Positions 1 through 64,000 of a stretch of 64,000 nucleotides of DNA are shown here, piece after piece (the first letter of the stretch is position 1; each line of letters opens with the position of its first letter). The notes beneath the pieces are model-generated. The model saw only the letters and a list, made by a program, of their open reading frames with translations, was not told the DNA's origin and did not search any database. The stretch lies in contig NZ_JAINVZ010000011.1 in assembly GCF_019890615.1 (NCBI RefSeq), forward strand, positions 62,001 through 126,000, read 5' to 3'. This DNA is from Streptantibioticus parmotrematis (GTDB lineage: Bacteria > Actinomycetota > Actinomycetes > Streptomycetales > Streptomycetaceae). The position numbers were made by a program, and so were the translations under genes.

Positions 1-851
1 CGTTCACCGGTGCCCCGGCCACCGGCACCGCGGTGTTGCGGACCGCCGCCGACCACCTCACGCCGGCACTGATGGAGTTGGGCGGCAAGAACCCGCTGGT
101 CGTCTTCGACGACGCCGACCTCGACTCGGCGATCCCATGGATCGTCGAGGGCGGCTGGTTCAACCAGGGCGAGGCGTGCACGGCGGCCTCCCGGGTGCTG
201 GTGCAGTCGGGCGTCTACCCGCGGGTGGCCGAACGTGTCGGTGCCGCGGTGCGGCGGCTGAGGGTCGGGGACGGCGCGGACCCGGGTACGCACGTCGGTC
301 CGCTGGTCACCGCTCAGCAGCGGCGCCGGGTACTCGACTACCTCGACGTCGGTGTGGCCGAGGGCGCCACGATCGCGGCGCAGGCCGAACTGCCCGACGA
401 CCCGCGCCTGGCCGATGGCCACTACGTGCGTCCGACGCTGTTGACCGGGGTGCGCCCGGACATGCGCGTCGCGAAGGAGGAGATCTTCGGCCCGGTGGTC
501 GCCCTGATCCCGTTCGACGACGAGGACGAGGCGGTACGGATCGCCAACGACACCGAATTCGGTCTGGTTGCGGGCGTGTTCACCGCTGACGCCGAGCGTG
601 CGATGCGGGTGAGCCGGGCCATCGAGTGCGGAATGGTGTTCGTCAACCACTACCACCGCGCGTTCATCGGCACCCCCTTCGGTGGCATCGGCGCGAGTGG
701 TTACGGCCGCGAGCACGCACACGAGACGCTGCGCGAATTCGGCTACAGCAAGAGCCTGCGCATTCCCTCGGGCGCCGGCCCGATCCCCCGCTGGGCGCCA
801 TCAGTCGAGGTCAGCGACACCACTCGGGAGCGGACAGAGCAGACAGAGTGA
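1..851 (+). CDS. Aldehyde dehydrogenase, C-terminal part (cut by window start)
   Basis: The frame is open from base 3 and gives 282 residues before TGA at 849-851; the N-terminal cofactor-binding part lies outside the window. The family oxidises aldehydes to acids with NAD(P)+ in the cytosol. Visible landmarks are ELGGKNP with the general-base Glu, the catalytic Cys in NQGEACTAASR, KEEIFGPVV, and FGGIGASGYGREH near the C terminus, in the family's usual order. The substrate cannot be read from sequence. An amidohydrolase follows on the same strand after a repeat-filled 168-bp gap, so a joint catabolic role is possible. Confidence in the family is high. Confidence 0.93.
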   Translation, partial: FTGAPATGTAVLRTAADHLTPALMELGGKNPLVVFDDADLDSAIPWIVEGGWFNQGEACTAASRVLVQSGVYPRVAERVGAAVRRLRVGDGADPGTHVGPLVTAQQRRRVLDYLDVGVAEGATIAAQAELPDDPRLADGHYVRPTLLTGVRPDMRVAKEEIFGPVVALIPFDDEDEAVRIANDTEFGLVAGVFTADAERAMRVSRAIECGMVFVNHYHRAFIGTPFGGIGASGYGREHAHETLREFGYSKSLRIPSGAGPIPRWAPSVEVSDTTRERTEQTE

Positions 852-852
852 A

Positions 853-1006
853 CGGGCCGACGGGCCGACGGGCCGACGGGCCGACGGACTGCACGAGGCG
901 AGACCGAGTAGAGCGAACGGACCGGACGAAGCAAGCCGACCTACCCGACCGACCCGGCGCCTACCCGACCGAGCCGACCGAATCGACCGAGCCGACCGAA
1001 TCGACC
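853..1006. repeat. Short tandem repeats between aldehyde dehydrogenase and amidohydrolase genes
   Basis: Four perfect copies of the 8-mer CGGGCCGA occupy 853-884, starting 2 bases after the stop codon. A second array, two copies of the 18-mer GAGCCGACCGAATCGACC, lies at 971-1006 and ends just before the GGAG of the next gene. No gene is seen in this gap. Confidence 0.85.
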
Positions 1007-1019
1007 GAACGGAGCCCCG

Positions 1020-2042
1020 ATGACTGTTGACGGCTGGGTGAACGTACACGCCCACTTCACTCCCCCGATCACCGAGCAGGAACGCACCGCGCGATGGGAA
1101 GCCATGCGCGCGCAGCACTTCATGGCTCCGCGACCCCACCACTGGAGCCCGCGGGCCACGCTCGACTACATGGACCGCACCGGCATCGCGATGCAGATGC
1201 TGAGCAACATCCCCCGGAAACTGGAGGAGTTGAGGGCCTCGAACGACTACGGAGCACAGGTCGTCGCGGAGCACCCGAGCAGGTTCGGACTGCTCGCCGC
1301 CCTGCCCACCGACGACCCCGAGGCGGCTCTCGCCGAGATCGAACGGGCCGGTACGGACCTGCGAGCCGACGGGTACGCCGTGAGCGCCGCCTACAACGGC
1401 GTGTCCCTCGGGGACGAGCGCCTGGAGCCGGTGTGGGCCGAACTGGACCGGCGCCGAGCGGTCGTCTTCGCGCATCCCAATGCCTACGCACCGGCCCGCT
1501 CGTGGCATCCCATCCCGCTGGTGGAGGTCGCGTTCGAGACCGCACGCAGCGTCGTCGACATGCTGTACGCGGGTGTGTTCCGCCGTCATCCCCACGTGAC
1601 GCTGATCCTCGCGCATGCCGGTGGCGCTCTGCCCGCGCTGTCGGGGCGACTGGGACTCCTGGGTACCGAGGCCTGGGTGCCGAACCCCCAGCGGATCACC
1701 CGCGAGGAGATCCGGCGGCATCTGGGCCGCCTCTACCTCGACACGGCGGCCTCCGGCGCGGACTCCGCCCTCGCCCCCGCGCTCACGATGGTCCCGCGCG
1801 ACCACCTCGTCTACGGCGCCGACTGCGGAGTCCCTTGCAGCACGGAGGCGACGATGGCGGCCGACATCGAGGCCCTGCGGCACTCGGGAGTGCTGGTCGG
1901 CGACGAGGCCGACGAACTCGGGCGCCGGGCACTGGAGTTGTTTCCCTCAGCCGCCCAACGCGTCCGGCAGCAATCCGGCATCCGGCCGCCGGGCGCTACC
2001 GCCTCTACCGCCGCTACCGCTGCTCCCACTGCTCCTTGGTGA
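1020..2042 (+). CDS. Amidohydrolase family protein (ACMSD-like)
   Basis: Predicted metal-dependent amidohydrolase or decarboxylase of 340 residues. VNVHAHF near residue 10 gives the HxH metal ligands, HPN near 152 and AHAGGALP near 199 supply further His residues, and YGADCG near 268 holds the expected Asp. This set fits the amidohydrolase-2 group, which includes aminocarboxymuconate-semialdehyde and 6-methylsalicylate-type decarboxylases; the actual substrate is unknown. ATG follows GGAG by about 6 bases. The last 15 residues are a degenerate Ala/Thr run built from 9-bp units, and the 3' end overlaps the convergent acetyltransferase gene by 29 bp. Confidence 0.85.
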   Translation: MTVDGWVNVHAHFTPPITEQERTARWEAMRAQHFMAPRPHHWSPRATLDYMDRTGIAMQMLSNIPRKLEELRASNDYGAQVVAEHPSRFGLLAALPTDDPEAALAEIERAGTDLRADGYAVSAAYNGVSLGDERLEPVWAELDRRRAVVFAHPNAYAPARSWHPIPLVEVAFETARSVVDMLYAGVFRRHPHVTLILAHAGGALPALSGRLGLLGTEAWVPNPQRITREEIRRHLGRLYLDTAASGADSALAPALTMVPRDHLVYGADCGVPCSTEATMAADIEALRHSGVLVGDEADELGRRALELFPSAAQRVRQQSGIRPPGATASTAATAAPTAPW

Positions 2043-2571
2043 TCTCGCACCGGACGCCCCCGTGCTCGGAGCCCTCGACCCTCTCCATGTCGGGCGGCGT
2101 GGGAATGGTCTCCGTGTGCGTCATGCCGAGCTTCTTCATGACGTTGCGCGAACCCTGGTTCACGGTCATCGTCTCGGCCCACACCATGCGCACCCCGAGC
2201 TCCCTGAACGCCTTGGCCAGCAACGCCTCCGAGCCTTCCGTGGCATAGCCCTTGCCCCAGGCCGCCCGCCGCAACCGGTAGCCGAGTTCGACCTCGTCCA
2301 GCCGGTCCTCCGGGCGCAGGATGAACCAGCCGATGAACGCGCCGCCGTCCTTCTCCTCCGCGGCGAACAACCCGAGGCCGCCGCCCCACTTCTCGTAGCC
2401 GGCGAGGATGTTGGGCAGGTAGCGCTCGCGAACGGTCTCCGGCGCCGTGGCAACGCCACCGGTCAGGTAGCGCATCACCGCCGGGTCGCTGTCCAGCTCG
2501 ATCAGCAGGTCCGCGTCGTCGGTGGTGAAACGGCGCAGGGTCAGGCGCTCGGTCTCCAGGTATATGTGCAC
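2014..2571 (-). CDS. GNAT family N-acetyltransferase (RimJ/RimL-like)
   Basis: 185 residues. The opening LETERLTLRRFTTDDADLL and the acetyl-CoA loop region GYRLRRAAWGKGYATEG are typical of the RimJ/RimL-type GNAT group, which transfers acetyl from acetyl-CoA to an amine of a protein N terminus or small molecule. Length is normal. It is convergent with the amidohydrolase gene and overlaps it by 29 bp, so expression is independent. The acceptor substrate cannot be inferred. Confidence 0.88.
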   Translation of the reverse strand: MHIYLETERLTLRRFTTDDADLLIELDSDPAVMRYLTGGVATAPETVRERYLPNILAGYEKWGGGLGLFAAEEKDGGAFIGWFILRPEDRLDEVELGYRLRRAAWGKGYATEGSEALLAKAFRELGVRMVWAETMTVNQGSRNVMKKLGMTHTETIPTPPDMERVEGSEHGGVRCEITKEQWEQR

Positions 2572-2625
2572 CGGCCGATCATGTCCGAGGAACGACGGTC
2601 CGACGAATGGTTTTCCCGGGATCCC

Positions 2626-2673
2626 ATCGGCGCGTCCTGACCATGCCCTATCGGCGCGTCCTGACCATGCCGT
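2626..2673. repeat. 24-bp tandem duplication
   Basis: Two copies of a 24-bp unit starting ATCGGCGCGTCCTGACCATG lie in the 130-bp gap between the acetyltransferase start (2571) and the end of the reductase gene (2702). On the reductase strand the array begins about 30 bases past the stop codon. No gene is seen in the gap. Confidence 0.85.
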
Positions 2674-2701
2674 GGACCGCCGTCGTGCGGGCGCCGTCCG
2701 G

Positions 2702-3676
2702 TCAGGCGAGTGCGGCGGCGATCGCCTCGGCGGGAGTCGTGGTCGGCCGTCCGATCAGGCGCCGCAAGTCGCCGGAGTCGGTGAACAACTCACCTTCCTT
2801 CATGGCGAGTTCGGCGCCGACAAGAACCTCCGCCAGCTCGGCGGGCACCCCCGCGTCGGCCAGCGTCCGGGCGAACTCGTCGGCCGGGAGGTCGGTGTAC
2901 GTGATCCGCTTCCCGGTGGCGGCCGAGATCGCCGCGGCCAGCCCGGCCAGGGTGAACGCCTCGTCCGCGCCCAGTTCGTAGACGTTGCCGGCGTGGCCGC
3001 CGGTGGTCAGCACGGCCGCCGCGGCGTCGGCGTAGTCGGCGCGGGTCGCGGCACTGATCCTCCCCTGGCCGGCCGCCCCGACGAGGGCTCCGTTCCTGAG
3101 TATGTGCGGGAGTTGGGCGGTGTAGTTCTCCACGTACCAGCCGTTGCGCAGCATCACGCCGGGGACGCGTTCGCGCAGGTACTCCTCCGTTGCCCGGTGG
3201 GTGGCGGCGAGGGCCGTGCTGGACGTGTCCGCGCGCAGCATGCTCGTGTACGCCACGAGCGACGCGCCCGCCGCCACCGCGGCGTCGATGGCACGGCGGT
3301 GGTTGGCGACGCGCTCGTCGACAGTCGTCGTGGATATCAGCAGGACCTTGTCCGCACCCTCGAATGCGGCGGGGAGAGTGTCCGGCTCCGCGAAGTCCGC
3401 CCGGCGCACCACGACGCCGCGATCGGCGAGGTCCTCGATCCTGGTGACGTCACGGCTGGTCGCGACGATGCCGGAGGCCGGCACTCCGCGGGCCAGCAGC
3501 GCTTCGACGGTGAGCCTGCCCAGTTGTCCCGAGGCCGCGGTGACGACGATCGGCGCGGGAACCCCCGTGGGAACTGATGTGGGAACTGATGTGGAGGCCG
3601 ACGTGGGAACCGCAGTGGGAACTGACGGGGGAATCGACGTGGAAGCCGACGTGGGATTCGACATGGGATTCGACAT
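2702..3676 (-). CDS. NmrA/QorB-like NAD(P)H-dependent oxidoreductase
   Basis: 324 residues from the ATG at 3676, which follows AAAGGGG by 8 bases. The Rossmann loop TAASGQLGR sits near residue 50, followed by IVATSRDV, the ADKVLLIST strand and the YTSMLRADTS and RNGWYVENY segments typical of the QorB/NmrA atypical short-chain reductases. QorB-type proteins reduce quinones with NADPH. The HxlR gene upstream is divergent, the same arrangement as E. coli ytfG-ytfH, which supports the call. Oddity: residues 1-45 are a low-complexity Ser/Thr/Pro/Val stretch from a degenerate 12-bp tandem repeat. A second in-frame ATG lies at 3664. Confidence 0.85.
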   Translation of the reverse strand: MSNPMSNPTSASTSIPPSVPTAVPTSASTSVPTSVPTGVPAPIVVTAASGQLGRLTVEALLARGVPASGIVATSRDVTRIEDLADRGVVVRRADFAEPDTLPAAFEGADKVLLISTTTVDERVANHRRAIDAAVAAGASLVAYTSMLRADTSSTALAATHRATEEYLRERVPGVMLRNGWYVENYTAQLPHILRNGALVGAAGQGRISAATRADYADAAAAVLTTGGHAGNVYELGADEAFTLAGLAAAISAATGKRITYTDLPADEFARTLADAGVPAELAEVLVGAELAMKEGELFTDSGDLRRLIGRPTTTPAEAIAAALA

Positions 3677-3751
3677 GGGAACCGCCCCTTTCCGCCGCGG
3701 ACCTCCCGCGGCGCGAGACCCACGATGACCTGGCCGCTCTCCTTCAGTAAG

Positions 3752-3767
3752 TACCCACTTCCGGGTA
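3752..3767. promoter_or_regulatory. Putative HxlR operator between divergent genes
   Basis: TACCC-ACTTCC-GGGTA is a perfect 5-bp inverted repeat with a 6-bp spacer, located between the reductase start (3676) and the HxlR start (3805). Its placement in the shared promoter region suggests it is the binding site of the adjacent regulator; this is inference. Confidence 0.5.
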
Positions 3768-3804
3768 AGGTGGCCACCCTGACGAAAGCATCGAGGTGAG
3801 CTTC

Positions 3805-4206
3805 GTGGCGACCGGCCAGGATGTGACCGAGCCCATACCGTCATGGGACCCGTACGCGCGGGGCTGCCCCTCGCGTGACGTGCTGGACCAGATCGGCAGC
3901 AAGTGGGCGGTGCTCGTGCTGGGCGAACTCGGCAGGCACGGGGCGTGCCGGTTCACCCAACTGCGGCAGCGGCTGGCCGGGGTGAGCGAGAAGATGCTCA
4001 CGCAGACGCTGCGCACCCTCGAACGCGACGGCCTCGTCCTGCGGACGGTGTACCCGGAGGTGCCGATCCGCGTGGAGTACGCGTTGACGCCGCTCGGCGA
4101 GACGCTGCGCGGCCCCCTGAAGGCCCTCACGGAATGGTCGGTGCGGCACATCGAGGACGTCCTCGCCGCGCGCGAGGAGTACGACGAGCGGAACGCGAAG
4201 CGGTAG
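3805..4206 (+). CDS. HxlR family winged-helix regulator
   Basis: 133 residues. The family hallmark CPSRDVLDQIGSKWAVLVL, with the redox-capable Cys, is followed by GACRFTQLRQRLAGVSEKML and LTQTLRTLERDGLV, the winged-helix DNA-binding part. HxlR/QorR proteins repress a divergent oxidoreductase gene and respond to quinones or electrophiles. GTG at 3805 is preferred because GAGGTGAG ends 5 bases upstream; GTG at 3796 in the same frame is an alternative. The last 24 bases including the TAG stop are repeated directly after the gene. Confidence 0.88.
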   Translation: MATGQDVTEPIPSWDPYARGCPSRDVLDQIGSKWAVLVLGELGRHGACRFTQLRQRLAGVSEKMLTQTLRTLERDGLVLRTVYPEVPIRVEYALTPLGETLRGPLKALTEWSVRHIEDVLAAREEYDERNAKR

Positions 4207-4230
4207 GACGAGCGGAGCGCGAAGCGGTAG
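4183..4230. repeat. 24-bp tandem duplication of the hxlR 3' end including its stop codon
   Basis: The unit begins GACGAGCGGAACGCGAAGCG and ends GTAG; copy two (4207-4230) differs from copy one (4183-4206) by one base. The stop codon TAG is at the end of each copy, so the array is a duplication of the gene terminus. Confidence 0.9.
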
Positions 4231-4533
4231 TACGGCTGCCGCTCACCACGTGGCGCCATCGCTGGGTGCGCGAGAGCGGGGGCGACGCACGGCCCTCCCG
4301 ACGCGCAGCCACAAGCGGGCCCGGGGCCCGGCCGCGACCGGGCCCTGGGAGGCGGCCACAAAGGGCCCTGGGGACGACCACGAGCGGGCCCCGGGATCGG
4401 CCACGAGTGGGCTACGGCGGTCGGCCCCAGGGTTTCCCCACCGGGTGGAGGCGCGGCTCTCCCACCCAGGGTGGAGACGGAGTTCCACCCTGGCTCCACC
4501 CGTGGGTTGAAGTGCTGAGGCCGCTTCGAGCGG
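4231..4533. other. Non-coding gap with degenerate GC-rich repeats and CACCC/GGGTG palindromes
   Basis: No gene is supported. About 4300-4430 holds degenerate copies of GGCCACGAGCGGGCCC-like units. About 4438-4512 carries a run of CCACCGGGTGG, CCACCCAGGGTGG and TCCACCCTGGCTCCACCC, which are alternating inverted copies of CCACCC and GGGTGG. They could fold or serve as iterated protein sites upstream of the next gene. Confidence 0.5.
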
Positions 4534-5097
4534 ATGCTCTTACACATGACGACCACCGACTGGATCATCGACATCGCGCTCCTCCTCATCGTCTTCCGGC
4601 AGATGCGCGAGGAGCGGCTCACCGCCCGCACGATCCTGCTGCCCCTCGGCATCATCGGCTGGGCTGCCACTAACTACCTGCACCACATACCGACCGCGGG
4701 CAACGACCTCGTGCTGGCCATCGTGTTCGCCGGTATCGGCATCGCCTTCGGGCTCTTCGGCGGACTGCTCACCCACGTGCGGTACGCCGGTGGGCACGTG
4801 CGGATCAAGGCCTCCCTCAGCGCGGCCGCCCTGTGGGTGATCAGCATGGGGTTCCGGCTGGGCTTCGCCGTCTGGTCCTCGCACCCCTCCGGCGGCGCCC
4901 ACGTCGCCCACTTCTCCGCCGCGCACGACATCACCAGCAGCCAGGCGTGGGTGGTGGCCCTGATACTCATGGCCTTCGGCGAGGTCGTCGTCCGCCTCGG
5001 CACGATCGTCGTACGCGGTCAGCTCCTCCACGCCCGGGCCGACCGCGAGCAGACCGCCGCCCCCGCCCCGGCGCCCCGCCCCGGCGCGTACGTCTGA
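4534..5097 (+). CDS. Integral membrane protein of unknown function
   Basis: 187 residues with about five hydrophobic segments: IIDIALLLIVF, ILLPLGIIGWAATNYL, LVLAIVFAGIGIAFGLFGGLL, AALWVISMGFRLGFAVW and VVALILMAFGEVVVRLG. The C terminus is a short charged and Ala/Pro-rich tail. No enzymatic motif is seen. The ATG at 4546 is an alternative start; neither has a strong ribosome site. It stands alone between HxlR and a two-component system. Confidence 0.75.
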   Translation: MLLHMTTTDWIIDIALLLIVFRQMREERLTARTILLPLGIIGWAATNYLHHIPTAGNDLVLAIVFAGIGIAFGLFGGLLTHVRYAGGHVRIKASLSAAALWVISMGFRLGFAVWSSHPSGGAHVAHFSAAHDITSSQAWVVALILMAFGEVVVRLGTIVVRGQLLHARADREQTAAPAPAPRPGAYV

Positions 5098-5363
5098 CGA
5101 ACGGCGCGGCGCGGGCCGGTCCCCGACGGACCCGGACACGCCTCACCGCAGGTCCGGGCCCCCTGGGGCGCCCGGGCCTCGCGCCGTTCGCCAGGCGCCC
5201 GCGGCCGGGTACCGACGGGGTCCATCGTGAGGCGGGCGACGGTCGGCCGTGCGGCGGCGGCGTGTGCGTGTGCCGCACGTCCGCCCCGCACCCGGCGAGA
5301 ATGGCGACACCGGCACGGCGCCGGAGCATCCGCACCGGCGCCGACAGCGAAACGGAGCACGAC

Positions 5364-6626
5364 ATGAGCACATGGCTGGGGACCGGCCCGGCGCGGCGGC
5401 GGACGTTCGACCGCCGTGACCTCGTCGGCGCGACGGCCATGGTGATCTGCGTGGCGGTGTCGGTGATCGCCGCCCACGGGGTCGCCCTCAAGGTGACCGT
5501 CGGCGTCCTCGGGGCCCTCGCCGAGCTCGGGCTGTTGCTGAACCGCCGCTTCCTGCCGCCCCGCGTGGCCGTCCTCGGCGTGGCGCTGACCATCTGCACC
5601 GGTTACGCCATCACCCTCCTGGCGCCGAACGGGCTGGGCGAGGTCCCCGTGCTGGCCGGAGCCGCCGTCCTGCCGATGGCCGTCCCCGCCGGCCCGGTGC
5701 GCAACGCGTGCGTGGCCGTGGTCGCGGTCGCCTTCGGGGCCACGATCGCGGTGATCTCCCGCAGCCCGGCCGGGCTGCTGGCGGGCGTCGGCGCCTGGTT
5801 CATCTCCGACCGCTCCATAGAGCACGCCGCCCTGCAGGCCGAACGCGACCGGGCCGTCGCGCTGCTCGCCGAGGTCGAGGCGTCCCGGCAGGCGTTGCAG
5901 GAGGCCGCGGCCGTCGAGGAACGCGGCCGGATCGCCCGGGAGATGCACGACGTGCTGGCGCACAGCCTCGCCGGGCTGTCGGTGCAGTTGCAGGCGGTGC
6001 GGGTGATCGCCGCCCGGGAGGGCGCCCCGGCCGCGCTGACCGAGCCGCTCGACCGGGCCGCCGAGCTCGCCCGCGACGGCGTGCAGGAGGCACGGGCGGC
6101 GGTGGGCGCCCTGCGGGCCGCGCCGCTGCGCGGGGTGGACGATCTCGGCAGGCTGGTCGGGGGCTTCCCCAGTGAGGCACGGCTGCGGGTGACCGGCCGG
6201 GCGGGTCGGCTCGCGCCGGAGGCGGGCCACGCGATGTACCGGGCGGTGCAGGAGGCCATGACGAACGCGGCCCGCTACGCCACCGGCAGCCCCATCGAGG
6301 TCGACGTGGCATGGGAGGGCCGCACCGCGCGGGTCACCGTGCGGGACCACGGACTGCCCGCGGGTCGCGGTCCCTCGGGCGTGCAGGGCAGTGGTACGGG
6401 CCTGCGCAGCATGGCGGAGCGGATCGAGGCGGCCGGGGGTTCGCTGGACGCCGGTCCCGCGCCCGCGGGTCCGGGGTGGCGGATCGTGGTGGAGCTGCCG
6501 GTGGCGGAGGCGCCCGAGGACCGGGGTGCCGGTGCCGTGGGGGGAGCCGCCGCGGGCCGCACCACGGCGTCGGCCGGCGGAAGCACCACCCCGCGGGACC
6601 ACGGCGGCAAGGAGGCGGGGGCGTGA
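5364..6626 (+). CDS. NarL-type sensor histidine kinase
   Basis: 420 residues. Four to five membrane segments fill residues 20-150, then a short coil leads to the HisKA_3 dimerisation motif ERGRIAREMHDVLAHSLAG with phospho-acceptor His195. The C-terminal ATPase part shows EAMTNAARYA (N box) and SGTGLRSMAERIEAAGGSL (G box). ATG follows CGGAG by 7 bases. The response regulator starts about 50 bp downstream on the same strand, so the two form an operon. The stimulus is unknown; the sensor is membrane-embedded with no large extracellular domain. Confidence 0.93.
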   Translation: MSTWLGTGPARRRTFDRRDLVGATAMVICVAVSVIAAHGVALKVTVGVLGALAELGLLLNRRFLPPRVAVLGVALTICTGYAITLLAPNGLGEVPVLAGAAVLPMAVPAGPVRNACVAVVAVAFGATIAVISRSPAGLLAGVGAWFISDRSIEHAALQAERDRAVALLAEVEASRQALQEAAAVEERGRIAREMHDVLAHSLAGLSVQLQAVRVIAAREGAPAALTEPLDRAAELARDGVQEARAAVGALRAAPLRGVDDLGRLVGGFPSEARLRVTGRAGRLAPEAGHAMYRAVQEAMTNAARYATGSPIEVDVAWEGRTARVTVRDHGLPAGRGPSGVQGSGTGLRSMAERIEAAGGSLDAGPAPAGPGWRIVVELPVAEAPEDRGAGAVGGAAAGRTTASAGGSTTPRDHGGKEAGA

Positions 6627-6675
6627 GAGGATCGGCCCGCCGATGGGCGCCCAGGGCCTGCGGAAGGGCGGACGC

Positions 6676-7368
6676 GTGACGATTAGGGTGCTGGTCGCCG
6701 ACGACCAGGCGGTGGTACGGGACGGTGTCGTGCTGCTGCTGTCGTCCGCCGACGACATCGAGGTGGTCGGCCAGGCCGGTGACGGTCACGAGGCCGTGCG
6801 GCTCGCCGTCGAGCAGCGGCCCGACGTCGCGTTGATCGACCTGCGCATGCCCGGGCTCGACGGCGCGCAGGTGACGGCGGAGGTGCTCGGCGCGGACCTC
6901 GGCGCGCGGGTGCTGATCCTGACGACGTACGCGGACGACGACGCGGTGATACCCGCGCTGCGCGCCGGGGCGGTGGGCTACCTGACCAAGGACGTCACCG
7001 GTGAGGCGCTGCTGGCCGCGGTACGCGACGTGGCCGCCGACCGCACCGTCCTGGACCCGGCGGTCCAGCGCCGCCTGGTCCAGCTGGTCGTCAGCGAGCC
7101 CGAAGCGCGTCCCGCGACCCACGCCGCCGCCCCTTCCGCCCCCGTGCCTCCGCCCGAGGCCGAGGGCCTGACGCGGCGGGAGATCGACGTCGTACGACTC
7201 GTCGCGGGCGGCCTCAACAACCGCCAGGTCGCCCGGGAGTTGGTGGTCAGTCAGGCCACGGTGAAGACCCACCTCAACCACATCCTGGCCAAGCTGGCCC
7301 TGGAGGACCGGGGCGCGCTGATCGCCTGGGCCTGGCGATACGGCCTGGTCACGCCCACGGACCACTAG
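6676..7368 (+). CDS. NarL/FixJ family response regulator
   Basis: 230 residues from GTG 6676. Receiver domain at 1-120: ADD near residue 9, phospho-acceptor Asp55 in LIDLRMPG, Thr in ILTTYA and Lys in YLTKD. A Pro/Ala linker leads to a LuxR-type helix-turn-helix at about 165-225 (LTRREIDVVRLVAGGLNNRQVA). It is the partner of the upstream kinase. ATG 6643 in the same frame would add 11 residues and cannot be excluded. Confidence 0.92.
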   Translation: MTIRVLVADDQAVVRDGVVLLLSSADDIEVVGQAGDGHEAVRLAVEQRPDVALIDLRMPGLDGAQVTAEVLGADLGARVLILTTYADDDAVIPALRAGAVGYLTKDVTGEALLAAVRDVAADRTVLDPAVQRRLVQLVVSEPEARPATHAAAPSAPVPPPEAEGLTRREIDVVRLVAGGLNNRQVARELVVSQATVKTHLNHILAKLALEDRGALIAWAWRYGLVTPTDH

Positions 7369-7476
7369 CCACCGAGCCGATCACCACGGACGCCGGCGGC
7401 CCGGCCCCGCACCGCACCGCACGCGGCGACGCCCGGCCGGCGCCGCGTGAGGAGGCGACGCCCCGCCGTCATCCCC

Positions 7477-8121
7477 TCACGCCACCCCCAGGAACCGCAG
7501 CACCGCCAGGACTCTGCGGTGGTCGCCCTCCGCCTGCGGGAGGTCGAGCTTGGTGAGGATGCTGTTGATGTGCTTGGCCACCGCGCTCTCACTGACGACG
7601 AGTTGCTGGGCGATGCCGGCGTTGGAGCGGCCGCCCGCCATCAGTTCGAGTACCTCGCGTTCGCGTGGGGTCAGGCGGTCCAGCGGATCGCTGTGGCGGC
7701 GTACCAGGAGTTGGGAGACGACCTGCGGATCGAGCGCCGTGCCGCCCGCGGCCACCCGGCGCAGCGAGTCCGCGAACTCCTCGACGTCCGCGACCCGTTG
7801 CTTGAGGAGGTAGCCGATGCCGGAGGTGTTCGCCGACAGCAGGTCGGCCGCGTAGCGCTCCTCCACGTACTGCGACAGCAGCAGCACCGCCGTGTCCGGC
7901 CACTGCCGTCTGATCACGAGGGCGGCGCGCACGCCTTCGTCCGTGAAGCCCGGCGGCATGCGCACGTCCACCACGGCGATGTCCGGCCGGTGCTCCTCCA
8001 CCGCCGCGAGCAGCGCCTCGCCGTCGCCTACCTCGGCGGCCACCTCGAACCCGGCCATCTGGAGGACTTTCGCCACGCCGATCCTCAGCAGAACGGAATC
8101 CTCGGCGATCACGGCGCGCAC
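7477..8121 (-). CDS. NarL/FixJ family response regulator
   Basis: 214 residues. Receiver residues: AED near 7, phospho-acceptor Asp52 in VVDVRMPPG, LLLSQY and LLKQRV. The LuxR-type helix-turn-helix LTPREREVLELMAGGRSNAG occupies the C terminus. The GTG start at 8121 overlaps the end of the upstream kinase gene by 13 bp, implying translational coupling. The Lys-Gln in place of the more usual Lys-Asp or Lys-Asn after the conserved Lys occurs in this group. Confidence 0.93.
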   Translation of the reverse strand: MRAVIAEDSVLLRIGVAKVLQMAGFEVAAEVGDGEALLAAVEEHRPDIAVVDVRMPPGFTDEGVRAALVIRRQWPDTAVLLLSQYVEERYAADLLSANTSGIGYLLKQRVADVEEFADSLRRVAAGGTALDPQVVSQLLVRRHSDPLDRLTPREREVLELMAGGRSNAGIAQQLVVSESAVAKHINSILTKLDLPQAEGDHRRVLAVLRFLGVA

Positions 8122-9359
8122 GGCAGCTCCACGGTGACGACGGTCGGCCCCCCGACGGGGCTGTTGACCGACAGCGTGCCATCGACCGACGCCACCCGCT
8201 TGGCCAGTCCGGCGAGTCCGGTGCCGTCGTCCGGTCGCGCGCCGCCCACGCCGTCGTCGCTGACGACGACGAGGAGGATCGCGCCGAAGCGTTCCACGAC
8301 GACCTCGGCCCGCGAGGCCTCCGCGTGCTTGACCACGTTCGCCAGCGCCTCGGAGACGACGAAGTAGGCGACCGCCTCGATCGTGGGCGACGGCCGGGAG
8401 GGCAGGTCCACGGCGACCCGTACCGGGAGGGGTGCCCGCGCGGCGATCCCGGACAGCGCGGCGTCCAGGCCCCGGTCCTCCAGGACGGCGGGGTGCAACC
8501 CGCGTACCAGATGGCCCAGTTCCTCGATCGCCTCCTTCGCCTCGCGGTGTGCCTCGTCGATGACACGGCGGGCGTCGTCGGGAAGGTCGCCGAGCGTGGC
8601 CTTGGCGAGGCCGAGGTTGACCGCGAGCGAGACCAGGCGCTGCTGGGCTCCGTCGTGCAGGTCCCGCTCGATACGGCGCCGCTCGGCGTCCGCCGCGTCG
8701 ACCAGGTTGGCCCGGCTTTCCGTCAGATCCTCTACGCGGCGCACCAGTTGCTCCTCGCGGCTGGGGCCGAGCAGGACGGTGGCGGTACGGGTGTCGACTC
8801 GCGCGAGCGCCCCGGACGACCATCCCATGGCGTACAGCAGCGCGACGCCCGCCGTGGTGACGTACGCCGCCCAGGTCGAGTAGCCGGGGTGGCCGGCCCG
8901 CCAGTCCAGCGGGACCAGCCAGATCCACACGTACACCGACGTGGCGGCGAACGCCACGGCCCAGCCCGCCAGGACGACGGTTCCCGCGAGGGCGAGCAGC
9001 GGCCCGTCCAGCAGGTGGTATCGCAGCTGCCGGTGTCCCGCCCGCGATCGCAGCCACTCGGCCGTCCCGGGCCGTCGTCCGGTGTGCGGCGGGGGAATGT
9101 CCACACCGAGCCGGGTGCGGAAACGATCGCGTTGCACCCGGGTCAGCACCGGGCCGGCGAGGACCACGACGACAAGCGGACCGAGCACGGCGAGCAGGAT
9201 CGCCCACATCGCGACCGGTACGAAGAGGATCCACGGCAGGCCCAGGACGAACAGGACGCCCACCTGGACCAGGACACCCGTGGCGAGGAACGCGGCGGAG
9301 CGTCCCGCGCCCCGGAAGGGTGCGAGGAACGCGCGTCGCAGGCGGTCGGACGTGTGCAT
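8109..9359 (-). CDS. NarL-type sensor histidine kinase
   Basis: 416 residues from ATG 9359. Two pairs of hydrophobic segments (residues 20-75 and 115-190) are separated by a cytoplasmic loop. DAERRRIERDLHDGAQQRL carries phospho-acceptor His235, followed by the N-box region SEALANVVKHAEAS and DDGVGGARPDDGTGLAGLAKR. No Shine-Dalgarno precedes the ATG; TACCGT lies 7 bases before it, so a leaderless transcript is plausible. Coupled to the regulator at 7477-8121. The operon is convergent with the other two-component pair. Confidence 0.92.
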   Translation of the reverse strand: MHTSDRLRRAFLAPFRGAGRSAAFLATGVLVQVGVLFVLGLPWILFVPVAMWAILLAVLGPLVVVVLAGPVLTRVQRDRFRTRLGVDIPPPHTGRRPGTAEWLRSRAGHRQLRYHLLDGPLLALAGTVVLAGWAVAFAATSVYVWIWLVPLDWRAGHPGYSTWAAYVTTAGVALLYAMGWSSGALARVDTRTATVLLGPSREEQLVRRVEDLTESRANLVDAADAERRRIERDLHDGAQQRLVSLAVNLGLAKATLGDLPDDARRVIDEAHREAKEAIEELGHLVRGLHPAVLEDRGLDAALSGIAARAPLPVRVAVDLPSRPSPTIEAVAYFVVSEALANVVKHAEASRAEVVVERFGAILLVVVSDDGVGGARPDDGTGLAGLAKRVASVDGTLSVNSPVGGPTVVTVELPCAP

Positions 9360-9528
9360 GGGGAGACGGTAGACGCCCAGGTCACGCGCGGACCATGGCG
9401 AGAGCACCCGCCCCGGGGTGTATCTGGTGCCACCCCCGTGACGGACATCCGCGCTACTGACGGTGCGGTCCCCGACGGCCGAGGCTGAAAGCCGTGAAGC
9501 AGAGCCGGGAACACGGGGGTCGGTGTCG

Positions 9529-10008
9529 ATGAGCATTCTGACGCGTCGTCAAGTACTGCCGATGGCAAGGGAGTCGGGAGACCGGAAGCCGAAGGAGCCG
9601 AAGGAGCCGAAGGAGCCGGGACGTCGAAGGAACAGGTTCCGCGTGGGGCACGTGTTGTTCGCCTGCGGGCTCGCGCTCCTGCCGTGGCTCGTGGTGCTGG
9701 CCGACGGCCTGCCCGGCACGGCCACCGCGGCGCACTGGTGCACGGCGTGGGTCGGTCTGGACGCCCTGGAGGCGGTGGGGCTGATCGCCACCGGGTTGCT
9801 GTCGGTACGCGGGCACCGTCTGCACGCGCTGACGGCGGCGGCCACGGCGACGTTGCTGGTGGTCGACGCGTGGTTCGACACCACGACGGCGGCGCCGGGC
9901 GCGGACCTGGTCTCCGCCGTGGCGATGGCGCTTCTGGCGGAACTGCCGCTCGCGGCGGCCTGCGTCGTGCTGGCGGTACGAGGTCCGGTCGGCCCCGGGC
10001 CCGCCTGA
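9529..10008 (+). CDS. Small membrane protein of unknown function
   Basis: 159 residues. A charged N terminus with three KEP units (a 9-bp GAAGGAGCC repeat) precedes four hydrophobic segments: VLFACGLALLPWLVVLADG, GLDALEAVGLIATGLLSV, ALTAAATATLLVVDAW and VAMALLAELPLAAACVVLAV. No known domain is recognised. It lies 66 bp before a methyltransferase gene on the same strand. GTG 9463 would extend it by 22 residues. Confidence 0.7.
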   Translation: MSILTRRQVLPMARESGDRKPKEPKEPKEPGRRRNRFRVGHVLFACGLALLPWLVVLADGLPGTATAAHWCTAWVGLDALEAVGLIATGLLSVRGHRLHALTAAATATLLVVDAWFDTTTAAPGADLVSAVAMALLAELPLAAACVVLAVRGPVGPGPA

Positions 10009-10074
10009 CGGCCGTACCGGACCCACACGGCACCGTCGAATCCCACCATCCGTTCACATTCCTAGGAGACACCC

Positions 10075-10728
10075 ATGCCGCACACCCTCCCCACCGTCGG
10101 GCCCCGCGCCCGGTGGGCACTCGCCGCCGGTGCCGTCGCCGTTGCCGGGGGCGCCTGGTGGTACGGGGACAAGGCGCCGTACCCGTACGCCCAACGCAGG
10201 CTGCTGGACGTGCAGTTGCCGTTCCTCACCGCGCGGCGGCTGGACGACGTGCTCCGGCCGCGGCCGGGGGAACGGGTGCTGGAGGTCGGCCCGGGCACCG
10301 GCTTGCAGTCGTTGCACGTCGCCCCGCAGCTGGGTCCGGGCGGGCGGCTCGACGTGCTGGACGTCCAGCCGGAGATGCTCGATCACGTGATGCGGCGTGC
10401 GGAACGCCACGGGCTGGACAACATCACGCCCACCCGCGCGGACGCCCGCGAACTCCCGTTCCCGGATGGGGCGTTCGATGCCATGTACCTGGTGACCGCG
10501 CTGGGCGAGATCCCGGAGCCGGGGCGGGCGCTGGCGGAGGCGGTGCGGGTGCTGGCGCCTGGCGGGCGGCTGGTGGTGGGGGAGTTCTTCGACCGGCACT
10601 GGATCCCGTTCGGCAGACTGCACCGCCTCGCCGACGAGGCGGGCCTGCACCTCGGCACGCGTCAGGGCGCGCCCTTCGCGTACCTGGCCCGGTTCCACCC
10701 GTGCCCGTCGTACTCAGCGCGAACGTGA
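10075..10728 (+). CDS. Class I SAM-dependent methyltransferase with N-terminal anchor
   Basis: 217 residues. ATG follows AGGAGA by 7 bases. An N-terminal hydrophobic stretch (about 13-30, WALAAGAVAVAGGAWWYG) may anchor it in the membrane. Motif I VLEVGPGTGLQS, DVLDVQPEML, the acidic RADARELPFPDGAFD and RVLAPGGRLVVGEFF define a class I Rossmann methyltransferase of the ubiE-like Methyltransf_11 group. The substrate is unknown. Confidence 0.88.
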   Translation: MPHTLPTVGPRARWALAAGAVAVAGGAWWYGDKAPYPYAQRRLLDVQLPFLTARRLDDVLRPRPGERVLEVGPGTGLQSLHVAPQLGPGGRLDVLDVQPEMLDHVMRRAERHGLDNITPTRADARELPFPDGAFDAMYLVTALGEIPEPGRALAEAVRVLAPGGRLVVGEFFDRHWIPFGRLHRLADEAGLHLGTRQGAPFAYLARFHPCPSYSART

Positions 10729-10786
10729 CCGCGCGCCCTCTGGAGAAGCCGCCCGGAGGCCACGCGCCCCCTGAAGACCACGCCGC

Positions 10787-10816
10787 CCGGAGGCCACGCG
10801 CCGTCCGGGCCTCCGG
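10787..10816. terminator. Bidirectional hairpin between convergent genes
   Basis: CCGGAGGCC and GGCCTCCGG form a 9-bp stem with a 12-base loop, directly abutting the stop of the regulator gene at 10817 and 59 bp past the methyltransferase stop. A copy of the left arm region also occurs 34 bp upstream (from 10748), making a direct repeat of about 19 bp. No U-tract is present, as usual in this GC range. Confidence 0.55.
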
Positions 10817-11128
10817 TCAGCCCTCCGCGCGGCCCAGGCCGGAGCCGAGGAGGACCAGGAGGTCGTCGACGGTGCCCTGGTCGGCGGGGTGACGCAGGGG
10901 GGCGCCGAGGATGACGCGGTAGTGGTTGGCGCGGCCCTGCCTGGTGTGCGTCAGGTAGCCGCCGCTCTCCAGGTCGGCGATGATCTTCTGCACCGCGCGC
11001 TCGGTGAGCAGGCATCCCGCCGCGATGTCGCGGATGCGTGCGCCGGGGTTGCGGGCGATATGGGCCAGCACCCGTGCGTGGTTCGTCAGGAACGTCCAGG
11101 TGCCTCGCGTGTCTCGCCTGTCTTCCAT
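10817..11128 (-). CDS. Winged-helix (MarR/ArsR-like) transcriptional regulator
   Basis: 103 residues. WTFLTNHARVLAHIARNPG followed by IRDIAAGCLLTERAVQKIIADLESGGYLTHTRQG is a compact winged helix-turn-helix with recognition helix and wing. Short length and lack of a ligand domain fit small ArsR/MarR-like regulators. ATG 11128 lacks a ribosome site; TACCAT lies 8 bases upstream, suggesting a leaderless transcript. Targets are unknown. Confidence 0.8.
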   Translation of the reverse strand: MEDRRDTRGTWTFLTNHARVLAHIARNPGARIRDIAAGCLLTERAVQKIIADLESGGYLTHTRQGRANHYRVILGAPLRHPADQGTVDDLLVLLGSGLGRAEG

Positions 11129-11302
11129 GACATCAGATGGTACGAGACTCACGAAGAGCAATACACGAACTGGGATTCATGAATTTATTGACAGGTTGAC
11201 CCTGTGTGCGCATCATGAAACTGCCCCTGAGCGGGGGCGACCGCCCTGCCCAGACCCGGCGCCGCTTCCGACAGTGGCGGAAACCCGACTGGAGAGCACC
11301 CC

Positions 11303-12196
11303 GTGGAACGCCTCACAAAGGATGGCCTCGACCAGCTGACCGCCGTCCTCACGGCGCGGATCGGCGACCCCCGGGTGGTGCCGGCCACCACGGGCGGGTA
11401 CTCGTTGCGACACACCGTCGCCCACGCCATCCGTGGCGTCGAGGCGTACCTCGACCTGGCCACCGAGGAGCCCGCCCATCCCCACCTGGCGCGCTCCCGG
11501 GCGCAGGCGGAGGAACTGTGGGCGGTCCTGGAACGCGCCACAGCCCTGCTGGCCCACACCCCCACGCCGCCCACAGCCCCCACGGCCCCCACGCCGCCCA
11601 CAGCCCCCACGGCCCCCACGACGCTCGCAGCCCCCACGAGGCCCAAGGCCCTCGCGCGGCCCAAGCCCCCCACGAGGCCTGCCGCCCCCGCGGCGTCCGT
11701 CCCCGCCTCCGCGGCCACGCCCGCGGAACGGGCGATCGGCGGCCGGAGCACCATCCCGGCGCCCGCCTCGGCGCACGAAGCGCACGACGACCGCCCCGGC
11801 GAGCGAAAGGATCGACCGATGACGCGGGTCAGCCCCTCCCCCATCGACCCGTCCTCCCGCGCGACCCTCACCATCGCTCGCATCGGGTCCGTCCTCGTAC
11901 TGCGCCTGGCGGGTGAACTCGACCTGGCGAGCACCACGATCCTCGACGAGGCCTCGGCCACGGAGGCGTCCGCGCTCGTCTTCGACCTGTCCCGCCTCGA
12001 CTTCTGCGACTCCACGGGCCTGAACATCCTGCTGAGGCTGCGCCTCGCGGCGGAGCGCCGGGGCATCCCCGTACACGTGGCGGCGGCCCCCCGCCAGGTG
12101 GCCCGCCTGCTGGAGATCACGGGCGCCGCACGGATCTTCCGCATGCACGACAGCGTGGAGACGGCGATGAGCACGCTGGACGGAGAACGGGGCTGA
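11303..12196 (+). CDS. STAS-domain protein (anti-sigma factor antagonist-like) with N-terminal extension
   Basis: 297 residues if GTG 11303 is used. The C-terminal 110 residues are a STAS domain: VLRLAGELDLASTTILDEA, VFDLSRLDFCDSTGLNILL with the phosphorylatable Ser of the DSTG motif, and RIFRMHDSVETAMS. Such proteins bind RsbW-type kinases in partner-switching control of sigma factors. ATG 11820 in the same frame has AAAGGA 7 bases upstream and would give a standard 125-residue STAS protein. The N-terminal part also has coding-type GC3. It contains a 27-bp tandem repeat (TPPTAPTAP twice, about residues 86-103) and a Pro/Ala linker. Confidence 0.8.
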   Translation: MERLTKDGLDQLTAVLTARIGDPRVVPATTGGYSLRHTVAHAIRGVEAYLDLATEEPAHPHLARSRAQAEELWAVLERATALLAHTPTPPTAPTAPTPPTAPTAPTTLAAPTRPKALARPKPPTRPAAPAASVPASAATPAERAIGGRSTIPAPASAHEAHDDRPGERKDRPMTRVSPSPIDPSSRATLTIARIGSVLVLRLAGELDLASTTILDEASATEASALVFDLSRLDFCDSTGLNILLRLRLAAERRGIPVHVAAAPRQVARLLEITGAARIFRMHDSVETAMSTLDGERG

Positions 12197-12390
12197 GGCA
12201 CGGGTCCCTTTCCGGCTCCGGCCCACCGGCCTCGTGAGGGGGAGTCGGCAGCGTTCTTGCCGGGGCCGGCGTCCTGCGCGACCGTATTCATGTCGGGGCG
12301 ATGCCCGGAGGCGGTCTGTCTCCGGACGGTGCGCTTCGGACGGAAGAGTTCACGGCTGCGGGAGTCTCGTGAGGAGCAGCCAGGTGGGAC

Positions 12391-13032
12391 ATGACACCCC
12401 GTAAGCCCTGTGACCCTGTTGTCCGGCGAGTCCGCGTGTTGCCGTTCGACGCCGAAGCCGCGGCACGTCTGTCCGCGTGGGCCTCGGCGGACAGCGGTGC
12501 CCTCTTCGCCGCCGACCTGGATCTGCGCGGGATGGATCTGACCGGAGCCGACCTCACCGAGGCGGGGCTGTCCGACGCGTGTGCGGCGGGGACAACGCTG
12601 TGCGGAGCGGACATGTACCGGGTGTCGTGGGCGCGCGCGGACCTCACCGGAGCAAATCTGTCCCACAGCTGTTTGGTGAAGGCGGAGTTGGACGATGCCG
12701 ATGTGCGCGATGCGGTGCTGAGCGGCGCCGACCTCACCAGCGCGTCCTTGTGCTGGGCGAACGCCCGGGGCACCGGGTTCCGTGGAGCCCGATTCGTCGG
12801 CACGGCGCTGCTGGGCACCGATCTGCGCGGCGCCGACTTGACGCGAGCCGTCTCCGAACGGGCCTCACTGTCCGTCACATTGGACCGTACGACCCTGTTC
12901 ACCGGCGCCACCGGCTCCCTGTACGGACCCGTCACCGTGCTCGACGGCCGGGAACGCTCCGAGATCGACGGCCCCGCCCTCCAGCGATTCCTCGCCGAAC
13001 GTGGCGCGCACGTCGAAGTCCTGGCGCCCTGA
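12391..13032 (+). CDS. Pentapeptide repeat protein
   Basis: 213 residues. From about residue 38 to 150 the A(D/N)Lxx pattern repeats: ADLDLRGMDLTGADLTEAGL, ADLTGANLSHSCL, AELDDADVRDAVLSGADL, TDLRGADLTRA. Such repeats fold into a right-handed quadrilateral beta helix used as a scaffold or DNA mimic. No added catalytic domain is visible; the C terminus is a short alpha/beta tail. It sits at the left border of the immunity-like gene island, but a link is only positional. The 218 bp after it hold no gene. Confidence 0.88.
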   Translation: MTPRKPCDPVVRRVRVLPFDAEAAARLSAWASADSGALFAADLDLRGMDLTGADLTEAGLSDACAAGTTLCGADMYRVSWARADLTGANLSHSCLVKAELDDADVRDAVLSGADLTSASLCWANARGTGFRGARFVGTALLGTDLRGADLTRAVSERASLSVTLDRTTLFTGATGSLYGPVTVLDGRERSEIDGPALQRFLAERGAHVEVLAP

Positions 13033-13250
13033 CCGAGCGAAGGCGAGAGTCGTCGGGCACCATCTCCGATCGAGCGAGCACGACCGGCCCGGCGTAAAGG
13101 TACTGAGCAGTCCGCAACGGAACAGCTCCCGGGCTTTCTCTCCTTCCACGTCCTTGGCAGCCTGGAGACGGCCCTGCACTTGGGCGGCTCAGGCGGATGA
13201 TGAAAAGGCCGCTGTTCCGCACCCGCGAACCGAGTCCGTAAGGAAGAGTC

Positions 13251-13895
13251 ATGCCCTACTTGATGCGCTCACCGCAGGAGTGCGCCTCGTGGACCTGGGA
13301 GCTCGAGTCGGCCGGCCAAGATCTTGGCTCGGTGCTGGCCACTGCGGCACGCATCTCGTCTGTGTTCCGTGATCACGGTCTGCTCCGTCCGAACCGGCTC
13401 GCGTGGGGGTGGTTCGTCTTCGGGGAGGGACAGCTTCGTGGCAGTGCGCAGATCAGCCTCATGGGTCTCGAGCTCGACAGCGTGACGCTGGCCGAGGAGA
13501 TCCAGCGGTATCGACCCGTGGGCATCCCGAAGGCGCACGCCAGAACCGTCAGCTTGCGCGGACCTGGCGTCTGGATCGACGCGGACGGCACCGAGCGACA
13601 GGAGGACACCCTTGTCGAACTGATCGTTCATCACGATCGCACCGGGGTCGCGGCAGATGTCTCCGTCCACCACGACATCTGGATGCCCGTCGACTTCGCG
13701 GGCGTTCCCCATCCAGCCGTGTACGCGGCCAACGCACCCCGTCTGGAATCAGCCCTGCGGGCAGTGGAGGCGGAGTTGGGAGTGCCGGCCGAGCCCGGCG
13801 AGGGGACCTACTTCGGAATCGCCGACGGATACGGGCTGGCCGAACCCGAGTTGGACGACAACGGCCGGGGCCCGGATCTGACCGACCACCTCTGA
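13251..13895 (+). CDS. Orphan family protein A, probable immunity protein
   Basis: 214 residues; family not recognised. It is a clear paralogue of the gene at 16329-16985 (about 40 percent identical by eye) and of broken copies at 14094-14657 and 15574-15767. Shared landmarks: an N-terminal hydrophobic-charged block ending ATAARISSVFRDHGLL, WGWFVFGEG, GPGVWIDADGTERQED, VELIVHHD, VHHDIW, VPHPAVYAANAPRLESALR, and PGEGTYFGIADGYGLAEP. It is cytosolic, with no signal or membrane segment. Clustering with toxin and immunity remnants suggests an immunity role. GGAAG precedes the ATG by 6 bases. Confidence 0.7.
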   Translation: MPYLMRSPQECASWTWELESAGQDLGSVLATAARISSVFRDHGLLRPNRLAWGWFVFGEGQLRGSAQISLMGLELDSVTLAEEIQRYRPVGIPKAHARTVSLRGPGVWIDADGTERQEDTLVELIVHHDRTGVAADVSVHHDIWMPVDFAGVPHPAVYAANAPRLESALRAVEAELGVPAEPGEGTYFGIADGYGLAEPELDDNGRGPDLTDHL

Positions 13896-14093
13896 CAAGA
13901 ACGAGAACGGGCAAGGGTCGTCAGGAACCGATCCCCTGCCGAGAAGAATGCTGGCAGACAGCTGGTCGACCCCAGGGCCGCACACAAGATCGCGATCCTG
14001 GAAATCCACGAACCGAAGGTATTCGAACCGTGCTTCGAGGATGACTCCGCCACCGTTTCACTGAATGAACTGCAAAACCCGCGAGGAACCTCC

Positions 14094-14657
14094 ATGCCCA
14101 TTCTGATGCGCGCCCCGGAGGAGTGTGCCTCCTGGGTATGGGAACTAGATGAAGTCTCCACTCCAAGCCTGAAGCCCGCCCTGGCGACGGCGGCACGAAT
14201 ATCTGCGGTATTGAGCGATCACGGCCTGCTGAAGCCAAACGGCCTCGAATGGACTGGTTCGTCTTCGGCGCGGGCGGACTCGGTGTGCGAACCAGACTCT
14301 CCCTGGCGGGAACGTCGATCAATGACGCGCACTTGGTGACCCACGCTCTTGGGTCCAAGCCGGTGGGTTCGCCGGATGCCGAGATGTCCGACATCCTCGT
14401 GACCGGGACGGGGACCTGGGTCGACGCGCAAGGGGAGCAGCACCAGGAACAGCGCCTCGTCGAGTTGACGGTCTCTCCCGCTTCCATCGGCCTGTCCGCG
14501 GAAGGTGGCCGTCTTCCACGACACCTGGGGTGATTACGAAATCCAGCGGCCCAACGCTCTCCGCTTGGCCTCAGCCTTGCGAACGCATGATTCACTGCTG
14601 GGTGTGTCACCCGATGTGCTGGACGGTCGCAGCCCTGATCTCACCGGCAGGTTGTGA
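14094..14657 (+). pseudogene. Orphan family copy B, broken by two frameshifts and a deletion
   Basis: The first part reads LMRAPEECASWVWELDEVS to LKPNGLEW, then one base is missing at about 14252, where the paralogues read WGWF. The next part, WFVFGAGGLGVRT to VELTVSPASIGLSAE, runs in another frame until an extra G at about 14507. The original frame then resumes with VFHDTWGDYEIQRPNALRLA and ends GRSPDLTGRL before TGA at 14655-14657. About 15 residues matching the FGRPHPQVYGHN region are also lost. The two shifts compensate each other. The 198 bp upstream contain no supported gene. Confidence 0.8.
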
Positions 14658-14714
14658 TCGCGCTTTCCTGATACGGGCCACTGGCCCTGGTGAGAACAGC
14701 AAGGTGCGCGCCCT

Positions 14715-14762
14715 GTGACCGACATGGCTCCGGGTGCCGCACCTGTCCGATCCCGGAGGCAC
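14715..14762 (+). repeat. Segment duplicated downstream of copies B and C
   Basis: Bases 14715-14762 (GACCGACATGGCTCCGGGTG and onward) closely match 16984-17034 after copy C, with a few substitutions. The homology therefore extends past the stop codons of both paralogues, showing that DNA segments, not only genes, were duplicated. Confidence 0.65.
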
Positions 14763-14878
14763 GTACCCTCGGCGCCGGACGCCGCGCCCCCAACCTGTGG
14801 GCCTCTGCACGGTGGGCCAATACCTCCTGATCCCACCGCGACGCCGTCCGAGCTACTTCCGGAAGACGACGCACCGAC

Positions 14879-15136
14879 GATGGATTGGAAAAGACCTCAC
14901 ATGACCGTCCAGGTTCCCCGGCACGGCTGGAAGCGGGCCAAGATGACTTTCTTTCCGCCGAATTGGACGGAAAGCGATGTTCGACGAGCCCTGACGAAGG
15001 CTTTCGAGAACGCAACCGTAAAAGACCCGGACCTTTGCCTGTGGAAGGTCGCTATAAAGGGGTAGACTTCGAGGGCTATTACGACCCGAAGACCGAACAT
15101 GCCTTGACTAAGCATCCGCTCATGCCCAAGAAATAG
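14879..15136 (+). pseudogene. EndoU-like toxin C-terminal remnant, frameshifted
   Basis: Joining two frames gives about 85 residues: RHGWKRAKMTFFPPNWTESD, ALTKAFENATVKDPD, then after a one-base loss in the G run at 15059-15062, GVDFEGYYDPKTEHALTKHP to TAA-type stop TAG at 15134-15136. The order FP-x2-W, a helical stretch, and a GVxxEGYxDPxT-x6-HP end resembles the C-terminal half of bacterial EndoU ribonuclease toxins. The N-terminal catalytic His region is not convincingly present. It ends 8 bp before a gene in immunity position. Assignment is by eye only. Confidence 0.4.
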
Positions 15137-15144
15137 GAACCCAA

Positions 15145-15645
15145 GTGACTATCCGCACCACTTACTACACAGAAGACGCCAGGGAGCTCCCGAGCTTCAC
15201 GGGCCCGGCCGAACTCAAAATTCTCGGCCACTGGGTGACGAGCGATATCCAGCTGTCACCGTATGCTGTTCTCGAAGCCATCGACCTCGCGCGAACCGCA
15301 CAGGCCAACCCTGCTTTCGAACCCGAGAGCATGGACGGGAACGCCTTCACCGTAACGTTCAGCCCTGAGGGCCTCGTCGTGGAAAACCTGTACGTCGACC
15401 ATGTGCGCGGTGAGTTTACTCTCGATCAAGCGCTTCGAGTGCTACTGGACTTCTGGGAGTACTGCCGTCAGGCCATCCCCGCCAAGATTGAAGACCGACG
15501 CCGGGAATACCTCGAAGACCACGGAAGGGACCCGCTGGCCGGCATCCGGGACCCGACAGATTGGCAGGCCCACGCGTGGCGCGGGCCCGGGACCTGGATC
15601 GATGCGCAAGGAAGCAGCACCAGTAACAGCGCATGGTTGAGCTGA
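15145..15645 (+). CDS. Probable immunity protein with a fused fragment of the orphan family
   Basis: 166 residues starting GTG 15145 after AGGAACCC. Residues 1 to about 138 form one unit (LGHWVTSDIQLSPYAVLEAI, NAFTVTFSPEGLVVENLY, TLDQALRVLLDFWEYC) of unknown family with an alpha/beta immunity-like look. The position 8 bp after the EndoU-like remnant suggests it once neutralised that toxin. From about 15574 the frame runs into RGPGTWIDAQG, a motif of the orphan family, then stops after a frameshift, so the present C terminus is a mosaic. The gene may be functional or decaying. Confidence 0.55.
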   Translation: MTIRTTYYTEDARELPSFTGPAELKILGHWVTSDIQLSPYAVLEAIDLARTAQANPAFEPESMDGNAFTVTFSPEGLVVENLYVDHVRGEFTLDQALRVLLDFWEYCRQAIPAKIEDRRREYLEDHGRDPLAGIRDPTDWQAHAWRGPGTWIDAQGSSTSNSAWLS

Positions 15646-15767
15646 CGGTCTCTCCTGATTCCATCGGCCTGTCCACGGAAGTCGCCTTCTTCCACGACAT
15701 CAGGGATGGGTGCGGCTTTCCTGGCCGCCTGCATCCGGAGATCCAGCGGCACGACGCCCCCGCCTGA
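15574..15767 (+). pseudogene. Orphan family copy D, truncated fragment
   Basis: The 5' part (GPGTWIDAQG) is read in the frame of the preceding gene; from 15636 a different frame gives VELTVSPDSIGLSTEVAFFH and DIRDG, matching copies A to C, then a scrambled end to TGA at 15765-15767. Only the middle third of the family is present, so this is a recombination scar. Confidence 0.7.
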
Positions 15768-16143
15768 CTTCAGCCCCGCGAACTCGTCAACGTTCACGCG
15801 GGCGGCAAGGCGCGGGCCCGAGCGCACGCTCCACATCCGGATGAGCCAACGGGATCGTCCAGCCACGGGCCCCAGGGCAGCAACGGGGTGGGCCGGCCAA
15901 CGACTCCGCACAATGCGTCTCACGATCACGCCGGGCCGGGCAAGGGGCACGACACTGGAGGCCCCACCACTCGGCCCACGGTGGTGGAGAAGGCTCGACC
16001 GGAAAACCAAGAGGCGACAACAACCCGGCGCACACCGGCGGCTTCCACCGCCACTGGCCACACGATACGCCGAGGCACGCAATGCGATTGATACGCAATT
16101 TCGGGCGACCACCATCGACGATGGTGGTGCGGAAGTCGCGTAG
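15768..16143 (+). other. Gap without a supported gene, upstream part of a possible toxin remnant
   Basis: A frame from 15706 is open to TAG at 16141-16143, but its first 300 bases have poor coding character. Its last 25 residues (YAEARNAIDTQFRATTIDDG and EVA) are more protein-like and are in the same frame as the remnant that follows the TAG. Confidence 0.35.
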
Positions 16144-16305
16144 GCCGCTGGACTACTGGTAGCAGTGCTCGACATCAAGAACGGCACCAAGAGCAGTCTC
16201 ACGCCCGAACTCCTGCGCAGGATACAGTCGAAGGCGGACGCAATGAACGCCACGGTTGAGCTACGCTTTGAAGACGGGTCCATTACTGTCGAGCCAACTC
16301 CATGA
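16144..16305 (+). pseudogene. Possible restriction-endonuclease-fold toxin C-terminal remnant
   Basis: 53 codons between TAG 16141 and TGA 16303, in frame with the preceding open stretch. They read LLVAVLDIKNGTKSS, TPELLRRIQSKADAMNATVE and LRFEDGSITVEPTP. A strand ending in DxK followed by Asn, then a helix and a final beta hairpin, is the layout of nuclease toxins of the Tox-REase type. It ends 23 bp before paralogue C, the usual toxin-then-immunity order. This is a tentative reading of a very short segment. Confidence 0.3.
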
Positions 16306-16328
16306 GTTCATAGCAATACAGGAGAAAC

Positions 16329-16985
16329 ATGTCCATCTTGTTGCGCGCGCCACAGCACACGGGGGCCTGGAACTGGGACCTGGAAGAGCACTTCGCGCCC
16401 GGCCTCGGATCCGCCCTCACAACGGCAGCCCGCATGGTGGAAGTCCTGCGTGAGCATGGACTGATGCACAGGGCTGAGGGGCTGCGGTGGGGCTGGTTCA
16501 CCAAGGGAATCGGCGGGCTGGGAATTACCACTGAATTCTCGCTCCTCAACAGGACACTCGATGACAAGGACCTCCCTCGCCGCATCCTGGGCTGCCGACC
16601 GGAGGAATTCCCCGAGGCGGAGATCCTGGGCATCTTCGTGCTCGGCAGGGGTACCTACATCGACGCGTCCGGCCGTGAGCATTCAGAAGACGGTCTGGTC
16701 GGGCTCATCATGCATCCCGCGGAGGACGGGCTGTCAGCAGTTCTGGAGGTCTACCACGACGTTTGGGCGGATTACGACTTCTTCGGCCGTCCCCACCCAC
16801 AGGTCTACGGGCACAACGCACCGCGCCTGTCCGCCGCTCTACGGGACCTCGACGCGCTGCTCGGAGTTCCGGCGGATCCCGGGGAGTCGACGTACTTCGG
16901 CGTGACGGAAGGCTACGGGTTGGCCCGCACCGAGCCGGACGAACTGATCGACGGCCTGGGGCTCGACCGGTCGGACAAGCTCTGA
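16329..16985 (+). CDS. Orphan family protein C, probable immunity protein
   Basis: 218 residues, intact paralogue of protein A. Conserved blocks: LLRAPQHTGAWNWDLEEH, WGWFTKG, GRGTYIDASGREHSED, VYHDVWADYDFFGRPHPQVY, HNAPRLSAALRDLDALLGVP and PGESTYFGVTEGYGLA. AGGAG precedes the ATG by 5 bases. It follows a possible nuclease-toxin remnant and precedes a broken Imm49 gene. No signal peptide, membrane segment or enzymatic motif is seen. The function is inferred from context only. Confidence 0.7.
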   Translation: MSILLRAPQHTGAWNWDLEEHFAPGLGSALTTAARMVEVLREHGLMHRAEGLRWGWFTKGIGGLGITTEFSLLNRTLDDKDLPRRILGCRPEEFPEAEILGIFVLGRGTYIDASGREHSEDGLVGLIMHPAEDGLSAVLEVYHDVWADYDFFGRPHPQVYGHNAPRLSAALRDLDALLGVPADPGESTYFGVTEGYGLARTEPDELIDGLGLDRSDKL

Positions 16986-17048
16986 TCGACATGGCTCCGG
17001 GGGCCGCGCTTGGCCGGTCCCGGAGCCACGACTCCTCCTCAACCGGTG

Positions 17049-17756
17049 GGCTTCGGCGCGGAGCGGCCAACAGACCTGTACCTGCGGATCAGGCTGGGGA
17101 TGGATCCCGACGGGGCGCTGATCGAATCGTGGGAGGCAATGGTCACCGCGATGCAGGTGGGTTCCGCCATGTTCGCTGCCGCGGGGAATACCGAAGGCTC
17201 GGTGGAATGCCGGATCGACCACAAGGTGCGCACCATTCCGGCGGTCGGTCCGCAGTATTTCGCTCACCCCGGTAGTTGGCTCACCGCCTTCTGGCATGCC
17301 ATCGTCTGCCGGGACCAGCAACGCATGCACCAGCTGTGCTCCTTCAGCCTCGATCGACTGCGTGCCTCCGAGGTCACCATCGACGAATTCCAGTACCACT
17401 GGGTCGACACCCTCCAGACCTACGGACCGAACGTCCCTGTCTCGTCGAGGAGTTGACCACCACCTTCGACACCTCGCACCCCGATGTCGCCCGCGTCGCC
17501 CCCCGCGACCTGCTCGACCAGCAGCTCTACCCGCCCATCAACCTCTACCGCCGCTTCGTCCGCCGCGATCACGAGGGCTTCAACCAAGCACTCCTGGAGG
17601 CGTTGGAAGCCCATAAGTCCTACTGGACGGCGGACGAGGACCGCGAAGAGTCGGTCGAAGGGTCCCTCGCCCTCGGCCTCCTGGCGATCGGCTATCTCGC
17701 CTACGACGCGGGGTTTCCCATCGAGGTCGAATCGCCCTACCTTCCCCAGCACTTCC
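17049..17756 (+). pseudogene. Imm49 family immunity gene, truncated at both ends and frameshifted
   Basis: The first frame gives ESWEAMVTAMQVGSAMFAAA, SVECRIDHKVRTIPA, GPQYFAHPGSWLTAFWHAIV and FQYHWVDTLQTY. One base is missing after TAC at 17421-17423; restoring it gives TYWTERPCLVEELTTTFDTS. The next frame continues APRDLLDQQLYPPINLYRRF, SYWTADEDREESVEGSLALG and FPIEVESPYLPQHF. These are signature segments of Imm49 proteins. The start region is lost and the last few residues are replaced by EccC sequence. The gene is therefore inactive. Confidence 0.75.
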
Positions 17757-18163
17757 GAGCGGGTGCGGGCGGTGCGGGTGCTGCCCGCCGAACTGCCCGA
17801 GGCCGCGCTCCCCGGGGTCTCCGCCGAGCCCCGCCGCATGCCGGCCGGACTCGGCAACCACTGTCCCCCTTCCTGCCGTTCGTGCCCTCCGCGCCCGACA
17901 TCGGCCTGCACTTCGTGATCACCCGCCGGGTGGCGGGCGCCTCGCGCGGCCTGTACGACCCGTTCCTCCAGGCCCTGCGGGAGAGCGGCACGTCGGGGCT
18001 GATCCTCTCCGGCGACCGCACCGAGGGCCCGTTGCTGTCCGGCGTCGCGGCCGGACCGCGGCCTCCCGGGCGCGGCACGCTGGTGCGGCGCGGGGAGTCC
18101 CCGCGGCTGGTGCAGACCGCGTTCGTCCCCGTCGCCCCTTCGCACCCCCGGGAACACCAGTGA
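17757..18163 (+). pseudogene. eccC: Type VII secretion ATPase EccC, C-terminal remnant with internal deletion
   Basis: One frame reads RVRAVRVLPAELPEAALPGV and SAEPRRMPAGLGN, the linker before the third EccC ATPase module. The nucleotide-binding middle is absent, and another frame then gives LPFVPSAPDIGLHFVITRRV, AGASRGLYDPFLQALRESG and LSGDRTEGPLLSGVAAGPRP with PPGRGTLVRRG, the end of EccC. In intact EccC these parts are separated by roughly 70-100 residues holding the Walker A motif. The junction with the Imm49 remnant is at about 17745-17756. EccC drives ESX-type secretion; this copy cannot. Confidence 0.75.
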
Positions 18164-18351
18164 CCACGGACTTCATCGCGCTGACCCCGCGCATGCCCGA
18201 CCCGCGCACCATGGCGGCGGCCTTCGTCAGCCATCTCGCCCGGGAGCTCGACGGGCGGGTCTGGCCGCCCGGCCGCGAGGTGCCGACGGCGGCGGCCCGC
18301 ACGCCCGGCACCGTGCCGCCGCCCGCCCCGGAACCGGTCGCCGCGCGGTAG
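18160..18351 (+). pseudogene. DUF6177-like type VII secretion-associated protein, truncated
   Basis: 63 residues. GTG 18160 overlaps the EccC remnant stop in a GTGA, the coupling expected in an intact operon. The start TTDFIALTPRMPDPRT matches the N terminus I associate with DUF6177 proteins of Streptomyces ESX loci, which are much longer. After residue 25 the sequence (FVSHLARELDGRVWPPG) looks like a jump to the C-terminal part, followed by a Pro/Ala tail. A parallel internal deletion with the EccC remnant is likely. Confidence 0.5.
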
Positions 18352-18476
18352 CCCCGCCCCCGTATCGCGGATCACACCGCCCCCTGGAATGCCATGACCC
18401 ACCGGCCGGTTGGGGATTGTCAGTGCGGCGCGCGCGGTGTGCGTCGTGGACCGGATCGTTCTTGCGAGGAGTACCC

Positions 18477-19601
18477 GTGACCCTCACCGCCTCCGCCGGC
18501 CGTGCCGCGGACATACTGTCCCGGCCGGTCTCGATCAACGGCCTCAAGGTCGCCAACCGCATCGCGATGGCCCCCATGACGCGGCAGTTCTCCCCGGGCG
18601 GCGTGCCCGGCGAGGACGTCGTGTCGTACTACGCGCGCCGGGCCGCCGCCGGTGTCGGGCTGATCGTCACCGAGGGCACCTACGTCGACCACCCCTCGGC
18701 CGGCGACAGCGACCGCATCCCGCGCTTCCACGGCGAGGAGCAGCTCGCGGGCTGGGCGAGGGTCGCCGAGGCGGTACGGGCCGCGGGCGGCGCGATCCTT
18801 CCGCAGCTGTGGCACATCGGGATGCGCCGCGCGCCGGGCCGCCCGCCGTTCGCGGACGCGGTCCCGGTCGGGCCGTCGGGCCTGCGCGTGGACGGCACCG
18901 AGGGCGAGGGGCGGGCGATGACCCGTCAGGACCTCGACGACGTGATCGGCGCATTCGCCCGTGCGGCGGCCGACGCGGAGCGCATCGGCTTCCACGGCGT
19001 CGAACTGCACGGCGCGCACGGCTACCTCATCGACCAGTTCCTGTGGTCGCGCACCAACCGGCGCACCGACGCGTACGGCGGCGACCCGGTCGCCCGCACG
19101 CGGTTCGCGGCCGAGGTGGTGGCGGCCGTGCGGGAGGCGGTGTCGCCGACGTTCCCGGTGGTCCTGCGCTACTCGCTGTGGAAGATGAACGCCTACGACG
19201 AGCGCCTCGCGGACACCCCGGAGCAGCTGGAGGCGATCCTCACCCCGCTGTCCGAGGCCGGGGTGGACGCCTTCCACGCCTCGACCCGCCGCTACTGGGA
19301 CCCGGCCTTCGACGGCTCGGACCTCAACCTGGCGGGCTGGACGAAGAAGCTCACCGGCAAGCCGGTCATCACCGTGGGATCGGTCGGCCTGAACGAGGAG
19401 TTCAGCGCCTCCTTCCGGGGCAAGGGCTCGTCCGTCCGCGGCATCGAGGACCTGCTCGACCGCCTGGAGCGCGACGAGTTCGACCTGGTCGCGGTGGGCC
19501 GCGCACTCCTCCAGGACCCCGAGTGGGCCGCGAAGGTCCTGTCCGGCCGCTTCACGGACCTGGCCCCGTACGACGCGGAGTCCCTGAAGTCCTTGAGCTG
19601 A
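18477..19601 (+). CDS. NADH:flavin oxidoreductase / Old Yellow Enzyme family
   Basis: 374 residues, a cytosolic FMN TIM-barrel ene-reductase that reduces activated C=C bonds with NAD(P)H. Landmarks: NRIAMAPMTRQFSPGG, LPQLWHIGMRR, FHGVELHGAHGYLIDQFLW, RTDAYGGDPVARTRF, VVLRYSLWK and VGRALLQDPEW. GTG 18477 is chosen because GAGGAG lies 5-6 bases upstream; an in-frame GTG at 18417 lacks one. It is transcribed alone between type VII remnants and the type VII substrate operon. Confidence 0.93.
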   Translation: MTLTASAGRAADILSRPVSINGLKVANRIAMAPMTRQFSPGGVPGEDVVSYYARRAAAGVGLIVTEGTYVDHPSAGDSDRIPRFHGEEQLAGWARVAEAVRAAGGAILPQLWHIGMRRAPGRPPFADAVPVGPSGLRVDGTEGEGRAMTRQDLDDVIGAFARAAADAERIGFHGVELHGAHGYLIDQFLWSRTNRRTDAYGGDPVARTRFAAEVVAAVREAVSPTFPVVLRYSLWKMNAYDERLADTPEQLEAILTPLSEAGVDAFHASTRRYWDPAFDGSDLNLAGWTKKLTGKPVITVGSVGLNEEFSASFRGKGSSVRGIEDLLDRLERDEFDLVAVGRALLQDPEWAAKVLSGRFTDLAPYDAESLKSLS

Positions 19602-19728
19602 GACGGCTGCGCCGAGACCCGGCCCCCGTGCGATCGCCCATCTGGCGTGCTGACGGGGGCCGTTGGCCATCCGTCGCGTCCCGGTAGCATCGCGAACCGG
19701 ATCCGTCGGAGGGGAAGGGGCGGTAGGC

Positions 19729-20136
19729 ATGCCATCGACGAGACGCGGACTCAGTTACTGGGCGTACGGGGATTACGAGACACCAGCCGAGTCCGGTGCC
19801 TCCAGCGCCGGACAATCGGCCGACAGCAGTGAGGGCTTGCTCTTCGTACCCGCGCATCCGCAGCGGTCGGCTGACGGCAGTGTTGCCACGGGCCACGTGG
19901 TCTTCGAACTCCTCGAAGGTCCTGAAGGGCCGGTCCCTGTCGGGTTCACCGAACTGGGCCTGCTGACAGAACGGTTGGGCAGCGCGCAGCCGTGGGCCGC
20001 TGCCCGTGCACCGGAGTTCGTCGCGCTGATGCGTCGCGCGGGACTGGGCCCGGTCCACCTCGATCCCGACATCGCCCCGCACGCCCGCCGCTGGACGGAG
20101 AAGGACCTCGACCAGTACAGGACGGAGAAGTCGTGA
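19729..20136 (+). CDS. SAV_915/SseB-like small protein of a type VII substrate operon
   Basis: 135 residues. ATG follows GGGGAAGGGGCGG. After a polar N terminus, GLLFVPAHPQRSADGSVATG, VVFELLEG, VPVGFTELGLLTERLGSAQP and VHLDPDIAPHARRW match the beta-rich SseB/SAV_915 pattern of Streptomyces proteins found beside ESX substrates. Its stop overlaps the start of the next gene in GTGA. The role is unknown, perhaps a chaperone or accessory of the substrate encoded downstream. Confidence 0.65.
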   Translation: MPSTRRGLSYWAYGDYETPAESGASSAGQSADSSEGLLFVPAHPQRSADGSVATGHVVFELLEGPEGPVPVGFTELGLLTERLGSAQPWAAARAPEFVALMRRAGLGPVHLDPDIAPHARRWTEKDLDQYRTEKS

Positions 20137-20432
20137 GCGCCGATCTCCAGCTGGTCCTGAGTGACCTGAAGAGCATGTCGGGCACTTTCACCCAGCAGTC
20201 CAAGGTCTACCGGGACGTCAAGCCGAAAATCACTCCACCGATCGCGGACAGCGGTGACGACGGCCTCGACCAGTTGATCAGGATGGTCATGGAGACGATC
20301 GACGGGTTGCACACCAAGATGTCCGACCTGATCGAGGAGCACGGAGAGAAGCTTGGTTACGCCCACGACTCCTTCCAGCGCCATGACATCGATGTGCACG
20401 GTGTCTTCGAAGACCTCATGCCCGATGAGTGA
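20133..20432 (+). CDS. WXG100-partner-like small helical protein (DUF6317-like)
   Basis: 99 residues. DLQLVLSDLKSMSGTFTQQS, a central GDDGLDQLIRMVMETIDGLH and a C-terminal KLGYAHDSFQRHDIDVHG make a helix-turn-helix hairpin of the size of ESAT-6-like partners. The resemblance to DUF6317 proteins is from memory of the pattern. GTG overlaps the previous stop by 4 bp and the next gene begins 35 bp on, so the three are one operon. It likely pairs with the WXG-type substrate. Confidence 0.65.
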   Translation: MSADLQLVLSDLKSMSGTFTQQSKVYRDVKPKITPPIADSGDDGLDQLIRMVMETIDGLHTKMSDLIEEHGEKLGYAHDSFQRHDIDVHGVFEDLMPDE

Positions 20433-20470
20433 GAAGACCTCGAACTCGATGAATGAGGAGACGGGGCGTG

Positions 20471-21757
20471 ATGGGTGACAGTTGGGTCGGCGGGGACATA
20501 GCGGGGCTCCAGCACATGGGGCAGACGCTGACCTCGGCACAGCACGACCTGGAAGGTGTGGTCAAACCCCTGAGCGGGAAGGTGGACGCCCTCGTCGGCG
20601 ACGCGGGGTGGAAAGGGGAGGCGGCGGAGGAATTCCGGCGCAAGTGGAGTGACGACGCGCTCACGGCCGGCGCCCTGTCCACCTTCGTGGGCGAGATCGG
20701 TGCCACACTGACGCAACTGGCCGACAACCTCTCGTCGGCGGAGAACGCTCTCTACAACGCGGCACACGAGGCGCAGCGACAGGGCGTCGCAGTCGGCCCG
20801 AAGGGCGAGCCGCAGCCGCTCATGACGAGCGACCCGCCCAGCATTGCCGATCAGAAGGCCATCGCTGGCCTCAAGGAGTACGACATCGTCTACAGGACGA
20901 TCGTGCAGTCCGCCCAGCAGGCCCGGCTCGACGCCGCCGAGCGCCTCAAGAAGCTGTATGACGACGTGAACCCCGACGGGTCGATGAAGAAGGCGGACCA
21001 GGCGACCGTCTCCGCCCTTCTGCGCGACCTGTACGCGGTCAAGGACGACATGCGGTCGGCGGCGGCCGAGAAGGCCGAAGCCGAGTTGAAGCGCGCGTCG
21101 GCACAGACCGACAGCGCGTACGACGCGTTGAGCGCCGAGCAGCGGAAGCTGAAGGCTGCCGGCAAGGGGATCCCCGCGGACCTCCCCGAGGACGCCGCCT
21201 ACCGGCAGTCGATGCACGAGGTCAAGACCCTCTACACGCAGCTCGACTCCATCGAGCACAGCCGCACCACCTTCGACAAGGCCGTCAACTACAAACTCAC
21301 CGACGCCGTGCGCGACTACAGGATCGTCGAAGGCGCGGACAAGCTGCCCGACTTCCTCAAGGACGTTCCGGTCCTGGACATCGCGGCGGCCACCGCCGCG
21401 GCGGGGTTCGAGGCCGACGAGGACCATGAGAAGGGCTGGTCGTGGACGCATTCCGTAGTGGTGGACGGCGGCGCCGCCCTCGGCGGGCTGGCGGCGGGTG
21501 CGGCGGTCGTGGCCGCGGCGCCTGAGGAACTCGTGGGTGGTGCCGCCGCGGCGACCGGTGCCGCCGTGGCGGGGGGCGTGATGCTGGTGACCGTGGGCGT
21601 CGACAAGGCGTTCCACGAGCACTGGAGCGAGGACATCCACGACCACGGCGTCCTCGGTGGCGTCGCCCACGGCACGGCCGACGTCGCCTCGGGATCGTGC
21701 AAAACCGTGTGGGGCGCCATGAAGGGACTGGGCAGTGGCATCGCGAATGTCTTCTGA
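20471..21757 (+). CDS. WXG100-domain protein, probable type VII secretion substrate
   Basis: 428 residues. The N-terminal 100 residues are WXG100-like: helix, GDAGWKGEAAEEFRRKW turn with the W-x-G, helix. A long charged coiled region (150-290) follows. Residues about 305-400 are a hydrophobic Gly/Ala segment (GGLAAGAAVVAAAPEELVGG, AGGVMLVTVG) that could insert in a membrane. No nuclease motif is seen. GTG 20468, 7 bases after GAGGAG, may be the true start. The next gene overlaps by 11 bp and encodes a membrane protein that could be its immunity partner. Confidence 0.7.
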   Translation: MGDSWVGGDIAGLQHMGQTLTSAQHDLEGVVKPLSGKVDALVGDAGWKGEAAEEFRRKWSDDALTAGALSTFVGEIGATLTQLADNLSSAENALYNAAHEAQRQGVAVGPKGEPQPLMTSDPPSIADQKAIAGLKEYDIVYRTIVQSAQQARLDAAERLKKLYDDVNPDGSMKKADQATVSALLRDLYAVKDDMRSAAAEKAEAELKRASAQTDSAYDALSAEQRKLKAAGKGIPADLPEDAAYRQSMHEVKTLYTQLDSIEHSRTTFDKAVNYKLTDAVRDYRIVEGADKLPDFLKDVPVLDIAAATAAAGFEADEDHEKGWSWTHSVVVDGGAALGGLAAGAAVVAAAPEELVGGAAAATGAAVAGGVMLVTVGVDKAFHEHWSEDIHDHGVLGGVAHGTADVASGSCKTVWGAMKGLGSGIANVF

Positions 21758-22274
21758 ACGGCCCTCCCGGGGCGCACTCGGCGTCGAACCACAGCGTGTA
21801 CGGGGTCTCGGGACGACCTGGGTCGAGCGGGGTAAGGCCTACTGGGTCCGCCGGAGCTGGCTTCTCCTCGTCCGTCTGATCATGGTGCTGAGCAGCGCAC
21901 TCCTGGCTGGAGCGGGGTGGCGGACGCTGGTCGGGGCCTCGTGGGCGGCCGGGTGGCGGGGTGCGCTGGACGTCGCAACTGGTCTGATCGTCGTCGTGGG
22001 GATGCTGGCCGCCGCCCGGGACGTCCTCACGGCCTACAGGCTGCGACTTACACCGCAGGAGTGGCGGGCGCGCAACGCCGAGCGTCGGGCCAGGCATCCG
22101 TTCCTGACCGCCCCGGCCGTGGTCAACACGCTCGTCCTGGTGTGCCTTCCGGTCTCCGGGCCGCTTCTCCTCGGCTACCTGGCCGTCTACCTGATCGGCG
22201 TCTCATGCGGGCGCGAACTGCCCGCGGAACGCGGGGCGCGGGCGGACCTCGAACGGCGGGCCGGGATGTCCTGA
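21747..22274 (+). CDS. Membrane protein, last gene of type VII substrate operon
   Basis: 175 residues from ATG 21747, overlapping the upstream gene by 11 bp. Hydrophobic segments: SWLLLVRLIMVLSSALLAGA, ATGLIVVVGMLAAARDVLTA, and VVNTLVLVCLPVSGPLLLGYLAVYL in part. A cytosolic basic stretch (LRLTPQEWRARNAERRARHP) lies between the second and third. No known family is recognised. Tight coupling to a WXG substrate suggests an immunity or export-accessory role. Confidence 0.65.
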   Translation: MSSERPSRGALGVEPQRVRGLGTTWVERGKAYWVRRSWLLLVRLIMVLSSALLAGAGWRTLVGASWAAGWRGALDVATGLIVVVGMLAAARDVLTAYRLRLTPQEWRARNAERRARHPFLTAPAVVNTLVLVCLPVSGPLLLGYLAVYLIGVSCGRELPAERGARADLERRAGMS

Positions 22275-22321
22275 GCGTCGCGGACCACACGTGGCCGACG
22301 CGGGGGGGGCGCTTCCGGCAG

Positions 22322-22384
22322 GCGCGTTCCGGTCGTTCCGCTGGTTCAAGTCGTTCCGGGTGTTCCGGGTGTTCCGGTCAGGTG
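22322..22384. repeat. GTTCCG-based short repeats
   Basis: GTTCCGG or GTTCCGC recurs about every 9-15 bases, with GTTCCGGGT tandemly repeated, starting about 50 bases after the stop codon at 22274. The 162-bp gap holds no gene. Confidence 0.6.
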
Positions 22385-22436
22385 AACGTTCGAGTGGCGG
22401 CGGGCGAGGTGGGGAGGGGGCGTTTACGGTGGTTCG

Positions 22437-23078
22437 GTGTTGTTCGTTCCCTGGTGGGCCCTCGTCTCGTCCGGGTTCGCGCCCGTGGCGCTGGTCGCCG
22501 GGTGGTGGGTCGCCGAGGCGCTCCAGGGGCCCGCGTACGACCCGGTGACGCAGACGATCAGCGTGCTGGCGGCGGTGGGGGCTCCCGGCTACTGGGTGAT
22601 GACCTCGACCCTCATCGCGCTCGGCGTCTGCCACCTGCTGACCGCGCGCGGCCTGCGTCCCGCCGCACCGGCCGGGCGGCTGGCGCTGGCCGGGGGCGGG
22701 GTGGCGGCGATCGCGCTCACGCTGGTGCCCGCGCCGGTGAGCGGGGGCTCGCTGCGGCACGGTGCCGTCGTCGTGATCGGGTTCGCGCTGCTCGCCCTGT
22801 GGCCGGTGCTGGCGGCGGGCCGCGGTGCGGGCGTGCCGTGGGGGCTCAGGCCCGTGCCGACGCTGCTGGTGAGCGCGTTGATGTGCGCGGGGGCCGGGTG
22901 GTTCGTGCTGACGCTGCTGGACCACGGCCCGACCGGCGTGGCCGAACGCGTCCTGACGGAGGCGCAGACGCTGTGGCCGCTGGTCGTGGTCGTGTCGTGC
23001 CCGCGCGGCGGGACCGCGCGCGCCACGTCGCGTTCCCCGGGGCAGCCGCGGGGCGGCTCCGGGGAACGCGACGGGTGA
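22437..23078 (+). CDS. DUF998 domain membrane protein
   Basis: 213 residues, about six membrane spans. ALQGPAYDPVTQTISVLAAV near the N terminus is the DUF998 signature region, and the hydrophobic blocks WVMTSTLIALGVCHLLTA, LALAGGGVAAIALTLVPAPV, AVVVIGFALLALWPVLAA and TLLVSALMCAGAGWFVLTLL follow with normal spacing. The function of the family is unknown. GTG start; a GGGGAGGGGG stretch lies 15-25 bases upstream. The C terminus is a disordered Gly/Arg tail. Confidence 0.78.
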   Translation: MLFVPWWALVSSGFAPVALVAGWWVAEALQGPAYDPVTQTISVLAAVGAPGYWVMTSTLIALGVCHLLTARGLRPAAPAGRLALAGGGVAAIALTLVPAPVSGGSLRHGAVVVIGFALLALWPVLAAGRGAGVPWGLRPVPTLLVSALMCAGAGWFVLTLLDHGPTGVAERVLTEAQTLWPLVVVVSCPRGGTARATSRSPGQPRGGSGERDG

Positions 23079-23105
23079 CGGCTCGCGCGGACGGCGCGCT
23101 GCCGC

Positions 23106-24020
23106 TCAGGCCTCCAGGTCCGACTCGTCCGCGCCGGCGCGGCCGGGCTCGGCGGTCACCGAGCGCGCGTTGAGCACGTGACCGACGAACAGGTCGTAGG
23201 CCACCGCGCCGACCAGGCCGCCGACCAGCGGCCCGACGATCGGGATCCAGAAGTAGTGGTCGAACCACTGATAATGGCCGGGCAACGCGATGCTTCCCCA
23301 GCCCATGATGTACGTCCACAGCCTCGGGCCGAAGTCACGCGCCGGGTTGATCGCGTACCCGGCGTTGGTGCCGATGCTCAGGCCGATCGCCACGACGACC
23401 ATGCCGGTCAGGAACGGGCCGAGGTTCGCGGCGGGCGCGGTGTTGCGGGTGTCGATCAGCGCGCAGATCAGCATCAGCAGCACAGCGGTGCCGATGACCT
23501 GGTCGAGGAACGGGCCCCACCACGAATGCCCGAAGTACTGCGCCGGGAACGTGGCGAAGATGGAGAACGTGCCGAGCGACTTGTCTCTGGGCAGTCCCGC
23601 CTTCTGGTTGAACGCGTTGATCGCCCAGCTGTACGCGGAGAACACCACCGCCGCGCCGAGGAACGCGCCCACCAGTTGCGCGGCCCAGTAGGGGCCGACC
23701 TTCCGCCATGGGAACCCGCGCCGGGCGGCGAACGCCAGGGTCACCGCCGGATTGAGGTGGGCGCCGCTGATGCCGCCGGCCACGTAGACACCGAACACCA
23801 CCGCGAAGCCCCAACCGAAGGCGATGATCAGCCAGTTGCCCGGTCCGAAGGCGGTCACCTGCCGACCGGAGCCGGGAAGGCCCACCACCGCCACGGCCAC
23901 CGAGCCGGTACCCAGGACGATCAGGGTGAAGGTCCCCAGGAGTTCCGCGAGCAGCTCCCCGCCGAGGCCCTCCCGATAACCCCGACGCCGTGGAGTGCTC
24001 ACTTCCGCCGCTTGTGCCAT
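23106..24020 (-). CDS. glpF: MIP family aquaglyceroporin
   Basis: 304 residues, six membrane spans. The two channel boxes are present: HLNPAVTLAF and AINPARDFGPR. Asp after the second NPAR is the mark of glycerol facilitators rather than strict water channels. The cytosolic N and C termini are charged. No glycerol kinase or glycerol-3-phosphate dehydrogenase gene is adjacent, unlike the common glp operon. ATG 24023 is an alternative start one codon upstream. Confidence 0.88.
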   Translation of the reverse strand: MAQAAEVSTPRRRGYREGLGGELLAELLGTFTLIVLGTGSVAVAVVGLPGSGRQVTAFGPGNWLIIAFGWGFAVVFGVYVAGGISGAHLNPAVTLAFAARRGFPWRKVGPYWAAQLVGAFLGAAVVFSAYSWAINAFNQKAGLPRDKSLGTFSIFATFPAQYFGHSWWGPFLDQVIGTAVLLMLICALIDTRNTAPAANLGPFLTGMVVVAIGLSIGTNAGYAINPARDFGPRLWTYIMGWGSIALPGHYQWFDHYFWIPIVGPLVGGLVGAVAYDLFVGHVLNARSVTAEPGRAGADESDLEA

Positions 24021-24050
24021 CACTCCTCCAGACCTCGACAGTCCAGATTC

Positions 24051-24068
24051 AACCCTTTATCTAGGGTT
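24051..24068. promoter_or_regulatory. Putative operator upstream of the aquaglyceroporin gene
   Basis: AACCCT-TTATCT-AGGGTT is a perfect 6-bp inverted repeat with a 6-bp spacer, 31-48 bases upstream of the ATG at 24020. Its AT-rich centre lies where a -10 element is expected, so a repressor could block RNA polymerase here. Confidence 0.5.
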
Positions 24069-24143
24069 TACCACGGTTCTCCGTGTACCGCGATGGGAGC
24101 AACGTGACATGCGCCCTGGTCAGGGCTGTGGCAGGGGCCCTTT

Positions 24144-24263
24144 TCACGTCCAGGGTGCGGGGCCGGTGCCGGAGGCCCAGGCGGCCGGGGCGGTCTCGTC
24201 GAGGGGGCGGATGCCGACGATCTTCTGGACGTCGCCGGAGGGTTCCTGGCCCGTGGTCGTCAC
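24144..24263 (-). CDS. Possible small ORF (39 residues) after the SnoaL-like gene
   Basis: GTG 24263 to TGA. The peptide reads TTTGQEPSGDVQKIVGIRPL, then an Asp/Ala/Pro-rich end. Third codon positions are almost all G or C, as in real genes here. It begins 17 bases after the SnoaL-like gene. No family is recognised and no strong ribosome site is visible. It could be a genuine small gene or the remnant of a longer one. Confidence 0.35.
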   Translation of the reverse strand: MTTTGQEPSGDVQKIVGIRPLDETAPAAWASGTGPAPWT

Positions 24264-24280
24264 CCTGCCGGGTGCTCGCC

Positions 24281-24727
24281 CTACCGGTTCAGCAAAGCGC
24301 GCTCCCAGTGCTGGGTGTCGGCGTACTCGCGCATCGCCGCTATCCGTCCGTCGCGGACCACGAAGACGCCGATGTTCTTCTGGTCGTACGCCCTGCCGGT
24401 CTTCCCCGTGGCCCACGAGTCCCACTCGACGAGCACCTGGTCGCCGTCGCCGAAGACGTTCGTGACGCGCAGGCCGATCTCGCGGGTCGCGTCGAGGTGG
24501 GCGAAGGCCGTGGCGAGGAAGCCGTCGACGACCTGGTCGCGGCCCTGCCACAGCCCGGAGATGGGCAGGTCGCCGCCGTACCAGCAGGTCCCGTCCTCGG
24601 CCCAGGAGTTGACGACCGCCTCCTGGTCGCCGTCCCGCACCGCGGCGAAGTAGCGCAGGACCACCTGCTTCGGGTCGTCGCCGGTGGTGCCGTGGTCCGC
24701 TTCCACCGCTGCCGTCCTCGTGGTCAT
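24281..24727 (-). CDS. SnoaL-like / NTF2-fold protein
   Basis: 148 residues. VLRYFAAVRDGDQEAVVNSW, the ITGLWQ-like GLWQGRDQVVDGFL, VLVEWDSWATGKTGRAYDQ and VFVVRDGRIAAMREYADTQH give the cone-shaped NTF2-like fold shared by SnoaL cyclases, ketosteroid isomerase relatives and many small binding proteins. AGGGAG precedes the ATG by 6 bases. No cluster partner indicates a particular reaction. Confidence 0.85.
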   Translation of the reverse strand: MTTRTAAVEADHGTTGDDPKQVVLRYFAAVRDGDQEAVVNSWAEDGTCWYGGDLPISGLWQGRDQVVDGFLATAFAHLDATREIGLRVTNVFGDGDQVLVEWDSWATGKTGRAYDQKNIGVFVVRDGRIAAMREYADTQHWERALLNR

Positions 24728-24916
24728 GTCCGCTCCCTCTGCCCACGTTCCCGTAAGGCGGTTTCCGTGCTCCGGACCCGCCCTTTCCCTGACGACCTCC
24801 AGTCAACTCGCCTCGCCCGCACCGGCCAACGCCCATCCGCGAACGACTGCCATCACGCGAAGTGATCGCCGCACGGGCCTTGCCTCTTCGCGCGACCGGC
24901 GGGACCATCCGCTGCC

Positions 24917-26413
24917 ATGTCCCTGTCATGCACGGTTCCTGTCCGGGCGCGTTGGCCGCGTGCCCTGTGCGCCCTGCTGCTCACCGCCCTCGCCACGACC
25001 GCGATGCCGCTCCCGACCGCCTCCGCCACGCAGGCCTCCCCCGCGCAGGCCCCCGCCACGCAGGCCCCCGCCACGCACGCCGCCCCCGCCTCGCCCCCTC
25101 GCCTCACCGACGCCCTCGGCCGCGTGCTCCAGCTGCGCGGGCTCAACCTCGGCAAGGACGACACCGTCACCCCCGCCCGCCTCGCGCAGGTCGCCCGCTC
25201 CGGGTTCGACCTCGTACGGCTGGACATCCAGTGGTCCGAGGTGGAGCCCGCGCCGGGGCACTTCGACACCGGCTACCTGCGCTACCTCGACCGCGTCCTC
25301 GGCTGGGCCGACCGCGACCGGCTGCGCGTCCTCGTCGACTGGCACCAGGACGTCTTCGGGCCCGCCTTCGGCTTCGACGGCGCCCCGGCCTGGGCGACCA
25401 GGACCGACGGGCTGCCGTTCGCGCCCGACCCGTCGGGGAACTGGTTCGACGACTACTTCCAGCCCGCCGTGCAGGCCGCCTTCCGCCACCTCTACGACGA
25501 CGCCGACCTGCGCGCCGCCCAGGCCGCCGCGTACACGAGGGTCGCCGAGACCCTGCGCGGGCACCGCTCGCTGCTCGGCTACTACCTGTTCAACGAGCCG
25601 TTCGGCCCGGTCCCCGACCCCACCGACCTGCCGGCCGCCTCCGCCGCGCTGGAACGCGGGCGGCTCGCCGCGATGTACCGGCGGCTGATCGGCGCCGTGC
25701 GCACCGCCGACCCGGACGCCTGGCTGTTCGTCGAGCCCACCGTCCTCGTCGGCCAGGGCGTGCCCACCCAGCTGCCCGGCTTCCGCGATCCGCGCCCCGG
25801 CGCGCCCAGGATCGGCTACGCGCCGCACGCCTACGACACCTCCGTCGAGGACGGCGCCGACTGGAACCCGGACGACGGCTTCGTCACCGCGTACGAGAAC
25901 GCCATCCGCGGCTACCCGGCCGCGCACCGCATGCCGGTGCTGGTCGGCGAGTGGGGCCCGCCGCAGGCCGTCACGCCGGGCAACGCCGAGCTGGTGCGGC
26001 GTCAGGTCGCCTCCATGGCGGGCTTCGCCACCGGATGGGCGATGTGGTACGACTGCGCGGCGCCGGACGGCGGCGGCTACTGCGCCTACACGCCGGACGG
26101 CATGCCCGCGCCGGGCAAGGCCCCCGCGTTCGCGCCGTACGCGCGGGCGGTCGCCGGGACGCCGGTCGCGGAGTCGTACGACCCGGGCACCGCCACGTAC
26201 ACCCTGACCCTCACGGCGAACGCGGTCAGCCGCCGCGCCCCGACCGTCCTCAGCACGCCCACGACCGCCTGGCCCACGACCCCGCGGGTCACGGTGAGCG
26301 GCGCGCCGCACGCCGACGTGCGGTCGGGGAACGGCCGGGCGCTCATCACGCTGCGCGGAGTACGGAACGGGACCCGGGTCACGGTGACGGTCCGACCGCG
26401 CGGGACCCGGTGA
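24917..26413 (+). CDS. Secreted GH5 glycoside hydrolase (endoglycoceramidase-like)
   Basis: 498 residues. A signal peptide (Arg-rich start, hydrophobic ALCALLLTALATTAM, cleavage near 38) and an Ala/Pro/Thr linker with short PATQA repeats precede a GH5 barrel. RLDIQWSEVEP, DWHQDVFG at 141, the acid/base Glu227 in YLFNEPFG, and the nucleophile Glu345 in VLVGEWGPP fit the endoglycoceramidase group, which cleaves the sugar head from glycolipids. A C-terminal beta domain (about 395-498) follows. The stop codon is inside a 26-bp tandem repeat. Confidence 0.88.
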   Translation: MSLSCTVPVRARWPRALCALLLTALATTAMPLPTASATQASPAQAPATQAPATHAAPASPPRLTDALGRVLQLRGLNLGKDDTVTPARLAQVARSGFDLVRLDIQWSEVEPAPGHFDTGYLRYLDRVLGWADRDRLRVLVDWHQDVFGPAFGFDGAPAWATRTDGLPFAPDPSGNWFDDYFQPAVQAAFRHLYDDADLRAAQAAAYTRVAETLRGHRSLLGYYLFNEPFGPVPDPTDLPAASAALERGRLAAMYRRLIGAVRTADPDAWLFVEPTVLVGQGVPTQLPGFRDPRPGAPRIGYAPHAYDTSVEDGADWNPDDGFVTAYENAIRGYPAAHRMPVLVGEWGPPQAVTPGNAELVRRQVASMAGFATGWAMWYDCAAPDGGGYCAYTPDGMPAPGKAPAFAPYARAVAGTPVAESYDPGTATYTLTLTANAVSRRAPTVLSTPTTAWPTTPRVTVSGAPHADVRSGNGRALITLRGVRNGTRVTVTVRPRGTR

Positions 26414-26485
26414 CGGTCCGACTCCGCGGGACCCGGTGACGGCCCGACCCCGCGGGACCCGGTGACGATCCGACCGCTCGGGTGA
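26383..26485. repeat. 26-bp tandem repeat across the GH5 stop codon
   Basis: Three full units starting at 26383, 26409 and 26435 (GGTGACGGTCCGACCGCGCG, then GGACCC) and a fourth partial unit from 26461. Copies differ by 1-3 bases. The TGA stop (26411-26413) lies at the start of unit two. The first unit encodes the last residues of the enzyme. Confidence 0.9.
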
Positions 26486-26563
26486 GCCCGCGGGCACGGT
26501 GGCCACCCGCCGCTTACGCTGAGCCCAGGGGGCCGCTGGAGCGACGACGGGAGCGGGACAGGG

Positions 26564-28513
26564 ATGGCCGACTCCCCCGGGGCCGGGGCCGGGCGCCTTC
26601 GGGCGTGGCTGCTGGAAGGGCTGGCCGACATGGCCAGGAACCAGCAGGGCCCGCACGCCGTGCCGCAGCCCGCGCACAAGGGCCAGCGGTGGTGGCGCGT
26701 GATGTGCCTGACCGGTGTGGACTACTTCTCCACCCTCGGCTACCAGCCGGGCATCGCCGCGCTCGCGGCCGGGCTGCTCTCCCCGGTGGCGACGGTCGTG
26801 CTGGTCGTCGTGACGCTGGCGGGCGCGCTGCCCGTCTACCGCCGGGTGGCCGTGGAGAGCCCGCACGGCGAGGGCTCGATCGCGATGCTGGAGCGCCTGC
26901 TGTCGTTCTGGCAGGGGAAGCTGTTCGTGCTGGCGCTGCTGGGGTTCGCCGCGACGGACTTCCTGATCACCATCACCCTGTCGGCCGCCGACGCCGCCAC
27001 CCACCTGGTGGAGAACCCGCACTTCACCAACGCCCTGCACGGCGACCAGGTGATCATCACTCTCGTGCTGATCGCGCTGCTCGGCGCGGTCTTCCTCAAG
27101 GGCTTCCTGGAGGCCATCGGCGTCGCCGTCGTCCTGGTCGGCGTCTACCTCGCGCTCAACGTCGTCGTGGTGGGCGTCGGCCTGTGGCACGTCGTCACCG
27201 CCGCCCACCTGGTCACCGACTGGACGCACGGCCTGACCGCCGCGCACGGCAACGTCGCCGCGATGATCGGCGTGTCCCTGGTGATCTTCCCGAAGCTGGC
27301 GCTGGGCATGTCCGGCTTCGAGACCGGCGTGGCGGTGATGCCGCACGTCAAGGGCGACCCGGGCGACACCGAGGACCGCCCGACCGGCCGCATCCGCGAC
27401 ACCCGCAAGCTGCTGACCACGGCCGCCGCGATCATGAGCGCCTTCCTGATCGTCACCAGCTTCATCACCACCGTGCTGATCCCGCAGTCCGAGTTCAAGG
27501 CGGGCGGCCCCGCCAACGGCCGCGCGCTGGCCTACCTCGCGCACCAGTACCTCGGCGCGTCCTTCGGCACGGTCTACGACTTCTCCACCATCGCCATCCT
27601 GTGGTTCGCCGGGGCCTCGGCGATGGCCGGGCTGCTCAACCTGATGCCGCGCTACCTGCCGCGTTACGGCATGGCACCGCAGTGGGCGCGGGCGGTGCGG
27701 CCGATGGTGCTGGTCTTCACGCTCGTCGCGTTCCTGGTCACCTGGCTGTTCGACGCCAGCGTCGACAAGCAGGGCGGCGCGTACGCCACCGGTGTGCTGG
27801 TGCTGATGAGCTCGGCGGCGATCGCGGTCACCATCGCCGCCCGCAAGGCGGGGCAGCGGCGGTGGACGGCCGGGTTCGCGGTGATCGCGCTGGTCTTCCT
27901 CTACACCACCGTCGTCAACGTCGCCGAGCGCCCGGACGGCGTGAAGATCGGTGCCTGCTTCATCGCCGGGATCATCCTGGTCTCGCTGCTGTCCCGGCTG
28001 GCCCGCGCCTTCGAACTGCGGGTCACCGGCGTCGACATGGACGACATGGCGCAGCGCTTCGTGCGCGACGCGGCCAGCCGCGGCCTGCGTTTCATCGCCA
28101 ACGAGCCGGGCGCGCGGGACGCCGCCGAGTACCGCGACAAGCTGCGCCAGATCCGGCACGACAACGACCTGCCCGGCGCCGACGACCTGATCTTCGTCGA
28201 GGTGACGGTCACCGACCCGTCGGAGTTCGAGGCGGCGCTCGTGGTGCGCGGACAGGTGCTGCACGGGCGCTACCGGGTGCTGTCGCTGGAGAGCGCGTCG
28301 ATCGCCAACTCGCTCGCCGCGCTGCTGCTGCACGTGCGGGACGAGACCGGGCGGGTGCCGCACATCTACTTCGAGTGGACCGAGGGCGGCCCGTTCCGCA
28401 ACTTCCTGCGCTTCTTCCTCTTCGGGTACGGCGAGGTCGCGCCGGTGACCCGGGAGGTGCTGCGCGAGGCGGAACCGGACCGCGGCAGGCGACCGCGCGT
28501 CCATGTCGGATGA
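26564..28513 (+). CDS. APC-superfamily permease
   Basis: 649 residues with about twelve membrane spans between residues 45 and 485 and a 160-residue soluble C terminus. [20 protein letters not shown] is the broken first helix typical of the APC fold; [20 protein letters not shown] and the [20 protein letters not shown] segment follow. The soluble tail ([20 protein letters not shown]) resembles domains in amino-acid and KimA/Kup-like potassium transporters. The substrate is uncertain. OmpR-type direct repeats downstream belong to the next gene. Confidence 0.8.
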
Positions 28514-28550
28514 CGTTCGGATGAACCCGATGAGCGGGTGGGTGAGGGGC

Positions 28551-28590
28551 ACGTCAAGACGGGCGCCCCGCGCGTCAGGGACGCGTCAAG
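28551..28590 (+). promoter_or_regulatory. CGTCAAG direct repeats, putative response-regulator site
   Basis: CGTCAAG at 28552, CGTCAGG at 28573 and CGTCAAG at 28584 are spaced 21 and 11 bases apart, that is two helical turns and one. This is the spacing of OmpR/PhoB-family direct-repeat operators. It lies 40-80 bases before the ATG at 28632. The identity of the regulator is unknown; KdpE is one candidate because of the transporter next door. Confidence 0.45.
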
Positions 28591-28631
28591 GCGACCGTCC
28601 GCGCCCGGCCGCCGGACCTAGCGTCAGCGGT

Positions 28632-29183
28632 ATGCGATGCGCGTGCGGCCTCCCCCGGCACGCTGCCCGTACCGTCGTCGTCCACGACGGGCAGTGGGCC
28701 GGCGCGCTGCGCACCGCACTGGCCGTGGCGGCGGCCGAACTCACCGCGGCGTTCGCGCTGGACGCCGCCGCGCGCACCCTCACCCCGGAACGCGCCGCGC
28801 TGTGGACGGCGCTGGCGGTCGCGCTGTTCGCGGTGCTGTGCCCGGCCCTCACCAGCTGCGCGCACGGCGTGCTCACGGTGCGCGGGCCGGGGCGCGTACG
28901 GCGGGTGCGGCTGGACCGGCTGGTGCGGGTCAGGGTCGACGGCGTGGTCGAACGGACGCTGACGCTGGTCGACGCGGACGGCGGCTCGGCCCGCCTCGAC
29001 CCGGCCGTACTCGTCGCCAACCCGCTGCTGTGGCACGAACTCGACCACGGCGCCCGCCTCTCGCACGCCGCGGGCCTGCTCACCGACGGCGACCCACGCA
29101 CCCGCGAGGCGCTGCGGTGGCTCGGCACCGAGATCGACGACCGGATCGCGCGGGAACTGCTGGAGGCGGGCGGCCTGCGCTGA
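28632..29183 (+). CDS. Membrane-anchored protein of unknown function
   Basis: 183 residues. Two hydrophobic segments, ALAVAAAELTAAFALDAA and ALWTALAVALFAVLCPALTS, form a hairpin; the rest is cytosolic with a beta-rich core (LTVRGPGRVRRVRLDRLVRV, TLTLVDADGGSARLDPAVLV) resembling a bacterial PH-like fold, and a helical C terminus. No family is firmly recognised. There is no strong ribosome site, and a leaderless start is possible. Confidence 0.7.
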   Translation: MRCACGLPRHAARTVVVHDGQWAGALRTALAVAAAELTAAFALDAAARTLTPERAALWTALAVALFAVLCPALTSCAHGVLTVRGPGRVRRVRLDRLVRVRVDGVVERTLTLVDADGGSARLDPAVLVANPLLWHELDHGARLSHAAGLLTDGDPRTREALRWLGTEIDDRIARELLEAGGLR

Positions 29184-29332
29184 GGCGACGCGCCCGTGGC
29201 GGTGGTGGACGCGGTGCGCCCGGCCGACGGTGAACGCGCTGCGCCCCGGCGGCAGTTGCGAGCGCGTCGCACCTGGTCAGGGCCGGTACGACGGTGATGG
29301 CCGCAACGGGTTTCGTGTGCCACGGTGAGGTC

Positions 29333-30424
29333 ATGCAGCGTGAGCGGCACCAACACCCCCACGACGACGACGGTCACCACGGGCACGTACAGGGGCACGG
29401 TCACCACGACCACGGCGATCACGGGCACGCGCACGGCCGCTCCGGGCTCGCGCACCGGCTGCGGCATCTGCTCGCCCCGCACAGCCACGACTCCGCCGAC
29501 CGGGTGGACACCGCGATGGAGACCTCACGGGCCGGGCTGCGCACCCTGTGGGTGTCGTTCGCGGTGCTCGCGGTGACCGCGGTCGCGCAGGCCACCGTGG
29601 TGGCGCTGTCCGGGTCGGTCGCGCTGCTCGGGGACGCCGTGCACAACGTGGCCGACGCGCTGACCGCCGTCCCGCTCGGCATCGCGTTCCTGCTGGGTCG
29701 GCGCGCCGCCACCCGCCGCTACACCTACGGCTACGGCCGCGCCGAGGACCTGGCCGGCGTCGTCATCGTGCTGACCGTCGCCGCCTCCTGCGCCTTCGCC
29801 GCGTACGAGGCGGTGGCGCGGCTGCTGCACCCGCGCGGGCTCGACCACCCGGGCGCGGTCGCGCTGGCCGCGCTCGCCGGGTTCGCGGGCAACGAGTGGG
29901 TGGCCAGGCACCGCATCCGCACCGGCCGCGCGATCGGCTCCGCCGCGCTGGTCGCCGACGGGATGCACGCCCGCACCGACGGCTTCACCTCACTGGCCGT
30001 GCTGCTGGGCGCGGGCGGTTCCGCGCTGGGGCTGCGCTGGGCCGACCCGGTCGTGGGCCTGCTGATCACCGTCGCCATAGCGCTGGTCGCCCGGGACGCC
30101 GCCCGCGAGGTCGGGCGGCGCCTGATGGACTGCGTCGACCCGGCGCTGGTGGACGCGGCCGAGGCGGCGCTGCGCGGCGTGCCGGGGGTGCTGGACGTGG
30201 GCCGGGTGCGGATGCGCTGGATCGGCCACGCGCTGCGGGCGGAGACCGAGATCGTGGTGGACGCGGCCCTCACCGTGGCGGACGCGCACGGCATCGCGGT
30301 GGCCGCGCGGCACGCGCTGGCCCACGCGGTGCCGAGGCTGACCGCGGCCACCGTGCACACCGGCCACGTGGCTCAGTCCACCGCCCCGGCGGCCTCCTCG
30401 GCACCGGCGGGCAGCAGCGCGTAG
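29333..30424 (+). CDS. Cation diffusion facilitator (CDF) metal exporter
   Basis: 363 residues. A His-rich N-terminal loop (HQHPHDDDGHHGHVQGHGHH) is followed by six membrane spans. Metal-site motifs are present in span 2 (DAVHNVADAL) and span 5 (DGMHARTDGF), and a C-terminal ferredoxin-like cytosolic domain follows (VLDVGRVRMRWIGHALRAET). The family exports Zn, Co, Fe or similar ions in exchange for protons. His/Asp in both sites fits Zn or Co. ATG 29333 follows GGTGAGG. The 3' end overlaps the convergent transporter gene by 52 bp. Confidence 0.9.
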   Translation: MQRERHQHPHDDDGHHGHVQGHGHHDHGDHGHAHGRSGLAHRLRHLLAPHSHDSADRVDTAMETSRAGLRTLWVSFAVLAVTAVAQATVVALSGSVALLGDAVHNVADALTAVPLGIAFLLGRRAATRRYTYGYGRAEDLAGVVIVLTVAASCAFAAYEAVARLLHPRGLDHPGAVALAALAGFAGNEWVARHRIRTGRAIGSAALVADGMHARTDGFTSLAVLLGAGGSALGLRWADPVVGLLITVAIALVARDAAREVGRRLMDCVDPALVDAAEAALRGVPGVLDVGRVRMRWIGHALRAETEIVVDAALTVADAHGIAVAARHALAHAVPRLTAATVHTGHVAQSTAPAASSAPAGSSA

Positions 30425-32823
30425 GTGGGGTTGGCCATCGACAGGTAGCCGTCCGTCGCGCCGACCATGCCGTCGGCGCGCAGCTCGGTGCCCGCCTCGA
30501 TGCCCGGGACCGAGCGGCGGCCGTAGAAGACCAGGACCACGCCGCCGCTCTCGTCGTACAGCTCGCACTCCAGCCGGGGCGAACCGGACACCGGCGTCAC
30601 CTGCACCGACCGCACCCGGCCGCGTACGACGGCGCGGTGCCGCCAGGCCAGCTCGCCGATGGCGGTCGTCCCGTCGGCCCGGCCGGCCGGCGGTTCGGCG
30701 GGCGGCTCGGCGTGGGTCAGCAGGGCGGACGCGGCGCGGCGCACGGCGGGGTGCCGGTTGCCCTCGGCGCGCACCGCGCTCTCGCCCGGCTCGTCCGGGC
30801 CGCGCCGCACCCCCGCGACCTCCTCGGCCTCCTCGATCGCGGTGGCCACGTCGAACGGCACGATGGTGGCCGCGACGTGCGGCAGTCGGCTCACCGCCTG
30901 GGCGATGGAGTCGCCGAAGCGGCTGTGCAGCAGACGGCCGATGATGGGGCCGTAGGTGCGGCGCGGGATGAGCAGCGTCACCTCGGTGTCGCCCTCGGCG
31001 ACGGTGCGGGCGGCGAGTTCGGCGGCGGCCCGGCGCACCCGGCGGTCCGGGCACTCGATGATCTCCAGGGAGACATCGGCGGCCCGGCTGGCCTCCCACT
31101 CGGCGCGCAGCCGCTCCGCGTTGTGGTCGTCGACCATGAAGTAGACCGCGCGCAGTTCGGTGGGGCGCAGGGCGTGGGCGTAGCGCAGGGCCTTGATGAC
31201 GGCGAGGTCGAGCCGGTCGACGAGCACGTAGACGACGCTGCGGGTCCAGGTGGGCACCGAGGAGGCGGCGGGCGCGGCGCGCAGCACCTCGCTCTCGGTC
31301 CGGTAGCGGCTGTTGGTGCGGATCAGCGCGACGACGCCGATGGGGAAGATGACGACGACCAGCCAGGCGCCCTCGGTGAACTTGGTGATCGCGAAGATCA
31401 GCACGACGGCGGCCGACGCGATGGCCGCGGCGCCGTTGATGACCAGCCGCGCGGTGCGGTGCCGCTCGCGGCGGTTCCAGTGGTAGCGGAACAGGCCGGA
31501 GGCGGCCATCACGAAGCCGGTGAAGACGCCGATCGCGTAGAGCGAGACGAGCTTGGTGAGGTTGCCGCCGGTGGCGATGAGCAGCGCCAGCGACACCACG
31601 GTCAGCACGATGATGCCGTTGGAGAACGCCAGCCGGTGGCCGCGGATGGTCAGCTGCCGGGGCAGGAAGGAGTCCTCGGCGACGAAACTGGCCAGGAACG
31701 GGAAGCCGTTGAACGAGGTGTTGCCGCCGGTGTAGAGGATCAGCGCGGTCGCGATCTGCACGAACGCGAACATCACGTTGCCGAACCCGCTCTGGCCGAA
31801 GACCAGATGGGCCTCCTGGGCGAGCACGGTCGGGCTGCCGGAGGTGTACGGCATGGCGTGGGTCTGCCAGGCGAGCGTGGAGACGCCCAGCACCAGCACG
31901 CCGAGGATGCAGCTCATCACGACCAGCGTGCGGCGGGCGTTGGAGCCCTGCGGGCTCTTGAACGCGCTGACGCCGTTGGAGATCGCCTCCAGGCCGGTCA
32001 GCGACGAGCCGCCGTTGGCGAACGCCCGCATCATGATGAAGACCGAGGCGCCCATCAGCAGGCCGCCGCCGGGGTGGCCCAGGCCGATGGTGCCGGACGC
32101 GTGCAGCTGGGCGTCGGTGAGCCGGGGCAGGTCGCCGAGCGCCAGCCGCACCAGGCCGACCACCACGGTCAGCCCGGTGGCCAGCACGAACAGGTAGGTC
32201 GGCACCGAGAACGCCCGGCCCGCCTCGCGGATGCCGCGCAGGTTGCCGTAGCACAGCAGGCACACCACGCCGACGGTGATCCACAGCTTGTCGTGGTCGA
32301 TGTCGACGTGCAGCAGCAGCTGGAGCATCGAGGCGACCGCGTCGGTGCCGGCCGCGGTCTGCACGGCGACGGTGACGATGTAGTCGATGAGCAGCGCGAC
32401 GGCGGCGATCTGGGCTATTCGGGGCCCGAAGTTCTCCCGCGCCACGATGTAGGAGCCGCCGGCCTTGGTGTACGTCATCACGACGTCGCGGTAGGCCAGC
32501 GTCAGCAGGAGCAGCAGCGCCAGGATGATGCCGGTGACCGGCATGACCAGGGCGAACCCGGCGACTCCGACGTACGGCAGCAGCTGGGTGAGCATCTGCT
32601 CGGTGCCGTACGCGCTGGAGCTGATGCAGTCGGGGGCCAGCACGCCGAGGGCGATGGGCTTGGACAGCTTCTCGTTGTGCAGCTCGGAGGTCACCAGCGG
32701 CGGACCCAGGAAGGTCTTCTTCAGCCGGTAGCCGAGGCTCTCGGGGAGATCGACGGCAGGGGACAGCGCCTCGGGGCGCTGGGCGGCGGTGTCGGCCGAC
32801 TGGGTCGGCGTCGCGGTTGCCAT
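30373..32823 (-). CDS. KimA-like APC transporter with universal-stress-like and OB-fold domains
   Basis: 816 residues. KTFLGPPLVTSELHNEKLSK and APDCISSSAYGTEQML match the start of KimA-type K+/H+ symporters of the APC superfamily, and LTGLEAISNGVSAFK and NTSFNGFPFLASFVAEDSFL are further family segments; spans fill about 50-480. Then comes a universal-stress-like alpha/beta region (about 500-650, VVYVLVDRLDLAVIKALRYA), and an OB-fold-like end (about 725-800, VVRGRVRSVQVTPVSGSPRL). In KimA homologues known to me the OB part is absent. ATG 32823 is weakly preceded by GGAA. Confidence 0.82.
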   Translation of the reverse strand: MATATPTQSADTAAQRPEALSPAVDLPESLGYRLKKTFLGPPLVTSELHNEKLSKPIALGVLAPDCISSSAYGTEQMLTQLLPYVGVAGFALVMPVTGIILALLLLLTLAYRDVVMTYTKAGGSYIVARENFGPRIAQIAAVALLIDYIVTVAVQTAAGTDAVASMLQLLLHVDIDHDKLWITVGVVCLLCYGNLRGIREAGRAFSVPTYLFVLATGLTVVVGLVRLALGDLPRLTDAQLHASGTIGLGHPGGGLLMGASVFIMMRAFANGGSSLTGLEAISNGVSAFKSPQGSNARRTLVVMSCILGVLVLGVSTLAWQTHAMPYTSGSPTVLAQEAHLVFGQSGFGNVMFAFVQIATALILYTGGNTSFNGFPFLASFVAEDSFLPRQLTIRGHRLAFSNGIIVLTVVSLALLIATGGNLTKLVSLYAIGVFTGFVMAASGLFRYHWNRRERHRTARLVINGAAAIASAAVVLIFAITKFTEGAWLVVVIFPIGVVALIRTNSRYRTESEVLRAAPAASSVPTWTRSVVYVLVDRLDLAVIKALRYAHALRPTELRAVYFMVDDHNAERLRAEWEASRAADVSLEIIECPDRRVRRAAAELAARTVAEGDTEVTLLIPRRTYGPIIGRLLHSRFGDSIAQAVSRLPHVAATIVPFDVATAIEEAEEVAGVRRGPDEPGESAVRAEGNRHPAVRRAASALLTHAEPPAEPPAGRADGTTAIGELAWRHRAVVRGRVRSVQVTPVSGSPRLECELYDESGGVVLVFYGRRSVPGIEAGTELRADGMVGATDGYLSMANPTYALLPAGAEEAAGAVD

Positions 32824-32893
32824 GGAGGGTTCCGTTTCGGCTGAGCAGGTCCGTTGGAGTTTTCTTAACGCAGCCCGAACCCCCGAATCGGAC

Positions 32894-32907
32894 GTTTCAC
32901 GTGAAAC
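32894..32907. promoter_or_regulatory. parS-like site
   Basis: GTTTCACGTGAAAC, a perfect 14-bp palindrome, is identical to the core of Streptomyces and general bacterial parS (ParB-binding) sites. It lies in the intergenic region between the KimA-like gene and sodF. Copies of TCTTAACGC at 32863-32871 and 32917-32925 flank it; their meaning is unknown. Confidence 0.7.
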
Positions 32908-32963
32908 CGGAGCCGGTCTTAACGCCCTCTTGTCGCCGGAAAGCAGCCCGAACGGGAAAAAGA

Positions 32964-32998
32964 GACGGCCGCCACACACCGGGTGTGTGGCGGCCGTC
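32964..32998. terminator. Very strong hairpin in a divergent intergenic region
   Basis: GACGGCCGCCACACACC and GGTGTGTGGCGGCCGTC are perfect complements over 17 bp with a minimal loop, preceded by AAAAAGA. It is terminator-like, yet the genes on both sides are transcribed away from it. It may end an unannotated small RNA or protect against read-through. Confidence 0.6.
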
Positions 32999-33180
32999 GT
33001 CACGGAGAGGGGGGCGAGGGGCGCGGGGCCGGTCGGACCGGCGGGCGCCGGCTGCAAAGACGATCAGCGACTGGAAGGGCGCCTCCGTGGCTCGCCAGAG
33101 GCTCACCAATGGTGACGTTCCCCGGCAGAAGTTGACGGACCGGACCCCGCACCCAACATGCTGGAGCAGCCGAGTAGTAA

Positions 33181-33197
33181 TTGCAAGTAGTGCGCAA
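33181..33197 (+). promoter_or_regulatory. Putative Nur box in the sodF promoter
   Basis: TTGCAA-GTAGT-GCGCAA matches the Streptomyces Nur (nickel-responsive Fur family) consensus of TTGCAA half-sites with a 5-base spacer, with one mismatch in the second half. In S. coelicolor Nur-Ni represses sodF through such a box. It lies 95-111 bases before the sodF ATG. Two 17-bp direct repeats (GAACGCCACAGCATCGG at 33217 and a one-mismatch copy at 33240) lie between box and gene. Confidence 0.65.
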
Positions 33198-33291
33198 TAG
33201 TGTGGCGAGGGCGTACGAACGCCACAGCATCGGGCGCGCGAACGCCACCGCATCGGTTGCACGTTGAACGTTGAAAGGGGCTGTGTCCCGC

Positions 33292-33909
33292 ATGGGCACG
33301 TACTCGCTTCCCGACCTGCCGTACGACTACGCCGCGCTGGAGCCGGCGATCACCGGGCAGATCCTGGAGCTGCACCACGCCAAACACCACGCCGCCTACG
33401 TCAAGGGCGCGAACGACACCCTGGAGCAGATCGCCGAGGTCCGCGACAAGGACCAGATCACACCCACCGGACTGGTCGGCTTGGAGAAGACCTACGCCTT
33501 CAACCTCTCCGGCCACGTGCTGCACTCGATCTTCTGGCAGAACCTCTCCCCCGACGGCGGCGACCGCCCCGACGGCGCCCTGCGCGACGCCATCGACGAA
33601 CACCTCGGCGGCTTCGAGGCGTTCAAGAAGCAGCTCACCGTCGCCACCTCCTCCGTGCAGGGCTCCGGCTGGGGCGTCCTCGCCTGGGAACCGCTGGGCA
33701 AGCGGCTCATCGTCGAGCAGGTCTACGACCACCACGGCAACGTCGGCCAGAACGCCACCCCGCTGCTGGTCTTCGACGCCTGGGAGCACGCGTACTACCT
33801 CCAGTACAAGAACGTGCGCCCCGACTACGTGACGAAGCTGTGGGACCTCGTCAACTGGACGGACGTCGCCGACCGCTTCGCCACGGCCACCGCCGCCGCC
33901 ACCGCCTGA
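33292..33909 (+). CDS. sodF: Iron superoxide dismutase
   Basis: 205 residues, cytosolic. The Fe/Mn-SOD ligands are visible: a His in LELHHAKHH near 28, His78 in [12 protein letters not shown], and Asp and His in [24 protein letters not shown] is the conserved glycine/tryptophan core. It converts superoxide to oxygen and peroxide. ATG 33292 gives the canonical start [24 protein letters not shown] lies 11 bases upstream, and GTG 33283 in frame is closer to it. Control by Nur and nickel is expected from the upstream box. Confidence 0.95.
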
Positions 33910-33930
33910 CCCCGGCACCGGCACCTGCGC

Positions 33931-33975
33931 ACGGCCCGGCCGCACCCGCCCCACCAGGGCCCGCGGCCGGGCCGT
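33931..33975 (+). terminator. sodF terminator hairpin
   Basis: ACGGCCCGGCCGC and GCGGCCGGGCCGT form a 13-bp perfect stem with a 19-base loop, 21 bases after the sodF stop and before the cobM ribosome site. It should separate sodF from the cobalamin genes. Confidence 0.65.
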
Positions 33976-34037
33976 CGTCGCACGTCAACCGTCGGGCCAG
34001 TAGAGTCGCGGACCGGCGACAACACGGAGGCATTGAG

Positions 34038-34796
34038 TTGACGGTCCACTTCATCGGGGCGGGGCCGGGCGCCGCCGACCTGATCACCGTGCGCGGGCAG
34101 CGGCTGTTGGAGAGCTGCCCGGTGTGCCTGTACGCGGGCAGCCTGGTCCCGCGCGAACTGCTCGACGCCTGCCCGCCGGACGCCCGCCTGGTCGACACCG
34201 CGCGGATGACGCTGGAGGAGATCACCGCCGAGCTGGTCGCCGCGCACCGCGCCGGGCACGACGTGGCGCGGCTGCACTCCGGCGACCCCTCGGTCTACAG
34301 CGCGGTCGCCGAGCAGATGCGGCGGCTGGACGCGGCGGACGTGCCGTACGAGGTCGTACCGGGCGTGCCCGCGTTCGCCGCCGCCGCGGCCACCCTCAAG
34401 CGCGAGCTGACCGTGCCGACGGTCGGCCAGACCGTCATCCTGACCCGGGTCGCCGAGCGGGCCACCGCCATGCCGGACGGCGAGGACCTGGCGACCCTGG
34501 GCCGCAGCCGCGCCCTGCTCGTCGTGCATCTGGCCGCCCGCCACGCCGACCGGGTCGTCGCCGAACTGCTGCCGCACTACGGGCCCGACTGCCCCGCGGC
34601 GGTCGTGGCGTTCGCCAGCAGGCCGGACGAGGTCGTGCTGCGCGGGCCGCTGGAGGGCATCGCGCGGCAGCTGAAGGACGCGGGCATCACCCGGACCGCG
34701 GTCATCATGGTCGGGGCGACGCTGGGCGCCGAGCAGTTCGGCGACAGCTATCTGTACTCGGCGGGACGGGACCGGTGCGAGGTGCCGGAGGCTTGA
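34038..34796 (+). CDS. cobM: Precorrin-4 C11-methyltransferase
   Basis: 252 residues. VHFIGAGPGAADLITVRGQ is the N-terminal SAM-binding signature of tetrapyrrole methylases; LHSGDPSVYSAVAEQMR, YEVVPGVPAFAAAAATLKRE and RTAVIMVGATLG match the CobM/CbiF subgroup. It methylates C-11 of the corrin ring precursor. TTG 34038 is chosen because ACGGAGG ends 7 bases before it. It is convergent with cbiD. The stop codon lies inside the first of three 25-bp repeats. Confidence 0.93.
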   Translation: MTVHFIGAGPGAADLITVRGQRLLESCPVCLYAGSLVPRELLDACPPDARLVDTARMTLEEITAELVAAHRAGHDVARLHSGDPSVYSAVAEQMRRLDAADVPYEVVPGVPAFAAAAATLKRELTVPTVGQTVILTRVAERATAMPDGEDLATLGRSRALLVVHLAARHADRVVAELLPHYGPDCPAAVVAFASRPDEVVLRGPLEGIARQLKDAGITRTAVIMVGATLGAEQFGDSYLYSAGRDRCEVPEA

Positions 34797-34858
34797 TGGC
34801 GGGGTCGGGCCGGAGGCTTGATGACGGGGTGGGGCCGGAGGCTTGATGGCGGGGTGGG
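34784..34858. repeat. 25-bp tandem repeat across the cobM stop codon
   Basis: Three units at 34784, 34809 and 34834, each GCCGGAGGCTTGATGGCGGG plus GTCGG or GTGGG. The cobM TGA (34794-34796) is in unit one, and the other units carry the same TGA trinucleotide. An imperfect 39-bp duplication (about 34855-34935) continues to the end of cbiD. Confidence 0.9.
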
Positions 34859-34938
34859 GTGCCGGGGAGGCGGGACGGCGGAGGCCGCGGTGGCTGGGGT
34901 GCCGGGACGCTCGACGGCGGGGGGCCGCGGTGAGCCCG

Positions 34939-36207
34939 TCAGCGGTTCGCCAGGGGGGCGGCGCGGCCGACGACCGTTCCCGCGCGGTCGACGCAGATGA
35001 CGTCCACCGCGACCGGCGCCTCGCGCAGGACGTCCAGCGCGGCGGTCCTGGCCGCCCGAGCCACCAGGTCGCCCAGCGGCACGCCCTTCGCGGCGGCGAG
35101 CTGGAGCGCCTCCAGCGCCGTGTTGGCGTCGGCGACGGCGGCCGCCAGCGCGTCGTCCGCGCCGCCGAGGCGGGCCAGGTCCGCCAGGAACGTCTTGTCC
35201 ACCTGCGAACGGGAGGAGTGGAGGTCGAGATGGCCCGCGGCCAGCTTGGACAGCTTGGCGAAGCCGCCGGAGACGGTCAGCCGGGGCACCGGGTGCCTGC
35301 GCAGGTACTTCAGCACCGCGCCGGCGAAGTCGCCCATGTCCAGCAGCGCGTCCTGCGGCAGCCCGTGCACCTCGACCGCGACCCGCTCCGAGGTGGACCC
35401 GGTGCAGCCCGCGACGTGGGTGCGCCCGGCCGCGCGGGCCACGTCCACCCCACGCCGGATGGAGTCGATCCACGCCGAGCAGGAGTACGGCACGACCACG
35501 CCGGTGGTGCCGAGGATCGACAGGCCGCCCAGGATGCCCAGGCGCGGGTTCCAGGTGGAGCGCGCGATCTCCTCGCCGCCGTCGACCGCGACCTCGACCA
35601 CCACGTCGCCGGTGCCGCCGTGCGCCGCGGCGACCTCGGCGACGTGCTCGCGCATCAGCCGCCGGGGCACCGGGTTGATCGCGGGCTCCCCGACGTCCAG
35701 CGGCAGGCCCGGCTTGGTGACCGTGCCGACGCCGGGACCGGCGCGGAAGACGACCCCGGAGCCGGGCGCGCCGTGGCGGACGGTCACCCGGACCAGCGCG
35801 CCGTGCGTGACGTCCGGGTCGTCGCCCGCGTCCTTGACCACGCCCGCCGTCGCCCGGCCGTCCGCCAGTTCCTCGACGGCGAGCGCGAACGCGGGACGCT
35901 GGCCGCGCGGCAGCGTGATCGTCACCGGGTCGGGGAAGCCGCCGGTCAGCAGCGCGGTGTACGCGGCGGTGGTGGCCGCGGTCGCGCAGGCACCGGTGGT
36001 CCAGCCGGGGCGCAGGCCGGTGTGCTTCAGCTGCGCGGCCCGGCCGCCCGACGCCTGCGCCGCCTCCGCGTGGCCGCCCTGGGTCCCGTTGGCCCCGGGG
36101 CCGACCGACGCCTGGACCGCCTCCGCGTGGGCGCCCGGCGTCCCGTCTGCCACGGGGCCGCCCCGCTCGTCCGTGCTCACACGGGCACCCTCGTCCGCCT
36201 CAGCCAT
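34939..36207 (-). CDS. cbiD: Cobalt-precorrin-5B C1-methyltransferase
   Basis: 422 residues if ATG 36207 is used. The family start LRPGWTTGACATAATTAAY lies near residue 65, with GAPGSGVVFRAGPGVGTVTK, NPRLGILGGLSILGTTGVVV and CTGSTSERVA following. It methylates C-1 during ring contraction in the oxygen-independent branch. GTG 36180 has GAGGG upstream and leaves more room before the divergent cobK start; the enzyme proper needs neither extension. The N terminus holds a 19-residue imperfect tandem repeat (GTPGAHAEAVQAS / GTQGGHAEAAQAS). Confidence 0.9.
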   Translation of the reverse strand: MAEADEGARVSTDERGGPVADGTPGAHAEAVQASVGPGANGTQGGHAEAAQASGGRAAQLKHTGLRPGWTTGACATAATTAAYTALLTGGFPDPVTITLPRGQRPAFALAVEELADGRATAGVVKDAGDDPDVTHGALVRVTVRHGAPGSGVVFRAGPGVGTVTKPGLPLDVGEPAINPVPRRLMREHVAEVAAAHGGTGDVVVEVAVDGGEEIARSTWNPRLGILGGLSILGTTGVVVPYSCSAWIDSIRRGVDVARAAGRTHVAGCTGSTSERVAVEVHGLPQDALLDMGDFAGAVLKYLRRHPVPRLTVSGGFAKLSKLAAGHLDLHSSRSQVDKTFLADLARLGGADDALAAAVADANTALEALQLAAAKGVPLGDLVARAARTAALDVLREAPVAVDVICVDRAGTVVGRAAPLANR

Positions 36208-36218
36208 GGGAAGGTCCG

Positions 36219-37010
36219 ATGACCGTACGGCACCTGCTGATCCTCGGCGGGACCACCGAGGCCCGCCGCCTCGCCGCCGCGCTGGACGACGGGCTGTGGC
36301 CGGGGCTGCGGGTCATCAGTTCGCTCGCCGGGCGCGTCGCGCGGCCCTCGCTGCCGCCGGGCGAGGTCCGGGTGGGCGGCTTCGGCGGGGTGGACGGCCT
36401 GGCGCGGTGGCTGCGCGAGCACGAGGCGGACGCGGTCATCGACGCCACCCATCCCTTCGCCCGGCAGATCAGTTTCCACGCGGCGCTGGCCGCCGCGTCC
36501 ACCCATGTTCCCCTGCTCGCCCTGCGCCGTCCCGGCTGGGTGGCCGCGCAGGGCGACCGCTGGCACGACGCCGCCTCGCTGGAGGACGCGGCGGCGCTGC
36601 TGCCCGGCCTGGGCCGCCGGGTCTTCCTCACCACCGGCCGCCTGGGCCTGGCCGCCTTCGCCGGGCCCGCGTTGCACGGCCTGTCGTTCCTCGTACGCTC
36701 CGTCGACGCGCCCGAACCGCCGCACCCGGAGCGGATGACCGTCATCCTCGACCGGGGCCCGTTCACCCTGGAGGGGGAACGGGCGCTGCTGCGCGAGCAC
36801 CGGATCGACGTCCTGGTCACCAAGGACAGCGGCGGCGACGCCACGGCCGCCAAACTGACGGCCGCCCGCGAGGCGGGGATCCCGGTGGTGGTCGTACGAC
36901 GGCCACCGCCGCCGCAGGACGTGCCGGTCGTCGCCGACGTGCCGGGAGCGCTGGCGTGGCTGGCGGGGCTGCGCGGTCGCACGGGCCGCCCCGGGCCTCA
37001 GTCCGGATAA
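36219..37010 (+). CDS. cobK: Precorrin-6A/cobalt-precorrin-6A reductase
   Basis: 263 residues. HLLILGGTTEARRLAAAL, VIDATHPFARQISFHAALAA, RRPGW, LTTGRLGLAAFAG and VTKDSGGDATAAKLTAAREA are the classic CobK/CbiJ segments. It reduces the corrin macrocycle with NADPH. GGAAGG precedes the ATG by 4-5 bases. It starts 11 bp from the upstream-most cbiD start on the other strand and overlaps the convergent cobIJ gene by 13 bp. Confidence 0.93.
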   Translation: MTVRHLLILGGTTEARRLAAALDDGLWPGLRVISSLAGRVARPSLPPGEVRVGGFGGVDGLARWLREHEADAVIDATHPFARQISFHAALAAASTHVPLLALRRPGWVAAQGDRWHDAASLEDAAALLPGLGRRVFLTTGRLGLAAFAGPALHGLSFLVRSVDAPEPPHPERMTVILDRGPFTLEGERALLREHRIDVLVTKDSGGDATAAKLTAAREAGIPVVVVRRPPPPQDVPVVADVPGALAWLAGLRGRTGRPGPQSG

Positions 37011-38620
37011 CGCCGCGAGGTCCACGCGACCGTCGTGCCGTCGCCGCGTTCCACGACGTGGGTCTGCGACGAGCCGACCAGCAGCACGCAGCGCATGTCC
37101 ACCGTCGCCGGGTCCAGCGCGGCCAGCGTGGTGATGCGCACCGCCTGCTCCGGGCCGCCGACGTCGCGCGCCACGACGACCGGGGTGTCCGGCGAGCGCC
37201 GCTCCAGCAGCACCTTCAGCGCCGTCTCCAGTTGCGTCCTGCGGCTGTGGGACGCCGGGTTGTAGAGGGCGAGCACCAGGTCGGCCTCGGACGTGGCCCG
37301 CAGGCGCGCCTCGACGACCCGCCACGGCTTGAGGCGGTCGGAGAGCGAGACCACGGCGAAGTCGTGGCCCAGCGGCGCGCCCGCGAGCGCGGCGGCGGAC
37401 TGAGCGGCGGTGATGCCGGGCACGACGCGGACCGCGACGTCCTTGTACGGCTCGGCGCAGGCGGCCTCCAGTACGGCGGTCGCCATCGCGAACACGCCCG
37501 GGTCGCCGGAGGAGACCACCGCGACCCGCCGCCCGCGCCGCGCCAACTCCAGCGCGAATTCGGCGCGTTCGGCCTCTACGCGGTTGTCGGACGCGTGCCG
37601 GCGCTGGCCCGGGCGGACCGGGACGCGGTCCATGTACGTGGTGTAGCCGACGAGTTCGTCGGCGGCGGCCAGCGCGGAACGCGCCTGCGGCGTCAGCCAC
37701 ATGGGGCCGGCGGGCCCGAGCCCGACGACGACGACCTCACCGGGGGTGCCGGCCCGTACCTCGTTCTGAACAGCCGCCGCCGCGACGCCCACCGACGCGT
37801 TGCCCGGGGCGCGGCTCGGCAGGATCGCGACCGCGAAGTACGGCACCGTCGACGGGTCCACGTCCGCCAGCCGCCCGACGCGTTCGCCGCTCATCGTGGC
37901 CCGCTCGACGTACAGCGCCTCGTCCAGCCGTCCCGCCGTCTCCAGCGCCGAGCGCACCGCCGGGAAGGTGCGGCCCAGCTTCATCACGGCCGCCGAGTCC
38001 GCGCAGGCCAGCCGCGCGGCGAGTTCGTCGTGCGGGAGGGTGCCGGGCAGCACGGTGAGCGTCTCCTCGCCCTCCACCAGCGGCCTGCCCAGGCGGGCGG
38101 AGGCGGCCTGCACGGAGGTCACGCCGGGGATCACCTCGGCCTCGTACCGTCCGGCCAGCCGCTTGTGCATGTGCATGTAGCTGCCGTAGAAGAGCGGATC
38201 GCCCTCGGCGAGCACCGCGACGCTGCGCCCCGCCTCCAGGTGCGCGGCGAGCCGGGCCGCCGCCTGCTCGTAAAACTCCTCCATCGCGCCCGCGTAGCCG
38301 CCCGGGTGGTCGGTGGTCTCGGTGGTGACCGGGTAGACCAGCGGCTCCTCGATGTGGTCGGCGCGCAGGTGGCGTTCGGCGATGGAACGCGCGATGGAAC
38401 GGCCGTGCCGGGCGCTGTGGTACGCGACGACGTCGGCGGCGGCGATGGCCTCGACCGCGCGCAGGGTCATCAACGAGGGGTCGCCGGGGCCGAGTCCGAC
38501 ACCGTAGAGCTTGCCGGGGGCGACGGCTTCGACGGAACCGTCCGCCGGGTCGAGCGCCGCGTTCGTGGGATCGGATGCCGCGTTCGCCGGATCGGGAGTG
38601 GCGTTCGGGATGGCGTTCAT
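36998..38620 (-). CDS. cobIJ: Fused precorrin-2 C20- and precorrin-3B C17-methyltransferase
   Basis: 540 residues. CobI module about 30-270: LYGVGLGPGDPSLMTLRAVE, VLAEGDPLFYGSYMHMHKRL, VIPGVTSVQAASARLGRPL. CobJ module about 290-535: VVVVGLGPAGPMWLTPQARS, VVSSGDPGVFAMATAVLEAA, VVPGITAAQSAAALAGAPLG, LALYNPASHSRR. ATG 38620 or the GTG 38632 that overlaps the cobH stop may be used. Residues 1-25 are a degenerate DPxNAA repeat. It is the third gene of the cobG-cobH-cobIJ operon. Confidence 0.93.
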   Translation of the reverse strand: MNAIPNATPDPANAASDPTNAALDPADGSVEAVAPGKLYGVGLGPGDPSLMTLRAVEAIAAADVVAYHSARHGRSIARSIAERHLRADHIEEPLVYPVTTETTDHPGGYAGAMEEFYEQAAARLAAHLEAGRSVAVLAEGDPLFYGSYMHMHKRLAGRYEAEVIPGVTSVQAASARLGRPLVEGEETLTVLPGTLPHDELAARLACADSAAVMKLGRTFPAVRSALETAGRLDEALYVERATMSGERVGRLADVDPSTVPYFAVAILPSRAPGNASVGVAAAAVQNEVRAGTPGEVVVVGLGPAGPMWLTPQARSALAAADELVGYTTYMDRVPVRPGQRRHASDNRVEAERAEFALELARRGRRVAVVSSGDPGVFAMATAVLEAACAEPYKDVAVRVVPGITAAQSAAALAGAPLGHDFAVVSLSDRLKPWRVVEARLRATSEADLVLALYNPASHSRRTQLETALKVLLERRSPDTPVVVARDVGGPEQAVRITTLAALDPATVDMRCVLLVGSSQTHVVERGDGTTVAWTSRRYPD

Positions 38621-38628
38621 CGAGGCGC

Positions 38629-39255
38629 TCACTCCTCCTCGCTGGCGATCGCGTTGATCGCGGCGGCGGCGATCGCGCTGCCGCCGCGGCGCCCGCGCAC
38701 CACGAGGTGTTCCAGCCCCGACGGGTGCGCGGCCAGCGCGTCCTTGGACTCCGCCGCGCCGACGAAGCCCACCGGCACGCCGATCACCGCGGCCGGGCGG
38801 GGCGCGCCCGCCTCGACCATCTCCAGCAGCCGGAACAGCGAGGTCGGCGCGTTGCCCACGGCGACCACCGCGCCGTCGAGCCGGTCGCGCCACAGCTCCA
38901 TCGCGGCGGCCGACCGCGTGGTGCCCAACTCGGCGGCGAGCGCGGGCACGGACGGGTCGGACAGCGTGCACACCACCTCGTTGTCCGCGGGCAGCCGCTT
39001 GCGGGTGACGCCGGAGGCGACCATCCGCACGTCGCACAGGATCGGCGCCCCGGAGCGCAGCGCGGCGCGCGCGTCGCGGACGACGGCGGGGCTGAACGCG
39101 AGGTCGGAGACGAGGTCGGTCATGCCGCAGGCGTGGATCATGCGCACGGCCACCTGGGCCACGTCCGCGGGCAGGCCGTCGAGGTCCGCCTCGGCCCGTA
39201 TGGTGGCGAACGACTGGCGGTAGATCGCCGGTCCGTCCTTCTCGTACTCGATCAC
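38629..39255 (-). CDS. cobH: Precorrin-8X methylmutase
   Basis: 208 residues. IRAEADLDGLPADVAQVAVR, MIHACGMTDLV with the catalytic His, DVRMVASGVTRKRLP and GAPRPAAVIGVPVGFVGAAE are diagnostic of CobH/CbiC, which moves the C-11 methyl to C-12 to give hydrogenobyrinic acid. ATG overlaps the cobG stop in ATGA, and its own end overlaps the possible GTG start of cobIJ, so the three are translationally coupled. Confidence 0.94.
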   Translation of the reverse strand: MIEYEKDGPAIYRQSFATIRAEADLDGLPADVAQVAVRMIHACGMTDLVSDLAFSPAVVRDARAALRSGAPILCDVRMVASGVTRKRLPADNEVVCTLSDPSVPALAAELGTTRSAAAMELWRDRLDGAVVAVGNAPTSLFRLLEMVEAGAPRPAAVIGVPVGFVGAAESKDALAAHPSGLEHLVVRGRRGGSAIAAAAINAIASEEE

Positions 39256-40472
39256 GTCAGTCCCGTCTGTGTGGTTGCGCGAGCCGCCGCGACGACGGCG
39301 GACGTGCGGTCACCCGTGAGCCCCGTGATCGTACGGGGCGCTCCTTCGGCGCCGTGCACGGTGACCCGGTAGCCGTCCGGCACCGCGGTCACCTCGACCC
39401 GGGTGCCGCCGGGGTGCCCGCAGCGGCGTTCGCAGCCCGACCAGTGCACCGGCAGCGGCTGCGGGCCGGTCGCGGCGGCGAGCGCGGTACGGGCGTCGTC
39501 GCGCACGTCGGCAAGGGACTTGGCGCAGCCGGGCCGTCCCGCGCAAGCGGTGGCGCCGTGCCACGGGGAGTCGTCGGCGGTGACGAATCCGGCGGCGGCG
39601 AGTCCGGCGAGCACGCGGTCGTCCGCGATCCCGGGCAGCACCGCACCGCGCCACGGCGTGAGGCGGATCTCACCGGAGGCGGCCCCGGCCAGCGCCCGCC
39701 ACTGCGCGGTCGACGCCCGCCCGAGCGGGAACCCGACGCTGAGCGCGCCGCCGGTGAGCCCGAAGGCGGGGGGCGTGCCCTGCGGCAGGGGCGGGCCCGG
39801 TGCCCGTCCGCCGAGCAGGGTCCCGTCGGGATCGAGATCGCGCACCCGCCACGCGCGGACGCCCTCACCGGCGGCGTCGGCGAGGTCGAGGAAGGCGTGC
39901 GCGGCGCGCAGGGCGCGGTCGGCCGCGTCGGCGACGGGAACGGCGCGTACGGGGGTGTCGGCGACGTAGAGGGTGACGTCGCGTGGCGAGGCGACCAGCG
40001 TGATGTCGGCGCGCAGCGCGGCGACGTCCCCGCTCCCGTCGTCGATGGCGAACAGGAACCGCCCCGACAGCCGCGCGGCCCGCTCGTCGGCGCACAGCGC
40101 GGCGTCGAGTGCGCGGGTGAGGACGCGGACGGTGTCGGGCCCGAGCGGTGAGGCGACGATGTTGCGGACGCGTTCGTGCGCGGGGGACGGCAACAGGCCG
40201 ACGCGGCCCAGCCGTTCGGCGAGCACGTCCCCGGCGTCGTGCGGCAGCCCGCGCAGCTGCACGTTGCCGCGCGAGGTCAGGTCGAGGTGCCCGTCGCCCA
40301 ACTCGTCGGCGATCAGGGCGAGTTCAGCGGCCTGCGCGGTGGTGAGCAGCCCGCCGGGCACCCGTACGCGCGCCAGCGCGCCGTCGTCGGCGGAGTGCAG
40401 CCGCAACGCGCCCGGGCAGGCGTCGTCGCGTTGCCGCCCCCGGCCGGAGGGCACGCCGCAGGCGCTGGTCAC
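39252..40472 (-). CDS. cobG: Precorrin-3B synthase
   Basis: 406 residues. A sirohaem/4Fe-4S-type oxygenase that acts in the oxygen-dependent branch. LTSRGNVQLRGLP and the paired nitrite/sulfite reductase half-domains are visible; the cluster cysteines are in ACAGRPGCAKS and GCERRCGHPGG. GTG 40472 has GGGAG 5 bases upstream; earlier in-frame starts lie in the upstream gap. Together with cbiD it makes the gene set a mixture of the two classical routes. First gene of the cobG-cobH-cobIJ operon; no riboswitch precedes it. Confidence 0.9.
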   Translation of the reverse strand: MTSACGVPSGRGRQRDDACPGALRLHSADDGALARVRVPGGLLTTAQAAELALIADELGDGHLDLTSRGNVQLRGLPHDAGDVLAERLGRVGLLPSPAHERVRNIVASPLGPDTVRVLTRALDAALCADERAARLSGRFLFAIDDGSGDVAALRADITLVASPRDVTLYVADTPVRAVPVADAADRALRAAHAFLDLADAAGEGVRAWRVRDLDPDGTLLGGRAPGPPLPQGTPPAFGLTGGALSVGFPLGRASTAQWRALAGAASGEIRLTPWRGAVLPGIADDRVLAGLAAAGFVTADDSPWHGATACAGRPGCAKSLADVRDDARTALAAATGPQPLPVHWSGCERRCGHPGGTRVEVTAVPDGYRVTVHGAEGAPRTITGLTGDRTSAVVAAARATTQTGLT

Positions 40473-40602
40473 GGTGGCTCCCGGGGCGTGAGGGGACGAA
40501 TCGGGTGGGGGCGCGGTCCCAGCCTGGCCGACCGTCGCGTCCCGGCGCAACCCTACGATGCCGTGACCTGGCGTTTCTGTGGCTGCCACCACATCGGTGC
40601 CC

Positions 40603-41382
40603 TCAAACGGCCTCGCCCGCGACGCTGGTGTAGGCGTTCCGCAGCCGGTCGAGCACCGGGTGATCCGCGTCCAGTTCCACGCCGTCGACGCGGCGGAGGG
40701 CGCGGACGCCGACGGCGGCGTTCGTGGCGAAGGCGGCACGCATGCCGCGCAGGTCGGCCGGTGTGACGCGGGCGATCCGGTGCGGGTGAGCGCGCTGGAG
40801 CAGCAGCATGGTCACGCCCGGCAGTACGCGGGCGTCCGGCCAGATCACGTCGTGGCCGTCGAAGAAGCCGACGTTCCACGTCCCGCCCTCGGCGACGGCG
40901 CCGCTCGCGTCCACGAAGAGCGCGTCGTCGTACCCGTCGAGCCGCGCGGCCCGGCGATGCCGGAGCGCGCCGAACAGCCCGACGCCCTTGACCTCGGGCA
41001 GGTCCCGCTCGTACGCGACGGTCTTGACGGACATGGGGGGCGACGGCACGGCGGCGGCGTCGCGACGGGTGACGAGCACACGGGGGTCGCTCGCGCGATC
41101 AGGCGCGGCGAGATCCGTGGCGGGGTCGAAGACGGTCACCCGAATCGTGGCGGCCCCCCGCTCGGGCACGGCCCGCCGCACCAACTCCCGTACGCGAGCG
41201 GTCTCCACGTCCACCCCGAACAGCACCTGGGCATCCCGCCGCAGCCGCTCCAGATGCAGCCCGAGCCCCCGCACGATCCCGTCCTCCACCCGCAGCGTGG
41301 TGAACGACCCGTAGTTGGTGAGCGCGAGAGCCTGAAGCTCCTCCGGAGCGACGGGACGTCCGTCGAGTTCGGCGTCGGGCAT
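40603..41382 (-). CDS. pabC: Aminotransferase class IV, aminodeoxychorismate lyase-like
   Basis: 259 residues, PLP-dependent fold-type IV. FTTLRVEDGIVRGLGLHLER is the family start; the PLP Lys is probably in MSVKTVAYERDLPEVKGVGL, and the Glu-containing VAEGGTWNVGFFDGHDVIWP and LPGVTMLLLQ segments follow. PabC removes pyruvate from aminodeoxychorismate in folate synthesis; D-amino-acid or branched-chain transaminases are alternatives. It lies 130 bp upstream of cobG on the same strand. Confidence 0.78.
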   Translation of the reverse strand: MPDAELDGRPVAPEELQALALTNYGSFTTLRVEDGIVRGLGLHLERLRRDAQVLFGVDVETARVRELVRRAVPERGAATIRVTVFDPATDLAAPDRASDPRVLVTRRDAAAVPSPPMSVKTVAYERDLPEVKGVGLFGALRHRRAARLDGYDDALFVDASGAVAEGGTWNVGFFDGHDVIWPDARVLPGVTMLLLQRAHPHRIARVTPADLRGMRAAFATNAAVGVRALRRVDGVELDADHPVLDRLRNAYTSVAGEAV

Positions 41383-41546
41383 GCGATCAGCATGCCAGGC
41401 GCGCACGCCGCCGTCCGTCGTCCCGAATCGAGCAACATGACGTCGTGGAGTGCCGCGTCGGCCCACGGGCGCGCGGAGCCGATCCGGACGGATACCGATC
41501 AGGGCCTTCAGCTACCGCTGGGCTTCCCTGGGACTGCTGACGGCGT

Positions 41547-42716
41547 TCACAGCGACCAGTGGGCGCCCGGCCCGTCGAGCCACGCCAGTGCACCGCCTGC
41601 GGTGACGGTGAGGCCGAACCGGTCGATGTCCGGAGAGCCCTGGGCCCGCCACCACGCGTAGGCGGTCTCCACCTCGTCCCAGAGACGGCGCCCACCAGCC
41701 TGGTACGCCTTCGTGACCGCTTGGCCGGGCTCGTACAGCGCGGCTGCCCACGACCTGTCCGTGAGGCTGTACAGCCACACATTCCGGGCGCCGTCACGGA
41801 CGGCCGTCATCAGCTCGCAACCCGGCACACGCAACCCCGCGGCGAACTCGAACGACCCGAACCGCTCGAACGCATCCGCGGGCAACCGCGTCTCCGAGGC
41901 GTCAGCGCCCCCGGGCCAGCCGTCCGGCAGATACTCCTCATGCCCTGGCCGCGTCACCCGCCGCCCGCGGTCCTTCATGAACTCGACCAGCCGCAAGAAC
42001 CGGCCCGACGCCGCCCGGCCGTCGCCGTCCACGCGGAGCTCGACCACGACGTCGCGGTGGGTGAAGTGCGTGCCCCACGGGGCCACGATCACGCCGCCGG
42101 GCCGTACCTGCCGCACCCAGGCACGCGGGAAGTCGCGGACACCGAACGTGGCGATCAGCCGGTCGAAAGGTGCGGCCCCCGGCCGGCCCGCGCACCCGTC
42201 GCCTTCCCTCACGCCGACGCGAAGCCCGTTGCGGTCGAGGGCGCCCCTGGCGGTTTCGGCGACCCGCGGGTCGATCTCCACGGTCACCACGTTCGCCACG
42301 CCCACCCGGTGAGCGAGCAGGGCGGCGTTCCAGCCTGTGCCGGTGCCGATCTCCAACACGCGCATGCCGTCAGCGAGGTCGAGGTCATCCAGCATGCGGA
42401 ACACCACGGATGGCGCGGAGCACGATGACGTCGGCACGGTGCCCGGCTGGTCGTCGTGGCGGCCGTCGTCCCACTGGGTGGTGATCGGTTCGTCGCTGTC
42501 GGCGTGCTCGTACCAGGCATCTGGATCGGTCGTCTTGTCCACGCGGACGCTGGTCCCGTCGGCCATGCGGTGCGGCCACATCACGGTGGGCAGGAAGTCG
42601 GCACGGTCCACGGTCTCGAACGCTGCTTCCCAGTCGGGGGTCAGGGCGCCCTTGTCGCGGAGCGAGCGGCCCAGCTCCCTCCGGGTGGGCCGCTCCTTGC
42701 CCGTACCGATGGTCAC
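41547..42716 (-). CDS. Isoaspartyl O-methyltransferase homologue of RiPP type
   Basis: 389 residues. The N-terminal half is PIMT-like: AAFETVDRADFLPTVMWPHR, motif I VLEIGTGTGWNAALLAHRVG, VVTVEIDP, FDRLIATFGVRDFPRAWVRQ and RPGGVIVAPWG. Canonical PIMT repair enzymes have about 215 residues; the extra 170-residue C-terminal part is the hallmark of PIMT homologues that modify Asp in ribosomal peptides. GTG 42716 overlaps the stop of a 42-residue peptide gene by 4 bp. A role in making aspartimide or isoaspartate in that peptide is inferred. Confidence 0.78.
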   Translation of the reverse strand: MTIGTGKERPTRRELGRSLRDKGALTPDWEAAFETVDRADFLPTVMWPHRMADGTSVRVDKTTDPDAWYEHADSDEPITTQWDDGRHDDQPGTVPTSSCSAPSVVFRMLDDLDLADGMRVLEIGTGTGWNAALLAHRVGVANVVTVEIDPRVAETARGALDRNGLRVGVREGDGCAGRPGAAPFDRLIATFGVRDFPRAWVRQVRPGGVIVAPWGTHFTHRDVVVELRVDGDGRAASGRFLRLVEFMKDRGRRVTRPGHEEYLPDGWPGGADASETRLPADAFERFGSFEFAAGLRVPGCELMTAVRDGARNVWLYSLTDRSWAAALYEPGQAVTKAYQAGGRRLWDEVETAYAWWRAQGSPDIDRFGLTVTAGGALAWLDGPGAHWSL

Positions 42717-42841
42717 TTGCGGTGCTTCCCGTCGCCGTCAGGGGTCGGCCCGTCAGGAGAGGGCGGCGTCGGCGGCAGTGGCCACGGCCGGCCGGGCAGC
42801 TTGTCGTCGTCGCCTCCGTACACGACCGGTTCGATCCTCAT
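42713..42841 (-). CDS. Candidate RiPP precursor peptide (42 residues)
   Basis: ATG 42841 has a strong GAAGGAG 6 bases upstream. The peptide begins MRIEPVVYGGDDDKLPG and ends with a Pro/Asp-rich segment PSPDGPTPDGDGKHRK that contains three Asp-Gly pairs, the dipeptide most prone to aspartimide formation. The gene ends 4 bp inside the methyltransferase start. It is in frame with, and could instead be the C terminus of, the recombinase-like reading frame upstream. Confidence 0.5.
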   Translation of the reverse strand: MRIEPVVYGGDDDKLPGRPWPLPPTPPSPDGPTPDGDGKHRK

Positions 42842-43360
42842 CGTGATCTCCTTCGGTTGGTAGGTGCCGTGTGGGGCCGACCCAGGTGACGGGCAGGCCG
42901 GTGCGCCGGCGGCCGAGCCGGCAACGGCCTGACGCCCACACGGCGGCGCCCATGGCGTGATGGGGGCGTGGTTGAGGCGGGCGCGCTCGATCCAGGACCC
43001 GTCAGCGCGGCGCCGCTCGCCGAGCGTCGTCTCCACCCAGGCGCCCAGGAGCAGGACGCGGCGGGTCAGCAGGCCGCAGGCGTGGCCGTCGCGGGAGAGG
43101 CGGTCCCAGTCGTGGACGAGGACGACGCGCTGGACTCCGGCCCCGGCGGCGTGGACGTTGCGCAGCATCGCGTCGAACGCGGCACGCCGGTCATCGCTGA
43201 GGGCGTCGTCGCCGACGTCCAGCCAACGGCCGCCGTCTGTCCAGCCTTTCGCCTCCAGGTACGCGGTGCAGGCGTCCATGCGGGCCTGCAACATACCGGT
43301 GGCCTGAGTGACGTGCCGGTCGTAGACGAACGCCAGAGGGGGCTGCCGCGTGTTCAGCAT
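42713..43360 (-). CDS. Serine-recombinase N-terminal-domain-like protein
   Basis: Up to 215 residues. FVYDRHVTQATGMLQARMDA, ACTAYLEAKGW, DDRRAAFDAMLRNV and VLVHDWDRLSRDGHACGLLT resemble the resolvase/invertase catalytic domain, including the Arg of the DRLSRD motif, but the catalytic Ser near the N terminus is replaced in this segment and no DNA-binding or large recombinase domain follows. Function is probably not recombination. ATG 43360 overlaps the upstream small gene by 7 bp. The frame stays open through the candidate peptide gene; the true 3' end is uncertain. Confidence 0.55.
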   Translation of the reverse strand: MLNTRQPPLAFVYDRHVTQATGMLQARMDACTAYLEAKGWTDGGRWLDVGDDALSDDRRAAFDAMLRNVHAAGAGVQRVVLVHDWDRLSRDGHACGLLTRRVLLLGAWVETTLGERRRADGSWIERARLNHAPITPWAPPCGRQAVAGSAAGAPACPSPGSAPHGTYQPKEITMRIEPVVYGGDDDKLPGRPWPLPPTPPSPDGPTPDGDGKHRK

Positions 43361-43584
43361 GTGGCGCTCCCCGCGAGGCTTCCACGCAGTGCGGTGGCCA
43401 GCCGCATGGCTACGTCCGCGCGGACGCGTCCCAACTCCACCAGGGCGAGGTCCGGCGACGCGATGTCGGCCCTCAGCGAGGGCAGAACGATCTCCGCATC
43501 ATCGAGTGCCACCTTCAATGCCTCTACCGCGACGTTGGGGTCGATGTCCGGTGCCCGGCAGCTGTCTGTGTTCCTGGTGCCCAT
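43354..43584 (-). CDS. Small protein, first gene of the RiPP-like operon
   Basis: 76 residues, helical and acidic: DPNVAVEALKVALDDAEIVL, SLRADIASPDLALVELGRVR, ADVAMRLATALRGSL. No family recognised. Its stop overlaps the next start in ATGCTGA. The promoter is shared with the divergent DUF6879 gene. Confidence 0.6.
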   Translation of the reverse strand: MGTRNTDSCRAPDIDPNVAVEALKVALDDAEIVLPSLRADIASPDLALVELGRVRADVAMRLATALRGSLAGSATC

Positions 43585-43602
43585 GACCTGGACGCTAGGA
43601 GC

Positions 43603-43674
43603 GAGGAACGGTAGACCGCCAGGGAAGTTCCTCGAAGTTGCTTGAGTGCTCAGCGAAGTTGCGGGATGTTCCTC
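43603..43674. promoter_or_regulatory. GAGGAAC/GTTCCTC and GAAGTTG repeats in a divergent promoter
   Basis: GAGGAAC at 43603, GTTCCTC at 43627 and again at 43668, and GAAGTTG at 43634 and 43655 lie between the two divergent starts (43584 and 43757). The inverted and direct copies suggest an operator for one of the nearby XRE regulators. Confidence 0.45.
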
Positions 43675-43756
43675 AAGAAGGTCTGCAAAGCTCTCTCCGC
43701 GGAGCCTCGGCCCCGCAGAGACTTGGCAGATCAGTCCCCTAAGGAAGGAACTGGTC

Positions 43757-44512
43757 ATGCCACGAAGGCTGCGCTTCAACGGCACTGGCAGCGGCGATAC
43801 CGGATGCCCCGCGGTACACGAAGACCTCGACACGCACGAAGTGATCGTGCACGGTCCGCCGCTCACCGACCCCGACGACCTCGCGCGGCTTCAGCACCTG
43901 GGCCCTGGTGAGGTACCGATCGTGGTGCCGCGGGAACTTCTCGTCGACTGGGGGCCGAAGGACCTGACGCGCAAAGCAAAGGTCGTTGACCTGGACGCGT
44001 TCAACAGCCTCTTCGAGACGTTCGATCATTCGGCTTGGCGACTGGAAACCCGGCGCCGCTACGCCTCCGACGAGGCCACGGACACCTACGCCCAGTTCGC
44101 CGAATCGGGTGCCGTTGCTTGGGACATGGACTCTTGGTACTGCCGCACGATCCGGACCCAGGTCGCGGCGGGCAAGTCCGTCGGCCGCGTGCGCATCGTC
44201 GACAACCCTCCGACGGTCGGCCAGCGCTACCTCATGGCCAACGCGCAGCGCAACGCCGAACTCGGCGAGGACGTGCGGAACCTGTGGCGCGAGGACGCGG
44301 AACAGCTGCCGCTCGGGACCGAAGACTTCTGGATCTTTGACTCCCGTCTCGTCGCGCTGCTGAACTTCGACGACGCCGACAGCCTGGTCAACGTCGAACT
44401 CATCACGGAGCCGGCCGAAGTCGTCCGATACTCCGTCCTGCGCGACGCCGCAGTGCATCACGCCATCCCTCACGAGCGCTTCGCGGCCCTGCTGCCCGTG
44501 AAGAAGGAGTAG
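43757..44512 (+). CDS. DUF6879 family protein
   Basis: 251 residues. After an N-terminal section (CPAVHEDLDTHEVIVHGPPL, GEVPIVVPRELLVDWG) the DUF6879 core begins: LFETFDHSAWRLETRRRYAS, AGKSVGRVRIVDNPPTVGQR, LPLGTEDFWIFDSRLVALLN and AAVHHAIPHERFAAL. DUF6879 proteins sit beside XRE regulators in Streptomyces; their activity is unknown. ATG follows AAGGAAGGAA. The XRE gene starts 15 bp downstream. The N-terminal section may be a separate small domain fused here. Confidence 0.75.
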   Translation: MPRRLRFNGTGSGDTGCPAVHEDLDTHEVIVHGPPLTDPDDLARLQHLGPGEVPIVVPRELLVDWGPKDLTRKAKVVDLDAFNSLFETFDHSAWRLETRRRYASDEATDTYAQFAESGAVAWDMDSWYCRTIRTQVAAGKSVGRVRIVDNPPTVGQRYLMANAQRNAELGEDVRNLWREDAEQLPLGTEDFWIFDSRLVALLNFDDADSLVNVELITEPAEVVRYSVLRDAAVHHAIPHERFAALLPVKKE

Positions 44513-44527
44513 GCAGGTGAAGTACCG

Positions 44528-45388
44528 GTGAGCACGGACTACCGGAAGGCACGCGAAGACCTCGGCGTTCGACTCCGAGAGCTGCGGCTGTGGGCACCCG
44601 GTGGACGGCTCACCGGTACGCAGCTCGCCGACCGGTGCGGCTGGCACAAGACCAAGGTCAGCAAGCTGGAGAACGGCCTGCAGACGGCCACGCCCGAAGA
44701 CTTGAAGCTGTGGGCGGAAGCCACCGGACAGCCAGAGGCGTATGACGAACTACTCGCCAGGTTACGGGGGTTCGAATCTCATGTGCGATCGTGGCGGCGC
44801 CAACTCGCGGCCGGCCACGAACCGGTACAGCGGACCATTGCCGCCGAGTACGCTCGGTCCGCTGTGATCCACGGATTCGAGAGTGCCACGATCCCCGGCA
44901 TCCTGCAGAACCCGGACTACGCCCGGTCGATCTTCCGGCGTTACGCAGAACTGCAACGCTCCAAGCAGGACACCGAAGAGGCCGTGCGCGCCCGCATGCA
45001 GCGACAGGAAATGCTCTACACATCGCACAAGCGGTTCCGCATCATCGTCGGTCACGCCGCTCTGCGCGCGCTCATCTGCCCGCCCTCTGTGCTGGGCGCC
45101 CAGCTGAACCGGCTTGACGGATTCATCGGCACGGACACTGTGCAGTTGGGCGTCATTCCGCCGGACGCCTCACTCAAACTGCCTCCAACCGGTGGGTTTT
45201 GGATTCATGACGAGCGCCTGGTCACCGTCGAGACATGGCATGCAGAGCTGTGGATCGATGACGCGGACAGCATCGCTACCTACCTGCGTGTCTGGAAGAC
45301 CCTGCAAGAGTCCGCCGTCTACGGGAACGATGCTCACAACGTGATCAACGCGGCGCGGCGCGCGCTGGGCCTGCGAGAGGGGGCCTGA
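44528..45388 (+). CDS. XRE-family regulator with DUF5753-type C terminus
   Basis: 286 residues. Helix-turn-helix at about 10-65: LGVRLRELRLWAPGGRLTGT, DRCGWHKTKVSKLENG. The rest matches the Scr1/DUF5753 pattern: IPGILQNPDYARSIFRRYAE, ARMQRQEMLYTS, HAALRALICPPSVLGAQLNR and TVETWHAELWIDD. Such regulators pair with small DUF397 or similar proteins and control development or clusters. Operon with the DUF6879 gene. Confidence 0.88.
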   Translation: MSTDYRKAREDLGVRLRELRLWAPGGRLTGTQLADRCGWHKTKVSKLENGLQTATPEDLKLWAEATGQPEAYDELLARLRGFESHVRSWRRQLAAGHEPVQRTIAAEYARSAVIHGFESATIPGILQNPDYARSIFRRYAELQRSKQDTEEAVRARMQRQEMLYTSHKRFRIIVGHAALRALICPPSVLGAQLNRLDGFIGTDTVQLGVIPPDASLKLPPTGGFWIHDERLVTVETWHAELWIDDADSIATYLRVWKTLQESAVYGNDAHNVINAARRALGLREGA

Positions 45389-45710
45389 CGCGGCGCACCG
45401 ACGCGCCAGGAGACCGAGCGCCCTGCTCTGCCGACGGATTCCAGGGGGCTTTCGCGAGCGCGGGCGGTCGAGCTGAGCGACCCGGCGGGGGGCGAGCCGC
45501 GTGAAGACCTCGCGTGTGCCGGCACCGGAGTGCTGGGCCGACAGCAGTCCGGCGGCGGCAGTTCCCTGGTGGCGCTTCAGACCACCGTGCGGGGGGGGTC
45601 GAGCGGGCGAACAGGTGCGAACGGTTACAGGCCCACCCGTTCAAGCCCGGGAGCTGGGGAACGGCCCCGCCCGGCGTGCCGGACGGGGCCGCAGTACGGC
45701 TCAGCAGGCG
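45389..45710. other. Intergenic region between convergent genes
   Basis: No gene is supported in these 322 bases. The only clear structure is the hairpin at 45663-45690 near the DUF397 end. Confidence 0.6.
45663..45690. terminator. Hairpin terminator after the DUF397 genes
   Basis: GGCCCCGCCCGGC, two bases, then GCCGGACGGGGCC: a 13-base stem with a single mismatch, 21 bases past the DUF397 stop at 45711 on the minus strand. Confidence 0.6.
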
Positions 45711-45923
45711 CTAAGCGGCGCCTATCTCCCCGCGCTTCACCGCGCCCGTGAACGACGCCCAAGCGGCCGGGGAGAAGGCCAGGGCCGGACCGTGCGGGTC
45801 CTTGCTGTCACGGACGGGAACGACACCCGACAGGCCCATCCCCATCTCCACACAGTCACCGCCGTTCGGGCCACTGTGACTGCTCTTGCGCCACGTCACG
45901 GGCAAATCACTTGCTCTGCTCAT
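45711..45923 (-). CDS. DUF397 domain protein (copy 2)
   Basis: 70 residues. LPVTWRKSSHSGPNGGDCVE, VPVRDSKDPHGPALAFSPAA and WASFTGAVKRG are the full DUF397 pattern. It is a near-identical tandem copy of the gene at 45956-46168 (period 245 bp, about 95 percent identical including the upstream CATGGCTGAGTCCTTCCAG). DUF397 proteins antagonise or modulate their partner XRE regulators. Confidence 0.9.
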   Translation of the reverse strand: MSRASDLPVTWRKSSHSGPNGGDCVEMGMGLSGVVPVRDSKDPHGPALAFSPAAWASFTGAVKRGEIGAA

Positions 45924-45955
45924 GGCTGAGTCCTTCCAGACGGACACGGATCGGG

Positions 45956-46168
45956 CTAGACGGCGCCGAGTTCCCCGCGCTTCACCGCGTTCGTGAACGA
46001 CGCCCAAGCGGCCGGGGAGAAGGCCAGGGCCGGACCGTGCGGGTCCTTGCTGTCACGAACGGGAACGACACCGGACAGGCCCGTCCCCATCTCGACGCAG
46101 TTACCGCCGTTCGGGCCACTGTGACTGCTCTTGTGCCACGTCACGGGCAAATCACTTGCTCTGCTCAT
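45956..46168 (-). CDS. DUF397 domain protein (copy 1)
   Basis: 70 residues: LPVTWHKSSHSGPNGGNCVE, VPVRDSKDPHGPALAFSPAA, WASFTNAVKRGELGAV. Its ATG lies 17 bp inside the end of the XRE gene, so translation is coupled. Together with copy 2 it forms the usual regulator-DUF397 module. Confidence 0.92.
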   Translation of the reverse strand: MSRASDLPVTWHKSSHSGPNGGNCVEMGTGLSGVVPVRDSKDPHGPALAFSPAAWASFTNAVKRGELGAV

Positions 46169-46982
46169 GGCTGAGTCCTTCCAGGTGCTCGCGGATCAAG
46201 TCGGCTGACGCCTCAGGCGATTTGGCGACGGCCCTCAACAGATCATAGGTTCGAGCGCCTTCGACCACTTCCTGCGCGTCCAGCGCCGCCCGGCCCTGCG
46301 AGAAGCCGTCCACCCACAGGACGTCCGCGCCTTCCGCGAAGCTCATCATGCTGAACGGCCCGTTCAGTCCCGGATGCGCGGCACGCTTTTTCTCGATCAA
46401 CTGGATGACTGTACGAGGGTGTTGGCCTGCTTCGAGGAGCCTCTCAAGCTGCGCGCGCATGACCGCCGGGCCTCCGATGCGGCGTTCGAGAACGTACTCG
46501 TCGATCACGAACCACGTGCGCGGACGGTCCTCGCGCGTGAGGATGTCCTGCCGGGTCATCCGGGCCGCGACGAGATCGTCCAGGTTGTCCGGTCGTACGA
46601 CGCTGAGCACGGCCCGCGCGTACCCCTCCGTCTGGAGCAGACCCGGAATGACCTGGCCCTCAAAAGACCGGATGGACGTGGCTGCCCGCTCAAGCTCCAC
46701 ATACGGCAGGAACCAGCCCGGGTACGCGTAGCGGATCACCAGCGGGAGGAGCCTCCCGAAGTGGCCGTCCGTGTCGAACGCGAGGTCCAGGTCCCTGGCC
46801 AGGTCGGCCGACGGAACGCGCTCGCCGGACTCGATGTAGCTGACCATGGCCTGCGTGGTGTGCGCCGCCTTGGCCGTCTTCGACTGCGACCAGCCCGCCT
46901 TGTTGCGGACGCGTTGTAACTCGGTGCCGAAGAACGCCAGCAACGACGGCGCCGTCTGTAGATCTTTGGCCTCAACTGTCAT
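46152..46982 (-). CDS. XRE-family regulator with DUF5753-type C terminus
   Basis: 276 residues. Helix-turn-helix: LQRVRNKAGWSQSKTAKAAH, TTQAMVSYIESGERVPS. C-terminal part: FEGQVIPGLLQTEGYARAVL, VAARMTRQDIL, YVLERRIGGPAVMRAQLERL, NGPFSMMSFAEGADVLWVDG. Partner of the two DUF397 genes. A palindrome 17 bases upstream of the start is a likely autoregulatory site. Confidence 0.9.
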   Translation of the reverse strand: MTVEAKDLQTAPSLLAFFGTELQRVRNKAGWSQSKTAKAAHTTQAMVSYIESGERVPSADLARDLDLAFDTDGHFGRLLPLVIRYAYPGWFLPYVELERAATSIRSFEGQVIPGLLQTEGYARAVLSVVRPDNLDDLVAARMTRQDILTREDRPRTWFVIDEYVLERRIGGPAVMRAQLERLLEAGQHPRTVIQLIEKKRAAHPGLNGPFSMMSFAEGADVLWVDGFSQGRAALDAQEVVEGARTYDLLRAVAKSPEASADLIREHLEGLSHEQSK

Positions 46983-46998
46983 GTGTGTGACCTCCGTT

Positions 46999-47019
46999 CA
47001 TAACTTCCCGGCAGTTATG
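46999..47019. promoter_or_regulatory. Palindrome in the divergent XRE promoter
   Basis: CATAACT-TCCCGGC-AGTTATG is a perfect 7-bp inverted repeat with a 7-bp spacer between the XRE start (46982) and the divergent small gene at 47101. The AT-rich arms stand out in GC-rich DNA. Confidence 0.55.
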
Positions 47020-47100
47020 GATCGGGCTCTGTTCAGCGTAGGCACAAACCCGCCACCGTTGAGGGGAAGTCAGTAATCCTCATCGGATCGAGGTACACAC

Positions 47101-47325
47101 GTGAGCACGCTTCCCGACACCATCACGCCGTCGGTTCGTCGGCCCCGCATAGACGGTCGACTCGTGGCCGCCCGGGAAGCGGCACGACTGAAGCTCGCTT
47201 TCGTGCGGCGGGGGTACGGCGATGTGTCGGTCGAACCCGAAGTCACCAAGAACGACCGGGCGGTGGTGACGGTACGCCTTGATCCGATTCGGGCCTGCTG
47301 GCTCGCGAAGGAAATTCAACGGTGA
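47101..47325 (+). CDS. Small conserved-type protein
   Basis: 74 residues from GTG with GAGG 8 bases upstream. DGRLVAAREAARLKLAFVRR, GDVSVEPEVTKNDRAVVTVR. No family recognised. Overlaps the next gene in GTGA and is divergent from the XRE/DUF397 module. Confidence 0.6.
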   Translation: MSTLPDTITPSVRRPRIDGRLVAAREAARLKLAFVRRGYGDVSVEPEVTKNDRAVVTVRLDPIRACWLAKEIQR

Positions 47326-47549
47326 ACGACTGGGCCCCTGTTGTCGGGCAGCCGGTGAAGGACACGGCTCATGACCGAGTGGGGGAGTTCCGGGCCTTCG
47401 AGCAAGGCCGCGTGTTCCTGCGTCCTCTCGGCGGCGGTCGCGAATGGACCACGGGCCCCGACGACATCGAGCAGATGAGCAGAAGCGAAATCCTCAACGC
47501 CCGCGTGGCCGCCGCGAACAGGCGGAGTCGAAAGGAATCGCCCGCGTGA
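47322..47549 (+). CDS. Small conserved-type protein
   Basis: 75 residues. VVGQPVKDTAHDRVGEFRAF and EQGRVFLRPLGGGREWTTGP suggest a small beta-barrel (SH3-like) protein; DDIEQMSRSEILNARVAAAN is helical. No family recognised. Coupled to the previous gene by a 4-bp overlap. Confidence 0.6.
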   Translation: MNDWAPVVGQPVKDTAHDRVGEFRAFEQGRVFLRPLGGGREWTTGPDDIEQMSRSEILNARVAAANRRSRKESPA

Positions 47550-47679
47550 GACGGCCGGAAATCGATGGCGGTTCGCGGTAGTGGGCCGGGCCGGGGAAGG
47601 CCACGAAGCCGTAGGTTCTGGGAGAGTGTGACCACGAGTGGGTGGGGTGGAGCGGCGAGGTCCGCAGTCGCAGGTGCGG

Positions 47680-47725
47680 AGCGACCCGGTAGTCGGCAGG
47701 TAAGCGACCCGGTAGTCGGCAGGTA
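47680..47725. repeat. Perfect 23-bp tandem duplication
   Basis: Two identical copies of AGCGACCCGGTAGTCGGCAG plus GTA lie in the 237-bp gap before the APH-like gene, 61 bases upstream of its start. No gene is seen in the gap. Confidence 0.9.
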
Positions 47726-47786
47726 GAAGCGGTGGGGAAGGGCTGGAGCGGTCCGGCTCCTTCTCCCGGCGAAGGGGTGGGGTGGA

Positions 47787-48641
47787 GTGATCACGCGAGT
47801 CGGCTGGGACGAGTTGCCGCCAGGCCTGCGCGCGTCCGTCGAGGCGCGCACGGGAAAGGTGTTGGGCGCTGAGACGGTCGGCACCGGGCTGAATTGTGCG
47901 GTCGCGCTGACCTTGACCACCACGAGAAACGGGACGCTCTTCCTCAAGGGGGTGCACAAGTCCGACACGGCGGGCCTCGAGGGGCTGCGCAACGAAGAGA
48001 TCGTCAACCAGACCGTCGCCGGTATCGGCCCGATGATCCGCCACACCTTCGACGTCGACGGCTGGTACTGCTTGGCCTTCGTCTACATTCAGGGGCGGCA
48101 CGCGGATCTCGGCCCCGGATCAGCGGATCTGCATTCCGTCCGCTCGACCGTGAACCGGATGCGGTCCCTGAGCGGAAACAGTTTATGGCTGGCCCGCTCG
48201 GGGGCCCGTATTCCCCGGCTCTCCGAGCGACTGCGGGACTATCTTTCGGCGGGTGACGTCGCATTCTTGCAAGGGGAGACCCTTCTTCACACGGACACGA
48301 ATCCGCACAACATCATGGTCTCCACGCCGGGCGGAGAGGTGTACGTGATCGACTGGGCCATGCCGGCCCTCGGTCCCGCCTGGGTGGACGCGGCGTGTAC
48401 GGCGGTACGGTTGATGGAATGCGGGCATGAGCCGGCGAGCGCGCTGGAATGGCTGGCACCGTTTCCTCATTGGAGACAGGCGAGCCCGAAAGCGGTGGAA
48501 GCGTTTGTGAACGCGACGTGCCGACAGTGGTCCGCGACCGTAGGCGAAAAGGACGCGGAACCGAGCAACAACCGCTTCCGCGCGCTACTGGAATTCCCTC
48601 ACGAGCCCCCGACCATCTCGGGACCCCGCAACCGCGCTTGA
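47787..48641 (+). CDS. Aminoglycoside phosphotransferase-like kinase
   Basis: 284 residues. ATP-binding lobe: NGTLFLKGVHKSDTAGLEGL. Catalytic loop LLHTDTNPHNIMVS (HxDxxxxN) and metal-binding VIDWAMPALGPAWVDAA define the APH/choline kinase fold. The substrate may be an antibiotic or a small metabolite; nothing nearby decides. GTG start follows GGGGTGGA. Convergent with the TetR gene, 3 bp apart. Confidence 0.85.
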   Translation: MITRVGWDELPPGLRASVEARTGKVLGAETVGTGLNCAVALTLTTTRNGTLFLKGVHKSDTAGLEGLRNEEIVNQTVAGIGPMIRHTFDVDGWYCLAFVYIQGRHADLGPGSADLHSVRSTVNRMRSLSGNSLWLARSGARIPRLSERLRDYLSAGDVAFLQGETLLHTDTNPHNIMVSTPGGEVYVIDWAMPALGPAWVDAACTAVRLMECGHEPASALEWLAPFPHWRQASPKAVEAFVNATCRQWSATVGEKDAEPSNNRFRALLEFPHEPPTISGPRNRA

Positions 48642-48644
48642 CTC

Positions 48645-49214
48645 TCACGTCCCGTCGAGGGCGGCTCGCAGTTCACTGGTCACCGCGTCCAGGCAGCTGC
48701 CGAAACTCGCGTGCCCCTCGGCCCCGATCCAGCGCCGGAAGGCGTTGTCGCAGGCCACCGTGGCGAGTTGTGCGACCAGTTCGGCCGTCCCGGCGTTCAC
48801 CTGACGCTGGATCAGGGCATCGCGGATCGCCTCGGTGATCGCGGCCGTCTTGGTCCGTTCACGCTCCCGCAGTTCCGGGCTGGCGTCGATCACCGCCCGG
48901 CGCTCCGCCGCGCCGCCGCCCACGTGCTCGACGAGCTGGGCGCCGACTCGTGCCAGAGCGTCGAGGGTGGCAGCGAGCGGAGCCGCGTCCGGGTCTGCCG
49001 TCAGGACGGCCTCGGCCAGTGCCGGGGGCAGGCGCTCCGAACCGGCGAACAGGACCTCGCGCTTGTCCGGGAAGTAGCGGAAGTAGGAGCGCCGGGTGAG
49101 ACCGGCCCGCTCGGCGATATGAGTCACCGTCACGTTGTCGTAGCCGCGCTCCAGGTACAGCTCCAGAGCCGCCCGCTTCAGGCGCTCCTCGGCACCCGGA
49201 TCCCACCTCGCCAC
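48645..49214 (-). CDS. TetR family regulator
   Basis: 189 residues. Helix-turn-helix VTVTHIAERAGLTRRSYFRY with FPDKREVLF follows LKRAALELYLERGYDN. The ligand domain is the usual variable helical type, with the C-terminal ACDNAFRRWI segment. Divergent from the saccharopine-dehydrogenase-like gene, with two related 16-bp sites in the shared promoter, so it probably represses both. Confidence 0.92.
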   Translation of the reverse strand: MARWDPGAEERLKRAALELYLERGYDNVTVTHIAERAGLTRRSYFRYFPDKREVLFAGSERLPPALAEAVLTADPDAAPLAATLDALARVGAQLVEHVGGGAAERRAVIDASPELRERERTKTAAITEAIRDALIQRQVNAGTAELVAQLATVACDNAFRRWIGAEGHASFGSCLDAVTSELRAALDGT

Positions 49215-49239
49215 AGGTCAACCGTAACAGGCGATGTCC

Positions 49240-49290
49240 CAGTGTGTCATCAGTGTTAGCCTGCACTCACGACACACTGTGTCATCACTG
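49240..49290. promoter_or_regulatory. Paired TetR operator candidates
   Basis: CAGTGTGTCATCAGTG at 49240 and CACTGTGTCATCACTG at 49275 are related 16-mers 35 bases apart between the TetR and the divergent oxidoreductase genes. The tetrads of CAGTG/CACTG are themselves partly palindromic. Confidence 0.6.
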
Positions 49291-49338
49291 GGGACGCCCG
49301 TCCCCGGTGCGGTCCGGAGCAGGCAGGGTGACGTTCGC

Positions 49339-50454
49339 ATGACCGAGACCAGCGAGACCGGCGGGACGACAGGCGAGAGCAGGACGAACGACGAGGTGTG
49401 GATAGTCGGGGCGACCGGCCGGGTGGGCCGCGGCGTGACCGCGCGACTGGCCGCGCGGGGGCTGACGGTCGTGCCGGTCGGGCGCAGCCGGGAGCGGATG
49501 GCCGCCGCCGGGGCCGAAGCCGGTCTGCCCGGGGACGCGAAGGTCGTCGTCGCCGACTCGGCCGAGCGGATCGCGGACGCGATCGCGCGGGAGCGCCCGC
49601 GGGTGGTGGTGAACACGATGGGCGCCTTCGCCGCCACGGCACCGGTGATCGCCCGCGCCTGCATGCCCGGCGGCCACTACGTCGACCAGGCCAACGACGT
49701 GGTCGCCGTGGAGGGGCTGCTCGCCCTGCACGACGAAGCGGTGGCGGCGGGCAGCACCCTGGTCACCGGCGCCGGATTCGGCGTGCTGGCGACCGAGGCG
49801 GTGGTGGCGAAGCTGTGCGAAGGCCGGGCCACGCCGCACCGGGTGCGGGTCGACTCCGTGGCCTCGGTGGCCATCGAGGCAGGCGCGCTCGGTGCCGCCT
49901 TGGCGGCCAGCATCGTGGGCGTGCTCACCACCGGCGGACGGCGGTACGAGAACGGGCGGCTGGTGACGTCGCGCCTCGGGGCGGACCCGCAGCAACTCAC
50001 CTTTCCGGACGGGGAGTCGGCGAAGTCGGCCGGTGTCGCGTCCGGCGAGCTCGTCGCGGCGCACGCGGTGAGCGGAGCACCGTTCGTCACCGCCACTTCC
50101 GGCCTCGTGCCGACCGCTCCGCTGATACGTGCCCTGCTCCCGTCGCTCGGCCGCCTGTTGTCCGTTCCGGCGCTGCGACGCCTCGCCGTCGACCGGCTCG
50201 GCCGGGTCCCGGTGAAGCCCGCACCTCGTCCGCGCGAGCACTCCTGGGGGCACGCCGTCGTCGAGTGGGCGGACGGCACCCGGCGCGAGGGATGGCTCCG
50301 CGCCGACGAGGGCATGGACTTCACGGCCGACGTCACCGCCACCGTCACCGAACTGCTGGCCCGTGGCGGCGGCAGGCCCGGGGCCTGGACACCGGCAGCC
50401 GCCCTCGGAACGGACCTGGCGAAGGCCGCGGGCGGCACCTTCGTCCTGGACTGA
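49339..50454 (+). CDS. Saccharopine dehydrogenase-like oxidoreductase
   Basis: 371 residues. VWIVGATGRVGRGVTARLAA is the Rossmann NAD(P) loop; VVVNTMGAFAATAPVIARAC, GGHYVDQANDV and LVTGAGFGVLATEAVVAKLC match the saccharopine-reductase-like group of putative trans-acting enoyl reductases. The substrate is unknown. ATG 49339 follows AGGGTGACG. Likely regulated by the divergent TetR. Confidence 0.82.
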   Translation: MTETSETGGTTGESRTNDEVWIVGATGRVGRGVTARLAARGLTVVPVGRSRERMAAAGAEAGLPGDAKVVVADSAERIADAIARERPRVVVNTMGAFAATAPVIARACMPGGHYVDQANDVVAVEGLLALHDEAVAAGSTLVTGAGFGVLATEAVVAKLCEGRATPHRVRVDSVASVAIEAGALGAALAASIVGVLTTGGRRYENGRLVTSRLGADPQQLTFPDGESAKSAGVASGELVAAHAVSGAPFVTATSGLVPTAPLIRALLPSLGRLLSVPALRRLAVDRLGRVPVKPAPRPREHSWGHAVVEWADGTRREGWLRADEGMDFTADVTATVTELLARGGGRPGAWTPAAALGTDLAKAAGGTFVLD

Positions 50455-50478
50455 GGAGCGCGCCGCCCGTTCCCGTGG

Positions 50479-51180
50479 TCAGCGGGCGGCGCGTCGGTGT
50501 CGCAGGCGCATCAGGCTCGGCGGGGCGGCGAGCAGCAGCAGGCTGTAGTACTGCAGGACGGGTACGGCCAGCGCGATGGCGAAGGCGATGGCCAGGGCGA
50601 GGACGTTGAGACAGCTCTCGGCGTACAGGTCGCCGGTCCTCGCGCGGGCCGCCTCGCCGTCCTCCTCCAGGAGTGCCGGGGTGGTCTTCAGGATCCTCAG
50701 CATCGCGGTCCGGCAGACCATGCCGGCCAGGAGGGTCGCGTAGTAGAACGCCCCCACGAACCGGTCGCGGCCGAAGGTGCCGAGCATCTCCGTCGGCAGC
50801 GGAAGGACGACGACGGAGAGCAGCCACCCCATGTTCCACATCGTCAGGGCGCGGGTGAGCTTCGTGACCGACGAGAAGGTCCGGTGGTGCTCCCGCCAGA
50901 TGTTCGCGATGACCGCGAAGCTGAGCAGGAAGCTCCAGATCTGGTCGAAGTGACCGGTGATCACCTCGCTGGCGTGCTCGTGGGCGGACGCGGTCTCCGG
51001 GACGAGGTCCACCAGCGGCAGGATCAGCAGGGTGATGGAGATCGCGGTCACCGCGTCGGTGAAGAGCACCAGGCGCTCCCCCGACATGCCGCTCTCGATC
51101 CCGTCCGACGTGGGAACCGACGGCTCCGCCGGGTCGGCCCCTGCCGTCCCGATCTCGTCGATGACACCTCTGGAACCCAT
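50479..51180 (-). CDS. TMEM175/DUF1211 family membrane protein
   Basis: 233 residues. RLVLFTDAVTAISITLLILP carries the (F/Y)(S/T)D signature of TMEM175-type potassium channels; about six spans follow, including WSFLLSFAVIANIWREHHRT and MWNMGWLLSVVVLPLPTEML. Bacterial members form K+-permeable tetramers. ATG 51180 follows GGGAGAGG. The 178 bp beyond its start hold no gene. Confidence 0.85.
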   Translation of the reverse strand: MGSRGVIDEIGTAGADPAEPSVPTSDGIESGMSGERLVLFTDAVTAISITLLILPLVDLVPETASAHEHASEVITGHFDQIWSFLLSFAVIANIWREHHRTFSSVTKLTRALTMWNMGWLLSVVVLPLPTEMLGTFGRDRFVGAFYYATLLAGMVCRTAMLRILKTTPALLEEDGEAARARTGDLYAESCLNVLALAIAFAIALAVPVLQYYSLLLLAAPPSLMRLRHRRAAR

Positions 51181-51358
51181 ACGTTCGCGCCTCTCCCTTG
51201 TCGTGCCCGCCGCGCCTGCTGTCGCCACCGGACTCCGTCGACCGTGACGTTCCGACGAACCGCGCGGACGCCTACCCATGGCGACAGCGGGTAGTCGACG
51301 CGGGTACGCGGCCGGCCGGCCCTCCGCGCGCGGCGCCCACGCCGTCACGGACGAAGTA

Positions 51359-51763
51359 CTAGACCAGTGGCTTGCGTTCGGGCCACCACCGCCGGACGGC
51401 CTCGGCGGTCGTCGTCGGGCTCACGTTGAAACAGAGCTTCGCGCCGGGTGCCAGTTCGCGGGTGGTGTCGACCAGGACCTCGAAGAGCGGGGTCAGCGCC
51501 GGGTCCAGCCGGACACCGGCACCGATCATCACGATGTCGTAGTCCTTCCCCGACAGCGCGGCGCGGTAGACCGCCTCGGCCGTGCGGCCGTAGTCGAGCA
51601 GGCAGACGTCCACGGTGAAGCCGCGTTCCTCCAGCCGGGCCCGCTCGGCGGCCACACCGGCCCGGACCGCTTCGGCGTCGATCTCGGGGAACGCCGCCCG
51701 CGACGAGGCCGCGTCGTCCACCAGCGCGGGATCGAGACCGACGGTGAGCATGGACGGGGACAT
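51359..51763 (-). CDS. Conserved small alpha/beta protein
   Basis: 134 residues. A near-ideal AGGAGGTG lies 7 bases before the ATG. ARLEERGFTVDVCLLDYGRT, YDIVMIGAGVRLDPALTPLF and ELAPGAKLCFNVSPTT give a Rossmann-like alternation similar to small response-regulator-like proteins, but no Asp phospho-site or catalytic motif is clear. Function unknown. The gene is divergent from a LuxR regulator. Confidence 0.7.
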   Translation of the reverse strand: MSPSMLTVGLDPALVDDAASSRAAFPEIDAEAVRAGVAAERARLEERGFTVDVCLLDYGRTAEAVYRAALSGKDYDIVMIGAGVRLDPALTPLFEVLVDTTRELAPGAKLCFNVSPTTTAEAVRRWWPERKPLV

Positions 51764-51782
51764 GCCGCGACACCTCCTGTTG

Positions 51783-51868
51783 CTTCTGTTGCCTTCGCTT
51801 GTTGCCTTCGCTCCGTCTTCCGGATTGCCGTCTTCCGGATTGCCTTCGCTCCGTCTTCCGGACCGACG
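51783..51868. repeat. CTTCCGGATTGCC repeats in a divergent leader
   Basis: CCGTCTTCCGGATTG occurs twice in tandem (about 51828-51857), within a wider pattern of TTGCCTTCGCT and CTCCGTCTTCCGGA copies. It lies in the 160-bp gap between the small protein and the LuxR gene. Confidence 0.7.
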
Positions 51869-51923
51869 GTAGGCATCGGGCATCCACCCGGCCATCCCAC
51901 ACTTCTGGGATACCGTTCGGCCG

Positions 51924-52958
51924 GTGAGTTCCCCGGTGGCCCGGCGCGAGACCGTGCGTGACATCGAGGCGATCTGCCGTCTCGACCTCGACTCCCGGGA
52001 GCTGCGACGCCGGATCGCCGAGCGGCTGACGCGGCTCGTCCCGGCCGACTCCTACTGCTTCGGCACGATCGACCCCACGACGTTGCTGATCACCGACGAC
52101 GTGAGCGCCGGGCTCACGCCGGACGCGGCAGTGGCCGCCGCGCACAACGAGTACCTGGTGGACGACGTACTGAAGTTCGCGGCGCTCGCCCGCTCCGAGG
52201 TGCGCGCGGGCACGCTCGGTGCGGCCACCGGCGGTGACCCCCGTTCCAGCCACCGCTACCGGGCGGTGCTCCCGATGATCGACGCGCGGCACGAGTTGCG
52301 GGCGAGCTTCGTGGTGGACCACCGGTGCTGGGGCGCCATCGCCCTGTTCGCGGGCGGTGGGCGGCCCGACTTCACCCCGGACGACGTCGACGTTCTGCGA
52401 CGGCTGTCCGCCCCGGTGGCCGCGGCCCTGCGCCGGGCCGTCCACCGGCCACCGGCCGAGGCCGCCGCGGGCCCGGACGAGGCGGGTGTGCTCCTGCTCG
52501 ACCAGGACCTGCGCCTGCTCTCGGAGAACCCGGCCGCGAAGCTCTGGCGGGACGAACTGGCCTCGTCCGGGGCGGAGTTGCCCATCGCGGTCCTGGAAGT
52601 CGCCGCGCGGGGGAGAGGCGCGACGCTGCCCGCCTACGGGCGGATCCGCGGCCGCTCGGGCCGGTGGCTCTCGGTCCACGCCTCGCCGCTGAGCGGTGGC
52701 CCGTACGCGGCGCCCCTCGCCGTGACGCTGCACCCGGCACCGAGCGCGGACGTGGCCGAGTTGCTGCTGCTCGCGTACGGGCTCACGCCGCGCGAGCGGG
52801 ACGTCCTGGCGCGGGTCGTCGCGGGCCTGCCCTCGCGGGCCATCGCCATGGAACTGCACATCACCGCGGCCACCGTGCAGGACCACCTGAAGAGCGTCTT
52901 CGCGAAGACCGGTGTCCGCAGCCGCCGCGAACTGGTGGCGACCATCCTGCACCTGTGA
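51924..52958 (+). CDS. LuxR-family regulator with N-terminal GAF-like domain
   Basis: 344 residues. The N-terminal 170 residues look GAF-like (LVPADSYCFGTIDPTTLLIT, ELRASFVVDHRCWGAIALFA), a PAS-like middle follows (LLDQDLRLLSENPAAKLWRD), and the C terminus is a LuxR helix-turn-helix (LTPRERDVLARVVAGLPSRA, AATVQDHLKSVFAKTGVRSR). GATACCGT 8 bases before the GTG suggests a leaderless transcript. The ligand is unknown. Confidence 0.87.
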   Translation: MSSPVARRETVRDIEAICRLDLDSRELRRRIAERLTRLVPADSYCFGTIDPTTLLITDDVSAGLTPDAAVAAAHNEYLVDDVLKFAALARSEVRAGTLGAATGGDPRSSHRYRAVLPMIDARHELRASFVVDHRCWGAIALFAGGGRPDFTPDDVDVLRRLSAPVAAALRRAVHRPPAEAAAGPDEAGVLLLDQDLRLLSENPAAKLWRDELASSGAELPIAVLEVAARGRGATLPAYGRIRGRSGRWLSVHASPLSGGPYAAPLAVTLHPAPSADVAELLLLAYGLTPRERDVLARVVAGLPSRAIAMELHITAATVQDHLKSVFAKTGVRSRRELVATILHL

Positions 52959-53036
52959 GCGGACCGCCGGGTGCACCCGGCGCCCGCCGTCCGCCGCCCG
53001 CCCCCGGCTCCCCGCCGCGCGCCTTCCGGCCGTCGT

Positions 53037-53150
53037 TAAGATGCTCGTGCCCAGGACGGCTCTGGGGGAGGAAACCGGTGCGAGTCCGGTGCGGTCCCGC
53101 CACTGTCACCCCGTTCGCGCGGGGGAGCCAGGAACTCCCGCCGTCCCTCT
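53037..53150 (+). ncRNA. Cobalamin riboswitch
   Basis: GGAGGAAACCGGTGCGAGTC followed by GGTGCGGTCCCGCCACTGTC matches the conserved core of the adenosylcobalamin riboswitch, and GAGCCAGGAACTCCCGCC corresponds to the B12 box. It ends about 35 bases before cobN. Coenzyme B12 binding should lower cobN expression. Confidence 0.92.
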
Positions 53151-53185
53151 CCCACCCGGGGCGCGGACCCCGAGGAAGGCCCGCC

Positions 53186-56100
53186 GTGATCCTGCTGCTG
53201 TCCACCTCCGACACCGACCTGCTGAGCGCCCGCGCCGCCGAGGGGCCGGTCGCCTACCGGTGGGCCAACCCGGCGCGGCTGGACCTGGACGCGCTGCCGG
53301 GGCTGCTGGAGGGCACCGACCTCGTCGTCGTGCGCCTGCTGGGCGGGGTGCGGGCCTGGCAGGAAGGGCTCGACCTGCTGCTGGCCGGGCCGCGCCCGGT
53401 CGTCGTGCTCACCGGTGAACAGGCCCCCGACGCCCAGCTGATGGCGGCGTCCACCGTGCCCGTGGGCATCGCCGCCGAAGCGCACGCCTACCTCGCGCAC
53501 GGCGGCCCGGACAACCTCGGGCAGCTCGCCCGCTTCCTGTCCGACACCGTGCTGCTGACCGGCCACGGCTTCGAGCCGCCGAGCCCCGCGCCGAGCTGGG
53601 GCGCGCTGGAACGCGAGGCACGCGAGGCGCACGGCGCCGATGGCCCCGACGGCACCCGCCCCGAGATCGCCGTCCTCTACTACCGCGCCCACCACATGAG
53701 CGGCAACACCGGCTTCGTGGACGCCCTGTGCTCCGCGATCGAGGACGCGGGCGGCCGGCCCAAGCCGCTGTACGTCGCCTCGTTGCGCGCGCCCGAGCCC
53801 GAACTGCTCGCCGCGCTCGGCACCGCCGACGCGATCGTCACCACCGTGCTGGCGGCGGGCGGCACCCGGCCCGCCGACGCCTCCGCCGGAGGGGACGAGG
53901 AGGCGTGGGACGCGGGCGCGCTCGCGTCCCTCGACGTGCCCGTGCTCCAGGCGCTGTGCCTGACCGGGCCGCGCACCGCGTGGGAGGAGAACGACGAGGG
54001 CCTGTCCCCGCTGGACGCGGCGACGCAGGTCGCGGTGCCGGAGTTCGACGGGCGGCTGATCACCGTGCCGTTCTCCTTCAAGGAGATCGACGCCGACGGC
54101 CTGCCCTCCTACGTCGCCGATCCCGAACGCGCCGCCCGCGTCGCCGGGATCGCGGTGCGCCACGCCCGCCTGCGCCACATCCCGGTGGCCGACAAGCGCC
54201 TCGCCCTCGTGCTGTCCGCGTACCCCACGAAGCACTCGCGCATCGGCAACGCGGTCGGCCTCGACACCCCGGCGAGCGCGGTCGCGTTGCTGCGCAGGCT
54301 GCGCGCGGACGGCTGGGACTTCGGCGACGCCGACATCCCCGGCCTGGTCTCCGGCGACGGCGACGAGCTGATCCGGGAGCTGATCGAGGCAGGCGGCCAC
54401 GACCAGGAGTGGCTGACCGAGGAGCAGCTCGCCCGCAACCCGGTGCGCGTCCCGGCCGCCGACTACCGCCGGTGGTTCGACCGACTGCCGCGCGAGCTGC
54501 GGGAGTCGGTGGAGGAGCACTGGGGTCCCGCGCCCGGCGAGATGTTCGTGGACCGCAGCCGCAACCCGGAGGGCGACATCGTGCTGGCCGCGTTGCGGTA
54601 CGGCAACCTGCTCGTCCTCATCCAGCCGCCGCGCGGCTTCGGCGAGAATCCCATCGCCATCTACCACGACCCCGACCTGCCGCCGTCCCACCACTACCTG
54701 GCCGCCTACCGCTGGATCGCGGCGCGGCGCGAGGAGGGCGGCTTCGGCGCCGACGCGATGGTGCACCTGGGCAAGCACGGCAACCTGGAGTGGCTGCCGG
54801 GGAAGAACGCGGGCCTGTCCGCCGCCTGCGGCCCCGACGCGGCGCTCGGCGACCTGCCGCTGGTCTACCCGTTCCTGGTCAACGACCCCGGCGAGGGCAC
54901 GCAGGCCAAGCGCCGCGCGCACGCCACGCTCGTGGACCACCTGGTGCCGCCGATGGCCCGCGCCGACTCCTACGGCGACATCGCGCGCCTGGAGCAACTC
55001 CTGGACGAGCACGCCTCGATCGCCGCGATGGACCCGGCCAAGCTGCCCGCGATCCGCTCGCAGATCTGGACGCTGATCCAGGCCGCCAAGCTCGACCACG
55101 ACCTCGGGCTGGACGACCGGCCGCACGACGCGGAGTTCGACGACTTCCTGCTGCACGTCGACGGCTGGCTGTGCGAGATCAAGGACGCCCAGATCCGCGA
55201 CGGCCTGCACGTGCTGGGCCAGGCACCGACCGGTCCGGAACGCGTCAACCTCGTGCTGGCGATCCTGCGCGCCCGCCAGATCTGGGGCGGCAGCGCCGCG
55301 CTGCCGGGCCTGCGCGAGGCGCTCGGCCTGGACGAGTCGGCCGCGACGCGCACCGACGCCGACGACGCGGAGGCCCGCGCGCGTGAGCTGGTCGAGGCGA
55401 TGGAGGCGGCGGGCTGGTCGCCGGACGCGGTCGAACGCGTCGCCGCCGGGCACCCCGAGGCGGTCGGCCGCGTGCTGGACTTCGCCGCCCGGCAGGTCGT
55501 CCCGCGCCTGGAGCGCACCGGCGACGAGATCGAGGCGGCCGTGCACGCGCTGAACGGCGGCTTCGTGCCCGCCGGACCGTCCGGCTCGCCGCTGCGCGGG
55601 CTGGTCAACGTGCTGCCGACCGGCCGCAACTTCTACTCCGTCGACCCGAAGGCGATCCCCAGCCGCCTCGCCTGGGACACCGGCCAGGCGCTCGCCGACT
55701 CCCTGCTGGAGCGCTACCGCACCGACAACGGCGACTGGCCGCGCTCGGTCGGCCTGTCGCTGTGGGGAACGAGCGCGATGCGCACGGCCGGTGACGACGT
55801 GGCCGAGGCGCTGGCGCTGCTGGGCGTGCGGCCGGTGTGGGACGACGCGTCCCGGCGCGTGACGGGCGTGGAGGCGGTCCCGGCCGAGGAGCTGGGCCGC
55901 CCGCGCGTGGACGTCACGTTGCGCATCTCCGGCTTCTTCCGCGACGCGTTCCCGCACGTCGTCGCGCTGCTGGACGACGCGGTGCGGCTGGTCGCGGCGC
56001 TGGAGGAGCCGGACGACGCCAACTTCCTGCGCGCGCACGCCCGCGCGGACCTGGCCGCCCACGGCGACGAACGCCGGGCGACCACCCGCATCTTCGGCTC

Positions 56101-56818
56101 CCGGCCCGGCACGTACGGGGCGGGGCTGCTCCAGCTCATCGACAGCCGCGACTGGCGCACCGACGCCGACCTCGCGGAGGTCTACACGGCGTGGGGCGGC
56201 TACGCGTACGGCCGCGACCTGGCCGGGCGCCCGGCGCGCGAGGAGATGGAGACCGCGTACCAGCGCATCGCGGTGGCCGCGAAGAACACCGACACCCGCG
56301 AGCACGACATCGCCGACTCCGACGACTACTTCCAGTACCACGGCGGCATGGTCGCCACCGTCCGCGCGCTGTCCGGCCGCGCCCCGGAGGCGTACATCGG
56401 CGACAGCACCCGCCCGGAGACGGTGCGCACCCGCACGCTGGTCGAGGAGACCTCGCGGGTCTTCCGGGCCCGGGTGGTCAACCCCCGCTGGATCGAGGCG
56501 ATGAAGCGCCACGGCTACAAGGGCGCCTTCGAACTGGCCGCGACCGTGGACTACTTGTTCGGCTACGACGCGACGACCGGCGTGGTGGCCGACTGGATGT
56601 ACGACAAGCTCGCCCAGACCTATGTCCTGGACGACGACAACCGCGCCTTCCTCCAGGACGCCAACCCGTGGGCCCTGCACGGCATGGCGGAACGCCTCCT
56701 GGAGGCGGAGTCCCGTGGCATGTGGGCCAAGCCCGACCCGGCGACGCTGGAGGCGTTGCGGCAGGTCTTCCTGGAGACGGAGGGCGAGTTGGAGGGGGAC
56801 GGCGAGGACGAGTCGTGA
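53186..56818 (+). CDS. cobN: Cobaltochelatase large subunit
   Basis: 1210 residues, the usual length. CobN inserts cobalt into hydrogenobyrinic acid diamide with CobS/CobT-type ATPase partners. Landmarks: VLYYRAHHMSGNTGFVDALC, KRLALVLSAYPTKHSRIGNA, MVHLGKHGNLEWLPGKNAGL with metal-site His residues, LPTGRNFYSVDPKAIPSRLA and RVVNPRWIEAMKRHGYKGAF. GTG 53186 follows GAGGAAGG by 5 bases. Under riboswitch control. Its 3' end is duplicated in a 29-bp tandem repeat. Its distance (13 kb) from the other cob genes is notable. Confidence 0.96.
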   Translation: MILLLSTSDTDLLSARAAEGPVAYRWANPARLDLDALPGLLEGTDLVVVRLLGGVRAWQEGLDLLLAGPRPVVVLTGEQAPDAQLMAASTVPVGIAAEAHAYLAHGGPDNLGQLARFLSDTVLLTGHGFEPPSPAPSWGALEREAREAHGADGPDGTRPEIAVLYYRAHHMSGNTGFVDALCSAIEDAGGRPKPLYVASLRAPEPELLAALGTADAIVTTVLAAGGTRPADASAGGDEEAWDAGALASLDVPVLQALCLTGPRTAWEENDEGLSPLDAATQVAVPEFDGRLITVPFSFKEIDADGLPSYVADPERAARVAGIAVRHARLRHIPVADKRLALVLSAYPTKHSRIGNAVGLDTPASAVALLRRLRADGWDFGDADIPGLVSGDGDELIRELIEAGGHDQEWLTEEQLARNPVRVPAADYRRWFDRLPRELRESVEEHWGPAPGEMFVDRSRNPEGDIVLAALRYGNLLVLIQPPRGFGENPIAIYHDPDLPPSHHYLAAYRWIAARREEGGFGADAMVHLGKHGNLEWLPGKNAGLSAACGPDAALGDLPLVYPFLVNDPGEGTQAKRRAHATLVDHLVPPMARADSYGDIARLEQLLDEHASIAAMDPAKLPAIRSQIWTLIQAAKLDHDLGLDDRPHDAEFDDFLLHVDGWLCEIKDAQIRDGLHVLGQAPTGPERVNLVLAILRARQIWGGSAALPGLREALGLDESAATRTDADDAEARARELVEAMEAAGWSPDAVERVAAGHPEAVGRVLDFAARQVVPRLERTGDEIEAAVHALNGGFVPAGPSGSPLRGLVNVLPTGRNFYSVDPKAIPSRLAWDTGQALADSLLERYRTDNGDWPRSVGLSLWGTSAMRTAGDDVAEALALLGVRPVWDDASRRVTGVEAVPAEELGRPRVDVTLRISGFFRDAFPHVVALLDDAVRLVAALEEPDDANFLRAHARADLAAHGDERRATTRIFGSRPGTYGAGLLQLIDSRDWRTDADLAEVYTAWGGYAYGRDLAGRPAREEMETAYQRIAVAAKNTDTREHDIADSDDYFQYHGGMVATVRALSGRAPEAYIGDSTRPETVRTRTLVEETSRVFRARVVNPRWIEAMKRHGYKGAFELAATVDYLFGYDATTGVVADWMYDKLAQTYVLDDDNRAFLQDANPWALHGMAERLLEAESRGMWAKPDPATLEALRQVFLETEGELEGDGEDES

Positions 56819-56849
56819 GCCGGAGCGGTCGCGAGGACGAGTCGTGAGC
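56803..56849. repeat. Duplication across the cobN stop codon
   Basis: CGAGGACGAGTCGTGAGC occurs at 56803-56820 and 56832-56849, period 29 bases. The cobN TGA (56816-56818) lies in the first copy. Confidence 0.9.
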
Positions 56850-56903
56850 GGCGTCGGGGCTCAACCGTACGGTTCTGCGACGAGGCTGACGCCCCGCCAG
56901 GAC

Positions 56904-56931
56904 GTTACCCGGCCCCCTTCAGTGCGATAAT
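56904..56931 (+). promoter_or_regulatory. Predicted promoter of the RHS locus
   Basis: GTTACC at 56904-56909 and GATAAT at 56926-56931, separated by 16 bases, resemble a -35/-10 pair. They lie 44 bases upstream of the WXG-like gene start. The -10 matches the TANNNT pattern well. Confidence 0.45.
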
Positions 56932-56974
56932 CAGCAAGTCATGCGCGCTGTAGGGGGAAACGGGGGCGGGACGC

Positions 56975-57700
56975 ATGTCGATCAATTTGCCGCACTGGCT
57001 CGCCGAGGTCGTGAACATCCTCGGCTTCAACTGGCCGGAGATCGACGAGGACCAGCTGCGCGAGGCGGCCAGGAACCTGCGCTCGTACGCGCAGGACTGC
57101 GAGTCCTCGCACAACGTCACGCACGGCGTCGTCACCGGCGACCTGCCGCAGGTCTACGCCGCGCAGTCGTACACCGCGCTGGCCGAGCTGTGGGCCGGCA
57201 AGACGCAGAACCACATGAAGGACCTCATCGAGGTGTGCCGGCTGCTCGCCGACGCGCTGGAGGTGGCCGCGGTCGGCGTCGAGGGCATGAAGGACGAGTG
57301 CCTGGTGCAGCTCGGCGTGGCCGCCGGTGAGCTGATCGGCGACCAGATCGGCGCGGTCTTCACCCTCGGCCTGTCCGAGGCGGCGGCCGCCGCCGAGATC
57401 GAGCTGCAGAACCGGCTGCTCGACGGCATACTCCAGCGCTTCGAGCAGGAGGTCGTCGGCGTGCTGGTCGGCAAGATGACCGGCCCGCTGAAGGAACAGG
57501 TCGACCGGGCCGTGGAGAAGCTGCTGTTCGAGGAGGTCGCCCACCTGGCGGTCGGCGGACCGCCGCCGGGCCTGAAGCTCGACACCGGGGCGATGCGCGT
57601 CCACGCGGGGACCATCGGCGACCAGGTGGACGCCAACCTCAGCGGCGGCCGGACGTTCTCCTCGAAGATGTCCGCCCTGTCCTTCACCACCGGAGGCTGA
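56975..57700 (+). CDS. WXG100-like protein of an RHS toxin locus
   Basis: 241 residues. Helix (DEDQLREAARNLRSYAQDCE), a short turn and ALAELWAGKTQNHMKDLIEV give an ESAT-6/WXG-like N-terminal half; a Gly/Ala segment (GELIGDQIGAVFTLGLSEAA) and a helical C terminus follow. Genes of this layout precede RHS toxins in Streptomyces and probably act in export or assembly. It is 8 bp upstream of the RHS gene and in the same operon. Confidence 0.75.
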   Translation: MSINLPHWLAEVVNILGFNWPEIDEDQLREAARNLRSYAQDCESSHNVTHGVVTGDLPQVYAAQSYTALAELWAGKTQNHMKDLIEVCRLLADALEVAAVGVEGMKDECLVQLGVAAGELIGDQIGAVFTLGLSEAAAAAEIELQNRLLDGILQRFEQEVVGVLVGKMTGPLKEQVDRAVEKLLFEEVAHLAVGGPPPGLKLDTGAMRVHAGTIGDQVDANLSGGRTFSSKMSALSFTTGG

Positions 57701-57708
57701 CCGCCGCC

Positions 57709-60700
57709 GTGAGCGACTTCGTCAGCAAACTGGTCAAGCCCACCGTCGAGTTCATCGACCACATCGCCGCCAAGGTCCCGCAGGCGCTGGCCAAGGGCCA
57801 CCACCGCATCTCCCAGTACGTGCACAAGGCCGCCGACGACTTCGACAAGGCGGAGGACGACCTGGCGGGCAAGGCCGGGTCGCTGGACCGCCACGAGCCC
57901 GGCGCCCACCGGGACCCCGAGGACGTCGCGGGGGTCGGCTCGTCGGCCGCCTCCCGGGCCGCGAGCGGCGAGCGGTCCGCGTCGGACGCCGCCAGGGACG
58001 CGGAGCACACCGCGGACGGCGAACACCCCGGCGAGCCGGGCGGGTTGCGCTCGGGGGCCGACGGCAGGGGCGCCATCCCCGGCGACGAGAAGCACTGCGA
58101 GACCGACCCGGTCGACGTGGTCACCGGCGAGATGCTGATGCCCGCGGTGGACGTCCGGCTGCCCGGCGCGCTGGAACTGGTGCTGGAACGCACCCACCTG
58201 TCCTCCTACCGGCACGGCACCTGGTTCGGCCCCACCTGGGCCTCCACGCTCGACCAGCGGCTCCAACTCGACGCCGACGGCGTGGTGTTCGCCTCCGCCG
58301 ACGGCATGCTCCTGGCGTACCCGCCGCCCGGCCCCGACCGCCCGGTCCTGCCGGTGCGCGGGCCCCGGATGCCGCTGGCCTGGAGCGGGGTGCCCGGCGA
58401 CCCGATGCGGGTGACCGACCCGCGCACCGGCCGCACCCTGGTCTTCGGCGACCCCCGCCCGGCCCCCGGCGTGCCCGGCGGCGTGATCCTCAGGCTCACC
58501 GGCGTCGAGGACCGCAACGACCGCCGTATCGACATCACCTGGGCCCCGGACGACACCCCGGCCCTGATCTCCCACCACGGCGGCTACCGGATCGCCGTGG
58601 ACCGCCATCCCACGCTGCCGCGCGTCACCGGCTTCCGGCTGCTGGACACCGACGGGCCCGGCACCGAGACCGTGCTGGCCCGCTTCGGCCACGACGACGC
58701 GGGCGACCTCACCGAGATCGTCAACTCCTCCGGCCTGCCCGTGCGTCTGGCCTACGACGACCGGCACCGCGTCACCGCGTGGACCGACCGCAACGGCACG
58801 CGCTACGCCTACGCCTACGACGAGGCGGGCCGGGTCGTGCGGACCGAGGGCAGCGAGGGCCGCATGGCGGGCACCTTCGCGTACGAGGACCGCACCACGC
58901 GGTTCACCGACTCGCTGGGCGCCACCACCACGTACGAGTACAACGACGCCCACCGCCTGGTGCGCACGACCGACCCGCTCGGCAACGTCACCGTGCGGGA
59001 GTGGGACGAGGCGAACCGGGCCACCACCGCGATCACCGACGCCCTCGGCCGCACCACGCGCTTCACCCACGACGCCGCGGGCGACCTCACCGCCGTCACC
59101 CACCCCGACGGCTCCCGCGCCGAGGTGGCGTACAACGCGATGCACCTGCCGGTGGCGGTCACCGACGCGGGCGGCGGGGTGTGGCGCACCGAGTACGACG
59201 AACGCGGCAACCGGACGGCGTCGGTCGATCCCACTGGCGCCCGGGCGGAGTTCGTCCGCGACGCGCACGGCTGCCTGGTGGCCGCCACCGACCCGCTGGG
59301 GGCGCGCTACGAGGTGGCCCACGACGCCGCCGGGCTGCCGGTGGCGCTCACCGACGCGCTCGGCCGCCGCACCACCGCCCGCCGCGACGCCTTCGGCCGC
59401 GTGGTGGAGGCCACCGACGCCCTCGGCCAGGTCGTCCGCTTCGGCTGGACCGTCGAGGGACAGGTCACGTGGTGCGAACGGGCCGACGGGCGCCGGGAGA
59501 CCTGGGAACACGACGCCGAGGGCAACGTGGTGGCCCACACCGACAGCGCGGGCCACACCACCGCCTACGCCGCGTCGCACTTCGACGTGCCGTCCTCGAC
59601 CACCGGCCCGGACGGGGTCACGTACGCCTTCGGTCACGACACCGAACTGCGACTGACCGACGTCACGAACCCCGACGGCCAGGTGTGGCGCTACGCCTAC
59701 GACGCCCGCGGGCTGCTCGTGCGCGAGTCCGACTTCTCCGGGCGGGTCCTGGAGTACGCCTACGACGCGGTCGGCGACCTCGTCTCGCGCACCGACTCCG
59801 CGGGCGCGACGATCACCTTCTCCCGCGACGCGCTCGGCCGCCTCGTCGAGCACCGGCACGGGGACGAGTGGACGACCTACGCCTACGACGCGGCGGGCAA
59901 CCTGTGCCGGTCGGCCACCGCGCACGCCGAAGTGGCCCGCGAGTTCGACGCGTTGGGCCGCGTCACCGCCGAGACCGTGAACGGCCGCACCATGCGGTAC
60001 GCCTACGACGCGCTGGGCCGTCCCGTGGAACGCCGTACCCCTTCCGGTGTGGTGTCCACCTGGTCGTACGACGCCGTGGGGTTCCCGCGGGAGATGGACC
60101 TCGCCGGGAACGCCACCGCCTTCACCCTGGACGGACTCGGGCGGGAGACGGCGCGTTCCTTCGGCTCCGGGGTCACCGTCGAGCAGACCTGGGACCGCAC
60201 CGGACGGCTCACCGGCCAGGTGCTCAGCGCGGGCGGGGCCGACGCCCGGCGCGTCGTGCAGCAGCGGGAGTTCGCCTACCGGGCGGACGACCTGCTGACC
60301 GAGATCCGTGAACTGACCGGCGCATCACGGGAGTTCGGTCTCGACCGGGCCGGCCGGGTCACGGCGGTGCGGGCACGCGGCTGGACGGAGTCCTACGCGT
60401 ACGACGCGCTGGGCAACCTCACCGGCGCCACCACCCCGCTGGAGCCGGCGGGCGAGGCACCGGACGCGCCGCAGGAGGGCGCCACCACGCGGCGCTTCGG
60501 GCGCACCCGGTACACCTACGACGCGCGGGGCCGGGTGGTGCGCGCCGCCAAGCGGCTGCTCGACGGCCGCACCCGGACCCGCACCTACACCTGGAACGCC
60601 CTGGACCAGCTGGTCGAGACCGTGACGGAGCGGGGCGAGCGGTGGCGGTACGCCTACGACCCGTGGGGGCGGCGCACCGCCAAGCAGCGCCTCGACGCCG

Positions 60701-61719
60701 ACGGGACGGTGCTGGAGCGCACCGAGTTCGCCTGGTCCGGCAGCGTCCTCGCGGAACGCACGGGGGCCGACGGAGCGACGACGACCTGGGAGTACAAGCC
60801 CGGCACCCACCGTCCCGTCGCCCAGCTCGACCGGCACCCCGGCGAGGCGGACACCGACGCGCGCTTCCACGCCATCGTCACCGACCTGGTCGGCACCCCC
60901 ACCGAACTGGTCACCCCGGACGGCGAGATCGCCTGGCAGCGGCGCACCACCTTGTGGGGCGTCCCGGTCACCGACCCGTCCTCCGAGACCGTCGAGTGCC
61001 CGCTGCGCTTCCCCGGCCAGTACGCGGACGACGAGACCGGCTGGAACTACAACCACTTCCGCCACTACGACCCGCACACCGCGCAGTACACGAGCCAGGA
61101 CCCGCTAGGACTCGGCCCCGCGCCGAACCCCTCCGCGTACGTGGACAACCCGTACGCGTCCGCCGACCCGTTCGGCCTCAAGGCCAGCTGGGAGCCGGCC
61201 GACATCACCTGGGGCGGCCGGGTCGCCTACGGGGCGCTCGACAGCCGCCGGGGCAACCGGGCCACCGGTGTCGAGGCGGTCATCCACAAGGACATGCTCG
61301 GCGGCCACACCGACGCCCAGCCGGACCCGGCGGGCTGGGGCGACACCGGCGCGGGCTGGGACCCCGACAAGAAGTACAACCGCGGTCACCTGCTCGGCTC
61401 GCTGCTGGGCGGGTCCAACGAGGACCCGCGCAACTTCGCCACCATGCACGAGTTCGCCAACTCCCCCGTGATGCGCCACTACGAGCTGCAGATCCAGCAG
61501 GCGGTCAAGAACGGCCACGTCGTGCACTACAAGGTCACGCCGGTGTACGCCAGCGACAAGGACGTCATACCGGTCGGCCTGACCCTGGAGGCGCGCAGCT
61601 CGGACGGCTTCACGTTCAAGGGCTACTCGCGGGACACCAAGACCCGGCGGGCCCTGCGCGCGGGCGAGGGCACCAACTCCGTGACCATCATGAACATCCC
61701 GAAGGACTGCTCCGGATGA
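57709..61719 (+). CDS. RHS-repeat polymorphic toxin with DNA/RNA non-specific nuclease tip
   Basis: 1336 residues. A helical start (1-60) and a polar linker lead to the DUF6531-type entry DPVDVVTGEMLMPAVDVRLP near 130. About 340-1090 are YD/RHS repeats (YAYDEAGRVVRTEG and many like it). The RHS core end YNHFRHYDPHTAQYTSQDPL, GLGPAPNPSAYVDNP, ADPFGLK at about 1140-1160 is where autoproteolysis usually occurs. The last 170 residues are a nuclease tip: NRGHLLGSLLGG and NEDPRNFATMHEFANSPVMR match the RGH nuclease family. No Sec signal. A SUKH immunity gene follows. Confidence 0.92.
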   Translation: MSDFVSKLVKPTVEFIDHIAAKVPQALAKGHHRISQYVHKAADDFDKAEDDLAGKAGSLDRHEPGAHRDPEDVAGVGSSAASRAASGERSASDAARDAEHTADGEHPGEPGGLRSGADGRGAIPGDEKHCETDPVDVVTGEMLMPAVDVRLPGALELVLERTHLSSYRHGTWFGPTWASTLDQRLQLDADGVVFASADGMLLAYPPPGPDRPVLPVRGPRMPLAWSGVPGDPMRVTDPRTGRTLVFGDPRPAPGVPGGVILRLTGVEDRNDRRIDITWAPDDTPALISHHGGYRIAVDRHPTLPRVTGFRLLDTDGPGTETVLARFGHDDAGDLTEIVNSSGLPVRLAYDDRHRVTAWTDRNGTRYAYAYDEAGRVVRTEGSEGRMAGTFAYEDRTTRFTDSLGATTTYEYNDAHRLVRTTDPLGNVTVREWDEANRATTAITDALGRTTRFTHDAAGDLTAVTHPDGSRAEVAYNAMHLPVAVTDAGGGVWRTEYDERGNRTASVDPTGARAEFVRDAHGCLVAATDPLGARYEVAHDAAGLPVALTDALGRRTTARRDAFGRVVEATDALGQVVRFGWTVEGQVTWCERADGRRETWEHDAEGNVVAHTDSAGHTTAYAASHFDVPSSTTGPDGVTYAFGHDTELRLTDVTNPDGQVWRYAYDARGLLVRESDFSGRVLEYAYDAVGDLVSRTDSAGATITFSRDALGRLVEHRHGDEWTTYAYDAAGNLCRSATAHAEVAREFDALGRVTAETVNGRTMRYAYDALGRPVERRTPSGVVSTWSYDAVGFPREMDLAGNATAFTLDGLGRETARSFGSGVTVEQTWDRTGRLTGQVLSAGGADARRVVQQREFAYRADDLLTEIRELTGASREFGLDRAGRVTAVRARGWTESYAYDALGNLTGATTPLEPAGEAPDAPQEGATTRRFGRTRYTYDARGRVVRAAKRLLDGRTRTRTYTWNALDQLVETVTERGERWRYAYDPWGRRTAKQRLDADGTVLERTEFAWSGSVLAERTGADGATTTWEYKPGTHRPVAQLDRHPGEADTDARFHAIVTDLVGTPTELVTPDGEIAWQRRTTLWGVPVTDPSSETVECPLRFPGQYADDETGWNYNHFRHYDPHTAQYTSQDPLGLGPAPNPSAYVDNPYASADPFGLKASWEPADITWGGRVAYGALDSRRGNRATGVEAVIHKDMLGGHTDAQPDPAGWGDTGAGWDPDKKYNRGHLLGSLLGGSNEDPRNFATMHEFANSPVMRHYELQIQQAVKNGHVVHYKVTPVYASDKDVIPVGLTLEARSSDGFTFKGYSRDTKTRRALRAGEGTNSVTIMNIPKDCSG

Positions 61720-61755
61720 CCGCGACCGCCCCGGCATGACCGCGACCACCCCGGC
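61716..61755. repeat. 20-bp duplication across the RHS gene stop codon
   Basis: ATGACCGCGACCGCCCCGGC at 61716 and a one-mismatch copy at 61736. The TGA stop (61717-61719) is inside the first copy, shifted by one base from the ATG. Confidence 0.85.
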
Positions 61756-61827
61756 GGGCGGGCGATACCATGCGGGCCGTCCGCCGTGCCCCCGACGACG
61801 CCGACCGACGACCCCAGGAGCCGCCCC

Positions 61828-62367
61828 GTGGACGCGTCCCTCGCCGAACTGATCCGCCTGTACGCGCCGACCGCCCCCGGCCGGACCCCCGACTGGAGCG
61901 CCGCCCAGGAGGCCTTGGGCACCGCGCTGCCCGCCGACTACCGGGACCTGGTCGGGGCGTTCGGCGCGGGGCTGTTCGACGGGCACGTGTGGCTGCTGGA
62001 GCCGGACAGCCCTGACGCCTCCCACGACCTCGTCGCGGACAACGACGGCCGGATGGAGGACTTCGAGGACTTCTGGGAGATGGGCGAGGACAAGCCGGAG
62101 CAGCTGGAGGAGGAGGGCAGCCGCCTCGTCGCCTGGGGATCCACCTACAGCGGCGAGGTGCTGTACTGGCTGGTGCGGCCCGGTGCGTCACCGGACGCCT
62201 GGACCGTGATGGTCAACGAGTCGCGCGGCCCGCGCTGGGAGCACCACGACCTGACCTGCACCGCGTTCCTCGCCGGAGTCCTGACCGGCCGGGTGCGCTC
62301 CGGGATCCTCGCCTCCCGGCTCCCGGCCCCCGAGCACTCCTTCCGCCCGGTCGGCGCCGAGGCCTGA
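61828..62367 (+). CDS. SMI1/KNR4 (SUKH) family immunity protein
   Basis: 179 residues. LGTALPADYRDLVGAFGAGL with the conserved aromatic/Gly residues, FDGHVWLLEPDS and LVAWGSTYSGEVLYWLVRPG, then WTVMVNESRGPRWEHHDLTC are the SUKH pattern. SUKH proteins bind and block nuclease toxins, so this is the cognate immunity of the RHS tip just upstream. GTG 61828 is chosen because AGGAG lies 8 bases upstream. No toxin cassette remnants follow it. Confidence 0.88.
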   Translation: MDASLAELIRLYAPTAPGRTPDWSAAQEALGTALPADYRDLVGAFGAGLFDGHVWLLEPDSPDASHDLVADNDGRMEDFEDFWEMGEDKPEQLEEEGSRLVAWGSTYSGEVLYWLVRPGASPDAWTVMVNESRGPRWEHHDLTCTAFLAGVLTGRVRSGILASRLPAPEHSFRPVGAEA

Positions 62368-62380
62368 GGCGGCGCGCCCG

Positions 62381-63148
62381 TCAGCCGGTGACCGCGCGCA
62401 GCCGCCAGCAGTGGCAGGCCATCGGGAGGGGGAGCGTGCCGGTGTCGGTGGCCGTGAGGGCGCGGAAACGGGAGCGGATCGCGGCGGCGAACTCCTCGCG
62501 GCGGTCGGGCGGTTGGGTCAGGTAGCCGCTGTACGTGGTGAACATGCCGACCAGTTCGTCGGCCGTCACCCGCGTCTCCCACCGCACCGCGTGCGACTCC
62601 ACGTCGGTGAACGGCGCGCCCTCCGGCAGCCAGAGGTGTTCCGTCATGTGCTGGATCGTACGGCCCACCCGGTCGCCGGAACCGAGGAAGCCGGCCACGT
62701 AGGCGTCGAGTTCGGCGACCCACGCCACGCTCCGGTCACGCCGGGTCCACAGGATGCCGAGCGTGCCGCCGGGACGCAGGACGCGGGCGATCTCCGGCAG
62801 GGCGCGGGCGGGGTCCATCCAGTGCCAGGCGGCCGAGACCAGCACGGCGTCCACCCGCGCGTCCGGCAGCGGCACCGCCTCCGCCGTGCCCTCCAGCGCG
62901 ACCGCCCCCGGGCAGGCCTGAGCCAGCACCTCGCGCATCCGCGAGTCCGGGTCGACCGCCACCACGTCCGCGACGCGCCCCGCCAGCACCCGGGTCAGCA
63001 GTCCGGTGCCCGCGCCCAGGTCCAGCACCGACCCGCAGCCCGGCGGCAGCAGCCAGTCGACCGCCTCGGGCGGCGGGCCCGGCCGGTAGCGGTCGTAGGT
63101 GCGGGCCGCCGCCCCGAAGGACGTGGCCAGTCCGGTGTGCTCGTTCAT
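62381..63148 (-). CDS. Class I SAM-dependent methyltransferase
   Basis: 255 residues. VLDLGAGTGLLTRVLAG (motif I), VVAVDPDSRMREVL, LEGTAEAVPLPDARVDAVLV and ARVLRPGGTLGILW define a Methyltransf_11-type enzyme; AAWHWMDPARALPEI is typical of the trans-aconitate/ubiE-like group. Substrate unknown. It is convergent with the SUKH gene, 13 bp apart, and occupies the place after cvnC where a GTPase gene is normally found. Confidence 0.88.
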   Translation of the reverse strand: MNEHTGLATSFGAAARTYDRYRPGPPPEAVDWLLPPGCGSVLDLGAGTGLLTRVLAGRVADVVAVDPDSRMREVLAQACPGAVALEGTAEAVPLPDARVDAVLVSAAWHWMDPARALPEIARVLRPGGTLGILWTRRDRSVAWVAELDAYVAGFLGSGDRVGRTIQHMTEHLWLPEGAPFTDVESHAVRWETRVTADELVGMFTTYSGYLTQPPDRREEFAAAIRSRFRALTATDTGTLPLPMACHCWRLRAVTG

Positions 63149-63159
63149 CCCGCGTCGCC

Positions 63160-63195
63160 TTCGTTCTCCTCGTTCTCTTCGTTCTCCTCGTTCTC
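63160..63195. repeat. 18-bp tandem repeat after the DUF742 gene
   Basis: Two perfect copies of TTCGTTCTCCTCGTTCTC (four of a degenerate 9-mer) lie 17-52 bases past the DUF742 stop on the minus strand and 12 bases before the methyltransferase start. Confidence 0.9.
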
Positions 63196-63211
63196 TTCGG
63201 CCCCCCAGGCC

Positions 63212-63565
63212 TTACAGCCCGCGTAATCCGACCAAGACCCGTTCCAGCAGTGTGATGTCCGGGACGCCCTCCGCGTGGCCGGGCTGCATCACGTGGACCA
63301 GGCCGCTCTCCGCCATGTCGCCCACCAGGACGCGGGCCACGCCCAGCGGCATCTTCAGCAGGGCGGCGATCTCCGCGACCGACTTCAACTCCACGCACAG
63401 CCGGCAGATCGCGCGCTTCTCCGGCGCGAGCCGCGCCCCGCCGTACGGCACGTGCGGGCTGGTGCTGACCAGAGCCTCGATCGCCAGCTGGTACCGCGCC
63501 TGCGTCCGGCCGCCGGTGACGGCGTACGGTCGCACGAACGGTGACGACCTGTGGTCTCCACTCAC
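63212..63565 (-). CDS. DUF742 protein of a conservon (CvnC-type)
   Basis: 117 residues. FVRPYAVTGGRTQARYQLAI, LAPEKRAICRLCVELKSVAE, IAALLKMPLGVARVLVGDMA and LLERVLVGLRGL are the complete DUF742 pattern, a winged-helix-like protein encoded third in conservons. GTG 63565 is chosen for its match to family starts (SGDHRSSPFVRPY) with GAAGGA upstream. The roadblock gene lies 58 bp upstream. The expected GTPase gene (cvnD), which normally overlaps the DUF742 end, is missing. Confidence 0.9.
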   Translation of the reverse strand: MSGDHRSSPFVRPYAVTGGRTQARYQLAIEALVSTSPHVPYGGARLAPEKRAICRLCVELKSVAEIAALLKMPLGVARVLVGDMAESGLVHVMQPGHAEGVPDITLLERVLVGLRGL

Positions 63566-63623
63566 GACTGCCCATCCTTCCCCACGTGGCCGGGGCGATC
63601 GGCCCTCCACACGTTCGTCACGT

Positions 63624-64000
63624 TCATCCGGCCAACGCGCCCTGCAACTCGGCGCGCACGTTCGGCGTCAGCACCTCGCCGGTGCGCTCCACCATCAGCG
63701 TCATCTCGTAACCGACCAGCTTCAGGTCGCAGTTGGGCGAGGAGAGCACCGTCAGCACCGAGCCGTCGCTGATCGCCGCCACGAACAGGTACCCGTGCTG
63801 CATCTCCACGACGGTCCTGGTCACGGACCCGGCGTCGAAGACGGTCGCGGCCCCCGTCGTCAGCCCGGCCAGCCCCGAGGCCACCGCCGCGAGCTGGTCG
63901 CCGCGCTCCTTCGGCAGCGCCTGCGACGCGGCCAGCTGGACCCCGTCCGAGGAGACCACCACCGCGTGCGCGACTCCGGGGACGCGGTCCACGAACCTGG
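63624..64000 (-). CDS. Roadblock/LC7 protein of a conservon (CvnB-type), cut by window end
   Basis: At least 125 residues are visible; the frame is open to the window end (RFVDRVPGVAHAVVVSSDGV), and family members start about 10-25 residues further on. LAAVASGLAGLTTGAATVFD, VEMQHGYLFVAAISDGSVLT and CDLKLVGYEMTLMVERTGEV complete the roadblock pattern. In conservons it regulates the paired small GTPase and lies between a sensor-kinase-like gene and the DUF742 gene. Confidence 0.92.
   Translation of the reverse strand, partial: RFVDRVPGVAHAVVVSSDGVQLAASQALPKERGDQLAAVASGLAGLTTGAATVFDAGSVTRTVVEMQHGYLFVAAISDGSVLTVLSSPNCDLKLVGYEMTLMVERTGEVLTPNVRAELQGALAG

Follow-up and report, generated by a model that had tools for sequence, protein, structure and literature searches.

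A 64,000-nucleotide stretch of Streptantibioticus parmotrematis DNA (here the window) very probably carries a type I pamtide (imiditide) locus, in which Asp30 of a 42-residue precursor is the predicted target of the adjacent methyltransferase and which is proposed to form the output of a WhiJ-like regulatory cassette. As judged from its sequence, the locus is ordinary in kind, type I pamtides being an already described pathway, and it is the surroundings, not the class of the locus, that are the interesting part. The two genes of the pair, their neighbors and the candidate operator sites are collected in Table 1.

Table 1. Features of the pamtide locus and its surroundings in the window (position 1 is the first nucleotide of the window)
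Feature	Position	Strand	Basis
PAMT (PIMT-type aspartyl O-methyltransferase with C-terminal domain), 389 aa, GTG start	41547..42716	-	Pfam, NCBIfam, motifs, tree, structure model
Predicted type I pamtide/imiditide precursor, 42 aa	42713..42841	-	ORF and GAAGGAG; homologous ORF directly upstream of 72/82 enzymes
Asp30 codon, predicted modified residue in P-S-P-D-G	42752..42754	-	Asp in 67/68 C-termini
Precursor ribosome-binding site, GAAGGAG	42848..42854	-	Sequence
Resolvase N-domain-like ORF, outside conserved unit	42953..43360 (extent from sister)	-	PF00239
Small 76-aa ORF, outside conserved unit	43354..43584	-	ORF listing
Candidate operator, GSAAC-N5-GSAAC direct repeat	43627..43641	-	Pattern chosen after looking
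Candidate operator, GSAAC-N5-GSAAC direct repeat	43658..43672	-	Pattern chosen after looking
DUF6879 protein, divergent from pamtide pair	43757..44512	+	ORF, Pfam
XRE-DUF5753 (WhiJ-type) regulator	44528..45388	+	Pfam
DUF397 protein, flanking	45711..46007	-	PF04149
DUF397-like protein, flanking	45956..46168	-	ORF; by likeness to DUF397 neighbor
Second XRE-DUF5753 regulator, flanking	46152..46982	-	Pfam

The precursor, MRIEPVVYGGDDDKLPGRPWPLPPTPPSPDGPTPDGDGKHRK, was found in the ORF listing of the window. Its N-terminal part includes the acidic stretch GGDDD; a core rich in Pro and Gly follows, and the tail, KHRK, is basic. Pro makes up 26.2% of its residues and Gly and Asp 14.3% each, while Cys is absent. 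An initial reading of the DNA made from sequence alone (the sequence-only reading) had pointed to a 42-residue ORF with a good ribosome site that overlaps the start of a 389-residue methyltransferase gene by 4 bp, and both details hold: the GAAGGAG lies 6 nt ahead of the ATG, and the TGA stop of the peptide and the GTG start of the enzyme share 4 nt. Searches of the precursor against Pfam and NCBIfam, and of five further precursors against NCBIfam, returned no family. The genome measures 7.4 Mb and the contig that contains the window, C3, 231 kb; two further loci of this peptide family occur on contig C4, separated by 4.4 kb. The nearest relative found was Streptomyces sp. ICBB 8177. The peptide gene differs from that of the sister locus (L009 and L064, which are one locus) by 4 synonymous and 2 non-synonymous codons.

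The reality of the small frame was examined in 80 regions, each at most 19 kb long and surrounding a methyltransferase homologue that had scored highly in a family search. With the window these hold 82 enzymes, each scoring at least 300 bits; the regions were taken from the top of the match list after exact duplicates and some weaker matches had been set aside, and they do not sample pamtides at random. A profile was built from 29 seed peptides of overlapping loci that had been picked for the motifs [ST]PDG and P[WY], and its detection is therefore biased to peptides of this type. The profile identified a homologous small ORF, on the same strand and ending beside the enzyme start, at 72 of the 82 loci, the window included. 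Frames were accepted from 14 bits upward, a level that nothing in 40 control regions drawn from these genomes reached (highest score 12.0 bits). Within the case regions, two unrelated and non-adjacent frames scored 14.1 and 15.3 bits, which overlaps the weakest accepted precursors (L101 and L089, at 14.3 and 14.4 bits), so that for these weakest precursors position counts as well. Seven of the 10 loci without a profile match have variant candidates by inspection, four of a PSPD[ST] type and three of a GGGGSDEGGN type; inspection of the remaining three (L093, L138 and L139; 3/82) gave no candidate precursor.

The 72 precursor loci reduce to 68 distinct C-termini (L107, for example, equals L105). 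The sequence-only reading had drawn attention to three C-terminal Asp-Gly pairs and had proposed a comparison of syntenic peptides for a conserved DG-rich C terminus. All three pairs are present in the window peptide and the first is conserved across loci, but only this one is nearly invariant: the position of D30, in P-x-P-D-G, is Asp in 67 of the 68 distinct C-termini, while Asp is found in only 6 at D35 and in 54 at D37. In the tail, H, R and K predominate (56, 58 and 48 of 68, respectively). Across the 70 loci with P-x-P-D-G, Pro and Gly are each encoded by all four of their codons, which indicates that conservation acts on the protein and not on the DNA. The varied motif codons and the recurrence of a homologous frame at 72/82 loci together show that the small ORF is not a chance frame, and the two outcomes named beforehand as telling against the locus, homologous loci without the small ORF and a frame that is not conserved, were not observed. 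Because Asp is kept at D30 in 67/68 C-termini, unlike at D35, we predict D30 as the modified residue and the basic tail as a handle for the enzyme. In SpaA the last five residues are described as serving as such a basic handle (PMC13001092).

The precursor frame is continuous in the window with that of the recombinase-like ORF upstream (open from 42713 to 43360, with no stop), and the peptide could on this ground be the C-terminal tail of a single 215-aa resolvase-like protein. We consider this most improbable and have rejected it: the peptide has its own ribosome site and start, and in the sister the recombinase-like gene stops at 136 aa and is followed by ~1.47 kb more DNA before the peptide, so that the continuity is a local feature. 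A search that covered the 80 case regions, the 40 controls, L009-L031 and the window returned three matches each for the recombinase-like and the 76-aa ORFs, namely the window, L009 and L064. Since these represent only the window and its sister, both ORFs lie outside the conserved unit; the recombinase-like protein and the small protein first thought to be co-transcribed with the pair are local features, and the recombinase-like gene is incidental.

The methyltransferase was matched by Pfam PCMT with 98.2 bits, and its best NCBIfam model was TIGR04188 (298 bits, below the cut-off of 380). It contains the motifs EIGTGTG and WRAQGSP, the latter conforming to WxxxGxP. The exact pattern E[IVL]GxGxG occurs in 48/82 enzymes (34/82 are without it) and exact WxxxGxP in 67/82 (15/82 without). 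The predicted structure (pLDDT 90.1) consists of a PIMT fold and a C-terminal domain. Ranked by E-value, the closest PDB entry is 1dl5, the PIMT of T. maritima, which also has a C-terminal domain; along their full length the two superpose only loosely (TM 0.53/0.64, rmsd 8.2). The model and this match confirm the C-terminal extension that had been likened to those of RiPP-modifying PIMTs, and an extension of more than 100 aa combined with WxxxGxP is what characterizes type I pamtide enzymes. A quick tree was computed with 111 rows, from which the characterized PAMTs SpaM and NmaM are absent. In it the window enzyme and its sister fall in a 79-row clade (SH-aLRT 99) that excludes E. coli Pcm as well as one enzyme of the window genome that lies ~1 kb from a LANC_like gene; the deep branching order is unsure owing to long branches.

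It is extremely unlikely that the enzyme is an ordinary repair PIMT beside an incidental small ORF. Its catalytic half is matched by the PCMT model and by repair enzymes of known structure, but it has the extra C-terminal domain, its place in the tree is apart from E. coli Pcm (with the long branches noted), the precursor frame next to it is conserved, and ten matches to the window enzyme are found in its own genome. We rejected the repair reading on these grounds; a grouping with repair PIMTs, which the sequence-only reading had listed as counter-evidence, is not what the clade, the C-terminal domain and WxxxGxP indicate.

The conserved precursor, the clade and the C-terminal domain support the view of a minimal RiPP locus of the imiditide kind, made up of a precursor and a methyltransferase. 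Contig C3 contains no match to TIGR04187 (ATP-grasp), LANC_like, YcaO or Asn_synthase, all matches in the genome being on other contigs; the earlier statement that no ATP-grasp or LanM gene is near is thereby borne out for the whole contig with TIGR04187 and LANC_like. Among the four maturase families searched, the adjacent precursor and PAMT are thus without another primary maturase, as is the case for type I pamtides, which are described as two-gene loci with a Gly-, Pro- and Asp-rich precursor of ~45 aa (PMC10787088). The 42-aa peptide had seemed atypical, but its length and composition fit these published precursors. A 2026 review counts 1,414 type I pamtides (PMC13001092).

A different class assignment would make the peptide a graspetide or another RiPP, with the PAMT acting secondarily and the primary maturase encoded elsewhere. 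TIGR04188 names a graspetide-associated family, and the genome has 4 TIGR04187 matches, on contigs C1, C4, C10 and C12, of which three adjoin other PAMT homologues. Graspetide cores contain a series of Thr/Ser and Asp/Glu residues. The core of the window peptide has no such series and no Cys, and no TIGR04187 ATP-grasp ligase, as found in the clusters of group 13 graspetides, is encoded on C3; we therefore rejected this reading, which is very unlikely. Group 13 graspetides (graspimiditides) resemble the window locus in having a PAMT and co-occurring DUF397 and DUF5753 genes, as described in PMC13097080, and differ from it in that the window contig is without a TIGR04187 ATP-grasp and a linear peptide is predicted. 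Type II pamtides (cysimiditides) likewise share the PAMT-precursor pair, but as the window peptide lacks Cys it does not have their two CxxCxGxG motifs.

The closest counterparts are SpaA-SpaM and NmaA-NmaM as these are described in PMC10787088 and PMC13001092. Shared with both are the two genes, a precursor of ~45 aa rich in Gly, Pro and Asp with a conserved Asp beside Pro/Gly, an acidic N terminus and a basic C terminus, and a PAMT with a C-terminal domain and WxxxGxP. Unlike SpaA and NmaA, the window peptide belongs to a core family of its own (LPGxPW..PSPDG..GDGKHRK), a distinction drawn from descriptions and not from an alignment, and, unlike the two systems as described, the window pair has regulator genes nearby.

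That DUF6879, XRE and DUF397 genes flank the locus had been stated from the sequence; this is borne out, and DUF6879 and XRE-DUF5753 genes are moreover recurrent partners of the enzymes. In the window and in the sister, the DUF6879 and XRE genes nearest to the pamtide pair point away from it and are not in the same operon. The second XRE-DUF5753 gene lies beside a DUF397 gene, the arrangement that marks WhiJ/BldB cassettes. Every ORF of 90 aa or more in the neighborhood of the enzymes was clustered, without preselection, for 81 regions including the window, and the commonest neighbors after the enzyme's own two strands were XRE-DUF5753 (49 regions) and DUF6879 (34 regions), identities that a later check confirmed. 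Within 3 kb upstream of the enzyme (for L063, which has two, the first was taken), XRE-DUF5753 genes are present in 45/80 regions, DUF6879 genes in 32/80 and DUF397 genes in 13/80. A DUF6879 gene followed by an XRE gene on the same strand was found in 30/80 regions, and in 10/80 the XRE genes within this distance are all on the opposite strand.

An XRE or DUF6879 gene lies within 3 kb downstream in 6/80 regions; at 6-9 kb upstream each was found in 2/80 regions (bin wholly covered in 78/80), and at 5-8 kb downstream XRE in 0/80 and DUF6879 in 1/80 (bin wholly covered in 75/80). Across 25 genomes (~214 Mb), hand-picked among genomes with a PAMT match, there were 636 DUF5753 and 152 DUF6879 matches, a density at which ~0.7 XRE and ~0.17 DUF6879 genes would be expected in 80 x 3 kb (240 kb). 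These densities and the 6-9 kb bins are better controls than the 40 control regions, where DUF5753, DUF6879 and DUF397 were found in 0/40 with only ~2 DUF5753 expected in their 0.76 Mb. On a deduplicated tree with 80 state-bearing rows, the upstream states require at least 19 changes for XRE and at least 17 for DUF6879, so that a single inherited event does not account for the link. Nor is it obligatory, since all three regulators are missing from the 3 kb upstream in 34/80 regions.

A frequent gene order is s-DUF6879-XRE-(HATPase)-precursor-PAMT. HATPase matches also occur in 4/40 controls and are not claimed to be specific. The gene for the small 's' protein is on the same strand within 3 kb upstream in 21/80 regions and, in every layout listed, immediately precedes DUF6879; three 's' proteins searched against Pfam and two against NCBIfam gave no family. 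By eye, the N-terminal part of the window DUF6879 protein resembles the 's' protein; the 's' profile gave no match to it. A PADLOC search with six proteins matched the methyltransferase domain to mad2 (73.7 bits, partial) and the two XRE proteins to weak HTH models; these matches were not read as a sign of defence genes.

Co-occurrence with DUF397 and DUF5753 is described for graspetide groups 11 and 13 (PMC13097080), and DUF5753 regulators are described near ATP-grasp loci (PMC8939145). No mention of a link between type I pamtides and these regulators was found in the main texts of PMC10787088 and PMC13001092, supplements aside, or in the parts consulted of the literature on DUF5753, DUF397, WhiJ and pamtides, a search outside which the imiditide paper fell. 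No literature was found on DUF6879.

The window locus resembles the WhiJ-BldB-AbaA/IosA loci of Streptomyces, as described in PMC10294661, in having an XRE regulator beside the output gene, nearby genes for DUF397 or HATPase_c proteins, and direct-repeat operators, which here are candidates only. It is unlike them in that the output would be a precursor and PAMT, DUF6879 and 's' recur, and the repeat sequence differs: in S. venezuelae, WhiJ9 recognizes direct repeats of the form CGxxCTCAAC, and activation of the adjacent iosA depends on it (PMC10294661). The looser pattern GSAAC-N5-GSAAC occurs twice in the 64-kb window, both times in the divergent region 43585-43756 between the 76-aa ORF and the DUF6879 gene, and both repeats are kept in the sister. 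Its expected count is 0.48 per whole window, and two or more occurrences anywhere were seen in 9/100 shuffles. The 's' genes gave 28 profile matches, of which 22 had a recognizable start and 21 were distinct, the rest being dropped. The 100-bp stretches upstream contain TTGAC in 21/21 (mononucleotide shuffles mean 0.83) and GCAA-N5..7-GCAA in 16/21, all at -37 from the start codon (shuffles mean 0.06); these promoters are related sequences and not independent, and all operator patterns were picked after looking. A promoter and terminator scan gave nothing above shuffles.

In one locus (L081), the gene just ahead of the PAMT encodes both HTH_31 and DUF5753 as complete domains and ends, in frame, with the pamtide core NAPWTPPEPSPDGQSPEGDGQHRK. 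A search for a separate start and ribosome site for this tail was negative. The fusion was seen in 1/80 regions only. Searches of 35 genomes of the same genus listed many regulator paralogues, and the seven paralogue loci inspected, including those with matches furthest into the tail, have no pamtide core; by this sequence comparison, the fusion may be a recent accident.

The fusion and the cassette linkage raise the possibility that the modified peptide is not exported and acts on the XRE-DUF5753 regulator, either as a ligand or as a switchable tail, instead of DUF397 or together with it. An inspection by eye of the 25 commonest neighbor clusters is consistent with this, as it revealed no protease and a single exporter-like cluster (MFS type, in 5 regions and ~4 kb away). 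With a fusion that is unique and perhaps accidental, paralogue loci without the core and 34/80 regions without regulators, we regard such an action as conceivable though rather unlikely. A broader form of the idea, which we hold to be unlikely, is that the pamtide family is the effector or ligand arm of a cassette of 's', DUF6879, WhiJ-like XRE-DUF5753 and sometimes HATPase, in which the regulator would activate both pamtide genes and would receive feedback from the aspartimide/isoAsp state of the peptide, whether free or fused to the regulator as a tail.

For the preferred reading, a type I pamtide locus under WhiJ-like control, the characterized SpaA/SpaM and NmaA/NmaM pairs suggest the following course. 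The enzyme would hold the linear peptide by charge, for which the basic tail would be needed, and would methylate Asp30 of PSPDG. The methyl ester would then close to an aspartimide, which would be hydrolyzed mostly to isoaspartate. The gene neighborhoods suggest that the adjacent DUF6879 and XRE-DUF5753 proteins control expression, perhaps via the divergent region with its 10-bp-spaced repeats, and the peptide would then be the output of the WhiJ-like regulatory cassette.

Linking aspartimidylated RiPPs to a biological function is described as the bigger challenge of the field (PMC13001092). We propose that pamtides of this type are outputs, and perhaps ligands, of WhiJ-like regulators. The recurrent link between type I pamtides and WhiJ-like regulators, re-formed or lost many times, provides a testable clue to the role of the peptide, and the near-invariant Asp30 and the single regulator-pamtide fusion offer defined sites at which it can be tested.

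At one related locus (L081) the regulator and the precursor are physically linked; a pamtide core is joined in frame to a complete XRE-DUF5753 (WhiJ-type) regulator and the fusion lies immediately 5' of the PAMT gene, which encodes the PIMT-type aspartyl methyltransferase. DUF397 is represented in the window by two overlapping ORFs with closely similar sequences. DUF6879 (Pfam PF21806) was found in 25/25 family genomes, chosen among those having a PAMT match, at 1-17 copies per genome; its name was not found in the literature searched.

Coordinates of features in the window, its genome and related loci
Feature	Location	Strand	Context
XRE-DUF5753 and pamtide core fusion	L081:7859-8977	+	adjoins PAMT gene
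Two overlapping DUF397 ORFs	window 45711-46168	-	tandem, behind second XRE gene
PAMT homologue with internal stop	G000:C4:82091-83589		window genome
Transposase-like remnant and small ORF	L009:2435-3031 and 3268-3567		between resolvase-like gene and peptide
Second precursor frame beside PAMT match	L141:12648-13514	+	sister genome

Contig C4 of the window genome carries two more PAMT-precursor pairs (L063) of the same peptide family, spaced 4.4 kb apart. XRE and DUF6879 gave no match there with local profiles over the fetched 19 kb, and one DUF5753 was identified by Pfam just beyond it. The second precursor frame of the sister genome (68.5 bits), which adjoins a shorter PAMT match (142 bits), is a counterpart of these C4 pairs. 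Also on C4, the PAMT homologue interrupted by a stop has a partial ATP-grasp match alongside and is probably a decayed graspetide locus. At the sister locus (L009), the DNA separating the peptide from the resolvase-like gene contains a transposase-like remnant as well as a small ORF whose product, judged by eye, looks like a secreted chaplin-like protein.

Precursor tails also vary. Five loci (L067, L069, L073, L076 and L079) form one clade on the tree and their precursors have GVPNPPK in place of the GDGKHRK seen in others. XRE and DUF397 genes are located on the opposite strand within 3 kb upstream in 5/5 of these loci, and DUF6879 is absent from that interval in all five. A different precursor type (MGxHGDGKGGAEGDK...ESDGQW..) precedes more distant PAMTs at L004/L186 and L026. 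The precursor of L095 bears the HRK tail, yet its regulators are the same as in the GVPNPPK clade; thus, tail type and regulator set are not strictly tied.
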